Below, piece after piece: positions 1 through 64,000 of a stretch of DNA of 64,000 nt; the stretch's first letter is position 1, and the number at the start of each line of letters is the position of its first letter. The DNA comes from Sacculina carcini (Eukaryota; Arthropoda; Thecostraca; Sacculinidae). The stretch lies in NCBI GenBank assembly GCA_916048095.2, contig OU696586.1, positions 888,168 to 952,167 on the forward strand. The letters are read 5' to 3'. The translations under genes were made by a program, and so were the position numbers. The notes below the pieces were generated by a model. That model was given only the letters and a program-made list of their open reading frames with translations. It searched no databases and was not told where the DNA came from.

Positions 1-55
1 GGGCCCCAAGTGTTGCCTTCGGGGGGAAGGGGCATAATTCCTCGCAACGGCTCTG
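1..55. mobile_element. Right end of a hAT-type MITE, cut by window edge
   Basis: The first 55 bases match the right end of the complete element at 5080-5345 (G/C-rich tract, then a shared CATAATTCCTCGCAACGG run). The terminus reads ACGGCTCTG, whose reverse complement CAGAGCCGT equals the left terminus of the 5080 copy. The left part lies outside the window, so the target duplication cannot be checked. Confidence 0.5.
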
Positions 56-65
56 GTTGCACGGT

Positions 66-350
66 TCAACTCAGTGGTGCCAACAAATATATCTCTGATT
101 TCGCATTTGTTAAGCAGCTGCCGAGCAGTTGTTGAATTGGTCAGTGAATGATCACGATTATGATACTCGTACACGTTTTCAGCGTCGTCTGTCAGCCATA
201 CGTACCGAATCAGGCAGTCGACAGCTATCATATAGTGGGGTGCAACTTCACAACCTTATTCCTCACACTGCACAAATCAAAGACAATTACAGAAGAAAAA
301 TACACGCTGTAATTTTTCCTAACAACATTTGATTCGAACACTTTTTTCAG
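66..350 (+). pseudogene. LINE reverse transcriptase C-terminal remnant
   Basis: An open stretch (ATG at 129, stop at 330-332) encodes a peptide with the pattern H-DYDTRTR near its start, then a basic stretch, a Y-S-G-x-x-L-HNLIP segment and a basic end. This is the pattern of the C-terminal tail of non-LTR retrotransposon ORF2 proteins (H-x-Y-x-T-R ... Y-x-G-x-x-x-x-N-x-L-P). No reverse transcriptase catalytic motif is visible, so this is at best the 3' end of a 5'-truncated copy. AT-rich sequence of 3'-UTR type follows. The clade cannot be assigned. Confidence 0.4.
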
Positions 351-1286
351 CAACTGACTTTTCAACCGCTTGAATTTTTACCTCTTTCACCTTATTACAT
401 TTTTACATTGCTCATTTATTATTAAACATTTTACTACATAAGACATGTTTATTTTTTACTTATACATACCTCGACATTTTATTTCTTAATATTTTATGTT
501 CGCCTTCATTACTTACGCCATTCAACAATTCATCTTTTTATCCTCAAACTTGACAAACTACTTTACACTAGTTTTGAACGATATATATAATATTGCATTT
601 TTAAAGCAGTTGTTAGCTCGCGCTTTTAATAAGATACGATCTTGAGTGTCTTCTGTCGTGTGTGTGTGTGTGTGCGTGTGTGTCTTATGTATGTTTCATA
701 GTTATAGAAATCGATTGTGCCTTATGCTCGACATCTTAGTGAGTACATTAATAAAAGCCATGTTTCATCGGAAGAATGTTAAATACACTTGACTTGACTT
801 CACTTAATGAGCCAGTTTCTCATTTTCCGCATAACAGCGAGGAAAAATTCAATAAAGTCAGTTGTTTTAGCAAATTAAACGTCAGAGTCACCAGACACAA
901 AAATAAACAAATTCGATTTGATAAGATAATTGTTTTTCTCTCCCACTTTTAATTTCCCACTTGGCAACGTCTCCATTCCCGACCAGACAGGGGAATTTCC
1001 CACAACAGTACCACAGGTGAATGTCTTCAGTGCAGTGAGAAAATAGAGAAAATTGGTTGTCGATGTTTGAGTTCATTTGCCGGTAGCAGATTGAGAAACA
1101 AGAGATGTTCTGAGTTGACTTCATAGAATATTTACGACTGGTTTTTTGTGTGCTTGTATTTTCCCATACTGCACATTCGCTCGTCAGCTTCTAATCAACG
1201 CAGCAATACAATCGACACATATTCTATTATTATCCTATCAAAGTCACATAGCTCAGCAACCATCACCCACACACATGCACATTTAA
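351..1286. other. AT-rich intergenic sequence
   Basis: No gene is seen. The first half is AT-rich and may be the untranslated tail of the preceding LINE remnant. A short GT run lies at about 659-682 and a repeated ACTTG motif near 788-800, which could be a LINE tail. The small frames present have no recognisable product. Confidence 0.5.
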
Positions 1287-1350
1287 CATTACATTAAGAT
1301 ATTTATATAGCGCCCTACACCTAGAGGGTCTCTAAGGCGCTGCACACACA
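1287..1350 (+). repeat. CATTA-type dispersed repeat joined to a CA microsatellite
   Basis: ACATTACATTAAGATATTTATATAG followed by a short G/C inverted motif (GCGCC...AGGGTCTC...GGCGC) runs straight into (CA)n. It is a diverged relative of the two copies at 14139-14205 and 14240-14305, so a dispersed repeat that either carries or seeds CA tracts is likely. Confidence 0.55.
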
Positions 1351-1790
1351 CACACACACACACTCAAGCAAATTACATACACATTCACAATCACACACAC
1401 CAACACACACACATACACACAGACAGAAAGAAAACAGTGAAAAAACAAAAAAACAAACACAAAACACAAAACAATACACAGACAGGACATATAATGGGAC
1501 AACAAACATACACAAGAACAGGAAACAGATACGCGCGCACAAAGAGAAAAAATAGAGAGAGGGGGACAAGGACACTCACACACACGCACATAAACACAAT
1601 AGATAAGTACATAAACGCACAAAATAAACAATACATTCACGTTTACAGATAGCATATTAAAACTACACAGCAGATAACACATTTAGACAACACATCAGTC
1701 ATACAAGGACATAAGCTCACATACACACACACACACATACACACACAGACATACACATACACATACACACACACACGCATACATGCACAC
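1338..1790. repeat. CA-rich low-complexity region
   Basis: Imperfect (CA)n tracts at about 1341-1364, 1392-1420, 1572-1590 and 1722-1772 lie in A-rich sequence. Long frames on both strands here encode only Cys/Val or Thr/His repeats and are by-products of the dinucleotide repeat. Confidence 0.85.
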
Positions 1791-3540
1791 AGAGTGAAGA
1801 CAAGGAGATCAGTGACGTCACGACGACACCGACATCAGTTGATCGACGGCACCGACGTATTGCATTAGCGCGTGCTGGCCGTCTCAAAGTGACAGTGCTG
1901 GCCACCGGAAGTTGTCATTCATACGGCTGATGCTGGCCGGAAGTGTGCCTCTTCCGGTCACACTGTACGCCAATTGAATCATTCCTTCTGCCAAGTGTGT
2001 GTGTGTGTGTGTGTGTGTGGCGGGAGATGTTGACAAGATGCGAGCTTACTTGGAAATGAGAGAAAAGTTTGCCTGATAGCTCATCAGCCACAACAGCTGT
2101 GTGAAACCGTGTCAGACTGAGCAGAAAGTGAAATATTGATTAAATGACAACGAGACAATCAAGCGACGCATTCACAATTAAGTGAAAATGAAATAAGATA
2201 AGCGATCATTCTTCTGACATGGGGCACCACAGTGAACCACTGGTTTTGCCTGGACGACATTCCTGACAAAATAAAGTTTGTCGTATAACAACAAGTATAA
2301 AAGAATTAATTATATATTTTATAAATAATTATAATTATAAATTATATATATTCATGATAAATATACAAATAATTGGCGTATATATGTTGGAGTGCGAAAT
2401 GGTAACGCTTATGTGAACGTTTGGGGACGAAAGTGGCGAGGTGGATTTTGTGATTATTCATATATTTTTTGTATTTGTCCTCTAACTTGAGTTATTTTTT
2501 TATAGCTTTAGGTTAAGGCAACACGAGTAGCATGCATCTATGATGCTTGTGTAACAAAAGAGTTGCATTGTGTGATCCCTGCATCTGAGCCTAACCTGTG
2601 CTATATGCAGTAACCAACAACAACAACAACAACAACAGTGTTTATTCACAACAACGTGTTTATTCCTTTGGATTATTATGGACGTTCTTGACGGTTTGGC
2701 ATTATCGTGCGTTTGTATTATTATCTGGATTCAGACTGACAATATATCATGCGTTTTATTAACGGTTTCTCCAGCAGAATAACGGAATATCGGAGCTCAA
2801 ATAATGCTGATTCAAGTCGAAATTCAACCACAAATGACAAAGATTAACTATTTAAACTACAGTGAAATACGTAGAGGTGTCAAGGCATGTCTTGATCATG
2901 TCTATTGGAAGCGATTTTGAAAACGTTGCGGCATACAGTTAGATGTGATGCTGGCCGAAATAAGGATTATTCCCTACAGTTGATCGTCAAACTATTAGTG
3001 ATCTCACAGGTTAGCATGTAGGTATGAGTAAGGTAACGGTAGTGAGATTTTCTCGATCAGATCACTGGGAGATGGTCGTGTGAATGGAAAGCAGCCGGGT
3101 AGGGAGTTAATCCTTTGCGACGAGCAGTACCACGCTCTAACTAGCTCGCCATCGAGGCGTCGCAGATGAATCGGACACAGTGTTGGACGAGTAGGTGTTT
3201 GCCGTGCTCGATCACACTCTATTGGATCAGAGAGTGCGGTTGAGCCAACAAACGCCACAAGGCGTCGTCCAGCGGCCTCGCTGCCTCGCTGTGCCACTGC
3301 GGTTCTTCCACTCCATTTGGCTGTGTGCATACACTGCTATGATGGCATATACACACACATGCACACGCACAATACCAATACAAATACACGAGCGGGCGCA
3401 AGTACAGCTAAATACACACACACACACGCACAGTTACACTAAGGTGAAAGGCACCTCATAAAGAGAAAGAGAACGAGGGAATAAGGGAGGTGTGGATGTA
3501 GAGGGAGAGAGGGAGGGACGACGTGTGAGAGAAGTCGCAT
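1791..3540. other. Intergenic sequence, no gene recognised
   Basis: A perfect GT run lies at about 1997-2019, an AT-rich patch with short near-palindromes at about 2305-2360, and a (CAA)n run at about 2610-2637. No product was recognised in any frame. Confidence 0.5.
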
Positions 3541-4140
3541 GACGCACACGGCGGTCACAAATCGTGCAGCTATCATATGAAAGCCGGGCTCATTCGTCGC
3601 AGCCAACTCATTCTATCAGACCGACCGCCTCTGCAGCGGCGTCGCATGGCACGACGGCGAGATCGTGAGAGTGGGAGAGAGCTTGAGAGTGTTCCAGGCG
3701 CTGCTGCCGCGTGAGGTGGAGTGCAGCATAGAGTGGGCAGAGTGGAGTAGAGTGAGAGCGAGTGGTAGCGCCCCTGAGGTGGCAAGGTGTCGCCGCTACA
3801 AATTGTCTTTGTGAACCGCGTACCGTGTCTGTGTGTGTATGTATGTATGTGTGTATGTATGTGTGTGTGTGCTTTGTGGATCGTTATAATCCTCGCTTTG
3901 TAGGTGCTAACTGGCAGACATCTGGTCGCGCTTGTATACAGCATTAGTCGCGCCAATGAATGCACTCGCTATGAACCGCCCCTTAAAATGGATTTAGCGC
4001 GCGCCACCAGCGTCGCGTTTGTCGCCGCCGGCAATCGTGGCGCAGCAGCGATGAACGTGGCGCGGCCTCACCGCGCCGGATTATGCGTCAGTCATGGCAA
4101 CTGCGGCAATTACGGCGCAAAGCGGCATTTCCGGCAGTAA
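3541..4140. other. GC- and CpG-rich segment, possible promoter or first exon
   Basis: This 600-base stretch is much richer in G, C and CpG than its surroundings (GCGCGC and CGCCGCCGG motifs near 3996-4035). An open plus-strand frame at 3904-4140 follows a TTTGTAG acceptor-like site and contains no low-complexity repeat, but its translation resembles no family I know. It may be a promoter/first-exon region or a chance GC-rich patch. Confidence 0.25.
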
Positions 4141-5071
4141 ACACCAATGACCACCGGCCCACAGCGCGTGTGTCTGTCTGTCTGTGTGTGTGTTTTGTCA
4201 TGCAGGTGAGCAAGTGACGTATTCTACACCTGGTCTTAACTACACTCACACAACCGGCCAGACAGACGGCAGGCTGGCAGCTCACAATATCATGTCGTGC
4301 TCATAGCTTGTACAACACAAACACACCGTAAATAAATTGTCCCACACATGCAAACATTTTCCGTGTACACAATCAATCTCTCGTACGGCCTTTTTCTCTT
4401 GAACGAGCTTTGAATTCCGGCGTCCTAGGAAATGTTTACCACTGACGTCCTGGCTGGAGAACCTGAATTAAACTTTTCACTAATTCCATAATGAAAATAT
4501 GCAAATATTTGGCAGAGCCAAGGTAAATAATTTTGCCACATCAGCACAAATGGTGAAATATGCAACGAATGCGTGCGTTATCTTAGCTTGAAAATTCTTA
4601 CTAAAATTTGCTGCTTCTGTAATTGTTTATGTAAAACGCTTCTGTAATCCTATATTTGCTGTTTCTGAGCGTATCCAGTAACCCCACAAGCGGATATGAT
4701 AATAGCACACACGCGGAATGGTCCATAATAAATATGAAGTATACGAGACCACAATGCCAAAACAGCACACTATCATTATCACACAACCATCACGTCGTTT
4801 TACCAGCAAAAATATACAATGAACGTGCTTGCAATATAATCAAACAGAACATCATGCACAAGACTGCAAAACTACACTAGCACTGTCTAGCTTAATAATC
4901 ATATCAGTACATACTTGCAACACATTTGCACACTTTTTCCGCTGTCAAGGATTGTGGAAAATTCAATACTCCATATTTGTTGCTAATATGCTCAGTCTAT
5001 TAGCATTTTTCTACCACGTGTTTTCCGTGATTGTAATTTTCCCCACTTTCAGAGTCTCTTCTGACACACAA
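4141..5071. other. Intergenic sequence, no gene recognised
   Basis: Short frames only. The motif GAACCTGAATTAAACTT near 4460 recurs near 10449, suggesting a shared fragment of an unidentified dispersed repeat. Confidence 0.5.
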
Positions 5072-5079
5072 GTTCTGGC

Positions 5080-5345
5080 CAGAGCCGTATCAACCGCCCC
5101 CCGTACCCCCCGGTCGGGGAGCCCGAATGCTGAGGGGCCCCGTTGATTTACATATGATATTAAAATTAACCATATTTATTATGTATAGCCTTTATCTTTT
5201 TGCTCAGATGTTTTTACCTGAGCTTGTATTATGTGATTATGTCTAATAAATACATTCATTATTTGGTGATTTATTTATAATGGGGGCCCCAAGTGTTGCC
5301 TTCGGAGGGGAGGGAAGGGGGGCATAATTCCTCGCAACGGCTCAG
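5080..5345. mobile_element. Non-autonomous hAT-type element (MITE)
   Basis: A 266-bp element. The left terminus is CAGAGCCGT and the right terminus ACGGCTCAG, inverted repeats that differ at one base of nine. The flanking 8-mers are GTTCTGGC (5072-5079) and GCTCTGGC (5346-5353), matching at seven of eight positions, as expected for an aged hAT 8-bp target duplication. Subterminal regions are strongly G/C-rich and the core is AT-rich. There is no coding capacity. The partial copy at 1-55 belongs to the same family. Confidence 0.7.
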
Positions 5346-6048
5346 GCTCTGGCGTTAATCATACAATGTTTAAAGGGAAACAATTCCACTTGTGATTGAG
5401 ACCATAAAATATTCAAATCTGAAATTGATTGTTCAATGTTGTTTAAAATTTGTGCATATTGTAAAAAGCCTATATTGATTGAATGAGCAATAATTTAGGC
5501 TTTAAGAGCTGTTTATTAAGTAGAAATATGAAAGCATATAACATCTTCCTGGATGTGTAATACATTACAAATATGAATTATAATTCACACATTGAGGTTA
5601 AATTTGCAATAATTTGATTAGACTATTAATTATACAGAACACGCAGTTTCATTGTCAAATTTTAACAGCCAGGAATGTCTCTTCATGCGTTACTAGCTGA
5701 TTATGCGTTGTCATCAAAACGAAGCGCAATGCTAGGAATGTATGAAAGAGCGACTTTGAGCAGCTAATGACACCTTCCTTCCTTCCAACGGTGTTTGTCA
5801 GTTTTGGCCGTGCTAACACAACACCAGAGCAAGGGTTGATGCGTTCTTTAACACCGGCAAAGCTCTCACACTCAGTTACCTGGCCGGAATGTCGACCAGG
5901 CAATATCACACCTGAGAACCGCTGTAATCCTCTCACGACATTCTCGCGCTAACCCGGCCATCACACCTCCACTCGTCGGCACTTACGGCCAATTAAAGTT
6001 TCATATGAGACTTCAAATATCCCCATACCACCACCATTCCCGGAGCTG

Positions 6049-6055
<7 letters not shown>

Positions 6056-6096
<41 letters not shown>

Positions 6097-6220
6097 ATTG
6101 AGTGCCAACTTGTCTGTTCTTGTGCGAGGGCGAGTTTCTCACGTGTGAGTCTGTGTTTGCATGTACATAATGAAGCGGTTTGCTGCTGGAGACCGTTGAA
6201 CACGCAAATGACACCATGCC

Positions 6221-6259
<39 letters not shown>

Positions 6260-6260
6260 T
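6056..6260. repeat. Paired GT and CA microsatellites
   Basis: (GT)n at about 6056-6091 and (CA)n at about 6224-6256 lie 130 bases apart in opposite sense and could pair as an inverted repeat. The overlapping minus-strand frames are composed of the repeat and are not genes. Confidence 0.85.
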
Positions 6261-7023
6261 CTGTGGCGACGTACTGTCTGTTTGTCGCTTCGTCCAGACA
6301 CACAGGCAGACAGGCAAACAGGCAGGAATGTCGGTGAAGCTTGTCGCTGTTTCTGCTGAGGACTACTAGATACAGCCGGTGCCTCTGTGTCTGCGCCCAG
6401 TGACAATTCTACCACTGTCCGCCCGTTCGTCCGCCCTCACACACTAGTACATCACGGCATTACCTCGCTAAATATACACAAACACGCAGACTATCACGAC
6501 CCATCATGGGTGTGTGTGTGTGTGTGTGTCGATAGCATTTAGACAGCCAGGAGAGACAGTATATTGGTGGGTGGTCACCTCCACCATCTTCAACGCCGTC
6601 TCTACATTCAAGCACATACACACATACATGGGGCGGTACCTACAGGGGGATTGTCGTGAGGGATTAACACCAGGCGCAGGCTAGACTCCAGCTATATACA
6701 AATAGCGTATTGTCAACGTACTAGCGCACACGAGACCAATAGAAAATGGAAAACGCACACACACAAACACACACACACACACAAATGTGTAAACAGCATA
6801 TTGTGATCATTCGAGCCAGCTGGAAGAGAATGTTCTGACTGATTGAAGAAATTCAGGTGTTGAATTTGTGCTCTTAGCTATGCGAACTATCTTGGTTGTG
6901 TTTGAATACATCAGATCGGATGGTTGGCCTGAGGCGGAATCAACGCATTATGCTGTCACGCTCATTGCTTCATACTGCATATGACTGTATATGCAGCTGC
7001 ATACATGGTTGACTGCATACATG

Positions 7024-7273
7024 GTTATATGGTTGACGCTAAATGTGTAAGGATTCAAGAACATTAGATTGAGAACATTTGATTTACCGAATTTCTTCCA
7101 GTCCCTCGCCTCATGCAAAGGCAGCACCACAATGAAGTTGAAAACACAATAATGTTCAGTTTGAAATCCATGAAAAATATAGAAACGTTTTTGCTTTAAT
7201 AAATTCCAGCGTTATAAATTGGCTCAATTTAATGTTCTTGAATCTTTACACATTTAGCTTAGACCCATATAAC
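7024..7273. repeat. Long imperfect inverted repeat (MITE-like)
   Basis: GTTATATGG (7024-7032) and GCTAAATGTGTAA...CAAGAACATTA (7038-7066) on the left are matched in reverse complement by TAATGTTCTTGAA...ACACATTTAGC (7230-7258) and CCATATAAC (7265-7273). The main arms of about 29 bp differ at one position. The loop of about 165 bases has no coding sequence. This is the form of a small foldback or MITE; no target duplication could be fixed. Confidence 0.65.
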
Positions 7274-7440
7274 TGAGCCTTTTACCACAATCCAGGAGAA
7301 CAGTATGGTGCGGGCTGGCACAAACACACAGGGGCTCTCCCGCAGTCAATAAGAGCAGAGAAAACTGCACGACCGCCAGTGCTCATGAAAGCCGCCATGC
7401 CGTATTGAGCTATACCTTCAAGAAACGAACTCAACTGTTT

Positions 7441-7510
7441 CACCTCGCCAGGGATTCGAACTCTAGATTTCTCGTGCACAAAGCGTGTGTTTTAGCCACT
7501 AGTGCGATTA
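7441..7510 (-). repeat. tRNA-like SINE head
   Basis: Read on the minus strand, the segment contains a B-box-like AGTTCGAATCCC (complement of 7451-7463) and an A-box-like TAGTGGCTAAAA about 35 bases upstream. Stems are imperfect, so this is a SINE-type derivative rather than a working tRNA gene. Confidence 0.45.
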
Positions 7511-7796
7511 ATGTATATAAATGCAATTAATTGTATTGACACTCTATGCAGTGTATAGGCAACAGATCGTAAATATCAAGCTGGGCATGGAAAATAATGC
7601 ACAATGGTTAATAAATATACGCACACAGCCACACACTCTAGTATTCTTAATTACATGCGAACCCAGTGACGTGGGAGAAATGCAAACACTATTGCCACCC
7701 TGCGGTGACCCCATCAAGCGAAATTGCCCAAAAAGATGTACAAACAAAAGTAGAGAAAATAGTTATGTGTACAAATACATATATATGAAAATACAA

Positions 7797-7829
7797 GCAT
7801 ATGCACAAGCACACACGCACACAAGCAAA

Positions 7830-7866
<37 letters not shown>

Positions 7867-8394
7867 GCAAGTACACAAACACACACACAAACACACACAC
7901 ACACACATACACACACACAAGCTCACGCACACACACATACACAAACTCACGCACACACACAAACACACGCACATATACACACAAACACACTCACACAAGC
8001 ACATACACACACACACACACATACACACACACACACAAACATATACACACACACATACACACACACAAACTCACGCACACACACAAATACACACACATTC
8101 ACACAAACACACAAACACACAAGCACATACCCAAGCACACACACACACAAACACACACATACAAACATATACACACACACACACATACACAAAAAGACAC
8201 ACACAGGCACACACACACACACACACAAACATATACACACAAGCACATACACACAAAGACACACACACAAACACATACACACAAATACACAAACATATAC
8301 ACACAAACACACACACACACACACACAAACAAACACATACACACACACACACAAACATATACACACAAGCACACACACACACACACACACAATG
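7797..8394. repeat. 600-bp CA-rich minisatellite
   Basis: Almost pure (CA)n broken by AAGCACA, AAACA, ATATACA and CTCACGCA interruptions that recur every 20-60 bases, giving a higher-order pattern. Both strands are open over hundreds of bases as Thr/His or Cys/Val repeats (for example 7521-8465 plus), produced by the repeat rather than by a gene. Confidence 0.9.
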
Positions 8395-8639
8395 CACAGA
8401 TGACCATTGTAAGTGTAAGCACTGGGATAATTAGAATGCACACGCCATACATTTATGAACAATAACAAATACGACAACAATGCAACTCATGATCAATTGT
8501 ACACGAGCACTACGCAATTCAGTGATTCTAAACATTTATCAGTGTTATTTCAGCAGACAGTTCTAGCACACCTAGATACATGGCTGTATGAAAAGTGCGA
8601 AAATAAAAAGGACGTAATGATAAACATTTTTATTCAGTG

Positions 8640-8669
8640 CGTGCGAAGAGATGTATATGTCTTCGCACG
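8640..8669. repeat. Short perfect hairpin
   Basis: CGTGCGAAGA (8640-8649) and TCTTCGCACG (8660-8669) are perfect inverted repeats around a 10-base loop. Its role is unknown; it may be part of an unrecognised element. Confidence 0.5.
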
Positions 8670-8834
8670 TTGTTTAGGAATATTCATAAAAAATCCAGGA
8701 ATAAATATATAGCATTGGTAAACATATGTTTTCAATCCACCTGGGTTACCTCCTGTTGCAGTCGTTCGGTGATTGAATAAAAAAAATATATGTTTTCATT
8801 TATAGTTGTTCTAAGAACCAGTCTCACACCCCCA

Positions 8835-8848
8835 CTCAAGAACCCCTG
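8835..8848. mobile_element. Right terminus of a hAT-type element
   Basis: CTCAAGAACCCCTG is the reverse complement of a CAGGGGTTCTTGAG terminus, the common start of hAT elements, and resembles the left terminus at 13661. The matching left end was not found, so the element may be truncated or old. Confidence 0.35.
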
Positions 8849-9017
8849 ACGTAGTTCAACAGAAGCTTTTCTAACTAAATTTCAATATTTCCTGCTTGAC
8901 TCGTAAACATTAAACGTATTTTTCGGTGTATTATTGGAACTAAAAATCAAGATATTATCGAGTATTTAGCACAGCCAGCTAGCCTGTGCTGACACATTGC
9001 TTGATAGTTGCTGTCAC

Positions 9018-9065
<48 letters not shown>

Positions 9066-9255
9066 TGTTTGTGTGTGTGTGTCTGATGCACCCTAGCACG
9101 CGCTCAGTGTCAGAGCACTCGACATGCGATGAAATCCCGCCGAGAACAAGTAATGAGGCCAGATGACGAGGCTGATCTGGCAACTTTACGGTTTGTTGTT
9201 GCCCATCAGCGCTGTTAATGTTGCCACGCTACATTGAGCCAGTCTGTGTGTGTGT

Positions 9256-9304
<49 letters not shown>

Positions 9305-9308
9305 TGTG
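9018..9308. repeat. Two GT microsatellites
   Basis: (GT)n tracts lie at about 9021-9080 and 9245-9308, separated by 160 bases of unique sequence. Minus-strand frames through them carry Thr/His repeats and are not considered genes. Confidence 0.85.
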
Positions 9309-9394
9309 ATTAATACGGCGACGGGTTTTACAGCTGGGGCTCGCGCTGCCGTCGTGAAACCTGCCAGTTGATAGCCCATAAAAATTCAATCAGC

Positions 9395-9535
9395 TCTCGG
9401 GCGGTCGGTTGTGACAGAGCGCGCTGATTGGCTGACGTGACGGTCGTTCGACCAATCAGCGAGCTGGATGCAATTGAGCGAGCGAGTCAGTTTTCACGCA
9501 TCTTGTAGTGGGCGGGGCTAGAAAGTTGGCAGTGA
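9395..9535. promoter_or_regulatory. Candidate promoter with paired CCAAT boxes and CRE
   Basis: GCTGATTGG (9423-9431) and CCAATCAGC (9452-9460) are perfect inverted repeats, each holding an NF-Y-type CCAAT box. TGACGTGA, close to a CRE, lies between them (9433-9440), and a GGGCGGGGC box follows near 9510. The density of such motifs in a GC-rich patch suggests a promoter. No start site or attached gene can be shown; the nearest recognised gene begins over 5 kb away on the other strand. Confidence 0.4.
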
Positions 9536-9796
9536 CGCTCAAAATTCTGACAGCCGCTGACACGTTGAACGACAATGATTGTATGAAAAGAGAACAACAT
9601 TCAAACTTGAATGTTCTCATATGACTTCAGTTCTCAGAATATCAAAATACAGCTTAGATGTCACGCGGGGTTTAGCTCAATTTTCCTTGTCAGTCAAAAT
9701 TCCATTGAATCAACAGCTCAGAACAATACTAATGCTAAGCTAATACCGCCCACATTCATCTTATAAAATATATAATTACGCATTTGGGCACAATAG

Positions 9797-9877
9797 TGGA
9801 AAAGGCTCAATTCGCGTGTAATTTTGCCTCTCAAGGCCCCGGCTGTCACACTGCATGTCCTGCCACAACGGTCTTGG
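9797..9877 (+). repeat. Dispersed repeat fragment shared with 26.2-26.3 kb
   Basis: The stretch with CGCGTGTAATTTTGC followed by CCGGCTG-CACAC and CCTGCCACA resembles, in opposite orientation, 26245-26345. The two are too diverged for a recent copy. It may be the body of a SINE or LINE; no further identity is visible. Confidence 0.45.
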
Positions 9878-9955
9878 CAGTGGCGGCGCCAAGGAAGGGG
9901 GGGGGGGGAAGCTGGAGCCCCCCAAATATATGCCAAGCCCCCAAAAATCTTAATC
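9878..9955. mobile_element. Left end of a hAT-like element
   Basis: CAGTGGCGGCGCCAAGGAAG followed by a long G run and GGAGCCCCCCAAA is typical of hAT-type MITE ends with G/C-rich subterminal tracts. The right end could not be fixed, so the extent is uncertain. Confidence 0.35.
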
Positions 9956-10730
9956 ATGGACATTAAAATTTCTTACCACTGTATATGAAACTTTTGCCCC
10001 ACAACTTTTCCCTCCCTCAGCCTCACTGTATGGAGCCGTTGAACAATAGATATCGAAAAACAAATACAAGCTTTGTTTTTGCATTCAGTGTTTTAATATT
10101 GTACAGAACCAGGGGTTTAGCTTAGTGTCGAGGCTCGGGGGGATGACAATTTTCGAGGCTCGGGGGAAAGTCTAATTTTTCACATATTTATAATTTTTAC
10201 ATTTTTCGTGTATTGTTATTTCTGATATGCTGGTTTTGATGATAATATACCCAATAAACTGAACTCACCAGAATTATCGGGGGATATAATGACATATTCA
10301 TATCCCCAGTCAATCTGTCGGAGGTACGATCATTTATTGAAGGACAAATACATTTGTGATACATACAGATACAAATACACATGTTTGTGGCAATACGAAT
10401 TCGTTGAATTTTTGTTTCTAGTTACTTCCTGTCGTTTAATTTCATAAAGAACCTGAATTAAACTTGGCTCGTCAGCTAGTGGTTTTAGCACGCAACTGTA
10501 TTCGACAGGTGATTGTGCTGCCATCTATAATAACCACGTCACACAACAAACTCCCGTCCAGTAACATGTATTTAATATAGGCCAAATATACAATGGTGCG
10601 ATGACAGGATGAGATAAAAAGCAATATAGTATGTATGTTTATAAAATAAATGAAACAAATGTCAGAATAGCTAAGAGCATGACAGACAAAATTGAACAGG
10701 CGTATATACAAAAGAAAAACACGAAGCCAT

Positions 10731-10979
10731 TCAACAGGAAGAGGTAGACTCAAGAAGATGTGCATGCAGAGCAGAAGAGAAGGATCGAAGTGAAGGTGAT
10801 GACCGGATACGAGAAGGCAAGGAGTTATAGAGACGAGGAGCAAAGAAGTAGAAAGATTTCGCCGACCAAGGCGACTCCAAAACTGCTCGAGGACAGTGAA
10901 GAGAGTGAAGACGACGACCTGAGTGTTGAGGTTCAGATAGTGGAGAGCGGAGGTGACACTTGTTTTCAAAACAATGCAC
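10731..10979 (-). pseudogene. LINE reverse transcriptase C-terminal fragment
   Basis: Read on the minus strand, the frame contains the block SFYFFAPRLYNSLPSRIRSS followed by PSLRSFSSALHAHLL. This is the conserved end of ORF2 in CR1/Jockey-like non-LTR retrotransposons (aPRLWNSLP-x-x-x-R ... S-x-x-F-K-x-x-L-x-x-x-L). Only the last 80 or so residues are present, with no catalytic core, so it is a 5'-truncated copy. It lies tail-first upstream of the tectonic-like exon and on the same strand. Confidence 0.7.
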
Positions 10980-11309
10980 TCGTATTATTTTGAGTACTTT
11001 AAAAGCAAGTTAATAATTCAAATTTCTATTCAATATTCACTCGTACTGAATGAAGTTCCTTTTACAAAGCAAGACTTCTTGAAATATAAAGTTTGTTCCT
11101 CTAATTGGAAATTATTGAAATATCATATATTCTATCGCACTTTATCATATTTCTTCCAGGAATAGACACATTTACTTCTTTCTTCCATTTTAGCAGTAAA
11201 ACATTTGAAATAAGACATTCACTTCCTTTTTACACAGCGATCAACCCTAAATAGCGCCTGAGATGGTCCGATATAACCAACCAAGAACACAATACAAAGT
11301 CATCAATTG

Positions 11310-11315
11310 TTTATT
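11310..11315 (-). promoter_or_regulatory. Possible poly(A) signal for the tectonic-like gene
   Basis: TTTATT on the plus strand gives AATAAA on the minus strand about 410 bases downstream of the tectonic-like stop codon. The distance suits a 3'-UTR, but such hexamers are frequent in AT-rich DNA. Confidence 0.35.
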
Positions 11316-11564
11316 GTGAACTAGACCACGTGCAATATGACTAGAAAAGTTGCAGCGCAGCCAATACATGCCTGCTAGCATTAAAACCATGCTATAATGC
11401 AAGCCAGTGTAAAAATATGGACGGAATCGACACATTCACAGCAACTGTGCGGGTGTAAATGATGTTTGTACGTGAAACCGACGATGTAGCACAAAACACT
11501 AGAAAACCTCATGAAACCGATGACGACTAGAAAACGTGCAAAAATCACACTCACAAGCACAGTA

Positions 11565-11566
<2 letters not shown>

Positions 11567-11604
<38 letters not shown>
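11567..11604. repeat. CA microsatellite in the probable 3'-UTR
   Basis: A near-perfect (CA)n run lies about 120 bases beyond the tectonic-like stop codon on the minus strand. Confidence 0.85.
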
Positions 11605-11605
<1 letters not shown>

Positions 11606-11723
11606 GCTCAAACACTGACAAGACAACACAAGAATCACTGGACGAAACACAATGACGATTTGTGAGGACGGAGACGACAGAATTGTTACTCGTGAGAGAT
11701 GTGTGTCAGATGATCGCACACAG

Positions 11724-12734
11724 TCACAAGCGACTCATCCTCATCACCACCACTAAACCACAGGCCAGTGAGAGCCAGCATAGCCGGGACCAAACAGTCA
11801 GCCTATCAGCACTGCTCGAGTACAGAGTGAACGGGTAGAAAAAGTCGGCTGGAAGTCGCAGTTCAACACGCGGCGGCCGCGCAAACTGCGGCATCACCGG
11901 CTTACTCACGTCGACAAAAGTCACCGTAGTTACCAGCATGATACTCCGCCCCTCTTCACGCCAATCATACTGGCTCTTTCTCCCGACTGAGTTGGCCTGG
12001 GAGGACGCCGCTGTGAACCGCACCGACACGCCGAGCAAGACGGCGTTGTGACGGACCGACGAGTACAACACGGTCCAGTGAAGGCGAGTCAGCAGTCCGG
12101 CACACGAGTTCGACGTACTGCTCCCGCCGTCCGTCGACATTTGCGCCGCATCCGGCAGTCGACCTAGCAGAGGCAGCCAAGTGGTGGACGTCCAGTCGCC
12201 GGTGGCCGCCACCATCACCTCGCTCAAGTCGCCGCCATCAGCGTCCGTCACACCTGACATCAAGTGCCGCGTCACGACCTGCTGCCGGCGGCGACAATCT
12301 GACGCCTGATCGTCGTCCGTCAAGCGCAGCCAGCACGCGCTGTACACGTGGTGGCCGAACTTGACGGAGCGTGAGGCGCCGGCCTGACAAGCGCCCGCCT
12401 CATCAACACTGGCAGCCAGTACTGACAGCGGTCTCACTGAGCCAACATTCACCGACGAGTCGCCGTCAGTCTTGCTAGTAGTATTATTGCTACTGCGCGC
12501 TGCCCTCAACAGCGGCAGGCCGACCAGATAGCCGGCCGTTGAGCCGCTGCGACGTGGCCGGTGCGAGGACGACGGCCGACGACTATCAGCACTGACAAAC
12601 TGGACGGCGACAGACAGCGGCGACACGGCAGAACGAGCAGACACGCTGAGAAAGAGAGAGGCGGAGAGCAGCGAGCCACCGCTCACTCTCATCACCAAAT
12701 GATAACTGCTCAACACGTCATCAACCACTGCCAA
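11724..12734 (-). CDS. Tectonic-family protein, 3'-terminal exon (partial)
   Basis: An uninterrupted minus-strand frame of 336 codons with no ATG at its upstream edge (an AG acceptor-like site lies near 12710-12735), so it reads as an exon. Features typical of tectonics (TCTN1-3, ciliary transition-zone proteins of the MKS/B9 complex) are GYLVGLPLL at residues 68-76, the block DEAGACQAG-ASRSVKFGHH at 111-129 followed by Cys134, and a C-terminal segment with VSVRF, TTVTFVDVS and LPADFFYPF at 236-302. A hydrophobic stretch at 315-331 ends the protein. Ser-rich inserts separate the conserved blocks. GC content and CpG use exceed the flanks, as expected for an old host exon. Upstream exons are not firmly identified; 14778-15000 is a candidate. 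The call rests on remembered family motifs, without alignment. Confidence 0.65.
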   Translation of the reverse strand: MAVVDDVLSSYHLVMRVSGGSLLSASLFLSVSARSAVSPLSVAVQFVSADSRRPSSSHRPRRSGSTAGYLVGLPLLRAARSSNNTTSKTDGDSSVNVGSVRPLSVLAASVDEAGACQAGASRSVKFGHHVYSACWLRLTDDDQASDCRRRQQVVTRHLMSGVTDADGGDLSEVMVAATGDWTSTTWLPLLGRLPDAAQMSTDGGSSTSNSCAGLLTRLHWTVLYSSVRHNAVLLGVSVRFTAASSQANSVGRKSQYDWREEGRSIMLVTTVTFVDVSKPVMPQFARPPRVELRLPADFFYPFTLYSSSADRLTVWSRLCWLSLACGLVVVMRMSRL

Positions 12735-12783
12735 TCTCCGTCTCCTGCCAACACTCTCACTCTCATCCTCACCAGCCTGTCAT

Positions 12784-12784
12784 C

Positions 12785-12820
<36 letters not shown>
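12784..12820. repeat. CA microsatellite
   Basis: (CA)n of about 17 units between the tectonic-like exon and a LINE fragment. Confidence 0.85.
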
Positions 12821-12822
<2 letters not shown>

Positions 12823-12840
12823 AATCATATTTATTCTTCC

Positions 12841-13143
12841 ATGAAAATAGTGAAATTTGAAACAATTTGCAAATTCTTCATTATCATGCTCATGTTCAAA
12901 CATGTGAAACTCAACCAAACAAGTCGCATTTTTCTTCATACAAGAAACGAGGATAAGACCATGAGAAGTCAGTATGATGTGCAATGCCCAAAATTCCGAA
13001 CAACGTTATTTAAGCACTGCATATTATGTAATGGCCCTAGAACATGGAACAGTTTGCCGATGGAAATGACACACTTGAAAACAGTCCAAATAACAAAAAC
13101 TTGTTTTAAGAGTAAACTCAAAATATATTGCGATGGATTCTGA
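12841..13143 (+). pseudogene. LINE reverse transcriptase tail (5'-truncated)
   Basis: A 100-codon frame from ATG 12841 carries FFIIMLMFKHVK, then LCNGPRTWNSLPMEM, then CFKSKLKIY before the stop. This order (hydrophobic MLMFK segment, G-P-x-x-W-N-S-L-P, basic FKxKLK end) is the C-terminal signature of several non-LTR retrotransposon ORF2 proteins. Sequence to about 13500 looks like its 3'-UTR and ends in an A/T-rich repeated tail (AAATTATAAATTACAAATTAC) next to a CA run. Catalytic domains are absent. Confidence 0.65.
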
Positions 13144-13228
13144 TTTCACAATTGTAATATTAACCCAACTGCTGTACTGTTTGTGTACTGTTGCTGTGCT
13201 GTACTGTTTGTGCTGTATTATCGCTGTA

Positions 13229-13315
13229 GTGTACGTTTTTTTCGAAGATCGTGTCGATGTACTGTAAGTTTTGTCGAAGATCGTGTCGATGTACTGTAAG
13301 TTTTGTCGAATATTT
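13229..13315. repeat. Short tandem repeat within the LINE 3' region
   Basis: GTCGAAGATCGTGTCGATG with a following TACTGTAAGTTTT is present twice in tandem, with a third partial unit (GTCGAATATTT). The period is about 36 bases. Tandem repeats in 3'-UTRs are common in LINEs. Confidence 0.6.
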
Positions 13316-13499
13316 TTATAATATTGTGATTGTTCTTTGCGTATATATTATTGCAAATATCATGTGTCGTATAACAATGTGATGTTATACATGTTCGTTC
13401 AAGAGCCGCGGCTCAACCAACATTGCCACTGTTTATTGTTTATGTTGTTACTGTGTGTGTGTGTGATTATTCCGTGGCAATAAATTATAAATTACAAAT

Positions 13500-13524
13500 T
13501 ACACACACACACACACACACACAG
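13500..13524. repeat. CA microsatellite at a LINE tail
   Basis: (CA)n follows directly on the A/T-rich end of the LINE remnant. Confidence 0.8.
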
Positions 13525-13660
13525 AGGAAGATATACCGGCAGTGGGCAAAATACTGCGTATTGACTGCGTACTGACACTGCACACCACTCAATTGTACAT
13601 TAAACCAACAACACATCGACTCGATTGAAATACGACGACGCAACAAATACATACTCATAG

Positions 13661-13700
13661 CCCAGGGGTTCTTAACCCGGGGGACTAAGCGGGTGCAAGG
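13661..13700. mobile_element. Left terminus of a hAT-type element
   Basis: CAGGGGTTCTTAACCCGGGG is a typical hAT terminal sequence (compare the inverted end at 8835-8848). No partner right end was found within the window, so the element is either truncated or unrecognised. Confidence 0.4.
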
Positions 13701-14111
13701 AAAATTAATAAAAATAAATGGTTTACCTATACTTCATTTATTTCCTAGAAGAAAAATTAAAAAAACTTGAAGTTGCTGTATGAATATTGAATACAAAGTT
13801 CTAATATCACGACGTCTTTTGTATTTTAAGCTATTTCACATGTTATCAAGAATGTAGGAGATGCGATAACTGAATGCTGATTTGATGCCTGAATGCTAAC
13901 ACTGAAAAAATGGTCACTAGAACCAGTGTCACCAGAACTCCTGCATGAACGCACTGCGGCAAATGATATTGTGTGTCTCACCGTCGTGCATTTGTCGTGG
14001 TTGTTGGCGGACTTTGACGCAGCACACCGCCACACTCTGATGCCAACATATCGGGGCACGGCACCAGTTGAATACTGATAAGAACACTTGATATTGTCCA
14101 CAGACTGGCAG

Positions 14112-14112
<1 letters not shown>

Positions 14113-14143
<31 letters not shown>

Positions 14144-14302
14144 TACATTACATTACATTACATTAAGACATTTATATCGCGCTTTTCACCCGAGGGTCTC
14201 AAAAGCGCTCACACACACACACACACACACATACACACACATTACATTACATTACATTAAGACATTTATATCGCGCTTTTCACCCGAGGGTCTCAAAAGC
14301 GC

Positions 14303-14339
<37 letters not shown>

Positions 14340-14372
14340 ACACACACGCACACACACACACACACACACACA
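14113..14372. repeat. Tandem pair of CATTA dispersed repeats with CA tracts
   Basis: Two near-identical copies (14139-14205 and 14240-14305) of (CATTA)4 plus AGACATTTATATCGCGC and a CCCGAGGGTCTC motif each lie between (CA)n runs (14113-14142, 14209-14238, 14306-14372). The arrangement (CA)n-repeat-(CA)n-repeat-(CA)n points to duplication through the microsatellites. The third, older copy is at 1287. Confidence 0.75.
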
Positions 14373-14777
14373 AACAGATAATAATACACCTTTCTTTTCA
14401 TTCACACGCCTGCCAATCATTTCCCTGACAGCATGGAAGGGATGGAGGCCACAAGGGAAACACAAGGCCCGATAGAAGGACAGGCGTGTTTATCAATGCC
14501 ACTTCGCGTATTTCCGTTTCCAGTGATGTCTTGCTGACATTTGATTTGATGGAACAAGTGAATTTATTGAACTTCTCAACTGGTAAAACAACAAAGCATG
14601 GTTCATGTATGTGTGTATGTGTGGATGCGTGTGCCAAGTGTGTGAAAATAGTCAAAGTGAGTGCCCCGCACTTTGTTTATGAATTCCATGTGGAACATCC
14701 CATCGTAGGATTTATTGTGGGTAAGTATAAGTGGGTAACCCACTTTATAAGTGGATAATTGGGATCTAACATGCAAT

Positions 14778-15000
14778 ATTACCTGAGCGTCTGAAGCCGA
14801 CAGGTTGGCCAGTAGGCAGATGTTGCGGTACATGAGGCTAGCATCGAGCAACGGTGATGGCCGACCCCCCGCCTCATCCACACTGGAGCCCCCGCCAGCC
14901 GGCACCCAACAGCGCGAGATTCGAGATGAACGCAGGAAACGCACCGGTCGCACACTGTCGCACGTGCTCGATGACAAGAAACCTGACCATGGCACGACTG
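14778..15000 (-). CDS. Possible upstream exon, same strand as the tectonic-like gene
   Basis: The minus strand has an open, GC-rich frame ending in RPSPLLDASLMYRNICLLAN and LSASDAQ, followed directly by a GTAATA donor-like site (complement of about 14777-14783). Composition and splice site suit an exon, and its position about 2 kb upstream of the tectonic-like exon is compatible with the same gene. I do not recognise its sequence as a specific tectonic region, and the upstream acceptor is not clear. Confidence 0.3.
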
Positions 15001-15089
15001 ACACACACAAACACGCGCGCCAGCCCATACCAAGCGATCATCATGGGAAGTGACTTATAAACTACAATCCACTCATCTAGATGGAAAAA

Positions 15090-15440
15090 CATAGAGCCAA
15101 TCTAAAAGATTAGGGATGACGTAGAAGTTCAAGACGACTACATCCACGTCATCCAGAGACGGGAGCACACAGCACAGGACTGAGGTGTCGAAAGCATGCC
15201 TGCCCAGCTCACAAAGAACCTGTATTATGAAACTCGGCCGAATGAACTGAAAGCTGTCCTGATCGTCAACCACGACTCCATTGTCAGATTGAAAGAAAGC
15301 ATCGTAGAACACGGTGACAATTCACTGTCGTACACTTCTTGTGCAATCCTTGCTGTGAAGTTGTCCAGTTTTCATTCGTGTTATTAGTATTTACTCGACG
15401 GGCTAGCTCTGTTTAACATGATGCTGTGTTTTTTGGCATT
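15090..15440. other. Unassigned sequence with open frames on both strands
   Basis: Plus-strand 15196-15387 (63 codons from ATG) and minus-strand 15073-15312 overlap and both look non-repetitive. Neither matches a family I know. One may be an exon or a retroelement fragment. This is the last unique sequence before the tandem array. Confidence 0.25.
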
Positions 15441-15641
15441 TTGGAACTTAACATGATCCTGTGCAAAACAGCTAGGTGAATGATTGAAGAAGACGCAACT
15501 GAAAATTTAGCTGTGAAAATTCTGGCTGCAAGTCTCGTGACTCTTTCTGGAGATCACTACCAGTGCGTGTTGGCTCGCTACCAGCCTTGCACGACTCAGT
15601 CGATCGTGTTGGCAGAGAGGAGAAAGACGTGTCGGTCCAAG

Positions 15642-15672
15642 ATGTGTAGTAATCTTATTTGCCTGGCAATTT
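15642..15672 (+). CDS. Signal-peptide first-exon cassette 1 (MCSN type)
   Basis: ATG followed by codons for CSNLICLAI and a GTAAGT donor. An extra T before the donor shifts the exon phase by one relative to most copies. Confidence 0.35.
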
Positions 15673-15929
15673 GTAAGTGCTACAAAATTGTTCAATTAAC
15701 TTGTGTTCAACAAGCCTGTTTTAGTGGTAGAGACCGCAATATCATGCTAGCCACATAAAAATATTTTCATACAAAATAACCATTTCCCAATAAAAATCTA
15801 ACGAACAATTTGACAAAATAAAATACTTCCAAATTGCAGGATCTATGGTATTTAGAGTATGTAATTATAAGTAGTAAGATGAGTAGAAAGCATGTAAGAT
15901 ATATACAGAGTATGTAAATTTTTCCACAG

Positions 15930-16012
15930 AGCATTGCAATGGTGGTGGTCTGCATAATAGGCCTGGTAACCACAGGCAGATCATATTACTTCATGGGTGA
16001 AGGCGAGCTGAT
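15930..16012 (+). CDS. Candidate exon 2, MVVVC version, broken donor
   Basis: TTTTCCACAG acceptor, then codons for SIAMVVVCIIGLVTTGRSYY and FMGEGELMTK to a stop. In the 18954 copy the equivalent position is a GTGAGT donor; here it reads GCGAGC, so splicing would fail. Combined with cassette 1 the phase is wrong by one base. Confidence 0.3.
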
Positions 16013-16206
16013 GACAAAAGTGTAACTGTAAGCGGTACTGTAACTGTAACTATTCCGCCTGACACGAAGATCAATCCACATTCAGATATATTGTTTTAAA
16101 AGTAGAGAGTGTTTGTCTTTGGATAGCTTCCTCCAGGGGAACCGACGTAACGAGGTGAATGAATGATTGAAGAAGACGCAACTGGAAATTTAGCTGTGAA
16201 ATTCCT

Positions 16207-16770
16207 GACCTGGACGTGGAAAAAACTAAACACCAGCCACCACCGTCACTGCCGCTCATGCACTAGTCGAAGCGGTCTAGAGACACCGGTATATCGCGGC
16301 CGCAGGCAAAAAGTGCATCACTGCCCCACGCGCGCCCACAAGACACACCAATCAAGAGGACACGTAGGAGGTGGTGGGATCCTGTGTCTCTCTGAGACAG
16401 ACAGCGGGATTAAGTACATCCTAAATGTTACTGATCTATATTCAAAATGGGTTCACACGTTCACCCTACAGGCCAAATCTACAGACCGGGTTTGCGACAA
16501 TGCTAGATCTTTTCGAACCTTCAAAGAAAATCATCAGATCAGATCATGCTAGGGAGTTTTGCAATCAGGTTAATGAAGCACTGTTTTCAGGTGTTCCAGG
16601 TGAAGCATGCTGTGACACACGCCTACCATTCTCAGACCAATAGACAGGTTGAGAGGACCAATGGCACACCGAACGACAAACACCACCAACATATCGGAAG
16701 AGGAATCAACAAAACTGCTCCCGTTCTATCCCTCATGTTCGGCAGACTACCTCGCTTAATGACGATATGA
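16207..16770 (+). pseudogene. Integrase fragment, copy 1 (5'-truncated)
   Basis: Begins at GACCTGGACGTGG and retains the core with TDLYSKW, IRSDHAREFCNQVN and QVERTN in shifted frames. It is joined upstream to an exon-2-type module instead of the usual unit start. Confidence 0.75.
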
Positions 16771-17159
16771 CGGTACAATAATGCAATTAAAATCATTTAT
16801 GCTCCTAATTATACTGAAAAAACAAAATCAAGTGCAAATCATGGACTTTTCAAACTGATTAATCGCTGGTTATTTTCGGATCGTTTTGTTTATGCACCTG
16901 TGGACACAGAATCGTAGGAATCATGGGAAAAGCTTGTGCCGCCTTGGTTTTGAGCATTGCTTTTGGGAAAAAATGAACAACCTTAGTCCGCAGGTGAATG
17001 ATTGAAGAAGACGCAACTGAAAATTTAGCTGTGAAAATTCTGGCTGCAAGTCTCGTGACTCTTTCTGGAGATCACTACCAGTGCGTGTTGGCTCGCTACC
17101 AGCCTTGCACGACTCAGTCTATCGTGTTGGCAGAGAGGAGAAAGACGTGTCGGTCCAAG

Positions 17160-17189
17160 ATGTGCAGTAATCTGATTTGCCTGGCAATT
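17160..17189 (+). CDS. Signal-peptide first-exon cassette 2 (MCSN type)
   Basis: Ten codons, MCSNLICLAI, ending directly at GTAAGT. Leader version with GCAGAGAGGAGAAAGACGTG. Confidence 0.35.
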
Positions 17190-17442
17190 GTAAGTGCTAC
17201 AAAATTGTTCAATTAACTTGTGTTCAACAAGCCTGTGTTAGTGGTAGAGACCGCAATATCATGCTAGTCACATAAAAATATTTTCATGCAAAATAACCAT
17301 TTTCCAATAAAAACCTAACGAACAATTTGACAAAATAAAATACTTCCAAATTGCAGGATCTATGGTATTTAGAGTATGTAATTATAAGTAGTAAGATAAG
17401 TAGCAAGCAAGTCTGTCTTAGCAATAGAAGTCGCCAAGCCAT

Positions 17443-18277
17443 GTGAAAAACATGATAAATATTTCCATCCTAAGTGACGTTTTTCGGACTGTTTGTTGCT
17501 GCCGGACGAAGCTGTCCGAGTCGGTGTGGCGTTGCGACTTGGTGCCGCAGTGCAGAAGACGCACAAATATGCCACAACCGACGGGTGGGGTCACCATAGC
17601 CTCTCATGATGTCGCTATACCGGCCGCCTGCCACTTCACACAACGCTGCACGACATCATTCACTGCAGTTTGGCTTCGGCAGGAATCGCAACGGTGCTGG
17701 AGCCACGAGACCTGGACGTGTAGAAAACTAAACACCAGCCACCACCGTCACTGCCGCTCATGCACTAGTCGAAGCGGTCTAGAGACACAGGTTAATCGCT
17801 GCCGCAGGCAAAAAGTACATCACTGCCCCACGCGCGCCCACAAGACACACCAATCAAGAGGACACGTAGGAGGTGGTGGAATCTTGTGGGACCTCTCCCT
17901 GAGACAGACAGGGGGAGCAAGTACATCCTAAATGACATTGATCTATATTCAAAATGGGTTCACACGTTCACCCTACAGGCCAAATCTACAGACCAGGTTT
18001 TCGACAATGCTAGATCTTTTCGAACCTTCAAAGAAAATCATCAGATCAGATCATGCTAGGGAGTTTTGCAATCAGGTTAATGAAGCACTGTTTTCAGGTG
18101 TTCCAGGTGAAGCATGCTGTGACACACGCCTACCATTCTCAGACCAATAGACAGGTTGAGAGGACCAATGGCACACCGAACGGCAAACACCACCAACATA
18201 TCGGAAGAGGAATCAACAAAACTGCTCCCGTTCTATCCCTCATGTTCGGCAGACTACCTCGCTTAATGACGATATGA
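17443..18277 (+). pseudogene. Integrase fragment, copy 2 (representative full copy)
   Basis: DDE integrase of gypsy LTR-retrotransposon or Ginger DNA-transposon type, which would join element ends to target DNA. A possible zinc-binding region (HHRHCRSC) precedes the catalytic core. The core is split over frames: VGPLPET-like start, TDLYSKWVHTF (first catalytic Asp), IIRSDHAREFCNQVN (second Asp), then TNRQVERTN and a SLMFGRLPR tail. A +1 shift lies near GGGGIL, another between FRTF and PKKIIRSD, another after EALF, and a stop interrupts the QTN-QVERTN region. The segment between VERTN and LMFGR is shortened by an internal deletion. These lesions recur in the other copies, so the copy was dead before it was amplified. 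Confidence 0.8.
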
Positions 18278-18666
18278 CGGTACAATAATGCAATTGAAAT
18301 CATTTATGCTCATAATTATACTGAAAAAACAAAATCAAATGCAAATCATGGACTTTTCAAACTGATTTATCGCTGGTTATTTTCGGATCGTTTTGTTTGT
18401 GCACCTGTGGACACAGAATCGTAGGAATCATGGGAAAAGCTTGTGCCGCCTTGGTTTTGAGCATTGCTTTTGGGAAAAAATGAACAACCTTAGTCCGCAG
18501 GTGAATGATTGAAGAAGACGCAACTGGAAATTTAGCTGTGAAATTCCTGGCTGCAAGTCTCGTGACTCTTTGTTGAGATCACTACCAGTGCGTGTTGGCT
18601 CGCTACCAGCCTTGCACGACTCAGTCGATCGTGTTGGCAGAGAGGAGAAAGACGTGTCGGTCCAAC

Positions 18667-18696
18667 ATGTGTTCAAATCTTATTTGCCTGGCAATT
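18667..18696 (+). CDS. Signal-peptide exon 1, best candidate gene copy
   Basis: ATG plus nine codons (MCSNLICLAI) ending at a consensus GTAAGT donor in phase 0. A TCAGTC motif resembling an arthropod initiator lies 46 bases upstream (18621-18626), with no TATA box. It is followed by a 257-base intron (18697-18953, ending TTATTTCCACAG) and the exon at 18954-19026. This is the only unit in which exon 1, acceptor, exon 2 and the second donor are all intact and in phase, and which has no integrase fragment before the next unit. No transcript evidence exists. Confidence 0.45.
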
Positions 18697-18953
18697 GTAA
18701 GTGCTACAAAATTGTTCAATTAACTTGTGTTCAACAAGCCTGTTTTAGTGGTAGAGACCGCAATATCATGCTAGTCACATAAAAATATTTTCATGCAAAA
18801 TAACAATTTTCCAATAAAAACCTAACGAACAATTTGACAAAATAAAATACTTCCAAATTGCAGGATCTATGGTATTTAGAGTATGTAATTATAAGTAGTC
18901 AGATAAGTAGCAAGCATGTAAGATATATACAGAGTATGTAATTATTTCCACAG

Positions 18954-19026
18954 AACATTGCAATGGCGTTGGTCTCCTTAATAGGCCTGGTAACCACAGC
19001 CGTATCGGCTTACGTCATGGTTGAAG
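18954..19026 (+). CDS. Signal-peptide exon 2, best candidate gene copy
   Basis: Starts after TTTCCACAG and ends at a GTGAGT donor. In phase with the 18667 exon it adds NIAMALVSLIGLVTTAVSA then YVMVE and one base of the next codon. Together the two exons give a basic-poor start, a hydrophobic core of about 18 residues and a V-S-A cleavage site, the standard shape of a secretory signal peptide. The mature region would lie in later exons, which I cannot identify: simple joins to nearby acceptors reach stops quickly (one possible join at 19161 adds about a dozen codons). Confidence 0.45.
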
Positions 19027-19584
19027 GTGAGTTGCTGACAAAAGTGTTACTGTAAGCGGTACTGTAACTGTAACTGTATCTGTAAATACATTGATAGAGC
19101 CAGGTTAAACTTGAATGATTGAAGAGCACGCAACCGGAAAGTTCGCTGTGAAATTTTAAGACGGTTATGCAGAAAAACAACTGCACAGAAATAGAGCTCA
19201 GTTCAACTAGTGCTAGTGTTAATTTACAATAATACAATTGAAATAATGTATGCTGTGAATGATACTGAAAAAACATAAATGCGCGAATCGCCAGTTATTT
19301 TCGGATCGTTTTGTTTATGCACCTGTGGACACAGAATCGTAGGAATCATGGGAAAAGCTTGTGCCGCCTTGGTTTTGAGCATTGCTTTTGGGAAAAAATG
19401 AACAACCTTAGTCCGCAGGTGAATGATTGAAGAAGACGCAACTGAAAATTTAGCTGTGAAATTCCTGGCTGCAAGTCTCGTGACTCTTTGTTGAGATCAC
19501 TACCAGTGCGTGTTGGCTCGCTACCAGCCTTGCACGACTCAGTCGATCGTGTTGGCAGACAGAAGACAGAGGTGCCTGTCCAAC

Positions 19585-19614
19585 ATGTGCAGTAATCTTA
19601 TTTGCCTGGCAATT
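19585..19614 (+). CDS. Signal-peptide first-exon cassette 4 (MCSN type)
   Basis: Same ten codons as cassette 2, but with a different leader (GCAGACAGAAGACAGAGGTG) just before CCTGTCCAACATG. Confidence 0.35.
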
Positions 19615-19867
19615 GTAAGTGCTACAAAATTGTTCAATTAACTTGTGTTCAACAAGCCTGTTTTAGTGGTAGAGACCGCAATATCATGCTAGTCACATAA
19701 AAATATTTTCATGCAAAATAACCATTTTCCAATAAAAACCTAACGAACAATTTTACAAAATAAAATACTTCCAAATTGCAAGATCTATGGTATTTAGAGT
19801 ATGTAATTATAAGTAGTAAGATAAGTAGCAAGCAAGTCTGTCTTAGCAATAGAAGTCGCCAAACCAT

Positions 19868-20702
19868 GTGAAAAACATGATAAATATTTCCATCCTAAGT
19901 GACGTTTTTCGGACTGTTTGTTGCTGCCGGACGAAGCTGTCCGAGTCGGTGTGGCGTTGCGACTTGGTGCCGCAGTGCAGGAGACGCACAAATATGCCAC
20001 AACCGACGGGTGGGGTCACCATAGCCTCTCATGATGTCGCTATACCGGCCGCCTGCCACTTCACACAACGCTGCACGACATCATTCACTGCAGTTTGGCT
20101 TCGACAGGAATCGCAACGGTGCTGGAGCCACGAGACCTGGACGTGTAAAAAACTAAACACCAGCCACCACCGTCACTGCCGCTCATGTACTAGTCGAAGC
20201 GGTCTAGAGACACAGGTTAATCGCTGCCGCAGGCAAAAAGTGCATCACTGCCCCACGCGCGCCCACAAGACACACCAATCGAGAGGACATGTAGGAGGTG
20301 GTGGAATCTTGTGGGACCTCTCCCTGAGACAGACAGGGGGAGCAAGTACATCCTAAATGTCACTGATCTATATTCAAAATGGGTTCACACGTTCACCCTA
20401 CAGGCCAAATCTACAGACCGGGTTTGCGACAATGCTAGATCTTTTCGAACCTTCAAAGAAAATCATCAGATCAGATCATGCTAGGGAGTTTTGCAATCAG
20501 GTTAATGAAGCACTGTTTTCAGGTGTTCCAGGTGAAGCATGCTGTGACACACGCCTACCATTCGCAGACCAATAGACAGGTTGAGAGGACCAATGGCACA
20601 CCGAACGACAAACACCACCAACATATCGGAAGAGGAATCAACAAAACTGCTCCCGTTCTATCCCTCATGTTCGGCAGGCTACCTCGCTCAATGACGGTAT
20701 GA
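19868..20702 (+). pseudogene. Integrase fragment, copy 3
   Basis: Full-length unit type, over 95 per cent alike to copy 2 by eye, with the same frame breaks. Confidence 0.8.
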
Positions 20703-21075
20703 CGGTACAATAATGCAATTGAAATCATTTATGCTCATAATTATACTGAAAAAACAAAATCAAGTGCAAATCGTGGATTTTTCAAACTGATTTATCGCTA
20801 GTTATTTTCGGATCGTTTTGTTTATGCACCTCTGGACACAGAATCGTAGGAATCATGGGAAAAGCTTGTGCCGCCTTGGTTTTGAGCATTGCTTTTGGGA
20901 AAAAATGAACAACCTTAGTCCGCAGGTGAATGATTGAAGAAGACGCAACTGAAAATTTAGCTGTGAAATTCCTGGCTGCAAGTCTCGTGACTCTTTGTTG
21001 AGATCACTACCAGTGCGTGTTGGCTCGCTACCAGCCTTGCACGACTCAGTCGATCGTGTTGAGTCGAGTTGAAAC

Positions 21076-21105
21076 ATGGGTGCTCGCATCATTTGTCTTC
21101 TCATC
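21076..21105 (+). CDS. Signal-peptide first-exon cassette 5 (MGAR type)
   Basis: A different cassette: leader GAGTCGAGTTGAAAC, then codons for MGARIICLLI, then GTAAGT. The sequences left of GATCGTGTTG and right of the donor are the same as in MCSN units, so only about 50 bases are exchanged. Confidence 0.4.
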
Positions 21106-21362
21106 GTAAGTGCTACAAAATTGTTCAATTAACTTGTGTTCAACAAGGCTGTTTTAGTGGTAGAGACCGCAATATCATGCTAGTCACATAAAAATATTTT
21201 CATGCAAAATAACAATTTTCCAATAAAAATCTAACGAACAATTTTACAAAATAAAATACTTCCAAATTGCAAGATCTATGGTATTTAGAGTATGTAATTA
21301 TAAGTAGTAAGATGAGTAGAAAGCATGTAAGATATATACAGAGTATGTAAATTTTTCCACAG

Positions 21363-21445
21363 AGCATTGCAATGGTGGTGGTCTGCATAATAGGCCTGGT
21401 AACCACAGGCAGATCATATTACTTCATGGGTGAAGGCGAGCTGAT
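21363..21445 (+). CDS. Candidate exon 2, MVVVC version, broken donor
   Basis: Identical by eye to 15930-16012 and in phase with cassette 5. It would read MGARIICLLI joined to SIAMVVVCIIGLVTTGRSYY and a short tail to a stop, a possible 40-residue secreted or membrane peptide if the lost donor is simply read through. Confidence 0.35.
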
Positions 21446-21639
21446 GACAAAAGTGTAACTGTAAGCGGTACTGTAACTGTAACTATTCCGCCTGACACGA
21501 AGATCAATCCACATTCAGATATATTGTTTTAAAAGTAGAGAGTGTTTGTCTTTGGATAGCTTCCTCCAGGGGAACCGACGTAACGAGGTGAATGAATGAT
21601 TGAAGAAGACGCAACTGGAAATTTAGCTGTGAAATTCCT

Positions 21640-22203
21640 GACCTGGACGTGGAAAAAACTAAACACCAGCCACCACCGTCACTGCCGCTCATGCACTAGT
21701 CGAAGCGGTCTAGAGACACCGGTATATCGCGGCCGCAGGCAAAAAGTGCATCACTGCCCCACGCGCGCCCACAAGACACACCAATCAAGAGGACACGTAG
21801 GAGGTGGTGGAATCTTGTGTCTCTCTGAGACAGACAGCGGGATTAAGTACATCCTAAATGTTACTGATCTATATTCAAAATGGGTTCACACGTTCACCCT
21901 ACAGGCCAAATCTACAGACCAGGTTTTCGACAATGCTAGATCTTTTCGAACCTTCAAAGAAAATCATCAGATCAGATCATGCTAGGGAGTTTTGCAATCA
22001 GGTTAATGAAGCACTGTTTTCAGGTGTTCCAGGTGAAGCATGCTGTGACACACGCCTACCATTCTCAGACCAATAGACAGGTTGAGAGGACCAATGGCAC
22101 ACCGAACGGCAAACATCACCAACATATCGGAAGAGGAATCAACAAAACTGCTCCCGTTCTATCCCTCATGTTCGGCAGACTACTTCGCTCAATGACGGTA
22201 TGA
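21640..22203 (+). pseudogene. Integrase fragment, copy 4 (5'-truncated)
   Basis: Same truncated start as copy 1 and again downstream of an MVVVC exon-2 module, so the two units derive from one recombinant ancestor. Confidence 0.75.
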
Positions 22204-22576
22204 GGGTACAATAATGCAATTGAAATCATTTATGCTCATAATTATACTGAAAAAACAAAATCAAATGCAAATCATGGACTTTTCAAACTGATTTATCGCT
22301 AGTTATTTTCGGATCGTTTTGTTTATGCACCTGTGGACACAGAATCGTAGGAATCATGGGAAAAGCTTGTGCCGCCTTGGTTTTGAGCATTGCTTTTGGG
22401 AAAAAATGAACAACCTTAGTCCGCAGGTGAATGATTGAAGAAAACGCAACTGGAAATTTAGCTGTGAAATTCCTGGCTGCAAGTCTCGTGACTCTTTGTT
22501 GAGATCACTACCAGTGCGTGTTGGCTCGCTACCAGCCTTGCACGACTCAGTCGATCGTGTTGAGTCGAGTTGAAAC

Positions 22577-22606
22577 ATGGGTGCTCGCATCATTTGTCTT
22601 CTCATC
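22577..22606 (+). CDS. Signal-peptide first-exon cassette 6 (MGAR type)
   Basis: MGARIICLLI plus GTAAGT. The intron-like stretch is cut short and joined to the block at 22740. Confidence 0.35.
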
Positions 22607-22739
22607 GTAAGTGCTACAAAATTGTTCAATTAACTTGTGTTCAACAAGGCTGTTTTAGTGGTAGAGACCGCAATATCATGCTAGTCACATAAAAATATTT
22701 TCATACAAAATAACAATTTTCCAATAAAAACCTAACGAA

Positions 22740-23130
22740 CGATTTTTTAAATCGTATGGTGGTCGTGCAAGCTGTCAAAGGTGCACCTGCAGAGTGGTCG
22801 CACAAACAGCTGGCCGTTACTGTTATTCATGCTACCCTGCCTACTCCACCCATCGCCCATTTCTTTCTCGCCGCCCCCCAGATCTTTCTACCGCGCCCAG
22901 GGGGGCGATACTTGACATGATGCTGTGCAAAACAGCTACAGTCACAGGACACATGGGAACGACAAGCAAACGTTGACAAGAATTCAGTCACGATTTTATT
23001 GGGAGAAGATGAAAAATGTGTGCCTGATGTCATTGCCCATTATGACAGGTGTCAAGGATTGGAGAACATAAAAACAATGGCTCCCGAACACACACTGTAA
23101 CAAACAAAATCCAGGTTATACTCAGACAGG
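22740..23130 (+). repeat. Block B, copy 1: Cys-rich frame and array spacer
   Basis: A 390-base module present four times (also 31185-31590, 35585-35990, 43340-43745). In two copies an ATG-initiated frame runs from TTTAAATCGTATGGTGG and includes CQRCTC and CYSC pairs; in this copy the start is mutated. GATTTTATTGGGAGAAG and a run with CACTGTAACAAAC follow. It ends at a G/C hairpin. Whether the Cys-rich frame is a real exon is unknown. Confidence 0.5.
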
Positions 23131-23162
23131 CGCGCGTGGACATCACTGCCCCACGCGCGCCC
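23128..23162. repeat. G/C hairpin at the block B/integrase border
   Basis: GGCGCGCGTGG and CCACGCGCGCC are perfect inverted repeats around CATCACTGCC. Ordinary units carry only the right arm (TGCCCCACGCGCGCC), so the left arm is brought in by block B. The same hairpin occurs at the other B copies and inside the 25267-27809 element (27097-27130). Confidence 0.7.
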
Positions 23163-23595
23163 ACAAGACATACCAATCAAGAGGACACGTAGGAGGTGGT
23201 GGGATCCTGTGTCTCCCTGAGACAGACAGGGGGATTAAGTACATCCTAAATGTTACTGATCTATATTCAAAATGGGTTCACACGTTCACCCTACAGGCCA
23301 AATCTACAGACCGGGTTTGCGACAATGCTAGATCTATTCGAATCTTCAAAGAAAATCATCAGATCAGATGAGGCTAGGGAGTTTTGCAATCAGGTTAATG
23401 AAGCACTGTTTTCAGGTGTTCCAGGTGAAGCATGCTGTGACACACGTCTACCATTCTCAGACCAATAGACAGGTTGAGAGGACCAATGGCACACCGAACG
23501 GCAAACACCACCAACATATCGGAAGAGGAATCAACAAAACTGCTCCCGTTCTATCCCTCATGTTCGGCAGACTACCTCGCTCAATGACGATATGA
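23131..23595 (+). pseudogene. Integrase fragment, copy 5 (5'-truncated after the hairpin)
   Basis: Starts within the hairpin and holds the catalytic-core remains. A T-to-G change gives GATGAGGC where other copies read GATCATGC. Confidence 0.75.
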
Positions 23596-23986
23596 CGGTA
23601 CAATAATGCAATTGAAATCATTTATGCTCATAATTATACTGAAAAAACAAAATCAAATGCAAATCATGGACTTTTCAAACTGATTTATCGCTAGAATATT
23701 TTCGGATCGTTTTGTTTATGCACCTGTGGACACAGAATCGTAGGAATCATGGGAAAAGCTTGTGCCGCCTTGGTTTTGAGCATTTGTTTTTGGGAAAAAA
23801 TGAACAACCTTAGTCTGCAGGTGAATGATTGAAGAAGACGCAACTGGAAATTTAGCTGTGAAATTCCTGGCTGCAAGTCTCGTGACTCTTTGTTGAGATC
23901 ACTACCAGTGCGTGTTGGCTCGCTACCAGCCTTGCACGACTCAGTCGATCGTGTTGGCAGAGAGGAGAAAGACGTGTCGGTCCAAC

Positions 23987-24016
23987 ATGTGTTCAAATCT
24001 TATTTGCCTGGCAATT
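23987..24016 (+). CDS. Signal-peptide first-exon cassette 7 (MCSN type)
   Basis: MCSNLICLAI with the TGTTCAAAT codon version, as at 18667, then GTAAGT. Confidence 0.35.
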
Positions 24017-24269
24017 GTAAGTGCTACAAAATTGTTCAATTAACTTGTGTTCAACAAGCCTGTTTTAGTGGTAGAGACCGCAATATCATGCTAGTCACAT
24101 AAAAATATTTTCATGCAAAATAACCATTTTCCAATAAAAACCTAACGAACAATTTGACAAAATAAAATACTTCCAAATTGCAGGATCTATGGTATTTAGA
24201 GTATGTAATTATAAGTAGTAAGATAAGTAGCAAGCAAGTCTGTCTTAGCAATAGAAGTCGCCAAACCAT

Positions 24270-25097
24270 GTGAAAAACATGATAAATATTTTCATCCTAA
24301 GTGACGTTTTTCGGACTGTTTGTTGCTGCCGGACGAAGCTGTCCGAGTCGGTGTGGCGTTGCGACTTGGTGCCGCAGTGCAGAAGACGCACAAATATGCC
24401 ACAACCGACGGGTGAGGTCACCATAGCCTCTCATGATGTCGCTATACCGGCCGCCTGCCACTTCACACAACGCTGCACGACATTATTCACTGCAGTTTGG
24501 CTTCGGCAGGAATCGCAACGGTGCTGGAGCCACGAGACCTGGACGTGTAAAAAACTAAACACCAGCCATCACCGTCACTGCCGCTCATGTACTAGTCGAA
24601 GCGGTCTAGAGACACCGGTATATCGCGGCCGCAGGCAAAAAGTGCATCACTGCCCCACGCGCGCCCACAAGACACACCAATCAAGAGGACACGTAGGAGG
24701 TGGTGGAATCTTGTGGGACCTCTCCCTGAGACAGACAGGGGGAGCAAGTACATCCTAAATGACATTGATCTATATTCAAAATGGGTTCACACGTTCACCC
24801 TACAGGCCAAATCTACAGACCAGGTTTGCGACAATGCTACATCTTTTCGAACCTTCAAAGAAAATCATCAGATCAGATCATGCTAGGGAGTTTTGCAATC
24901 AGGTTAATGAAGCACTGTTTTCAGGTGTTCCAGGTGAAGCATGCTGTGACACACGTCTACCATTCGCAGACCAATACAGGTTGAGAGGACCAATGGCACA
25001 CCGAACGGCAAACACCACAAACATATCGGAAGAGTAATCAACAAAATTGCTCCCGTTCTATCCCTCATGTTCGGCAGACTACCTCGCTCAATGACGG
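24270..25097 (+). pseudogene. Integrase fragment, copy 6
   Basis: Full unit type with extra small deletions near ACCAATACAGG and at the end (AATGACGGTACAATAATG), which change the frame relative to the other copies. Confidence 0.75.
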
Positions 25098-25537
25098 TAC
25101 AATAATGCAATTAAAATCATTTATGCTCATAATTATACTGAAAAAACAAAATCAAGTGCAAATCGTGGATTTTTCAAACTGATTTATCGCTAGTTATTTT
25201 CGGATCGTTTTGTTTGTGCACCTGTGGACACAAAATCGTAGGAATCATGGGAAAAGCTTGTGCCGCTGTGACGGCCCAAGATGCGACCTGGCCCAAGATG
25301 CGACCTCGACGCTTGCGACGCGTATAAGGCATTCAATGCCTCCTAGGGTCTGTTATTATCTGTTATGAAATTGCATTTGTTGTTTGAATAGTTTCTTGCT
25401 GTCATATTCTGAGTTCACATTGATTTAATAAGTCTTATTGGGGCCTATATTTACTTGAGTGCTTATTCTGGTGTCTTATTTTCGTTGCAGTGGAAGTTGT
25501 TTGGACCAATTCCATTGTTTGTTGTGTTTTGTTGTGC

Positions 25538-26040
25538 GATTGATTCTGATAGCTGTTTGTTAATACCGCAGGTGATCAACTGGTTAAACTGATAAGCGCA
25601 CGTTTATTTTCTGCTGCCTGTTGTTTTCGGCAATCTTTTAGCTTTCTCATGTGTGCTTGATCTGGTTTTGATGTTTCTGTATATTGTGTGTGTATACGTG
25701 TTTGCTACATTTGATCCATTCTATTTATTCTTGCCGTTGATTATTTGTGCTCGCATATGTGGTTATATGCGCTATACGAAATATATTATTGCTTGATTGG
25801 TCTTGTTACTTTGTTGGTTAGTACACGAGTTAAACTGTTTTCCCTGGTGGTTAATAGGTTAAATGCCTAAGTGACAGCTGCTACATGGGAAGAAGCCGAA
25901 GCTTATGAACACACAGGTGTGCCCGCATAACCGACCCTCTCCACGCTATGGCGCCACAAGGACGTAAGACGTATCAGAGAGGGCCACCTCCCGAGAATGC
26001 ATGGCACAACCCATGACTGATATCTGGTACCATCATTTTC
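25538..26040. other. Interior of the long-TIR element, unassigned
   Basis: T/G-rich sequence with no credible coding frame, lying between the left inverted repeat and a SINE. Confidence 0.45.
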
Positions 26041-26044
26041 TGCT

Positions 26045-26162
26045 GGGTGGACAGGGGCTGTGGGATTGTAGAATTCGCCCAATGAAATTCTGCTCCGCCG
26101 GGTTTCGAACCACGGACCTCCCGCTTGTGAGGCGGGTGTGCTAACAACTGCACCACGGAGTC
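26045..26162 (-). repeat. tRNA-derived SINE
   Basis: On the minus strand, 26162-26093 resembles a tRNA: ACTCCG acceptor start, TGGTGCAGTTG A box, a CCCGC/GCGGG anticodon stem around CTCACAA (anticodon CAC, valine type), and a GGTTCGAAACC B box. Two T-stem mismatches argue against a working tRNA. The 3' body includes TGGGCGAATTC, which recurs at 53383-53414. Confidence 0.65.
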
Positions 26163-26244
26163 CACAAAAGGGTGGTGGGCTTTATGTTGGTCAAACGGTG
26201 ACGTGATTGATACGAGTGTCGAGAAAGTATTTCTGTGCTGGTCG

Positions 26245-26345
26245 TGACTGCGAAAACCCGTGTGGCGGCCGGACCTGCGGTGTGCCAGCCGGGACCGTGA
26301 GGCTTTGCCCCCGCAAAATTACACGCGAACATAGCCTTCTCTACT
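26245..26345 (-). repeat. Dispersed repeat fragment shared with 9.8 kb
   Basis: In reverse complement it shares TTCGCGTGTAATTTTGC and a CCCGGCTGGCACAC-type stretch with 9797-9877. Confidence 0.45.
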
Positions 26346-27556
26346 GATGTGTTTAAATGCGTATGGTCAACAATCTATATATGGTCAATATGTGGACAAA
26401 GTAGGCTACGCAACTATTGAAGTTCATGTAATTTAAAATCACTACTCTGGGGGATGTGAGGGTATATTTACAAACATCGCTGCCCTCTTCAATAATCAAA
26501 CATCAGATTCTCCAGTGGGCGTCCAAGTTCAAACTGCATGGTTGGTATAACACTTGTTCAGCATCAACCAATCTGATTCTACTCAGATTAGTGTTGAACA
26601 CAATGCGTGTGTGTGTGTATGTGTATGCTCGAATTTCGTCCATGAGAAGCAGGTCACAGCGAGCAGCGTGGCAGCTATGAGACCCCGCCTCTGAGCGGAT
26701 AATACTTTCCATGGTGAAGGGGAACCTGTAGTCATTGTGGACATGGACATCTGCATTCCACTCTGCTAGCCCCGTGGCAGAACTAGATTTGATTTAGTAA
26801 GAAATGGTGATGCTTTGATTGTAAGCCGAGCTGTAAATCAGCCATGCATTGTCAGAAAACAGTCACTCAAGAGACACTTCGACAGTCAACAATGAACTAA
26901 ATAATTGCAGAAGAATCTAAGGATGAACCAAGCCTGTGGGTCACTACAAATGACCCCTATGTGAATGCACGTGTACACCTACATACATTTAAAACGTGTT
27001 TAGGTAGCTTCGATTCGTTTGTATTCGTCTTCGGTTAGTTTTTCTTAAATATGCACATGCTCTGTAACAAAACTGAAATTAAAATAAATTACAGACAGGC
27101 GCGCGTGGGCATCACTGCCCCACGCGCGCCTACAAGACGTCACACCACAATCGCACCACAAACACGACTCCAAGCTCACACCGTGACACACGGGAGCACA
27201 CACACACACACACCCTCTCTCACTACACACGATTACACCACATGCTCACGCGTAGAAAAACAAACCACCGATCAACGATTTTATTCGGTTTAATTGCCAA
27301 ACAAAACTCGTAGAAATAGTCAGAAATACAGGACTGACAACATAAGAGATGAAAAGGAGGAAAAACGAAAACAGATGGCGCATGCAATGAACACATGTGG
27401 AGAACACGCTCAAAACGAAATTCCCAAGAAACTCATGTTTGGGGCCTACAATACGACTACACCACAAACACAAAGACAAAAATCGTTCACAAAGACAAAT
27501 ATCACCTAGATAATAGCTCAACGTCTGCAGCTATTTTCCTGAACAGATACCATTCC
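26346..27556. other. Interior of the long-TIR element, right half
   Basis: No gene recognised. It contains a short GT run near 26606 and, at 27094-27140, a 45-base stretch with the GGCGCGCGTGG hairpin almost identical to the block B/integrase border. The segment therefore shares sequence with the array it is inserted in. Confidence 0.45.
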
Positions 27557-28030
27557 CACAACTAAACACAACAAACAATGGAATTGGTCCAAACAACTTC
27601 CACTGCAACGAAAATAAGACACCAGAATAAGCCCTCAAGTGAATAAAGGCCCCAATAAGACTTATTAAATCAATGTGAACTCAGAATATGACAGCAAGAA
27701 ACTATTCAAACAACAAATGCAATTTCATAACAGATAATAACAGACCCTAGGAGGCATTGAATGCCTTATACGCGTCGCAAGCGTCGAGGTCGCATCTTGG
27801 GCCGTCACACCGCCTTGGTTTTGAGCATTGCTTTTGGGAAAAAATGAACAACCTTAGTCCGCAGGTGAATGATTGAAGAAGACGCAACTGGAAATTTAGC
27901 TGTGAAATTTCTGGCTGCAAGTCTCGTGACTCTTTGTTGAGATCACTACCAGTGCGTGTTGGCTCGCTACCAGCCTTGCACGACTCAGTCGATCGTGTTG
28001 GCAGACAGAAAACAGAGGTGCCTGTCCAAC

Positions 28031-28060
28031 ATGTGCAGTAATCTTATTTGCCTGGCAATT
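28031..28060 (+). CDS. Signal-peptide first-exon cassette 8 (MCSN type)
   Basis: MCSNLICLAI and GTAAGT, with the AGACAGAAAACAGAGGTG leader. Confidence 0.35.
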
Positions 28061-28313
28061 GTAAGTGCTACAAAATTGTTCAATTAACTTGTGTTCAACA
28101 AGCCTGTGTTAGTGGTAGAGACCAAAATATCATGCTAGTCACATAAAAATATTTTCATACAAAATAACCATTTTCAAATAAAAAACCAACGAACTATTTT
28201 ACAAAATAAAATACTTCCAAATTGCAGGATCTATGGTATTTAGAGTATGTAATTATAAGTAGTAAGATAAGTAGCAAGCAAGTCTGTCTTAGCAATAGAA
28301 GTCGCCAAACCAT

Positions 28314-29148
28314 GTGAAAAACATGATAAATATTTTCATCCTAAGTGACGTTTTTCGGACTGTTTGTTGCTGCCGGACGAAGCTGTCCGAGTCGGTGTGG
28401 CGTTGCGACTTGGTGCCGCAGTGCAGGAGACGCACAAATATGCCACAACCGACGGGTGAGGTCACCATAGCCTCTCATGATGTCGCTATACCGGCCGCCT
28501 GCCACTTCACACAACGCTGCACGACATCATTCACTGCAGTTTGGCTTCGACAGGAATCGCAACGGTGCTGGAGCCACGAGACCTGGACGTGTAAAAAACT
28601 AAACACCAGCCACCACCGTCACTGCCGCTCATGTACTAGTCGAAGCGGTCTAGAGACACCGGTATATCGCGGCCGCAGGCAAAAAGTGCATCACTGCCCC
28701 ACGCGCGCCCACAAGACACACCAATCGAGAGGACATGTAGGAGGTGGTGGAATCTTGTGGGACCTCTCCCTGAGACAGACAGGGGGAGCAAGTACATCCT
28801 AAATGTCACTGATCTATATTCAAAATGGGTTCACACGTTCACCCTACAGGCCAAATCTACAGACCAGGTTTGCGACAATGCTACATCTTTTCGAATCTTC
28901 AAAGAAAATCATCAGATCAGATCATGCTAGGGAGTTTTGCAATCAGGTTAATGAAGCACGGTTTTCAGGTGTTCCAGGTGAAGCATGCTGTGACACACGC
29001 CTACCATTCTCAGACCAATAGACAGGTTGAGAGGACCAATGGCACACCGAACGACAAACACCACCAACATATCGGAAGAGGAATCAACAAAACTGCTCCC
29101 GTTCTATCCCTCATGTTCGGCAGACTACCTCGCTCAATGACGGTATGA
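28314..29148 (+). pseudogene. Integrase fragment, copy 7
   Basis: Full unit type. One silent-looking difference places an Arg codon at EARFSG where most copies have Leu. Confidence 0.8.
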
Positions 29149-29537
29149 CGGTACAATAATGCAATTGAAATCATTTATGCTCATAATTATACTGAAAAAA
29201 CGAAATCAAGTGCAAATCATGGACTTTTCAAACTGATTTATCGCTAGTTATTTTCGGATCGTTTTGTTTGTGCACCTGTGGACACAGAATCGTAGGAATC
29301 ATGGGAAAAGCTTGTGCCGCCTTGGTTTTGAGCATTGCTTTTGGGAAAAAATGAACAACCTTAGTCCGCAGGTGAATGATTGAAGAAGACGCAACTGAAA
29401 ATTTAGCTGTGAAATTCCTGGCTGCAAGTCTCGTGACTCTTTGTTGAGATCACTACCAGTGCGTGTTGGCTCGCTACCAGCCTTGCACGACTCAGTCGAT
29501 CGTGTTGGTAGACAGAAGACAGAGGTGCCTGTCCAAC

Positions 29538-29567
29538 ATGTGCAGTAATCTTATTTGCCTGGCAATT
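29538..29567 (+). CDS. Signal-peptide first-exon cassette 9 (MCSN type)
   Basis: MCSNLICLAI and GTAAGT; leader begins GGTAGACAGAAGACAG. Confidence 0.35.
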
Positions 29568-29820
29568 GTAAGTGCTACAAAATTGTTCAATTAACTTGTG
29601 TTCAACAAGCCTGTTTTAGTGGTAGAGACCGCAATATCATGCTAGTCACATAAAAATATTTTCATGCAAAATAACAATTTTCCAATAAAAATCTAGCGAA
29701 CAATTTTACAAAATAAAATACTTCCAAATTGCAGGATCTATGGTATTTAGAGTATGTAATTATAAGTAGTAAGATAAGTAGCAAGCAAGTCTGTCTTAGC
29801 AATAGAAGTCGCCAAACCAT

Positions 29821-30650
29821 GTGAAAAACATGATAAATATGTTCATCCTAAGTGACGTTTTTCGGACTGTTTGTTGCTGCCGGACGAAGCTGTCCGAGTC
29901 GGTGTGGCGTTGCGACTTGGTGCCGCAGTGCAGGAGACGCACAAATATGCCACAACCGACGGGTGGGGTCACCATAGCCTCTCATGATGTCGCTATACCG
30001 GCCGCCTGCCACTTCACACAACGCTGCACGACATCATTCACTGCAGTTTGGCTTCGGCAGGAATCGCAACGGTGCTGGAGCCACGAGACCTGGACGTGTA
30101 GAAAACTAAACACCAGCCACCACCGTCACTGCCGCTCATGTACTAGTCGAAGCGGTCTAGAGACACAGGTTAATCGCTGACGCAGGCAAAAAGTGCATCA
30201 CTGCCCCACGCGCGCCCACAAGACACACCAATCAAAAGGACACGTAGGAGGTGGTGGGATCCTGTGTCTCCCTGAGACAGACAGGGGGATTAAGTACATC
30301 CTAAATGACATTGATCTATATTCAAAATGGGTTCACACGTTCACCCTACAGGCCAAATCTACAGACCGGGTTTGCGACAATGCTAGATCTTTTCGAACCT
30401 TCAAAGAAAATCATCAGATCAGATCAGGCTAGGGAGTTTTGCAATCAGGTTAATGAAGCACTGTTTTCAGGTGTTCCAGGTGAAGCATGCTGTGACACAC
30501 GCCTACCATTCGCAGACCAATAGACAGGTTGAGAGGACCAATGGCACACCGAACGACAAACACCACCAACATATCGGAAGAGGAATCAACAAAACTGCTC
30601 CCGTTCTATCCCTCATGTTCGGCAGACTACTTCGCTCAATGACGGTATGA
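29821..30650 (+). pseudogene. Integrase fragment, copy 8
   Basis: Full unit type with an additional stop just after the possible zinc-binding region (CGCTGACGCAGG). Confidence 0.8.
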
Positions 30651-31023
30651 CGGTACAATAATGCAATTGAAATCATTTATGCTCATAATTATACTGAAAA
30701 AACAAAATCAAATGCAAATCATGGACTTTTCAAACTGATTTAGCGCTAGTTATTTTCGGATCGTTTTGTTTATGCACCTGTGGACACAGAATCGTAGGAA
30801 TCATAGGAAAAGCTTGTGCCGCCTTGGTTTTGAGCAATGCTTTCGGGAAAAAATTAACAACCTTAGTCCGCAGGTGAATGATTGAAGAAGACGCAACTGA
30901 AAATTTAGCTGTGAAATTCCTGGCTGCAAGTCTCGTGACTCTTTGGTGAGATCACTACCAGTGCGTGTTGGCTCGCTACCAGCCTTGCACGACTCAGTCG
31001 ATCGTGTTGAGTCGAGTTGAAAC

Positions 31024-31053
31024 ATGGGTGCTCGAATCATTTGCCTGGCAATT
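31024..31053 (+). CDS. Signal-peptide first-exon cassette 10 (hybrid)
   Basis: Reads MGARIICLAI: the 5' part is of MGAR type and the 3' part (TTTGCCTGGCAATT) of MCSN type, a clear recombinant between the two cassettes. Confidence 0.45.
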
Positions 31054-31184
31054 GTAAGTGCTACAAAATTGTTCAATTAACTTGTGTTCAACAAGCCTGT
31101 GTTAGTGGTAGAGACCGCAATATCATGCTAGTCACATAAAAATATTTTCATGCAAAATAACCATTTTCCAATAAAAATCTAACG

Positions 31185-31590
31185 AACCATTGTTTAAATC
31201 GTATGGTGGTCGTGCAAGCTGTCAAAGGTGCACCTGTAGAGTGGTCGCACAAACAGCTGGCCGTTACTGTTATTCATGCTACCCTGCCTACTCCACCCAT
31301 CGCCCATTTCTTTCTCGCCGCCCCCCAGATCTTTCTACCGCGCCCAGGGGGGCGATACTTGACATGATGCTGTGCAAAACAGCTACAGTCACAGGACACA
31401 TGGGAACGACAAGCAAACGTTGACAAGAATTCAGTCACGATTTTATTGGAAGAAGATGAAAAATGTGTGCCTGATGTCATTGCCCATTATGACAGGTGTC
31501 AAGGATTGGAGAACATAAAAACAATGGCTCCCGAACACACACTGTAACAAACAAAAATCCAGGTTATATTCAGATAGGCGCGCGTGGACA
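31185..31590 (+). repeat. Block B, copy 2
   Basis: Here the Cys-rich frame is open from ATG 31190 for 77 codons (CQRCTC, CYSC, then a Pro/Arg-rich SRRPP stretch), ending at 31423. A hairpin closes the block at about 31577-31610. Confidence 0.45.
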
Positions 31591-31818
31591 TCACTGCCCC
31601 ACGCGCGCCCAAAAGACATACCAATCAAGAGGACACGTAGGAGGTGGTGGGATCTTGTGGGACCTCTCCCTGAGACAGACAGGGGGAGCAAGTACATCCT
31701 AAATGTCACTGATCTATATTCAAAATGGGTTCACACGTTCACCCTACAGGCCAAATCTACAGACCAGGTTTTCGACAATGCTACATCTTTTCGAATCTTC
31801 AAAGAAAATCATCAGATC
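31590..31818 (+). pseudogene. Integrase fragment, copy 9 (3'-truncated)
   Basis: Runs from the hairpin to KENHQIR and is then joined to block D at CAGATCAG. An open frame reads GPLPETDRGSKYILNVTDLY in phase, the best-preserved version of the integrase core start. Confidence 0.75.
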
Positions 31819-31944
31819 AGGTGTGAATGTATGTATATTTATAGTTGTATATGTGAGTATGCACGTATGAGTGTTTGCATTAGTAAGTGTACACATGCGC
31901 GAGTGTGTGAGTGTATGTGTCTGTGTGGGTTTCATGGTTTGAAC

Positions 31945-31975
<31 letters not shown>

Positions 31976-32470
31976 AGTGTGTGTATGTGTACGCATAAGC
32001 TGACCTGTGAGGACTTGGGGATGGGGATGGGTTGTGTGCGCGAGTGTGCTTAGGCGTGTATGTGCGGGTTTGTATGTCTGTGTGCGAGTGATGGTTCGTG
32101 GTGTGAATGAACCTTGGAGGCAGGGTGTGTGGCGGTTTGTCGTGGCTCGGACGTGGAGAGATTCTGTGGGTTATTTTTGGTGTTTTGGCGTGTCGGCTTT
32201 CGACAGAGGTTTTCGAGCTCGCGTTGTCTGGATTTGGACGATTGTGCGGTTCCTGCATTCTGATTTGTAATTGTGTCACTTGTCGTTTTCTTTGTTTGTT
32301 CTAAGTTGTTTATCGGCTTTGTATTGAACATCGCTTCGTTTTGATCACTTCGGTGATTCGGCGAGTGGTGTGGTTGTGTGGTTTATTTGTTTATTATTGT
32401 ACCAGGCACCGCCATGGGTTGCCACTAAAGCGGTAGAGGGGGAGAGATAGCTCTTTCCGACCAGCCCAAA

Positions 32471-32704
32471 ATGAGTGCCAACCTATATAAAATCGTGCTA
32501 ATTGTTTGTGTTATGTATGTTAACTTTATTGATTGTAATCTGTGCAACACTGTCCATGCGCTGCACGAATCGAGGATCGATTCGGTGAGAAATGTTTGCG
32601 CCAGCAACCAGATCTCTGTGCATGCATGCGGTATGTTCGAAAGCATTGTAGAATCGGCGTTCGCCCGGTTGCTCAATGCAATTGGGTGTGCCAACGGCAC
32701 CTGA
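32471..32704 (+). CDS. Secreted cysteine-containing peptide, copy 1
   Basis: A 77-codon gene from ATG (context CCCAAAATGAG) to TGA. Residues 1-20 (MSANLYKIVLIVCVMYVNFI) form a typical signal peptide with Lys7 and a hydrophobic core. The mature part of about 55 residues holds Cys22, 25, 43, 53 and 73, enough for two disulfide bonds, in a largely helical-looking, mildly acidic chain ending AIGCANGT. There are no dibasic processing sites. An AATAAA lies at 32772-32777. I do not recognise the family; pheromone, hormone, antimicrobial or other secreted roles are all possible. The frame is unchanged in all three copies. Confidence 0.55.
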   Translation: MSANLYKIVLIVCVMYVNFIDCNLCNTVHALHESRIDSVRNVCASNQISVHACGMFESIVESAFARLLNAIGCANGT

Positions 32705-32771
32705 CTGTGGTGATGAGCGTAGTTGTGCGGCATGAGTGTGACTGACTATATACATAGCGCGTTGCTTTAAA

Positions 32772-32777
32772 AATAAA
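32772..32777 (+). promoter_or_regulatory. Poly(A) signal of the secreted-peptide gene
   Basis: AATAAA 68 bases beyond the stop codon, in an A-rich stretch. Equivalent hexamers follow the other two copies. Confidence 0.45.
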
Positions 32778-32838
32778 AACACAAAAACAGCATGGTGAGA
32801 GCGTGAATGGTTATATAAATAGCGTGTTGCTTAAAGAA

Positions 32839-33550
32839 AAAACCCAAAAATATCATGGTGGGGTCACCATAGCCTCTCATGATGTCGCTATACCGGCCGC
32901 CTGCCACTTCACACAACGCTGCACGACATCATTCACTGCAGTTTGGCTTCGGCAGGAATCGCAACGGTGCTGGAGCCACGAGACCTGGACGTGTAAAAAA
33001 CTAAACACCAGCCACCACCGTCACTGCCGCTCATGCACTAGTCGAAGCGGTCTAGAGACACCGGTATATCGCTGCCGCAGGCAAAAAGTGCATCACTGCC
33101 CCACGCGCGCCCACAAGACACACCAATCGAGAGGACATGTAGGAGGTGGTGGAATCTTGTGGGACCTCTCCCTGAGACAGACAGGGGGATTAAGTACATC
33201 CTAAATGACATTGATCTATATTCAAAATGGGTTCACACGTTCACCCTACAGGCCAAATCTACAGACCGGGTTTTCGACAATGCTAGATCTTTTCGAATCT
33301 TCAAAGAAAATCATCAGATCAGATCATGCTAGGGAGTTTTGCAATCAGGTTAATGAAGCACTGTTTTCAGGTGTTCCAGGTGAAGCATGCTGTGACACAC
33401 GTCTACCATTCTCAGACCAATAGACAGGTTGAGAGGACCAATGGCACACCGAACGGCAAACACCACAAACATATCGGAAGAGGAATCAACAAAACTGCTC
33501 CCGTTCTATCCCTCATGTTCGGCAGACTACTTCGCTCAATGACGGTATGA
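32839..33550 (+). pseudogene. Integrase fragment, copy 10
   Basis: Resumes at GGTGGGGTCACC directly after block D, lacking the first 120 bases of the usual region. It has a Lys codon at HHKHIGRG, shared only with copy 16. Confidence 0.75.
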
Positions 33551-33923
33551 CGGTACAATAATGCAATTAAAATCATTTATGCTCATAATTATACTGAAAA
33601 AACAAAATCAAGTGCAAATCGTGGATTTTTCAAACTGATTTATCGCTAGTTATTTTCGGATCGTTTTGTTTGTGCACCTGTGGACACAGAATCGTAGGAA
33701 TCATGGGAAAAGCTTGTGCCGCCTTGGTTTTGAGCATTGCTTTTGGGAAAAAATGAACAACCTTAGTCCGCAGGTGAATGATTGAAGAAGACGCAACTGA
33801 AAATTTAGCTGTGAAAATCCTGGCTGCAAGTCTCGTGACTCTTTGTTGAGATCACTACCAGTGCGTGTTGGCTCGCTACCAGCCTTGCACGACTCAGTCG
33901 ATCGTGTTGAGTCGAGTTGAAAC

Positions 33924-33953
33924 ATGGGTGCTCGCATCATTTGTCTTCTCATC
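33924..33953 (+). CDS. Signal-peptide first-exon cassette 11 (MGAR type)
   Basis: MGARIICLLI and GTAAGT. Confidence 0.35.
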
Positions 33954-34206
33954 GTAAGTGCTACAAAATTGTTCAATTAACTTGTGTTCAACAAGGCTGT
34001 TTTAGTGGTAGAGACCGCAATATCATGCTAGTCACATAAACATATTTTCATGCAAAATAACCATTTTCCAATAAAAACCTAACGAACAATTTGACAAAAT
34101 AAAATACTTCCAAATTGCAGGATCTATGGTATTTAGAGTATGTAATTATAAGTAGTAAGATAAGTAGCAAGCAAGTCTGTCTTAGCAATAGAAGTCGCCA
34201 AACCAT

Positions 34207-35036
34207 GTGAAAAACATGATAAATATGTTCATCCTAAGTGACGTTTTTCGGACTGTTTGTTGCTGCCGGACGAAGCTGTCCGAGTCGGTGTGGCGTTGCG
34301 ACTTGGTGCCGCAGTGCAGAAGACGCACAAATATGCCACAACCGACGGGTGGGGTCACCATAGCCTCTCATGATGTCGCTATACCGGCCGCCTGCCACTT
34401 CACACAACGCTGCACGACATCATTCACTGCAGTTTGGCTTCGGCAGGAATCGCAACGGTGCTGGAGCCACGAGACCTGGACGTGTAGAAAACTAAACACC
34501 AGCCACCACCGTCACTGCCGCTCATGTACTAGTCGAAGCGGTCTAGAGACACAGGTTAATCGCTGCCGCAGGCAAAAAGTACATCACTGCCCCACGCGCG
34601 CCCAAAAGACATACCAATCAAGAGGACACGTAGGAGGTGGTGGAATCTTGTGTCTCCCTGAGACAGACAGGGGGATTAAGTACATCCTAAATGACACTGA
34701 TCTATATTCAAAATGGGTTCACACGTTCACCCTACAGGCCAAATCTACAGACCAGGTTTTCGACAATGCTAGATCTTTTCGAACCTTCAAAGAAAATCAT
34801 CAGATCAGATCATGCTAGGGAGTTTTGCAATCAGGTTAATGAAGCACGGTTTTCAGGTGTTCCAGGTGAAGCATGCTGTGACACACGTCTACCATTCTCA
34901 GACCAATAGACAGGTTGAGAGGACCAATGGCACACCGAACGACAAACACCACCAACATATCGGAAGAGGAATCAACAAAACTGCTCCCGTTCTATCCCTC
35001 ATGTTCGGCAGACTACCTCGCTCAATGACGATATGA
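34207..35036 (+). pseudogene. Integrase fragment, copy 11
   Basis: Full unit type. Here the 5' frame stays open for 203 codons through the first catalytic Asp region (TDLYSKW) before the FKENHQ frame shift, because the small insertion seen near GGACCTCTCC in other copies is absent. Confidence 0.8.
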
Positions 35037-35425
35037 CGGTACAATAATGCAATTAAAATCATTTATGCTCATAATTATACTGAAAAAACGAAATCAAGTG
35101 CAAATCGTGGATTTTTCAAACTGATTTATCGCTAGTTATTTTCGGATCGTTTTGTTTGTGCACCTCTGGACACAGAATCGTAGGAATCATGGAAAAAGCT
35201 TGTGCCGCCTTGGTTTTGAGCATTGCTTTTGGGAAAAAATGAACAACCTTAGTCCGCAGGTGAATGATTGAAGAAGACGCAACTGAAAATTTAGCTGTGA
35301 AATTTCTGGCTGCAAGTCTCGTGACTCTTTGTTGAGATCACTACCAGTGCGTGTTGGCTCGCTACCAGCCTTGCACGACTCAGTCGATCGTGTTGGTAGA
35401 CAGAAGACAGAGGTGCCTGTCCAAC

Positions 35426-35455
35426 ATGTGCAGTAATCTTATTTGCCTGGCAATT
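35426..35455 (+). CDS. Signal-peptide first-exon cassette 12 (MCSN type)
   Basis: MCSNLICLAI and GTAAGT, with the GGTAGACAGAAGACAG leader as in cassette 9. Confidence 0.35.
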
Positions 35456-35584
35456 GTAAGTGCTACAAAATTGTTCAATTAACTTGTGTTCAACAAGCCT
35501 GTGTTAGTGGTAGAGACCGCAATATCATGCTAGTCACATAAAAAATATTTTCATGCAAAATAACCATTTTCCAATATAAACCTA

Positions 35585-35990
35585 ACGAACCACTGTTTAA
35601 ATCGTATGGTGGTCGTGTAAGCTGTCAAAGGTGAACCTGCAGAGTGGTCGCACAAACAGCTGGCCGTTACTGTTATTCATGCTACCCTGCCTACTCCACC
35701 CATCGCCCATTTCTTTCTCGCCGCCCCCCAGATCTTTCTACCGCGCCCAGGGGGGCGATACTTGACATGATGCTGTGCAAAACAGCTACAGTCACAGGAC
35801 ACATGGGAACGACAAGCAAACGTTGACAAGAATTCAGTCACGATTTTATTGGAAGAAGATGAAAAATGTGTGCCTGATGTCATTGCCCATTATGACAGGT
35901 GTCAAGGATTGGAGAACATAAAAACAATGGCTCCCGAACACACACTGTAACAAACAAAAATCCAGGTTATATTCAGATAGGCGCGCGTGG
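35585..35990 (+). repeat. Block B, copy 3
   Basis: As 31185-31590, but GTGAACC replaces GTGCACC and the Cys-rich frame is opened later. Confidence 0.5.
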
Positions 35991-36221
35991 ACATCACTGC
36001 CCCACGCGCGCCCAAAAGACATACCAATCAAGAGGACACGTAGGAGGTGGTGGAATCTTGTGGGACCTCTCCCTGAGACAGACAGGGGGAGCAAGTACAT
36101 CCTAAATGTCACTGATCTATATTCAAAATGGGTTCACACGTTCACCCTACCGGCCAAATCTACAGACCAGGTTTTCGACAATGCTACATCTTTTCGAACC
36201 TTCAAAGAAAATCATCAGATC
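35990..36221 (+). pseudogene. Integrase fragment, copy 12 (3'-truncated)
   Basis: Same junction with block D as copy 9 (CAGATCAG/GTGTGAATG), proving a shared 4.4-kb higher-order repeat. Confidence 0.75.
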
Positions 36222-36347
36222 AGGTGTGAATGTATGTATATTTATAGTTGTATATGTGAGTATGCACGTATGAGTGTTTGCATTAGTAAGTGTACACATG
36301 CGCGAGTGTGTGAGTGTATGTGTCTGTGTGGGTTTCATGGTTTGAAC

Positions 36348-36382
<35 letters not shown>

Positions 36383-37264
36383 AGTGTGTGTATGTGTACG
36401 CATAAGCTGACCTGTGAGGACTTGGGGATGGGGATGGGTTGTGTGCGCGAGTGTGCTTAGGCGTGTATGTGCGGGTTTGTATGTCTGTGTGCGAGTGATG
36501 GTTCGTGGTGTGAATGAACCTTGGAGGCAGGGTGTGTGGCGGTTTGTCGTGGCTCGGACGTGGAGAGATTCTGTGGGTTATTTTTGGTGTTTTGGCGTGT
36601 CGGCTTTCGACAGAGGTTTTCGAGCTCGCGTTGTCTGGATTTGGACGATTGTGCGGTTCCTGCATTCTGATTTGTAATTGTGTCACTTGTCGTTTTCTTT
36701 GTTTGTTCTAAGTTGTTTATCGGCTTTGTATTGAACATCGCTTCGTTTTGATCACTTCGGTGATTCGGCGAGTGGTGTGGTTGTGTGGTTTATTTGTTTA
36801 TTATTGTACCAGGCACCGCCATGGGTTGCCACTAAAGCGGTAGAGGGGGGAGAGATAGCTCTTTCCGACCAGCCCAAAATGAGTGCCAACCTATATAAAA
36901 TCGTGCTAATTGTTTGTGTTATGTATGTTAACTTTATTGATTGTAATCTGTGCAACACTGTCCATGCGCTGCACGAATCGAGGATCGATTCGGTGAGAAA
37001 TGTTTGCGCCAGCAACCAGATCTCTGTGCATGCATGCGGTATGTTCGAAAGCATTGTAGAATCGGCGTTCGCCCGGTTGCTCAATGCAATTGGGTGTGCC
37101 AACGGCACCTGACTGTGGTGATGAGCGTAGTTGTGCGGCATGAGTGTGACTGACTATATACATAGCGCGTTGCTTTAAAAATAAAAACACAAAAACAGCA
37201 TGGTGAGAGCGTGAATGGTTATATAAATAGCGTGTTGCTTAAAGAAAAAACCCAAAAATATCAT
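36222..37264 (+). repeat. Block D, copy 2
   Basis: Almost identical to 31819-32838; the GT run is longer by several units and one extra G lies in the GAGGGGGG stretch. Confidence 0.8.
36879..37112 (+). CDS. Secreted cysteine-containing peptide, copy 2
   Basis: The protein is identical to copy 1 (77 codons, same five cysteines). An extra G upstream opens the frame further 5', but the ATG at 36879 with the same AAAATGAG context is the likely start. An AATAAA follows in the same position as in copy 1. Confidence 0.55.
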   Translation: MSANLYKIVLIVCVMYVNFIDCNLCNTVHALHESRIDSVRNVCASNQISVHACGMFESIVESAFARLLNAIGCANGT

Positions 37265-37953
37265 GGTGGGGTCACCATAGCCTCTCATGATGTCGCTATA
37301 CCGGCCGCCTGCCACTTCACACAACGCTGCACGACATCATTCACTGCAGTTTGGCTTCGGCAGGAATCGCAACGGTGCTGGAGCCACGAGACCTGGACGT
37401 GTAAAATACTAAACACCAGCCACCACCGTCACTGCCGCTCATGCACTAGTCGAAGCGGTCTAGAGACACAGGTATATCGCTGCCGCAGGCAAAAAGTGCA
37501 TCACTGCCCCACGCGCGCCCACAAGACACACCAATCAAAAGGACACGTAGGAGGTGGTGGGATCCTGTGTCTCCCTGAGACAGACAGGGGGATTAAGTAC
37601 ATCCTAAATGACACTGATCTATATTCAAAATGGGTTCACACGTTCACCCTACAGGCCAAATCTACAGACCAGGTTTTCGACAATGCTAGATCTTTTCGAA
37701 CCTTCGAAGAAAATCATCAGATCAGATCATGCTAGGGAGTTTTGCAATCAGGTTAATGAAGCACTGTTTTCAGGTGTTCCAGGTGAAGCATGCTGTGACA
37801 CACGTCTACCATTCGCAGACCAATAGACAGGTTGAGAGGACCAATGGCACACCGAACGACAAACACCACCAACATATCGGAAGAGGAATCAACAAAACTG
37901 CTCCCGTTCTATCCCTCATGTTCGGCAGACTACTTCGCTCAATGACGGTATGA
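37265..37953 (+). pseudogene. Integrase fragment, copy 13
   Basis: Follows block D as copy 10 does; its 5' frame remains open to NHQIRSC. Confidence 0.75.
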
Positions 37954-38343
37954 CGGTACAATAATGCAATTAAAATCATTTATGCTCATAATTATACTGA
38001 AAAAACAAAATCAAGTGCAAACCATGGACTTTTCAAACTGATTTATCGCTAGAATATTTTCGGATCGTTTTGTTTGTGCACCTCTGGACACAGAATCGTA
38101 GGAATCATGGGAAAAGCTTGTGCCGCCTTGGTTTTGAGCATTGTTTTTGGGAAAAAATGAACAACCTTAGTCCGCAGGTGAATGATTGAAGAAGACGCAA
38201 CTGAAAATTTAGCTGTGAAATTCCTGGCTGCAAGTCTCGTGACTCTTTGTTGAGATCACTACCAGTGCGTGTTGGCTCGCTACCAGCCTTGCACGACTCA
38301 GTCGATCGTGTTGGCAGAGAGGAGAAAGACGTGTCGGTCCAAC

Positions 38344-38373
38344 ATGTGCAGTAATCTTATTTGCCTGGCAATT
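38344..38373 (+). CDS. Signal-peptide first-exon cassette 13 (MCSN type)
   Basis: MCSNLICLAI and GTAAGT. Confidence 0.35.
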
Positions 38374-38626
38374 GTAAGTGCTACAAAATTGTTCAATTAA
38401 CTTGTGTTCAACAAGCCTGTGTTAGTGGTAGAGACCGCAATATCATGCTAGTGACATAAAAATATTTTCATGCAAAATAACCATTTTCCAATAAAAACCT
38501 AACGAACAATTTTACAAAATAAAATACTTCCAAATTGCAAGATCTATGGTATTTAGAGTATGTAATTATAAGTAGTAAGATAAGTAGCAAGCAAGTCTGT
38601 CTTAGCAATAGAAGTCGCCAAACCAT

Positions 38627-39461
38627 GTGAAAAACATGATAAATATTTTCATCCTAAGTGACGTTTTTCGGACTGTTTGTTGCTGCCGGACGAAGCTGTC
38701 CGAGTCGGTGTGGCGTTGCGACTTGGTGCCGCAGTGCAGGAGACGCACAAATATGCCACAGCCGACGGGTGAGGTCACCATAGCCTCTCATGATGTCGCT
38801 ATACCGGCCGCCTGCCACTTCACACAACGCTGCACGACATCATTCACTGCAGTTTGGCTTCGGCAGGAATCGCAACGGTGCTGGAGCCACGAGACCTGGA
38901 CGTGTAAAAAACTAAACACCAGCCACCACCGTCACTGCCGCTCATGCACTAGTCGAAGCGGTCTAGAGACACCGGTATATCACGGCCGCAGTCAAAAAGT
39001 GCATCACTGCCCCACGCGCGCCCACAAGACACACAATTCAAGAGGACATGTAGGAGGTGGTGGAATCTTGTGGGACCTCTCCCTGAGACAGACAGGGGGA
39101 TTAAGTACATCCTAAACGACACTGATCTATATTCAAAATGGGTTCACACGTTCACCTTACAGGCCAAATCTACAGACCGGGTTTGCGACAATGCTAGATC
39201 TTTTCGAACCTTCAAAGAAAATCATCAGATCAGATGAGGCTAGGGAGTTTTGCAATCAGGTTAATGAAGCACGGTTTTCAGGTGTTCCAGGTGAAGCATG
39301 CTGTGACACACGTCTACCATTCTCAGACCAATAGACAGGTTGAGAGGACCAATGGCACACCGAACGACAAACACCACCAACATATCGGAAGAGGAATCAA
39401 CAAAACTGCTCCCGTTCTATCCCTCATGTTCGGCAGACTACCTCGCTCAATGACGATATGA
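38627..39461 (+). pseudogene. Integrase fragment, copy 14
   Basis: The last full unit before the viral insertion. Carries private changes (CACAATTCAAGAGG, CCTAAACGAC). Confidence 0.8.
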
Positions 39462-39606
39462 CGGTACAATAATGCAATTGAAATCATTTATGCTCATAAT
39501 TATACTGAAAAAACAAAATCAAGTGCAAATCATGGACTTTTCAAACTGATTTATCGCTAGTTATTTTCGGATCGTTTTGTTTATGCACCTGTGGACACAG
39601 AATCGT

Positions 39607-41389
39607 TCAAACCGTCACATCCTTCGATTCGTTCGACCTGCCTGTTGGCGACGCGCTAGCAAAGCGACTCGTCAGCGTCCCGCGGGGTGGGCCAGACTTC
39701 ACGCACGAATACATTGAAGTCGTGCGTCGACCGCTGCCGCCGGAGCGGGAAACCCTCCTGAATGACTTGCTCACACGTGATGGTGACTTGTCTGAAGGTA
39801 TTGGCACGGTGCTGTATGTGCCGCCCGCTGTACGTTTCCCAAGCAATGTCCCGGTGGTACCTGTCACGCCGAACGACGTTTGCTTCTTGCAGGAGACGTA
39901 CGACGCGTATGCGCCCGGCGCGTCGGACTGCGATACCGCATTCGACGACTTCACGAACGCATCTTCAACCATAGGTGTGACAAATGGCAATATGGAGTTG
40001 CGCTTGCCTGTGTTGAGCGATACCATCGCGCCGCCGCAGGAGCGCAACCCATCCGTGCTCCGCACCGCCATTTACCCTGACAAGGCCCTGACCGGAGCCG
40101 AGCTTATGCTCGCATGTAACGAGCGGAATTGGAATGTTCCTGCTCTGATGCCTCCGTCGTCTCGCCTCGTCTTTGAGGTGACCCACACTCGCGATTTCCT
40201 TGATGCGTACTGCATCCCTCGAGCGGAGGAGATCTGCGCTGCGTTTCGTCAAGAGCCCATCGGATGCGACGACGCGTACGTGTCCGAGTGGATTGCGAAA
40301 CTCGACCGTGTCAAGTTGCACAAATACGCCGACTTGCCGGCCCAGGGAGATGCCTCTGAGCGTTATGAACTATCGTTGCGCCCACAGTGCAAGTCCACTG
40401 GGACCGCACCTGTGACCTACAAGGTCACGAAGGGGCAAGTGTTAAACTGCATGGACCCCGCGTTCGTCGCCTACTACTCCCCGCGATTCCAGCAGGTACT
40501 GTCCAGGCTTCGCACTATCCTCGCCCCGCACGTTGTCCTGGCCGTCGGTTACGATGCCGGGCACGTGTCGGGCTTGGTTAACGCGTTCTTGGACCCCGGT
40601 GTCGACTATCGCTACTACGAGTGCGATATGTCGGCCTTTGACAAGTCACTCAACAGATGCATGTTCGGCTCCGTGCTCGCGCTGTACCGCATGGTCCGGC
40701 TTAGCGACGCGGATGCCGAATTGTGGGAGCATCTCCACCGGTGGACAATGTCCCGATCGCGGAACGGGTTGTCGTTTTACACCGCGTATCAGACCAAGAG
40801 TGGCGATCCTGCCACCACCCTCGGCGACACACTTGCCACGATGATCGCCCTCGCGCGGGTAACGCTGGCAGTGCGACCAGATTTGTCGATGTTCATGGGC
40901 GATGATTCGTTGCTCGTCTCGAGGGTGGCCGTACCGATGGCCACGTTCACTGATGACATCGCAACCGCCACCAACTTCACTGCCAAGATGCTCCGCCCGC
41001 CCCTCGGCGGTTTCTGCGGATCTTTCCTTGTGTCAGATGGTAACTCGTCGCGCTATATGTCCGACCCGGTCAAACGTGTCGAAAAACTGGGTCGTCGCGA
41101 CAACCCTGACATCGACCTGCTGGTTGACAGGTATGTCAGCTTCGCTGACCTCACGTCCTGCTACTCCAGCGAAACGCACAACGCTGCCCTTGGGGCAGCT
41201 ATTGCGTGTCGGTACAATGTTGACGTTGACTTCACCGACGCGTTGGCGATCTTGTACCGTCTCGGTCGCGATGTTGACGCATATCTGCGACTGTTTGGTG
41301 TGCGGGTGTCTGCGATAGCACGTGCTGTGCTGTTGCAGCGTGCCCACGCTCGCCTCGGGCGCGGTGACCTCGCCGCGTCACTTGATTAG
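39607..41389 (+). CDS. Endogenous viral RNA-dependent RNA polymerase (5'-truncated)
   Basis: A frame open from the junction at 39607 to TAG 41387-41389, over 590 codons, related to replicase C-termini of positive-strand RNA viruses. Counting from 39722, motif A is DMSAFDKS (302-309), motif B SGDPATTLGDT (360-370), motif C MGDDS (392-396), and FCGSFLV (431-437) with DPVKRVEKLG (448-457) form motif E and the region after it. This pattern, with the FLQETYDAYAPG and ELMLACNERNWNVP blocks upstream, suits the alphavirus-like supergroup (virga/negev/hepe-like). Catalytic Asp residues are kept. There is no ATG at the 5' edge; the first in-frame one is codon 91. GC content is well above the flanking array. 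The helicase and methyltransferase parts are missing, so it cannot be a whole replicase. Confidence 0.85.
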
Positions 41390-41408
41390 CTGCTCGTAGC
41401 GGCTTTAT

Positions 41409-41672
41409 ATGTGTGTCTGTACCATGTCTCGTTTGTGTTGTCACGTGTTTGTGTGTTCGCTACTTGTCGGGGTGGTTCTCTCACACCGCATCGACACTGG
41501 CACCCCACCTTGGTGTGCCAACCTGCGTGCGGCGTTCCTAAAGCGCCGCATCGCCCTTGACAACTTGCTCGTCCGGAGTGGTCTGCCTGATATCAGGCAA
41601 CAACCGTTCCGTGCGAATTTCGAAGCTCTGTTCATACGGAGTTTTCGGGTAGTTCGTTGTCCAACCGCGTAA
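41409..41672 (+). CDS. Small ORF downstream of the viral polymerase
   Basis: An 87-codon frame from ATG 41409 (or ATG 41424), 20 bases after the polymerase stop. Residues 6-25 (MSRLCCHVFVCSLLVGVVLS) resemble a signal peptide or membrane anchor, and the rest is basic (KRR, several Arg). In composition it matches the polymerase rather than the host flank, so it may be the next gene of the integrated virus. I recognise no family. Confidence 0.45.
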   Translation: MCVCTMSRLCCHVFVCSLLVGVVLSHRIDTGTPPWCANLRAAFLKRRIALDNLLVRSGLPDIRQQPFRANFEALFIRSFRVVRCPTA

Positions 41673-42217
41673 GCGGACCCGCGTAAGCGGTTGTAGCGGT
41701 TATCCGCCATTTCTGTGCTGCCGGTTTCTAGGGTTCTTTTCCGGCCTCCTTTGCACCTGAACTCATTCAAATTTGGTTTCTTTCGGCCATTATTCGGAAT
41801 CGGGGTTTCTTATTCATGTCCTTGCCCTTCTTCTGTTTCTTTCTTTCTTTCCTTCCTTTCGGGATAAAAAGGTGGTTTTTCTTCCAGGTCCTCTTACATA
41901 TTCGTTTTACGCACGACCTCGTCCATGTTTCCTCTGTGTCCTGGTGTGAAGCGTCATCACGTCACCGTTCACTCTTCACCTCCATTTGTATCCTTGTCTT
42001 GCTCCGCTTCTGGGTGAGGGAGTCGTGTGGTGGTCTGCGGTTTAATATCATGTGTAAATAATATTGCTGCGGCGTATGTGAGCAGTTTTCGGCGATTGCG
42101 TTTCACACTGTTATTTCTGCTTGTATTTTGTGAGTGATTTTTATATGCGTGTATTTAAATTAATTGTTTGCTGTATTATGTTTTTGCATTGTTTATATAA
42201 GTTATGTATTTAGAAAT
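41673..42217 (+). other. Sequence between the viral ORFs and the LTR-like segment
   Basis: GC content drops after about 41780. Pyrimidine-rich stretches and short hydrophobic frames (41816-42061) are present without a recognisable product. It may be viral 3' untranslated sequence followed by host or retroelement DNA; the border is not visible. Confidence 0.35.
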
Positions 42218-42450
42218 TGTTATGTTCTTACTGCTGCGTGGGCCACACTTGTTTCTGATTGGTCCACGTCTGACCTGGGTCGCTGGCGTGGTACCCCATT
42301 GGCCCACGTCACCACAGGCCGACCCTATAAAGGGACACACACACTCACTGTCGCCCCCTTTTTTCCGTTGTGGTCGTTACGCTGGCTGGTTGTGTCTCAA
42401 TATATAGTGTCTTTGAGTCTTAGTATTGTTTTCTGTAGCTCGTTGCTACA
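42218..42450 (+). mobile_element. LTR-like segment with promoter, joined to viral sequence
   Basis: Begins TGTTATG and ends GCTACA, the TG..CA limits usual for LTRs. It holds two CCAAT-type motifs (GATTGG near 42257, CATTGG near 42297), a TATA box (TATAAA 42326-42331) and an initiator-like TCACTG about 20 bases later. The right end is directly followed by the second polymerase fragment rather than a primer-binding site, and no second LTR is seen. Confidence 0.4.
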
Positions 42451-43108
42451 ATGCCTCTGAGCGTTATGAACTATCGTTGCGCCCACAGTGCAAGTCCACT
42501 GGGACCGCATCTGTGACCTACAAGGTCCCGAAGGGGCAAGTGTTAAACTGCATGGACCCCGCGTTCGTCGCCTACTACTCCCCGCGATTCCAGCAGGTAC
42601 TGTCCAGGCTTCGCACTATCCTCGCCCCGCACGTTGTCCTGGCCGTCGGTTACGATTCCGGGCACGTGTCGGGCTTGGTTAACGCGTTCTTGGACCCCGG
42701 TGTCGACTATCGCTACTACGAGTGCGATATGTCGGCCTTTGACAAGTCACTCAACAGATGCATGTTCGGCTCCGTGCTCGCGCTGTACCGCATGGTCCGG
42801 CTTAGCGACGCGGATGCCGAATTGTGGGAGCATCTCCACCGGTGGACAATGTCCCGATCGCGGAACGGGTTGTCGTTTTACACCGCGTATCAGACCAAGA
42901 GTGGCGATCCTGCCACCACCCTCGGCGACACACTTGCCACGATGATCGCCCTCGCGCGGGTAACGCTGGCAGTGCGACCAGATTTGTCGATGTTAATGGG
43001 CGATGATTCGTTGCTCGTCTCGAGGGTGGCCGTACCGATGGCCACGTTCACTGATGACATCGCAACCGCCACCAACTTCACTGCCAAGATGCTCCGCCCG
43101 CCCCTCGG
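42451..43108 (+). pseudogene. Endogenous viral polymerase, second copy, truncated at both ends
   Basis: Matches 40350-41007 of the first copy at all but about four bases, every one changing an amino acid (P/S, T/P, A/S, F/L). It spans from ASERYELS through motifs A, B and C to LRPPLG and then runs into array sequence (CTCGCTACCAGCC), which adds some 27 foreign codons. Left junction shares ATGCCTCTGAGC with the full copy. Motif E and the C-terminus are absent. Confidence 0.85.
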
Positions 43109-43176
43109 CTCGCTACCAGCCTTGCACGACTCAGTCGATCGTGTTGGCAGAGAGGAGAAAGACGTGTCGGTCCAAC

Positions 43177-43207
43177 ATGTGCAGTAATCTTATTTGCCTG
43201 GCAATTT
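43177..43207 (+). CDS. Signal-peptide first-exon cassette 14 (MCSN type)
   Basis: Thirty-one bases before GTAAGT, with the extra T also seen in cassettes 1 and 19. Confidence 0.35.
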
Positions 43208-43339
43208 GTAAGTGCTACAAAATTGTTCAATTAACTTGTGTTCAACAAGCCTGTTTTAGTGGTAGAGACCGCAATATCATGCTAGTCACATAAAAATATT
43301 TTCATACAAAATAACCATTTTCCAATAAAAACCTAACGA

Positions 43340-43745
43340 ACGATTGTTTAAATCGTATGGTGGTCGTGCAAGCTGTCAAAGGTGCACCTGCAGAGTGGTC
43401 GCACAAACAGCTGGCCGTTACTGTTATTCATGCTACCCTGCCTACTCCACCCATCGCCCATTTCTTTCTCGCCGTCCCCCAGATCTTTCTACCGCGCCCA
43501 GGGGGGCGATACTTGACATGATGCTGTGCAAAACAGCTACAGTCACAGGACACATGGGAACGACAAGCAAACGTTGACAAGAATTCAGTCACGATTTTAT
43601 TGGGAGAAGATGAAAAATGTGTGCCTGATGTCATTGCCCATTATGACAGGTGTCAAGGATTGGAGAACATAAAAACAATGGCTCCCGAACACACACTGTA
43701 ACAAACAAAAATCCAGGTTATATTCAGATAGGCGCGCGTGGACAT
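43340..43745 (+). repeat. Block B, copy 4
   Basis: The Cys-rich frame is open from ATG 43344 to 43577, as in copy 2. CCGTCCCCCAG replaces CCGCCCCCCAG. Confidence 0.5.
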
Positions 43746-43970
43746 CACTGCCCCACGCGCGCCCAAAAGACATACCAATCAAGAGGACACGTAGGAGGTG
43801 GTGGGATCCTGTGTCTCCCTGAGACAGACAGGGGGAGCAAGTACATCCTAAATGTCACTGATCGATATTCAAAATGGGTTCACACGTTCACCCTACAGGC
43901 CAAATCTACAGACCAGGTTTTCGACAATGCTACATCTTTTCGAATCTTCAAAGAAAATCATCAGATCAGG
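43745..43970 (+). pseudogene. Integrase fragment, copy 15 (3'-truncated)
   Basis: Third example of the CAGATCAG/GTGTGAATG junction with block D. Confidence 0.75.
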
Positions 43971-44090
43971 TGTGAATGTATGTATATTTATAGTTGTATA
44001 TGTGAGTATGCACGTATGAGTGTTTGCATTAGTAAGTGTACACATGCGCGAGTGTGTGAGTGTATGTGTCTGTGTGGGTTTCATGGTTTG

Positions 44091-44128
<38 letters not shown>

Positions 44129-45024
44129 TGTGTGCGCGCGCGAGTGTGTGTATGTGTACGCATAAGCTGACCTGTGAGGACTTGGGGATGGGGATGGGTT
44201 GTGTGCGCGAGTGTGCTTAGGCGTGTATGTGCGGGTTTGTATGTCTGTGTGCGAGTGATGGTTCGTGGTGTGAATGAACCTTGGAGGCAGGGTGTGTGGC
44301 GGTTTGTCGTGGCTCGGACGTGGAGAGTTTCTGTGGGTTATTTTTGGTGTTTTGGCGTGTCGGCTTTCGACAGAGGTTTTCGAGCTCGCGTTGTCTGGAT
44401 TTGGACGATTGTGCGGTTCCTGCATTCTGATTTGTAATTGTGTCACTTGTCGTTTTCTTTGTTTGTTCTAAGTTGTTTATCGGCTTTGTATTGAACATCG
44501 CTTCGTTTTGATCACTTCGGTGATTCGGCGAGTGGTGTGGTTGTGTGGTTTATTTGTTTATTCTTGTACCAGGCACCGCCATGGGTTGCCACTAAAGCGG
44601 TAGAGGGGGGAGAGATAGCTCTTTCCGACCAGCCCAAAAATGAGTGCCAACCTATATAAAATCGTGCTAATTGTTTGTGTTATGTATGTTAACTTTATTG
44701 ATTGTAATCTGTGCAACACTGTCCATGCGCTGCACGAATCGAGGATCGATTCGGTGAGAAATGTTTGCGCCAGCAACCAGATCTCTGTGCATGCATGCGG
44801 TATGTTCGAAAGCATTGTAGAATCGGCGTTCGCCCGGTTGCTCAATGCAATTGGGTGTGCCAACGGCACCTGACTGTGGTGATGAGCGTAGTTGTGCGGC
44901 ATGAGTGTGACTGACTATATACATAGCGCGTTGCTTTAAAAATAAAAACACAAAAACAGCATGGTGAGAGCGTGAATGGTTATATAAATAGCGTGTTGCT
45001 TAAAATAAAATAAAAAATATCATG
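43971..45024 (+). repeat. Block D, copy 3
   Basis: Longest GT run of the three (about 44094-44124, with a TACGTG interruption). The 3' edge differs (TTAAAATAAAATAAAAAATATC). Confidence 0.8.
44640..44873 (+). CDS. Secreted cysteine-containing peptide, copy 3
   Basis: The protein is identical to copies 1 and 2; one extra A lies before the ATG (CCCAAAAATGAG). The AATAAA follows 68 bases beyond the stop, as in copy 1. Confidence 0.55.
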   Translation: MSANLYKIVLIVCVMYVNFIDCNLCNTVHALHESRIDSVRNVCASNQISVHACGMFESIVESAFARLLNAIGCANGT

Positions 45025-45717
45025 GTGGGGTCACCATAGCCTCTCATGATGTCGCTATACCGGCCGCCTGCCACTTCACACAACGCTGCACGACATCATT
45101 CACTGCAGTTTGGCTTCGGCAGGAATCGCAACGGTGCTGGAGCCACGAGACCTGGACGTGTAAAAAACTAAACACCAGCCACCACCGTCACTGCCGCTCA
45201 TGCACTAGTCGAAGCGGTCTAGAGACACCGGTATATCGCTGCCGCAGGCAAAAAGTGCATCACTGCCCCACGCGCGCCCACAAGACACACCAATCGAGAG
45301 GACATGTAGGAGGTGGTGGAATCTTGTGGGACCTCTCCCTGAGACAGACAGGGGGATTAAGTACATCCTAAATGACATTGATCTATATTCAAAATGGGTT
45401 CACACGTTCACCCTACAGGCCAAATCTACAGACCGGGTTTTCGACAATGCTAGATCTTTTCGAATCTTCAAAGAAAATCATCAGATCAGATCATGCTAGG
45501 GAGTTTTGCAATCAGGTTAATGAAGCACTGTTTTCAGGTGTTCCAGGTGAAGCATGCTGTGACACACGTCTACCATTCTCAGACCAATAGACAGGTTGAG
45601 AGGACCAATGGCACACCGAACGGCAAACACCACAAACATATCGGAAGAGGAATCAACAAAACTGCTCCCGTTCTATCCCTCATGTTCGGCAGACTACTTC
45701 GCTCAATGACGGTATGA
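45025..45717 (+). pseudogene. Integrase fragment, copy 16
   Basis: Near-identical to copy 10, including the HHKHIGRG change, so the D-integrase pair was duplicated together. Confidence 0.75.
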
Positions 45718-46106
45718 CGGTACAATAATGCAATTAAAATCATTTATGCTCATAATTATACTGAAAAAACAAAATCAAGTGCAAATCGTGGATTTTTCAA
45801 ACTGATTTATCGCTAGTTATTTTCGGATCGTTTTGTTTGTGCACCTGTGGACACAGAATCGTAGGAATCATGGGAAAAGCTTGTGCCGCCTTGGTTTTGA
45901 GCATTGCTTTTGGGAAAAAATGAACAACCTTAGTCCGCAGGTGAATGATTGAAGAAGACGCAACTGAAAATTTAGCTGTGAAATTCCTGGCTGCAAGTCT
46001 CGTGACTCTTTGTTGAGATCACTACCAGTGCGTGTTGGCTCGCTACCGGCCTTGCACGACTCAGTCGATCGTGTTGGCAGAGAGGAGAAAGACGTGTCGG
46101 TCCAAG

Positions 46107-46136
46107 ATGTGTACAAATCTTATTTGCCTGGCAATT
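46107..46136 (+). CDS. Signal-peptide first-exon cassette 15 (MCTN type)
   Basis: Reads MCTNLICLAI, a Ser-to-Thr variant, with donor GTAAGT followed by GATAC. Confidence 0.35.
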
Positions 46137-46389
46137 GTAAGTGATACAAAATTGTTCAATTAACTTGTGTTCAACAAGCCTGTGTTAGTGGTAGAGACCG
46201 CAATATCATGCTAGTCACATAAAAATATTTTCATGCAAAATAACCATTTTCCAATAAAAACCTAACGAACAATTTGACAAAATAAAATACTTCCAAATTG
46301 CAGGATCTATGGTATTTAGAGTATGTAATTATAAGTAGTAAGATAAGTAGCAAGCAAGTCTGTCTTAGCAATAGAAGTCGCCAAACCAT

Positions 46390-47218
46390 GTGGAAAACAT
46401 GATAAATATTTTCATCCTAAGTGACGTTTTTCGGACTGTCTGTTGCTGCCGGACGAAGCTGTCCGAGTCGGTGTGGCGTTGCGACTTGGTGCCGCAGTGC
46501 AGAAGACGCACAAATATGCCACAACCGACGGGTGGGGTCACCATAGCCTCTCATGATGTCGCTATACCGGCCGCCTGCCACTTCACACAACGCTGCACGA
46601 CATCATTCACTGCAGTTTGGCTTCGGCAGGAATCGCAACGGTGCAGGAGCCACGAGACCTGGACGTGTAAAAAACTAAACACCAGCCACCACCGTCACTG
46701 CCGCTCATGTACTAGTCGAAGCGGTCTAGAGACACAGGTTAATCGCTGCCGCAGGCAAAAAGTGCATCACTGCCCCACGCGCGCCCACAAGACACACCAA
46801 TCAAGAGGACACGTAGGAGGTGGTGGGATACTGTGTATCCCTGAGACAGACAGGGGGAGCAAGTACATCCTAAATGTTACTGATCTATATTCAAAATGGG
46901 TTCACACGTTCACCCTACAGGCCAAATCTACAGACCAGGTTTTCGACAATGCTAGATCTTTTCGAACCTTCAAAGAAAATCATCAGATCAGATCATGCTA
47001 GGGAGTTTTGCAATCAGGTTAATGAAGCACTGTTTTCAGGTGTTCCAGGTGAAGCATGCTGTGACACACGTCTACCATTCGCAGACCAATAGACAGGTTG
47101 AGAGGACCAATGGCACACCGAACGGCAAACACCACCAACATATCGGAAGAGGAATCAACAAAACTGCTCCCGTTCTATCCCTCATGTTCGGCAGACTACC
47201 TCGCTCAATGACGATAAG
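46390..47218 (+). pseudogene. Integrase fragment, copy 17
   Basis: Full unit type, open for 203 codons at its 5' end like copy 11; ATAAGACGG replaces ATATGACGG at the 3' end. Confidence 0.8.
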
Positions 47219-47588
47219 ACGGTACAATAATGCAATTGAAATCATTTATGCTCATAATTATACTGAAAAAACGAAATCAAGTGCAAATCATGGACTTTTC
47301 AAACTGATTTATCGCTAGTTATTTTCGGATCGTTTTGTTTGTGCACCTCTGGACACAGAATCGTAGGAATCATGGAAAAAGCTTGTGCCGCTTTGGTTTT
47401 GAGCATTGCTTTTGGGGAAAAATGAACAACCTTAGTCCGCAGGTGAATGATTGAAGAAGACGCAACTGAAAATTTAGCTGTGAAATTTCTGGCTGCAAGT
47501 CTCGTGACTCTTTGTTGAGATACCAGTGCGTGTTGGCTCGCTACCAGCCTTGCACGACTCAGTCGATCGTGTTGAGTCGAGTTGAAAC

Positions 47589-47618
47589 ATGGGTGCTCGA
47601 ATCATTTGTCTTCTCATC
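47589..47618 (+). CDS. Signal-peptide first-exon cassette 16 (MGAR type)
   Basis: MGARIICLLI and GTAAGT, 258 bases before an MVVVC exon-2 module. Confidence 0.35.
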
Positions 47619-47875
47619 GTAAGTGCTACAAAATTGTTCAATTAACTTGTGTTCAACAAGGCTGTTTTAGTGGTAGAGACCGCAATATCATGCTAGCCAC
47701 ATAAAAATATTTTCATACAAAATAACCATTTCCCAATAAAAATCTAACGAACAATTTGACAAAATAAAATACTTCCAAATTGCAGGATCTATGGTATTTA
47801 GAGTATGTAATTATAAGTAGTAAGATGAGTAGAAAGCATGTAAGATATATACAGAGTATGTAAATTTTTCCACAG

Positions 47876-47958
47876 AGCATTGCAATGGTGGTGGTCTGCA
47901 TAATAGGCCTGGTAACCACAGGCAGATCATATTACTTCATGGGTGAAGGCGAGCTGAT
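47876..47958 (+). CDS. Candidate exon 2, MVVVC version, broken donor
   Basis: As 21363-21445, in phase with cassette 16. Confidence 0.35.
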
Positions 47959-48144
47959 GACAAAAGTGTAACTGTAAGCGGTACTGTAACTGTAACTATT
48001 CCGCCTGACACGAAGATCAATCCACATTCAGATATATTGTTTTAAAAGTAGAGAGTGTTTGTCTTTGGATAGCTTCCTCCAGGGGAACCGACGTAACGAG
48101 GTGAATGAATGATTGAAGAAGACGCAACTGGAAATTTAGCTGTG

Positions 48145-48256
48145 AAATTCCTGACCTGGACGTGGAAAAAACTAAACACCAGCCACCACCGTCACTGCCG
48201 CTCATGCACTAGTCGAAGCGGTCTAGAGACACCGGTATATCGCGGCCGCAGGCAAA
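48145..48256 (+). pseudogene. Integrase fragment, copy 18 (short)
   Basis: Only the possible zinc-binding region is left (GACCTGGACGTGG to GCCGCAGGC) before the composite block starts. The junction is repeated at 57976. Confidence 0.6.
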
Positions 48257-48820
48257 AAAGTGTCTTCGGTAACTAGACCGTGGGTACCAATTTGGACTCT
48301 TGCTCTGTATGTTTTATGTGGACGTTATATTTGTGGTGCCGTATTATTGTCCATGTTTGCATGTGTTATTTTTTCGAACGGATCGCGCTCGTGAGTAACC
48401 GCAAAAATAAAGTGTCATTATCATTTACGTTCACAAGTCCACCGACAGTGAATCGTCGCTCAACGCACAAAAAAGAGCCGACACACATAACACCCGACTC
48501 ACAGTGGCGCTGGACGGCATCCCGGCGCAAATGCTGTGATCAACAAAGAGCTGTCGCAGCCCGACGTGGCGCGACACGTAGTCCAAGCACGCTTCGGCAA
48601 CAACACTGACTCTGTTGCTGCTGGTGAAGAACCAGCGGTCGATTGTTTATGTAGCCGGTTATTGTTCATATTCTATTTATAAAAAAAACAACACTGTGAT
48701 CCGTGTAAAAGTGTTTTAACTAACAAAAATGAATCATTGTCAGACGAACACTTTTCATATGTTAAAGGTATTCATAGATGATTTTTACTGTATCCTAGCG
48801 ATATCGTTGTTAATATTGTC
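48257..48820 (+). other. Composite block, left part: broken coding-like sequence
   Basis: A frame with TVALDGIPAQ stops, and the next frame continues ANAVINKELSQPDVARHVVQ and ARFGNNTDSVAAGEEPAVD, suggesting one coding region with a frame shift at about 48530. The second copy (58238-58262) has lost about 60 bases here. A short hydrophobic frame lies at about 48310-48400, just before a GTGAGT. No family recognised; viral origin is possible. Confidence 0.35.
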
Positions 48821-49165
48821 TTGTTGTCTTATTTAACTGTAAAGCCGGCTTTCTGGCAGGACGCGGAAAAATTCTGCGTCAAGGCCGTGCCACGGCGCAC
48901 ACAAAATGTTCATCTGATGGCCACAATCTACGGTCTAGACAAGAACGAGAACCAACTGGAAGGCGTCACTAACATCACCCGCGTAACCAACCGAAACAGT
49001 GATGCATTGAACATGGTGCAGGCGCAGTTCGCCACCAAAAAACATCTGGGGAAAGCCATCACGAATAAAAATGGCCACTACGGCTTCATCCGACCCGGCA
49101 CATCTTGTACCCCAATACGGCGGCATTCATGTGTAAAAAACGCAGGTCGTACGACCACAAGATAG
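48821..49165 (+). pseudogene. Unassigned conserved ORF 1, first copy (frame-shifted end)
   Basis: Encodes a 105-115-residue protein beginning near FWQDAEKFCVKAVPRRTQNV and containing ATIYGLDKNENQLEGVTN. No ATG opens it; a CTTTCTGGCAG acceptor-like site lies at 48848-48858, so it could be an exon. A one-base change near ATCCGACCCGG shifts the last 20 codons relative to the second copy. Function unknown. Confidence 0.4.
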
Positions 49166-49250
49166 CTCAGTGCCCGGAGAAAACTAATATTTGTATTTTT
49201 ATTGTTAAATTCGTACGTTGATCCTTGTTAGTTTTCTTTGTTCTTTCCTG

Positions 49251-49592
49251 ATGTATAAAATATGCAGTGATCATGTGTTTGTATTGTTCGATCCTCGAAT
49301 CTATTCGTCGCTTCAGTCAGCCCCGTTTGGCGTCAATTTCAATGACGGTATCAATAACGAAGAGCTGGAGCACCACGTCTATTACAATTACACCAATTAC
49401 AACCACGTCTGGACAGAACGCAATCATCTAGGCATCATCAACACAGATAAAACAACACTCACAATCTTCACACTGGACCCAGCAGAAAACAGTATTCTCA
49501 CCACCAACAATAACACGCTACCTACAGTAAACTATCCTAAAATGATCAGCCTACGCTTCGACGGAAAACCAAACTTCAGAAAACACAAATAG
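49251..49592 (+). CDS. Unassigned conserved ORF 2, first copy
   Basis: From ATG 49251, 113 codons. A short hydrophobic start (FVLFDPRIYSSLQSAPFGV) leads to an Asn/Tyr/His-rich region with an NYT sequon. It ends early compared with the second copy, which reads on. Not recognised; a glycoprotein-like fragment is possible. Confidence 0.35.
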   Translation: MYKICSDHVFVLFDPRIYSSLQSAPFGVNFNDGINNEELEHHVYYNYTNYNHVWTERNHLGIINTDKTTLTIFTLDPAENSILTTNNNTLPTVNYPKMISLRFDGKPNFRKHK

Positions 49593-49678
49593 CACACTAC
49601 GAAGCAATACTTCACAAAACAAACTGAAAACACTAAAAGCTCTCACGGCCACATCATGCGGCAAATCCAAAGAAACAC

Positions 49679-49712
<34 letters not shown>

Positions 49713-50700
49713 CACGACCAGTCATAGAACACACATGCACGACATGGGAGCCCATCATAACACGCGCAAACACCACAAAACACAGTTGTCATTTTGAGAA
49801 GGCAGTGCTGGCTTTAGTCTGGCTCGTCGAACGACACTATCGAGAACCCATGCAGGACACGCTGCTGTGGATAAAGGAAGAGCCCAGCATACACATATCA
49901 AATGTATCACACCTACCAAAAATGTAGCTCTGATCAACTGGTATTTCGGGAGCAAACATATACTACATCCATACCTACTACCACGTATCACGAGTACCTA
50001 CAACGTAGAGAGTAACGCCTGGAAACTGTAGAATTCCACCTGCAGGTGTTTGTGAACTATGTCCTGAAGAGTGAAGCCAACGAAACCTAACTAAATGATC
50101 ACAAAACCAAGGCGACAGTGGAGATCATCTGGAATTTCGCGCAGTCTGAGACAAATCTCACCAATGCCGGACACTAGACTACAGCCAACTGAATAACATT
50201 CACTTTATGATCTACAAACCACTGCTGTTGACCCAATCTAGAGCCTCACCTTACCGTGCTAGAACAGAACAAATCACATCTGGGGTAGATCGGATCGGAT
50301 GTCCCCTCTGTGAAGGTGGTCGATCTTATCGACCATACTAATATGAACACAATTCTCAACATGAACCGCTCAGCTGCAACACCGGTCGAGGCAGTAAGCT
50401 TCTAGACCACTCTTCTAGACGTCTCACACGTCTTCTAGCTTCTAGACACCACAATTTCCAACCTCATTAGACTATAACCACAAAGGTGACATGGTCACTC
50501 CACTCCAAATCAACGACGAAAATCCATATGGATTGCGACCACCCAAATCTAGGAGCTGGGATTTCAGCTGACGATACAGCCAACTGTCACCATTGATATT
50601 GCGCTCCTCAAGAAACAACAATTAGTCCACGCTCGCCAGCTGGTGTCACATCGATCCTACTCATGGCTTAGAAAACTGGCCGACTATTTGTCGTTTTTAT
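49593..50700 (+). other. Unassigned sequence with a CA run
   Basis: Contains a (CA)n tract (49679-49709), then a stretch open in the second copy (LALVWLVERHYREPMQD), then shorter interrupted frames. TCTAGACGTCTCACACGTC and TCTTCTAGCTTCTAGAC motifs repeat near 50400-50440 and again near 50808. No family recognised. Confidence 0.35.
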
Positions 50701-50704
50701 GTTG

Positions 50705-50757
50705 CACGCTACGGCTGCCGATATATATATATATAATATATCGGCAGCCGTAGCGTG
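50705..50757. repeat. Perfect 22-bp-arm palindrome
   Basis: CACGCTACGGCTGCCGAT plus ATAT on the left is matched exactly by its inverse complement ending at 50757, around an A/T loop of about 9 bases. It could extrude as a cruciform or form an RNA hairpin. The same structure is at 60358-60408. Confidence 0.85.
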
Positions 50758-50935
50758 GCTGCCGATGACATATGCCAGCATGGCCCTATATCGGCCGCAT
50801 GTCTCACACGTCTTCTAGCTTCTTCTAGACCGGCGACGGACATCCACTTGGCTAAAAGACACGTCCGGACACGACCTCGGCCTTGCAGCTCACACCGGGA
50901 CACGGCACACTAAATGTGAATATATGTTTCCTGGA

Positions 50936-50975
50936 ATAAAAAGCGTTAGGTTAGGTTAGATTAGGTCAATTGCCT
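50936..50975. repeat. Short TTAGG-like run
   Basis: GTTAGGTTAGGTTAGATTAGG, about four units of the arthropod-type telomere motif, after a TTTCCTGGAATAAAAAGCG end that resembles a retroelement 3' tail with an AATAAA. Too short to be a telomere. Confidence 0.45.
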
Positions 50976-51860
50976 ATCCAGGCATATCAAGTGGCGACAG
51001 CTCAGTGAAAACTGTACTAGGTATAGACGATTCTAAAGTCACTCCCAAACGCAACCTCAAGCCTGCTGTTATGACCATCCGAACCGGCAACACGAATCAA
51101 CACGATCATTATTGATTTGGTGTGTAAAAATAACGCTAAACCGCAATAATTGAATGAGAGCCAACAGCCGACCGTCAAAAACAACTGCGACGTTCTATCT
51201 AATAATCTCGTCCATAGTATAATTTCCACCAAACAATCGGCGACGGCTCAATTCGTGATTAGGTAATTCCACCAAGACGTGTCGCACGGAGAGAGGTGCG
51301 TTTCATGCACCGCACACAGGCTGTGGTTGTGCAAGCAGTAGGTGGTGGTGGGTGTTGTATGTATGACCGACACGAAGCCAACACAGCGCAACCTCCTCAA
51401 ATCTCTCCCGGCGATAACCGCACGTCCAATATCAGGCTTCACTGCTTTTAGCTTTTGAGGACCACTTTCATCCCAAACACGCTGTCACCGCAATCGAATG
51501 AATTGATTCATGTCTGATAACTGAAATCTAATAAATTGATGAATGATTCATGTCCGAAAACGGAACAGGAAAATTAAAATTAATGTGAGTAAAACCTGCT
51601 GCGCGATCGAGTGACGCGCCTAAGCGTTCTAGTTCGCGATCCTGGTCGGCAACGCGTCGCAGAGGTATCACGATATCTCCTGAAGGAAGACGATATTGTA
51701 TCGAGTTATGTCAGGAGCAATCCTAATGTAAAGACGCAAAACACTACTTACGCCGCGAGGTTTTCGTCGGCAAATTTCTGCCTATCAACCGATGTAATCC
51801 CTTTATTAATGAGGTATTGCGTCAATGTAACAATTTGCTCATGAAATCAATAAAAAAATG
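50976..51860. other. Unassigned sequence in the composite block
   Basis: No firm gene. A minus-strand stretch near 51600-51690 (IPLRRVADQDRELERLGASL) looks coding but is isolated. Flanking LINE RNase H remnants on the same strand suggest part of a decayed retroelement. Confidence 0.35.
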
Positions 51861-51953
51861 CGGGCGGCAGCGCGCTTTGCGGCTTTGTCGGCCCGCTCAT
51901 TACCCACAATACCAACGTGGGCCGGAATCCAGCACAATACTACGCGCTTGACC
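51861..51953 (-). pseudogene. LINE RNase H fragment
   Basis: Read on the minus strand: VVLCWIPAHVGIVGNERADK followed by AAKRAAARI. This is the C-terminal RNase H signature (W-x-P-x-H-x-G-I-x-G-N-E-x-A-D-x-x-A-K) of I/Jockey/R1-type non-LTR retrotransposons, which degrades the RNA strand of the hybrid. Only about 30 residues remain. The second copy is at about 61517-61611. Confidence 0.75.
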
Positions 51954-52001
51954 AATGCCACCTAGACTACTATCTACTATCTAGTATCTAGGTGGCGTTG
52001 G
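51952..52001. repeat. 15-bp-arm hairpin
   Basis: CCAATGCCACCTAGA (51952-51966) and TCTAGGTGGCGTTGG (51987-52001) pair with one G-T position around a 20-base loop of TCTA/CTAT repeats. It lies at the edge of the RNase H fragment and is duplicated at 61622-61671. Confidence 0.75.
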
Positions 52002-52194
52002 CTTGACCTGCTGATGAAGCCGGTTATGCATTACGTGAACGCGTTGTATAAATGGGTGAATATTAAAGCTTGAGATGGATGATATTGCGCTCAAAGAGTC
52101 AGAGAGAATAAAAAACATGATTGAGAAGATGAGTGAATGAAAAGCAAGTACAAGAAGGGCAAGTATGATTTATGAAGTATGACATTTATTCTCA

Positions 52195-52318
52195 ATGTTT
52201 GGTGAAAAACTGTATATATGTGGAGATTTTAATTTTCGGGTGGAGAATCCTCATTTAGAGGCCCATTCACAATCTTTCCAGAAACATATTGAAATGAGTG
52301 GACTCACTAATAATGTAC
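52195..52318 (+). pseudogene. LINE endonuclease fragment
   Basis: ATG-initiated frame with LYICGDFNFRVENP, the conserved G-D-F-N motif of the apurinic-type endonuclease domain of non-LTR retrotransposons, then SFQKHIEMSGLTNNV. It breaks off at AATGTACAT where viral helicase sequence begins. In the second copy Phe of the motif is changed to Ile. Confidence 0.7.
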
Positions 52319-52322
52319 ATAT

Positions 52323-53381
52323 GTGGTGCGCCACGTGCAACGTTTCGCACCACTTCGCGAAACCCACGCGCCCATTGCAATCTGCCCTTGCTTCAATCCG
52401 TACAGTTTTTCTATACGCATTTGTTGTGAGGTCGCTCCGCTGTTACAAAATCGTGCAAGAACAGTTCGTAGTTTGATACGGTGGCATGATCGCAGGGAAG
52501 TGACAAGCAAACATTTGAGGTACGTCACAGCAACATACGCTAATGCCACCGATCGTGAAATGACGATGCACCCACAGTCAGAAACAGCTGACAGACGAAA
52601 CAAGACACTGATCCCGATTTGTGATAATTTTATCTTTGACACACGTCTAATCAAGCATGGACGTAAACACATCGTATTCATGCCAAGCAAAGCTGGTTGC
52701 GATCAACTTCGTGATAGAATCCGGGCGTCAACAAAACACCAACATGTGTACACGTATTATCGAATGCACGATCGTGCACAAGGCAATGTGCAGCCGTTCA
52801 ACACGCATGATGACAGTATTCTGATCTGTACCAACGCTGTCCAGAGTGGAATCACGCTCATGAGGGCAACCGACTGCCGAACAGAGCTGTTTGAACACTA
52901 CCAGCCAGACGATGATATGGTGCTCATGCAACGTCCAATATCAGACGCATCGATGTTGCAACGGAAGGGCAGGGTAGGCAGAACGACAGACGAAGGTCAT
53001 TACCACTACCCGTCTACCGAAGAGGGCGGCCAATCAGGTCTTCGCGACGACAGTGCAAAGCTCGACAAAATCATCCAGTATCGGGTCATCCTTCTACACT
53101 ATTCAATCGGTGTGAGTAGTGGCAGGCCCGAACTGAAGTATGGCAAAGCTTGCCGAGACACCAGCGAGGCGTGGCGAGCGACGAATGTTGACATCACCAA
53201 CCGTAACAGCACAAACAGCTGGCGCTGGCAAGCCAGATACTTCAGCAAAAAGATTATCAAAAAGCTCTTTAGCAAAGATGATCGTCAAACACCTGCGATC
53301 GCCGAGCTCGAGAAATTGCTGAGAAGGTACGCAACCCAATCTGGGACCTCAACAACTCTGCTGCGGATGTGGCTGCTCTAG
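52323..53381 (+). CDS. Endogenous viral SF2 helicase fragment (flavi/poty-like)
   Basis: A 352-codon open frame without ATG at its edge (first in-frame ATG is codon 80). From 52323, motif III is TATY (69-72), motif IV VFMPSK (118-123), motif V ICTNAVQSGITL (168-179) and motif VI QRKGRVGR (213-220), in the order of NS3/CI-type superfamily 2 RNA helicases of positive-strand RNA viruses. Motifs I and II (ATP and magnesium binding) are missing, so it cannot be an active helicase. The Arg-Gly-rich motif VI followed by TTDEGHYHYPS differs from host DEAH helicases. The end (TSTTLLRMWLL) replaces viral sequence from about codon 340. It probably comes from a different virus than the polymerase, since alphavirus-like replicases normally use SF1 helicases. 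Confidence 0.75.
   Translation: MVRHVQRFAPLRETHAPIAICPCFNPYSFSIRICCEVAPLLQNRARTVRSLIRWHDRREVTSKHLRYVTATYANATDREMTMHPQSETADRRNKTLIPICDNFIFDTRLIKHGRKHIVFMPSKAGCDQLRDRIRASTKHQHVYTYYRMHDRAQGNVQPFNTHDDSILICTNAVQSGITLMRATDCRTELFEHYQPDDDMVLMQRPISDASMLQRKGRVGRTTDEGHYHYPSTEEGGQSGLRDDSAKLDKIIQYRVILLHYSIGVSSGRPELKYGKACRDTSEAWRATNVDITNRNSTNSWRWQARYFSKKIIKKLFSKDDRQTPAIAELEKLLRRYATQSGTSTTLLRMWLL
53284..53345 (+). repeat. Direct repeat, left copy, in the helicase tail
   Basis: GTCAAACACCTGCGATCGCC and the following 40 bases (to CAATCTGGGAC) recur at 54341-54405 with one difference. The two copies flank about 1 kb of unrelated sequence. Confidence 0.8.
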
Positions 53382-53382
53382 G

Positions 53383-53414
53383 GAATTCGCCCAATGAAAT
53401 CCTCCTCCGCCGGG
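53383..53414 (-). repeat. SINE fragment
   Basis: GAATTCGCCCAATGAAATCC and CTCCGCCGGG match the body and start of the tRNA-like part of the SINE at 26073-26102. Confidence 0.6.
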
Positions 53415-54337
53415 ATCACAAAACAACGTTCGTGCAACGTTGCAATAATGCTTGATCTTGCATAATTGCATATGCATTGTGTATAACCACAATTTGATTC
53501 AACCGCTGAACATCGGCATTCTGAATCAGTCACTCTGATTGAAAATGTAGAATGAATGGTTCAGAATGAAACGTAAATATACACGCAGAGTGAATATACA
53601 CATAGGTGAAGGTGTGTGCGTATGTACAGACACAGCACAAAGTCGCACACAGCTTAGTGGAGGTGAAGAAGCCTGCATTTTGCATACACGTACACACACA
53701 CACACACATGCACACATGCACACGTGACCAACGCCACAGCTTAGCGGAGGAGCAGAAGCGCGCTAAACCGTGGTGACCAAACGCCAGCAGCGCACTGCAG
53801 TCACGATAATATTGAGCACAGATTGTCGCGAGTGATTGAACACTAGACAATGACAGAGGCTGGAGACACGCAGCCTTAATACGTCCATCTATTGTCACTC
53901 ACTGCTTCAACAGACGTGCTTCACCTCACATGCACGTGCACACCTCCGTCCCTGAATGAGCAGCATGAAGTTGCTGTTTTTCTGCATGTGTGTGTGTGTG
54001 TGTGTGTGTGCGGTGCATGTGCTTGTGTAGTCAGTCAGATCTACACAACGTTACGTTGATTGTCATTGTGCGGTGGTATCACAGTGCACGTCGTAATAGT
54101 GTCGTGATATTCATCAGTCCAGCTGTCTGCTTGTTCAGTCCGGCTGCTCTTATGCTGGACACGAGGTTAGTGATTGTGTTGCTCCAAATACTACTTGTAG
54201 TATGTCTGTCTGCAAAGTGCCCTTAGCTCTCTATAAGATACCACTCCATTTTATGTTCATGTATACGCCACTGTCGTATTTGTATGTGTATGTGTGTGTG
54301 TCATGATCCTGTGTCATCAATGAAATCGTCTTTCTGC
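53415..54337. other. Sequence inserted between the helicase-tail repeats
   Basis: No gene recognised. CA and GT runs lie at about 53694-53710 and 53986-54010. Frames here are short or built of the repeats. Confidence 0.5.
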
Positions 54338-54480
54338 ACACGTCAAACACCTGCGATCGCCGAGCTCGAGAAATTGCTGAGAAGGTACGCAACTCAATCT
54401 GGGACGCCGATGTTGGTCTACCACCCGACTTGCACATCTTTGGTCTCACCGAAGACGAGGAAAACGGGATTGCCTCGTGA
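54338..54480 (+). pseudogene. Viral helicase tail fragment joined to an array leader
   Basis: Begins with the second copy of the direct repeat (IAELEKLLRRYA) and, in a shifted frame, continues SIWDADVGLPPDLHIFGLTE then DEENGIAS and a stop at GCCTCGTGA. This extends the virus-like sequence beyond the end of the 52323 frame. The stop falls exactly where array leader sequence (CTCGTGACTCTGTTGAG) starts. Confidence 0.55.
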
Positions 54481-54582
54481 CTCTGTTGAGTTCACTACCA
54501 GTGTGTGTTGGATCGCTACCTACCTTGCTCAACTCAGTCGATACTCTACGTTGATAGAGCCAGGTTACATTTCCCGCCATCA

Positions 54583-54610
54583 TGAACTGCAAGACTACTC
54601 TTTTATGTCG
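54583..54610 (+). CDS. Signal-peptide first-exon cassette 17 (diverged)
   Basis: Codons for MNCKTTLLC and one base, then GTAAGT. The leader GTTGATAGAGCCAGGTTACA is related to sequence at 19083-19110 that follows exon 2 of the best gene copy. Confidence 0.35.
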
Positions 54611-54714
54611 TAAGTGCTACAAAACTGTTCAATTAACTTGTGTCCAATAAGTCTGTCTTAACAATAGAAGTGACATTTTTCGGACTGTCTGTTGCTGCCG
54701 GACTAAGCTGTCCG

Positions 54715-55425
54715 CGGTGCCACAACCGACGGGTGGGGTCACCATAGCCTCTCATGCTGTCGCTATACCGGCCGCCTGCCACTTCACACAACGCTGCACG
54801 ACATCATTCACTGCAGTTTGGCTTCGACAGGAATCGCAACGGTGCTGGGGCCACGAGACCTGGACGTGTAAAAAACTAAACACCAGCCACCACCGTCACT
54901 GCCGCTCATGTACTAGTCGAAGCGGTCTAGAGACACAGGTTAATCGCTGCCGCAGGCAAAAAGTGCATCACTGCCCCACGCGCGCCCACAAGACACACCA
55001 ATCGAGAGGACATGTAGGAGGTGGTGGAATCTTGTGGGACCTCTCCCTGAGACAGACAGGGGGAGCAAGTACATCCTAAATGTCACTGATCTATATTCAA
55101 AATGGGTTCACACGTTCACCCTACAGGCCAAATCTACAGACCGGGTTTGCGACAATGCTAGATCTTTTCGAATCTTCAAAGAAAATCATCAGATCAGATC
55201 ATGCTAGGGAGTTTTGCAATCAGGTTAATGAAGCACTGTTTTCAGGTGTTCCAGGTGAAGCATGCTGTGACACACGCCTACAATTCGCAGACCAATAGAC
55301 AGGTTGAGAGGACCAATGGCACACCGAACGACAAACACCACCAACATATCGGAAGAGGAATCAACAAAACTGCTCCCGTTCTATCCCTCATGTTCGGCAG
55401 GCTACCTCGCTCAATGACGGTATGA
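54715..55425 (+). pseudogene. Integrase fragment, copy 19
   Basis: The start is fused to the diverged leader unit by a deletion of the intron-like stretch (CTGTCCGCGGTGCCACAACC). Standard core remains follow. Confidence 0.75.
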
Positions 55426-55798
55426 CGGTACAATAATGCAATTGAAATCATTTATGCTCATAATTATACTGAAAAAACAAAATCAAGTGCAAATCGTGGA
55501 TTTTTCAAACTGATTTATCGCTAGTTATTTTCGGATCGTTTTGTTTATGCACCTCTGGACACAGAATCGTAGGAATCATGGGAAAAGCTTGTGCCGCCTT
55601 GGTTTTGAGCATTGCTTTTGGGAAAAAATGAACAACCTTAGTCCGCAGGTGAATGATTGAAGAAGACGCAACTGAAAATTTAGCTGTGAAATTCCTGGCT
55701 GCAAGTCTCGTGACTCTTTGTTGAGATCACTACCAGTGCGTGTTGGCTCGCTACCAGCCTTGCACGACTCAGTCGATCGTGTTGAGTCGAGTTGAAAC

Positions 55799-55828
55799 AT
55801 GGGTGCTCGCATCATTTGTCTTCTCATC
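55799..55828 (+). CDS. Signal-peptide first-exon cassette 18 (MGAR type)
   Basis: MGARIICLLI and GTAAGT. Confidence 0.35.
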
Positions 55829-56081
55829 GTAAGTGCTACAAAATTGTTCAATTAACTTGTGTTCAACAAGGCTGTTTTAGTGGTAGAGACCGCAATATCA
55901 TGCTAGTCACATAAAAATATTTTCATGCAAAATAACAATTTTCCAATAAAAATCTAACGAACAATTTTACAAAATAAAATACTTCCAAATTGCAGGATCT
56001 ATGGTATTTAGAGTATGTAATTATAAGTAGTAAGATAAGTAGCAAGCAAGTCTGTCTTAGCAATAGAAGTCGCCAAACCAT

Positions 56082-56916
56082 GTGAAAAACATGATAAATA
56101 TTTCCATCCTAAGTGACGTTTTTCGGACTGTCTGTTGCTGCCGGACGAAGCTGTCCGAGTCGGTGTGGCGTTGCGACTTGGTGCCGCAGTGCAGAAGACG
56201 CACAAATATGCCACAACCGACGGGTGGGGTCACCATAGCCTCTCATGATGTCGCTATACCGGCCGCCTGCCACTTCACACAACGCTGCACGACATCATTC
56301 ACTGCAGTTTGGCTTCGGCAGGAATCGCAACGGTGCTGGAGCCACGAGACCTGGACGTGTAGAAAACTAAACACCAGCCACCACCGTCACTGCCGCTCAT
56401 GCACTAGTCGAAGCGGTCTAGAGACACAGGTTAATCGCTGCCGCAGGCAAAAAGTACATCACTGCCCCACGCGCGCCCACAAGACACACCAATCAAGAGG
56501 ACACGTAGGAGGTGGTGGAATCTTGTGGGACCTCTCCCTGAGACAGACAGGGGGAGCAAGTACATCCTAAATGTCACTGATCTATATTCAAAATGGGTTC
56601 ACACGTTCACCCTACAGGCCAAATCTACAGACCAGGTTTTCGACAATGCTAGATCTTTTCGAACCTTCAAAGAAAATCATCAGATCAGATCATGCTAGGG
56701 AGTTTTGCAATCAGGTTAATGAAGCACTGTTTTCAGGTGTTCCAGGTGAAGCATGCTGTGACACACGTCTACAATTCTCAGACCAATAGACAGGTTGAGA
56801 GGACCAATGGCACACCGAACGACAAACACCACCAACATATCGGAAGAGGAATCAACAAAACTGCTCCCGTTCTATCCCTCATGTTCGGCAGACTACTTCG
56901 CTCAATGACGATATGA
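56082..56916 (+). pseudogene. Integrase fragment, copy 20
   Basis: Full unit type; CTACAATTC replaces CTACCATTC, as in copy 19. Confidence 0.8.
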
Positions 56917-57305
56917 CGGTACAATAATGCAATTGAAATCATTTATGCTCATAATTATACTGAAAAAACAAAATCAAGTGCAAACCATGGACTTTTCAAA
57001 CTGATTTATCGCTAGTTATTTTCGGATCGTTTTGTTTATGCACCTGTGGACACAAAATCGTAGGAATCATGGGAAAAGCTTGTGCCGCCTTGGTTTTGAG
57101 CAATGCTTTTGGGAAAAAATGAACAACCTTAGTCCGCAGGTGAATGATTGAAGAAGACGCAACTGAAAATTTAGCTGTGAAAATTCTGGCTGCAAGTCTC
57201 GTGACTCTTTGTTGAGATCACTACCAGTGCGTGTTGGCTCGCTACCGGCCTTGCACGACTCAGTCGATCGTGTTGGCAGAGAGGAGAAAGACGTGAATGT
57301 CCGAA

Positions 57306-57336
57306 ATGTGTACAAATCTTATTTGCCTGGCAATTT
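57306..57336 (+). CDS. Signal-peptide first-exon cassette 19 (MCTN type)
   Basis: MCTNLICLAI plus an extra T before GTAAGT; leader altered to GTGAATGTCCGAA. Confidence 0.35.
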
Positions 57337-57593
57337 GTAAGTGCTACAAAATTGTTCAATTAACTTGTGTTCAACAAGCCTGTTTTAGTGGTAGAGACCG
57401 CAATATCATGCTAGCCACATAAAAATATTTTCATACAAAATAACCATTTCCCAATAAAAATCTAACGAACAATTTGACAAAATAAAATACTTCCAAATTG
57501 CAGGATCTATGGTATTTAGAGTATGTAATTATAAGTAGTAAGATGAGTAGAAAGCATGTAAGATATATACAGAGTATGTAAATTTTTCCACAG

Positions 57594-57676
57594 AGCATTG
57601 CAATGGTGGTGGTCTGCATAATAGGCCTGGTAACCACAGGCAGATCATATTACTTCATGGGTGAAGGCGAGCTGAT
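57594..57676 (+). CDS. Candidate exon 2, MVVVC version, broken donor
   Basis: Same as 47876-47958 but out of phase with cassette 19 by the extra T. Confidence 0.3.
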
Positions 57677-57862
57677 GACAAAAGTGTAACTGTAAGCGGT
57701 ACTGTAACTGTAACTATTCCGCCTGACACGAAGATCAATCCACATTCAGATATATTGTTTTAAAAGTAGAGAGTGTTTGTCTTTGGATAGCTTCCTCCAG
57801 GGGAACCGACGTAACGAGGTGAATGAATGATTGAAGAAGACGCAACTGGAAATTTAGCTGTG

Positions 57863-57976
57863 AAATTCCTGACCTGGACGTGGAAAAAACTAAACACCAG
57901 CCACCACCGTCACTGCCGCTCATGCACTAGTCGAAGCGGTCTAGAGACACCGGTATATCGCGGCCGCAGGCAAAAA
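57863..57976 (+). pseudogene. Integrase fragment, copy 21 (short)
   Basis: Same truncation and junction as copy 18. Confidence 0.6.
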
Positions 57977-58478
57977 AGTGTCTTCGGTAACTAGACCGTG
58001 GGTACCAATTTGGACTCTTGCTCTGTATGTTTTATGTGGACGTTATATTTGTGGTGCCGTATTATTGTCCATGTTTGCATGTGTTATTTTTTCGAACGGA
58101 TCGCGCTCGTGAGTAACCGCAAAAATAAAGTGTCATTATCATTCACGTTCACAAGTCCACCGACAGTGAATCGTCGCTCAACGCACAAAAAAGAGCCGAC
58201 ACACATAACACCCGACTCACAGTGGCGCTGGACGGCATCCCGGCGCAAACGCTTCGGCAACAACAAACTCTGTTGCTGCTGGTGAAGAACCAGCGGTCGA
58301 TTGTTTATGTAGCCGGTTATTGTTCATATTCTATTTATAAAAAAAACAACACTGTGATCCGTGTAAAAGTGTTTTAACTAACAAAAATGAATCATTGTCA
58401 GACGAACACTTTTCATATGTTAAAGGTATTCATAGATGATTTTTACTGTATCCTAGCGATATCGTTGTTAATATTGTC

Positions 58479-58793
58479 TTGTTGTCTTATTTAACTGTAA
58501 AGCCGGCTTTCTGGCAGGACGCGGAAAAATTCTGCGTCAAGGCCGTGCCACGGCGCACACAAAATGTTCATCTGATGGCCACAATCTACGGTCTAGACAA
58601 GAACGAGAACCAACTGGAAGGAGTCACTAACATCACCCGCGTAACCAACCGAAACAGCGATGCATTGAACATGGTGCAGGCGCAGTTCGCCACCAAAAAA
58701 CATCTGACGAAAGCCATCACGAATAAAAATGGCCACTACGGCTTTATCCGACCCAAACATCTTGTACCCCAATACGGCGGCATTCATGTGTAA
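58479..58793 (+). CDS. Unassigned conserved ORF 1, second copy
   Basis: Keeps a longer consistent end than the first copy (NGHYGFIRPKHLVPQYGGIH to a stop). Otherwise the same protein, with GK/TK differences. No ATG opens the frame. Confidence 0.4.
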   Translation: MLSYLTVKPAFWQDAEKFCVKAVPRRTQNVHLMATIYGLDKNENQLEGVTNITRVTNRNSDALNMVQAQFATKKHLTKAITNKNGHYGFIRPKHLVPQYGGIHV

Positions 58794-58882
58794 AAAAACG
58801 CAGGTCGTACGACCACAAGATAGCTCAGTGCCCGGAGAAAACTAATATTTTTATTTTTATTGTTAAATTCGTACGTTGATCC

Positions 58883-59569
58883 TTGTTAGTTTTTTCTTTT
58901 CTGGTGTATAAAATATGCAGTGATCATGTGTTTGTATTGTTCGATCCTCGAATCTATTCGTCGCTTCAGTCAGCCCCGTTTGGCGTCAATTTCAATGATG
59001 GTATCAATAACGAAGAGCTGGAGCACCACGTCTATTACAATTACACCAATTACAACCACGTCTGGACAGAACGCAATCATCTAGGCATCATCAACACAGA
59101 CAAAACAACACTCACAATCTTCACACTGGACCCAGCAGAAAACAGTATTCTCACCACCAACAATAGGACGCTACCTACAGTCCTAAAATGCTCAGCATAC
59201 GCTTCGACGGAAAACCAAACTTCAGAAAACACAAATAGCACACTACGAAGCAATACTTCACAAAACAAACTGAAAACACTAAAAGCTCTCACGGCCACAT
59301 CATGCGGCAAATCCAAAGAAACACTAACACACACACACACACACACACACAAAACACGACCAGTCATAGAACACACATGCACGACATGGGAGCCCATCAT
59401 AACACGCGCAAACGCCACAAAACACAGTTGTCATTTTGAGAAGGCAGTGCTGGCTTTAGTCTGGCTCGTCGAACGACACTATCGAGAACCCATGCAGGAC
59501 ACGCTGCTGTGGATAAAGGAAGAGCCCAGCATACACATATCAAATGTATCACACCTACCAAAAATGTAG
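58883..59569 (+). CDS. Unassigned conserved ORF 2, second copy (longer)
   Basis: An open frame of 228 codons without an ATG start. The N-terminal hydrophobic stretch is followed by an Asn/Thr-rich region with at least seven N-x-S/T sequons (NYT, NRT, NQT, NST, NTS, NAT, NVS), a (Thr-His) run encoded by a CA microsatellite near the middle, and a C-terminal part with ALVWLVERHY. The first copy is cut short after TTNNNTLPT by small indels. The sequon density suggests an extracellular or viral surface protein, but no family is recognised and coding function is unproven. Confidence 0.35.
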   Translation: MLVFSFLVYKICSDHVFVLFDPRIYSSLQSAPFGVNFNDGINNEELEHHVYYNYTNYNHVWTERNHLGIINTDKTTLTIFTLDPAENSILTTNNRTLPTVLKCSAYASTENQTSENTNSTLRSNTSQNKLKTLKALTATSCGKSKETLTHTHTHTHKTRPVIEHTCTTWEPIITRANATKHSCHFEKAVLALVWLVERHYREPMQDTLLWIKEEPSIHISNVSHLPKM

Positions 59570-60357
59570 CTCTGATCAACTGGTATTTCGGGAGCAAACA
59601 TATACTACATCCATACCTACTACCACGTATCACGAGTACCTACAACGTAGAGAGTAACGCCTGGAAACTGTAGAATTCCACCTGCAGGTGTTTGTGAACT
59701 ATGTCCTGAAGAGTGAAGCCAACGAAACCTAACTAAATGATCACAAAACCAAGGCGACAGTGGAGATCATCTGGAATTTCGCGCAGTCTGAGACAAATCT
59801 CACCAATGCCGGACACTAGACTACAGCCAACTGAATAACATTCACTTTATGATCTACAAACCACTGCTGTTGACCCAATCTAGAGCCTCACCTTACCGTG
59901 CTAGAACAGAACAAATCACATCTGGGGTAGATCGGATCGGATGTCCCCTCTGTGAAGGTGGTCGATCTTATCGACCATACTAATATTAACACAATTCTCA
60001 ACATGAACCGCTCAGCTGCAACACCGTTCGAGGCAGTAAGCTTCTAGACCACTCTTCTAGACGTCTCACACGTCTTCTAGCTTCTAGACACCACGTCTCA
60101 CACCACAATTTTCAACCACATAGGACGATAACCACAAAGCGACATGGTCACTCCACTCCAAATCAACGACGAAAAATCTATATGGATTGCGACCACCCAA
60201 ATCTAGGAGCTGGGATTTCAGCTGACGATACAGCCAACTGTCACCATTGATATTGCGCTCCTCAAGAAACAACAATGGGTCCACGCTCGCCAGCTGGTGT
60301 CGCATCGATCCTACTCATGGCTTAGAAAACTGGCCGGCTATTTGTCGTTTTTATGTT

Positions 60358-60408
60358 GCACGCTACGGCTGCCGATATATATATATAATATATCGGCAGC
60401 CGTAGCGT
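60358..60408. repeat. Palindrome, second copy
   Basis: Same arms as 50705-50757 with a loop two bases shorter; arm sequence is unchanged although flanking bases have diverged. Confidence 0.8.
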
Positions 60409-61516
60409 GGCTGCCGATGACATATGCCAGCATAGCCCTATATCGGCCGCATGTCTCACACGTCTTCTAGCTTCTTCTAGACCGGCGACGGACATCCACT
60501 TGGCTGAAAGACGCGTCCGGACACGACCTCGGCCTTGCAACTCACACCGGGACACGGCACACTAAATGTGAATATATGTTTCCTGGAATAAAAAGCGTTA
60601 GCTTAGGTTAGGTTAGATTAGGTCAATTGCCTATCCAGGCATATCAAGTGGCGACAGCTCAGTGAAAACTGTACTAGGTATAGACCATTCTAAAGTCACT
60701 CCCAAGTCAAAGTCAGTCACGCAACCTCAAGCCTGCTGTTATGACCATCCGAGCCGGCAACACGAATCAACACGATCATGATTGATTTGGTGTGTAAAAA
60801 TAACGCTAAACCGCAATAATTCAATGAGAGCCAACAGCCGACCTTCAAAAACAACTGCGGCGTTCTATCTAATAATCTCGACCATAGCATAATATCGACC
60901 AAACAATCGGCGACGGCTCAATTCGTGATTAGGACACTCCACCAAGACTTGTCGCACGGAGAGAGGTGAGTTATATGCACCGCACACAGGCTGTGGTTGT
61001 GCAAGCAGTAGGTGGTGATGGGTGTTGTATGTGTGACCGACACGAAGCCAACACAGCGCCACCTCCTCAAATCTCTTCCGGCAATAACCGCACGTCCAAT
61101 ATCAGGCTTCACTGCTTTTAGCTTTTGAAGACCACTCTTATCCCAAACACGCTGCCACCGCAATCGAATGAATTGATTCATGTCTGATAACTGAAATCGA
61201 ATAAATTGATGAATGATTAATGTCCGAAAACGGAACAGGAAAATTAAAATTAATGTGAGTAAAACCTGTTGCGCGATCGAGTGACGCGCCTAAGCGTTCT
61301 AGTTCGCGATCCAGGTCGGCAACGCGTCGCAGAGGTATCACGATATCTCCTGAAGGAAGACGATATTGTATCGAGTTATGTCAGGAGCAATCCTAATGTA
61401 AAGACGCAGAACACTACTTACGCCGCGAGGTTTTCGTCGGCAAATTTCTGCCTATCAACCGATGTAATCCCTTTATAAATGAGGTATTGCGTCAATGTAA
61501 CAATTTGCTCATGAAA

Positions 61517-61672
61517 TCAATAAAAAAATGCGGGCGGCAGCGCGCTTTGCGGCTTTGTCGGCCCGCTCATTACCCACAATACCAACGTGGGCCGGAATCC
61601 AGCACAATACTACACGCTTGACCAATGCCACCTAGACTACTATCTACTATCTAGTATCTAGGTGGCGTTGGC
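61517..61672 (-). pseudogene. LINE RNase H fragment and hairpin, second copy
   Basis: The minus strand again reads CWIPAHVGIVGNERADKAAK. One change (CTACACGC for CTACGCGC) alters the preceding residue. The CCAATGCCACCTAGA hairpin follows at 61622-61671. Confidence 0.7.
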
Positions 61673-61864
61673 TTGACCTGCTGATGAAGCCGGTTATGCA
61701 TTATGTGAACGCGTTGTATAAATGGGTGAATATTAAAGCTTGAGATGGATGATATTGCGCTCAAAGAGTCAGAGAGAATAAAAAACATGATTGAGAAGAT
61801 GAGTGAATGAAAAGCAAGTACAAGAAGGGCAAGTATGATTTATGAAGTATGAAATATATTTTCA

Positions 61865-61985
61865 ATGTTTGGTGAAAAACTGTATATATGTGGAGATATA
61901 AATTTTCGGGTGGAGAATCCTCATTTAAAGGCCCATTCACAATCTTTCCTGGAACATATTGAAATGAGTGGACTCACTAATCATG
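61865..61985 (+). pseudogene. LINE endonuclease fragment, second copy
   Basis: ICGDINFRVENP, where the Phe of the conserved G-D-F-N motif is replaced by Ile; cut by the mariner insertion at TA 61986-61987. Confidence 0.65.
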
Positions 61986-61987
61986 TA

Positions 61988-63293
61988 CAGGGTGGCGCCG
62001 GTAAATAACCACAAATTTCAAACCTGTATTGCGAGTACACTATTTTGTGCAGAGCAATAACTTTTGTTATATATGTTCAAGGCTTTATAGTAGTTGTGTG
62101 CTATAGCAAGAGGGAACGTTGCAGCTGAAAATGATAACATAATAAATGAAAAGGCACGCTTTCATTGTGGCGCTTCACGCCGGCAACGAGGCGCCGGAGG
62201 TCGCCACCTTCCTCAAGGTCGATAGAAGCTTCGTGTACAAAGACAAGCTTAGCTTGGATAAGTGGGAGCGACGTCCAGTCTGTGGCAAAGCGGAAAAAAG
62301 CATTCCCGACGATCTGATGCCATCAGAGACGACGATTTCATCGCCATAGTCCAGAACATCGTCGGCGATGACCCAAGCAAGTCAATCCCAGTCATCGCTC
62401 GGGAGCTGCAGGTGCATCACAAGACAGTGTGGTGTTTCATCCACGAAGATTTACGCTACAGCTCATATGTGATGAGGCGGGGTCAGTTTATGACACAACA
62501 AACCAAGGAAAACCGCTGAGAAAAAAACAAAAAGTTGATGTGTGAAATCAAGCATCCCGAGGAACCCAAAATGCTTTGGTTCTTCTCCGACGAGAAAAGT
62601 TTCGATCAAGTTCAAAAGGTGAACGGGAGGATCGACCGGTGGTTGTGTCAGAACCCCGAGCAAAGCTCCACGTCATGCACACAAAGTTCCCAACCACCAT
62701 CATGGTTCTCAGCGTTGTCTCCAACCAGGTAGACGTCATGCCTCCGCACTTCTTCGAGAAAGGACTTCGGGTGAACGCCGAAGAGTATGTGAAGGTTCTC
62801 CGTGATGTCGTGAAGCCCTGGATCGAACAAGTGGCCAAGGGAAGGCCGTATGTCTTCCAGCAAGACTCGGCACCTGCCCACAAGGCCAAGGCGACGCAGG
62901 AGTGGATGAGCGCCAACCTGCACAGCCACATCACGCCCTAGTTCTGGCCGCCAAACTCCCCGGACCTGAACCCGCTCGACTACTACCTGTGTGGCGTAGT
63001 CGAGAGGGACACCAACAAGCGCCCACACAACACTCTCGACTCCCTGAAGTCAGCCGTCAAGCAGGTGATGGTCAAGATGGACAAGGCCATGCTGACCAAG
63101 ACCTGCGCCCGGTACAGACCACGGATAGAGGCCGTCATCGCTGCGGAGGGGGGATTCACCGAGTGAAGTGTGATCGACAGGTCGCCATCAGCTACCCCAG
63201 TTCAAAGCTTTCATCCAATGTACTGACTTTTGTCAAAAAACAAATGTCATTAATGTGGAGCACATATTGTCTTCATTTAGCGGCGCCACCCTG
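61988..63293 (+). mobile_element. mariner-type transposon (Tc1/mariner superfamily)
   Basis: A 1,306-bp element with ends CAGGGTGGCGCCGGTAAAT and, inverted, CAGGGTGGCGCCGCTAAAT (18 of 19 identical), flanked by TA on both sides (61986-61987 and 63294-63295). The unoccupied site is present in the first duplicate at about 52313-52318 (ATGTACATATG). It therefore inserted after the duplication, and the whole insertion is defined to the base. Confidence 0.9.
62146..63165 (+). pseudogene. mariner transposase, inactivated
   Basis: A cut-and-paste transposase in pieces. Order: N-terminal helix-turn-helix (HAFIVALHAGNEAPEVATFL, 62149 on), a second DNA-binding helix region (SIPVIARELQVHHKTVW), first catalytic Asp in WFFSDEKSFD (about 62577-62606), second in YVFQQDSAPAH (about 62850-62880), third in WPPNSPDLNPLDYY (about 62947-62990). 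With Asp of LDYY as the third residue the spacing is 37, as in DD37D (maT-like) mariners. Lesions: a frame shift near 62270-62310, TGA at 62517, a frame shift near 62640-62660 and TAG at 62939. The element cannot move by itself. Confidence 0.85.
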
Positions 63294-63295
63294 TA

Positions 63296-64000
63296 CATAT
63301 GTGGTGCGCCACGTGCAACGTTACGCACCACTTCGCGAAACCCACGCGCCCATTGCAATCTGCCCTTGCGCAATCCGTACAGTTTTTCTATACGCATTTG
63401 TTGTGAGGTCGCTCCGCTGTTACAAAATCGTGCAAGAACAGTTCGTAGTTTGATACGGTGGCATGATCGCAGGGAAGTGACAAGCAAACATTTGAGGTAC
63501 GTCACAGCAATACGCTAATGCCACCGATCGTGAAATGACGATGCACCCACAGTCAGAAACAGCTGACAGACGAAACTAGACACTGATCCCGATTTGTGAT
63601 AATTTTATCTTTGACACACGTCTAATCAAGCATGGACGTAAACACATCGTATTCATGCCAAGCAAAGCTGGTTGCGATCAACTTCGTGATAGAATCCGGG
63701 CGTCAACAAAACACCAACATGTGTACACGTATTATCGAATGCACGATCGTGCACAAGGCAATGTGCAGCCGTTCAACACGCATGATGACAGTATTCTGAT
63801 CTGTACCAACGCTGTCCAGAGTGGAATCACGCTCATGAGGGCAACCGACTGCCGAACAGAGCTGTTTGAACACTACCAGCCAGACGATGATATGGTGCTC
63901 ATGCAACGTCCAATATCAGACGCATCGATGTTGCAACGGAAGGGCAGGGTAGGCAGAACGACAGACGAAGGTCATTACCACTACCCGTCTACCGAAGAGG
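63296..64000 (+). pseudogene. Endogenous viral SF2 helicase, second copy, broken
   Basis: Matches 52317-53025. A one-base loss near CCCTTGCGCAATCC and a two-base loss near CAGCAATACGC shift the frame over about 40 codons, and AAG is changed to the stop TAG in CGAAACTAGACAC. Downstream motifs IV to VI are still readable to the window end. Decay of this copy but not of the first is notable. Confidence 0.8.

Follow-up and report, generated by a model that had tools for sequence, protein, structure and literature searches.

The joining of RNA virus sequence to retroelements is a known phenomenon. The element eBxnv-1 of Bursaphelenchus xylophilus is described as a nodavirus-like ORF in an LTR retroelement, for which copy-choice capture is proposed (PMC5177903); the NIRVS of Aedes are flanked by Ty3/Gypsy elements, and template switching is proposed for them (PMC5497376); and certain insect LINE proteins contain viral helicase domains with full motifs and are transcribed (PMC5563155). 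Endogenous elements of the Martellivirales (PMC12548735) and of Hepe-Virga viruses (PMC6955108) are likewise reported from arthropods, and the description of such captured polymerases as uncommon, given in a preliminary description of the present locus, is hence only partly right. A crustacean survey (PMC4573495) reports bunya-, mononega- and totivirus-like elements and a horseshoe crab survey (PMC12282059) mostly chuvirus-like ones, the term "virga" being absent from the main text of both.

The insert described here is a well-resolved further case of this phenomenon. It lies in the window, by which we mean the whole stretch of 64,000 nucleotides that was analysed, on contig C21 of a 264-Mb genome assembled in 43 contigs, and the chromosome that carries it is likely that of an animal. 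It shares with eBxnv-1 the joining of a positive-strand RNA virus polymerase to an LTR retrotransposon. However, eBxnv-1 is reported to be a single-copy viral ORF inside a degenerate Bel/Pao-related element with low-level expression (PMC5177903), whereas here an alphavirus-like polymerase is joined to the LTR end of an element from a young Gypsy family, together with a second viral piece, in a satellite array. Similarly, the Aedes NIRVS are viral integrations associated with Gypsy LTR elements, but they are those of mosquitoes and their viruses, with Gypsy reported as flanking the integrations (PMC5497376), while in the present case the virus is alphavirus-like, the Gypsy 3' end is directly joined to the viral sequence and insert-free sites are at hand. 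The arthropod Hepe-Virga and Martellivirales elements belong to the same broad virus group as the insert, as far as the RdRP_2 domain shows; yet the Hepe-Virga copies are reported as mostly highly fragmented and without nearby retrotransposon elements (PMC6955108), in contrast to the long open frame and the LTR seen here. Among the matches listed from the open-licence literature, no closer published case was found. The locus offers an unusually clean record of an RNA virus sequence entering a chromosome. Single-base resolution is available for the viral pieces, for the retroelement that was probably the source of the reverse transcriptase (RT), for the LTR terminus and for the insert-free array units. 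It also documents an alphavirus-like lineage without a close relative in the collections searched, with at least two divergent types in one genome.

The first and largest viral part, polymerase fragment A, occupies 39607-41389 (all features of the insert are on the plus strand), with its stop codon at 41387-41389. The stop-to-stop frame, 39509-41389, comprises 626 codons, of which 593 (39608-41386) are derived from the insert, preceded by ~33 that come from in-frame reading of the array. Residues 177-575 of this frame match PF00978 (RdRP_2) of Pfam with an E-value of 2.4e-62. Among solved structures, nsP4 polymerases of alphaviruses alone proved related, and they made up four of the eight rows of the structure search (E 4.4e-16 to 3.5e-11). 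The other four rows were cytoglobin at E 0.34-0.36, which are chance matches. The translation contains DMSAFD (40625-40642), SGDPATTLGDT (40799-40831) and GDD (40898-40906), which we take to be the polymerase motifs A, B and C, respectively, at the positions expected for them. By its RdRP_2 profile and these three motifs, the translated fragment A is assigned to the alphavirus-like polymerase group. The preliminary description, which had reported an alphavirus-like polymerase in a eukaryotic chromosome, with over 590 open codons and with motifs A, B and C including the GDD, was thus accurate on these points. It had also left room for chance as the origin of the open frame, which is at odds with the homology and with the controls: among 2000 Markov sequences of the same dinucleotide make-up, the longest stop-free run was 362 codons, against the 593 of fragment A. 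The replicase is represented in fragment A by its polymerase end only, the earliest in-frame ATG occurs at 39992, and NCBIfam gave no match for the window polymerase.

The whole insert measures 3,500 bp (39607-43106) and is embedded in a tandem array of a ~1.5 kb repeat, which flanks it on both sides in one contig of the assembly; array homology stops at 39606 and resumes at 43107. Here the preliminary description was right about the polymerase frame and about the junction to array repeat at 39606, but not about the end of the insert, which it set at 41389, overlooking a Gypsy LTR and a second polymerase fragment that precede the true end at 43106. The left junction, 39606/39607, is exact against all eight array units compared, and at the right junction GGC (43107-43109) is common to virus and array, making a 3-base overlap. 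Every one of these eight units is free of the insert. Compared with seven of them, 174 bp of array is missing at the insert, and compared with the remaining one, 170 bp; the stretch that matches the lost 174 bp lies at 38100-38273 (plus strand) in a neighbouring unit. By eye, the array unit (39078-39480 and other units) resembles a decayed retroelement integrase. When the RT and integrase of L023, one of the Gypsy elements discussed below, were used as tblastn queries, they gave no match in the window, and the unit would therefore be either outside the L023 family or too decayed.

Within the insert, the order is polymerase fragment A, 486 further bases, a Gypsy 3' end with its LTR, and polymerase fragment B. 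The 486 bases between the polymerase stop codon and the Gypsy part (41390-41875) have a G+C content of 0.516 and a CpG ratio of 1.14, and are presumably the viral 3' region. They found no second match among the best 40 of 155 candidates scored, a list crowded by LTR copies, and Rfam had no match within 39500-43400, this stretch included.

The Gypsy part consists of 150 bp (41876-42025) from the very end of a Ty3/Gypsy retrotransposon's inner part, which match four fetched elements, L023-L026, and of a complete LTR with the termini TG and CA (42026-42450), which matches other copies in the genome. For 41876-42450 as a whole there are at least 43 matches, one being the window copy and 42 showing 83-98% identity, from the best 40 of 155 candidates scored; among the matches listed, those elsewhere that start from the same point (41876) show 91-98% identity. 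In all four fetched elements the two LTRs are 99.3-100% identical, with their starts 5.0-5.1 kb apart, and three of the four have 4-bp target duplications (GTAT, AGCC and CTAC), that of L026 being not resolved. In L023, the one element annotated, the encoded domains follow the order of Ty3/Gypsy elements (protease, RT, RNase H, integrase). Judged by these copies, 41876-42450 is part of a young multi-copy Ty3/Gypsy family. Its match at 41876 opens in a run of T, and its LTR is intact to the terminal CA, directly before fragment B. At 5 of 425 sites the window LTR has substitutions absent from the 17 rows compared (13 distinct LTRs), and its mean distance to the other LTRs is 1.8%, against means of 0.7-1.5% for the others among themselves. 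Given this greater distance, the insert possibly predates the latest burst of the Gypsy family, and its youngest elements, by a modest margin.

Polymerase fragment B (42451-43109) is a copy of 40350-41008 that keeps motifs A-C and is 99.4% identical to fragment A, with four substitutions over 659 sites. Its first base, the A at 42451, agrees with the viral sequence and also with the nucleotide that succeeds the LTR in an intact Gypsy element. The composition of the insert probably marks it as a young chimeric non-retroviral endogenous viral element, made via retroelement reverse transcription and captured at a break in the array. We propose that retroelement enzymes would have copied RNA of an alphavirus-like virus into cDNA in a germ cell. 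The young Ty3/Gypsy family that contributed the 3' end and LTR joined to the viral piece would be their most likely source. A template switch at 41875/41876 would have produced a viral/Gypsy cDNA; this would have been end-joined to a second viral cDNA piece at 42450/42451; and the joined cDNAs would have been captured by end-joining at both outer ends, at a break in the satellite array where 174 bp of array was lost. The intact LTR end just before fragment B is as would be expected of a linear cDNA end. At the 41876 junction, the joining of separate DNA pieces, rather than template switching, would also fit. Against this explanation stand the larger mean distance of the window LTR and the placing of fragment B, which is where a product of homologous recombination would have it.

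The latter recalls a route in two steps, which we regard as possible though rather unlikely. On this account, 39607-41008 would have integrated in the array, and a circular viral/LTR cDNA, comprising 40350-41875 with the Gypsy 3' end and the LTR, would have entered later by one homologous crossover. Such a crossover would yield the observed order of fragment A, LTR and fragment B, with the near-identical 659 bp overlap of the two fragments and an LTR complete up to fragment B; but it requires an extra, unseen circle, and the four differences between A and B fail to place the crossover.

The capture in the array is accompanied by further copies in the same genome. With 40000-41389 as a nucleotide query, all seven candidates proved to be matches—fragments A and B, two copies on contig C35 and three on contig C37—a count that holds at the DNA level for this query only and is a lower bound. 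The C35 copies span 40174-41299 of the window and sit in a tandem duplication that is identical over the 5,027 bases fetched. Their frame, too, is open, for 568 codons spanning a 9-base gap, and they differ from fragment A by 13 substitutions over 1117 sites in addition to this gap. The flanks of the C35 site are themselves repeats, and insert-free relatives of the site, matching on both flanks, were found at seven of the nine loci checked, representing five distinct sites; the downstream match is absent at L032 and L033 in this comparison. At the C35 site the viral piece, with a short run of filler, has taken the place of target sequence, the replaced stretch being 11 bp at six loci and 9 bp at L031, a partial match, and no target duplication was seen at the insert site relative to the insert-free loci.

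The C37 copies are more distant, with 58-59% amino-acid identity to the window polymerase over 172-176 aligned positions (residues 438-609), and three stop codons are common to all three. Given this identity and the shared stop codons, their sequences are best read as a separate, older capture of a related virus. Two of them (L010 and L012) have, 3' of the viral piece and in the same sense, sequence like the C-terminal part of a reverse transcriptase, while the third (L011) keeps 153 of the 685 downstream bases. Of 356 candidates, 111 are homologous to the stretch 818-1570 of L010, and 24 of these have PF00078; the four with a named organism are all from crustaceans, the best being those of Petrolisthes cinctipes (65%) and Chionoecetes opilio (63%), a faint hint that the host itself may be a crustacean. 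From its look we take this reverse transcriptase to be of the LINE type, PF00078 showing RT only. In all three C37 copies, an ORF1-like repeat is found upstream of the polymerase piece; a zinc knuckle in it scores E 0.25, below its cut-off, and the repeat is ~79-83% related to 48426-49183 and 58145-58841 of the window. In L010 (818-3293), the upstream frame is continuous with that of the polymerase, and together they comprise 449 codons. The C37 copies resemble the insect LINE proteins with viral helicases in being part of a positive-strand virus replicase within non-LTR retrotransposon sequence, but differ from them in being a polymerase piece and in sharing three stop codons (PMC5563155).

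All three loci lie in repeats and two are joined to retroelement sequence, and a mosquito element is reported to limit its cognate virus (PMC7522710). These points would speak for repeat arrays acting as piRNA sources in which the viral pieces provide an inherited template for small RNAs directed against viruses, a proposal that concerns their use rather than their origin. We consider it improbable, and simple neutrality accounts for the measurements. In its broadest and equally speculative form, the host lineage would repeatedly turn alphavirus-like RNA into DNA by means of its own retrotransposons (the Gypsy on C21, the LINE on C37) and deposit it in satellite and repeat arrays, possibly as an inherited small-RNA memory against a virus group that still circulates.

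The polymerase frame itself bears no sign of purifying selection, although power is low with 15 differing sites. These 15 distinct sites, from the comparison of A, B and C35, comprise 3 synonymous and 12 non-synonymous changes, and neutral mutation of the frame was computed to give 25-30% synonymous ones. If the differences between A and C35 represent decay after insertion, each has changed by ~0.6%. Counting substitutions only, the probability that an unselected frame contains no stop is ~0.75 at 0.6% divergence, 0.57 at 1.2% and 0.40 at 2%. Selection is thus not needed for the open frame, as the unselected stop-free probability at this age is 0.57-0.75, and by this comparison of the copies the frame fits youth, not function. 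Of the origins offered in the preliminary description, recent capture is therefore probably correct, whereas selection is not borne out by a ratio that is, at this low power, as neutrality predicts. The insert seems to be a relic of recent date that is ageing neutrally, and not a working gene.

That the frame is instead a domesticated host gene under selection seems very unlikely. The 593 open codons with motifs A-C, and the C35 frame that is also open, would agree with it; but the non-synonymous changes include D>Y, R>G and D>N, the frame lacks an ATG until 39992, the flanks are satellite, and the open frame has an appreciable probability without selection, as calculated above. Satellite arrays assemble poorly, but viral sequence mis-joined to an array contig, against which the preliminary description had itself cautioned, is scarcely credible for a locus whose viral sequence is fused to a host LTR and has more copies on C35, in a tandem duplication and with insert-free relatives of the site, and on C37, with stop codons, all the more as an assembly of DNA should not contain an RNA virus; the sequence evidence favours a real integration.

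As to the virus, searches in which the best 8000 candidates were scored found two distant relatives of the window polymerase, P0002 and P0003. Scans of viral contigs with the polymerase, a two-row alignment, P0002 and P0003 recovered no relative, and a phage collection had no near match. The nearest relative, P0002, comes from a JGI contig and has an RdRP_2 domain fused to a C-terminal NADAR domain (E 1.8e-23); in NCBIfam, the latter is named as an N-glycosidase domain, and there is a weak match, far short of the cut-off, to an anti-phage protein. Structure prediction of the window polymerase jointly with P0002 reached a pLDDT of 29, too low for the model to be of use.

Elsewhere in the window, 47619-53025 and 57337-64000 form two large related blocks with 96-99.7% identity, one of which contains a Helicase_C frame at 52314-53381 (E 1e-07). 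An inverted repeat of 253 bp (25290-25542/27551-27803), 98% complementary and with its arms 2,008 bp apart, could be a DNA transposon. A CA-rich simple repeat of ~580 bp lies at 7810-8391. Finally, the minus strand at 11724-12779 has a frame with a Tectonic domain (PF07773, E 3.4e-07), which we take to be a ciliary gene, as would suit an animal host.
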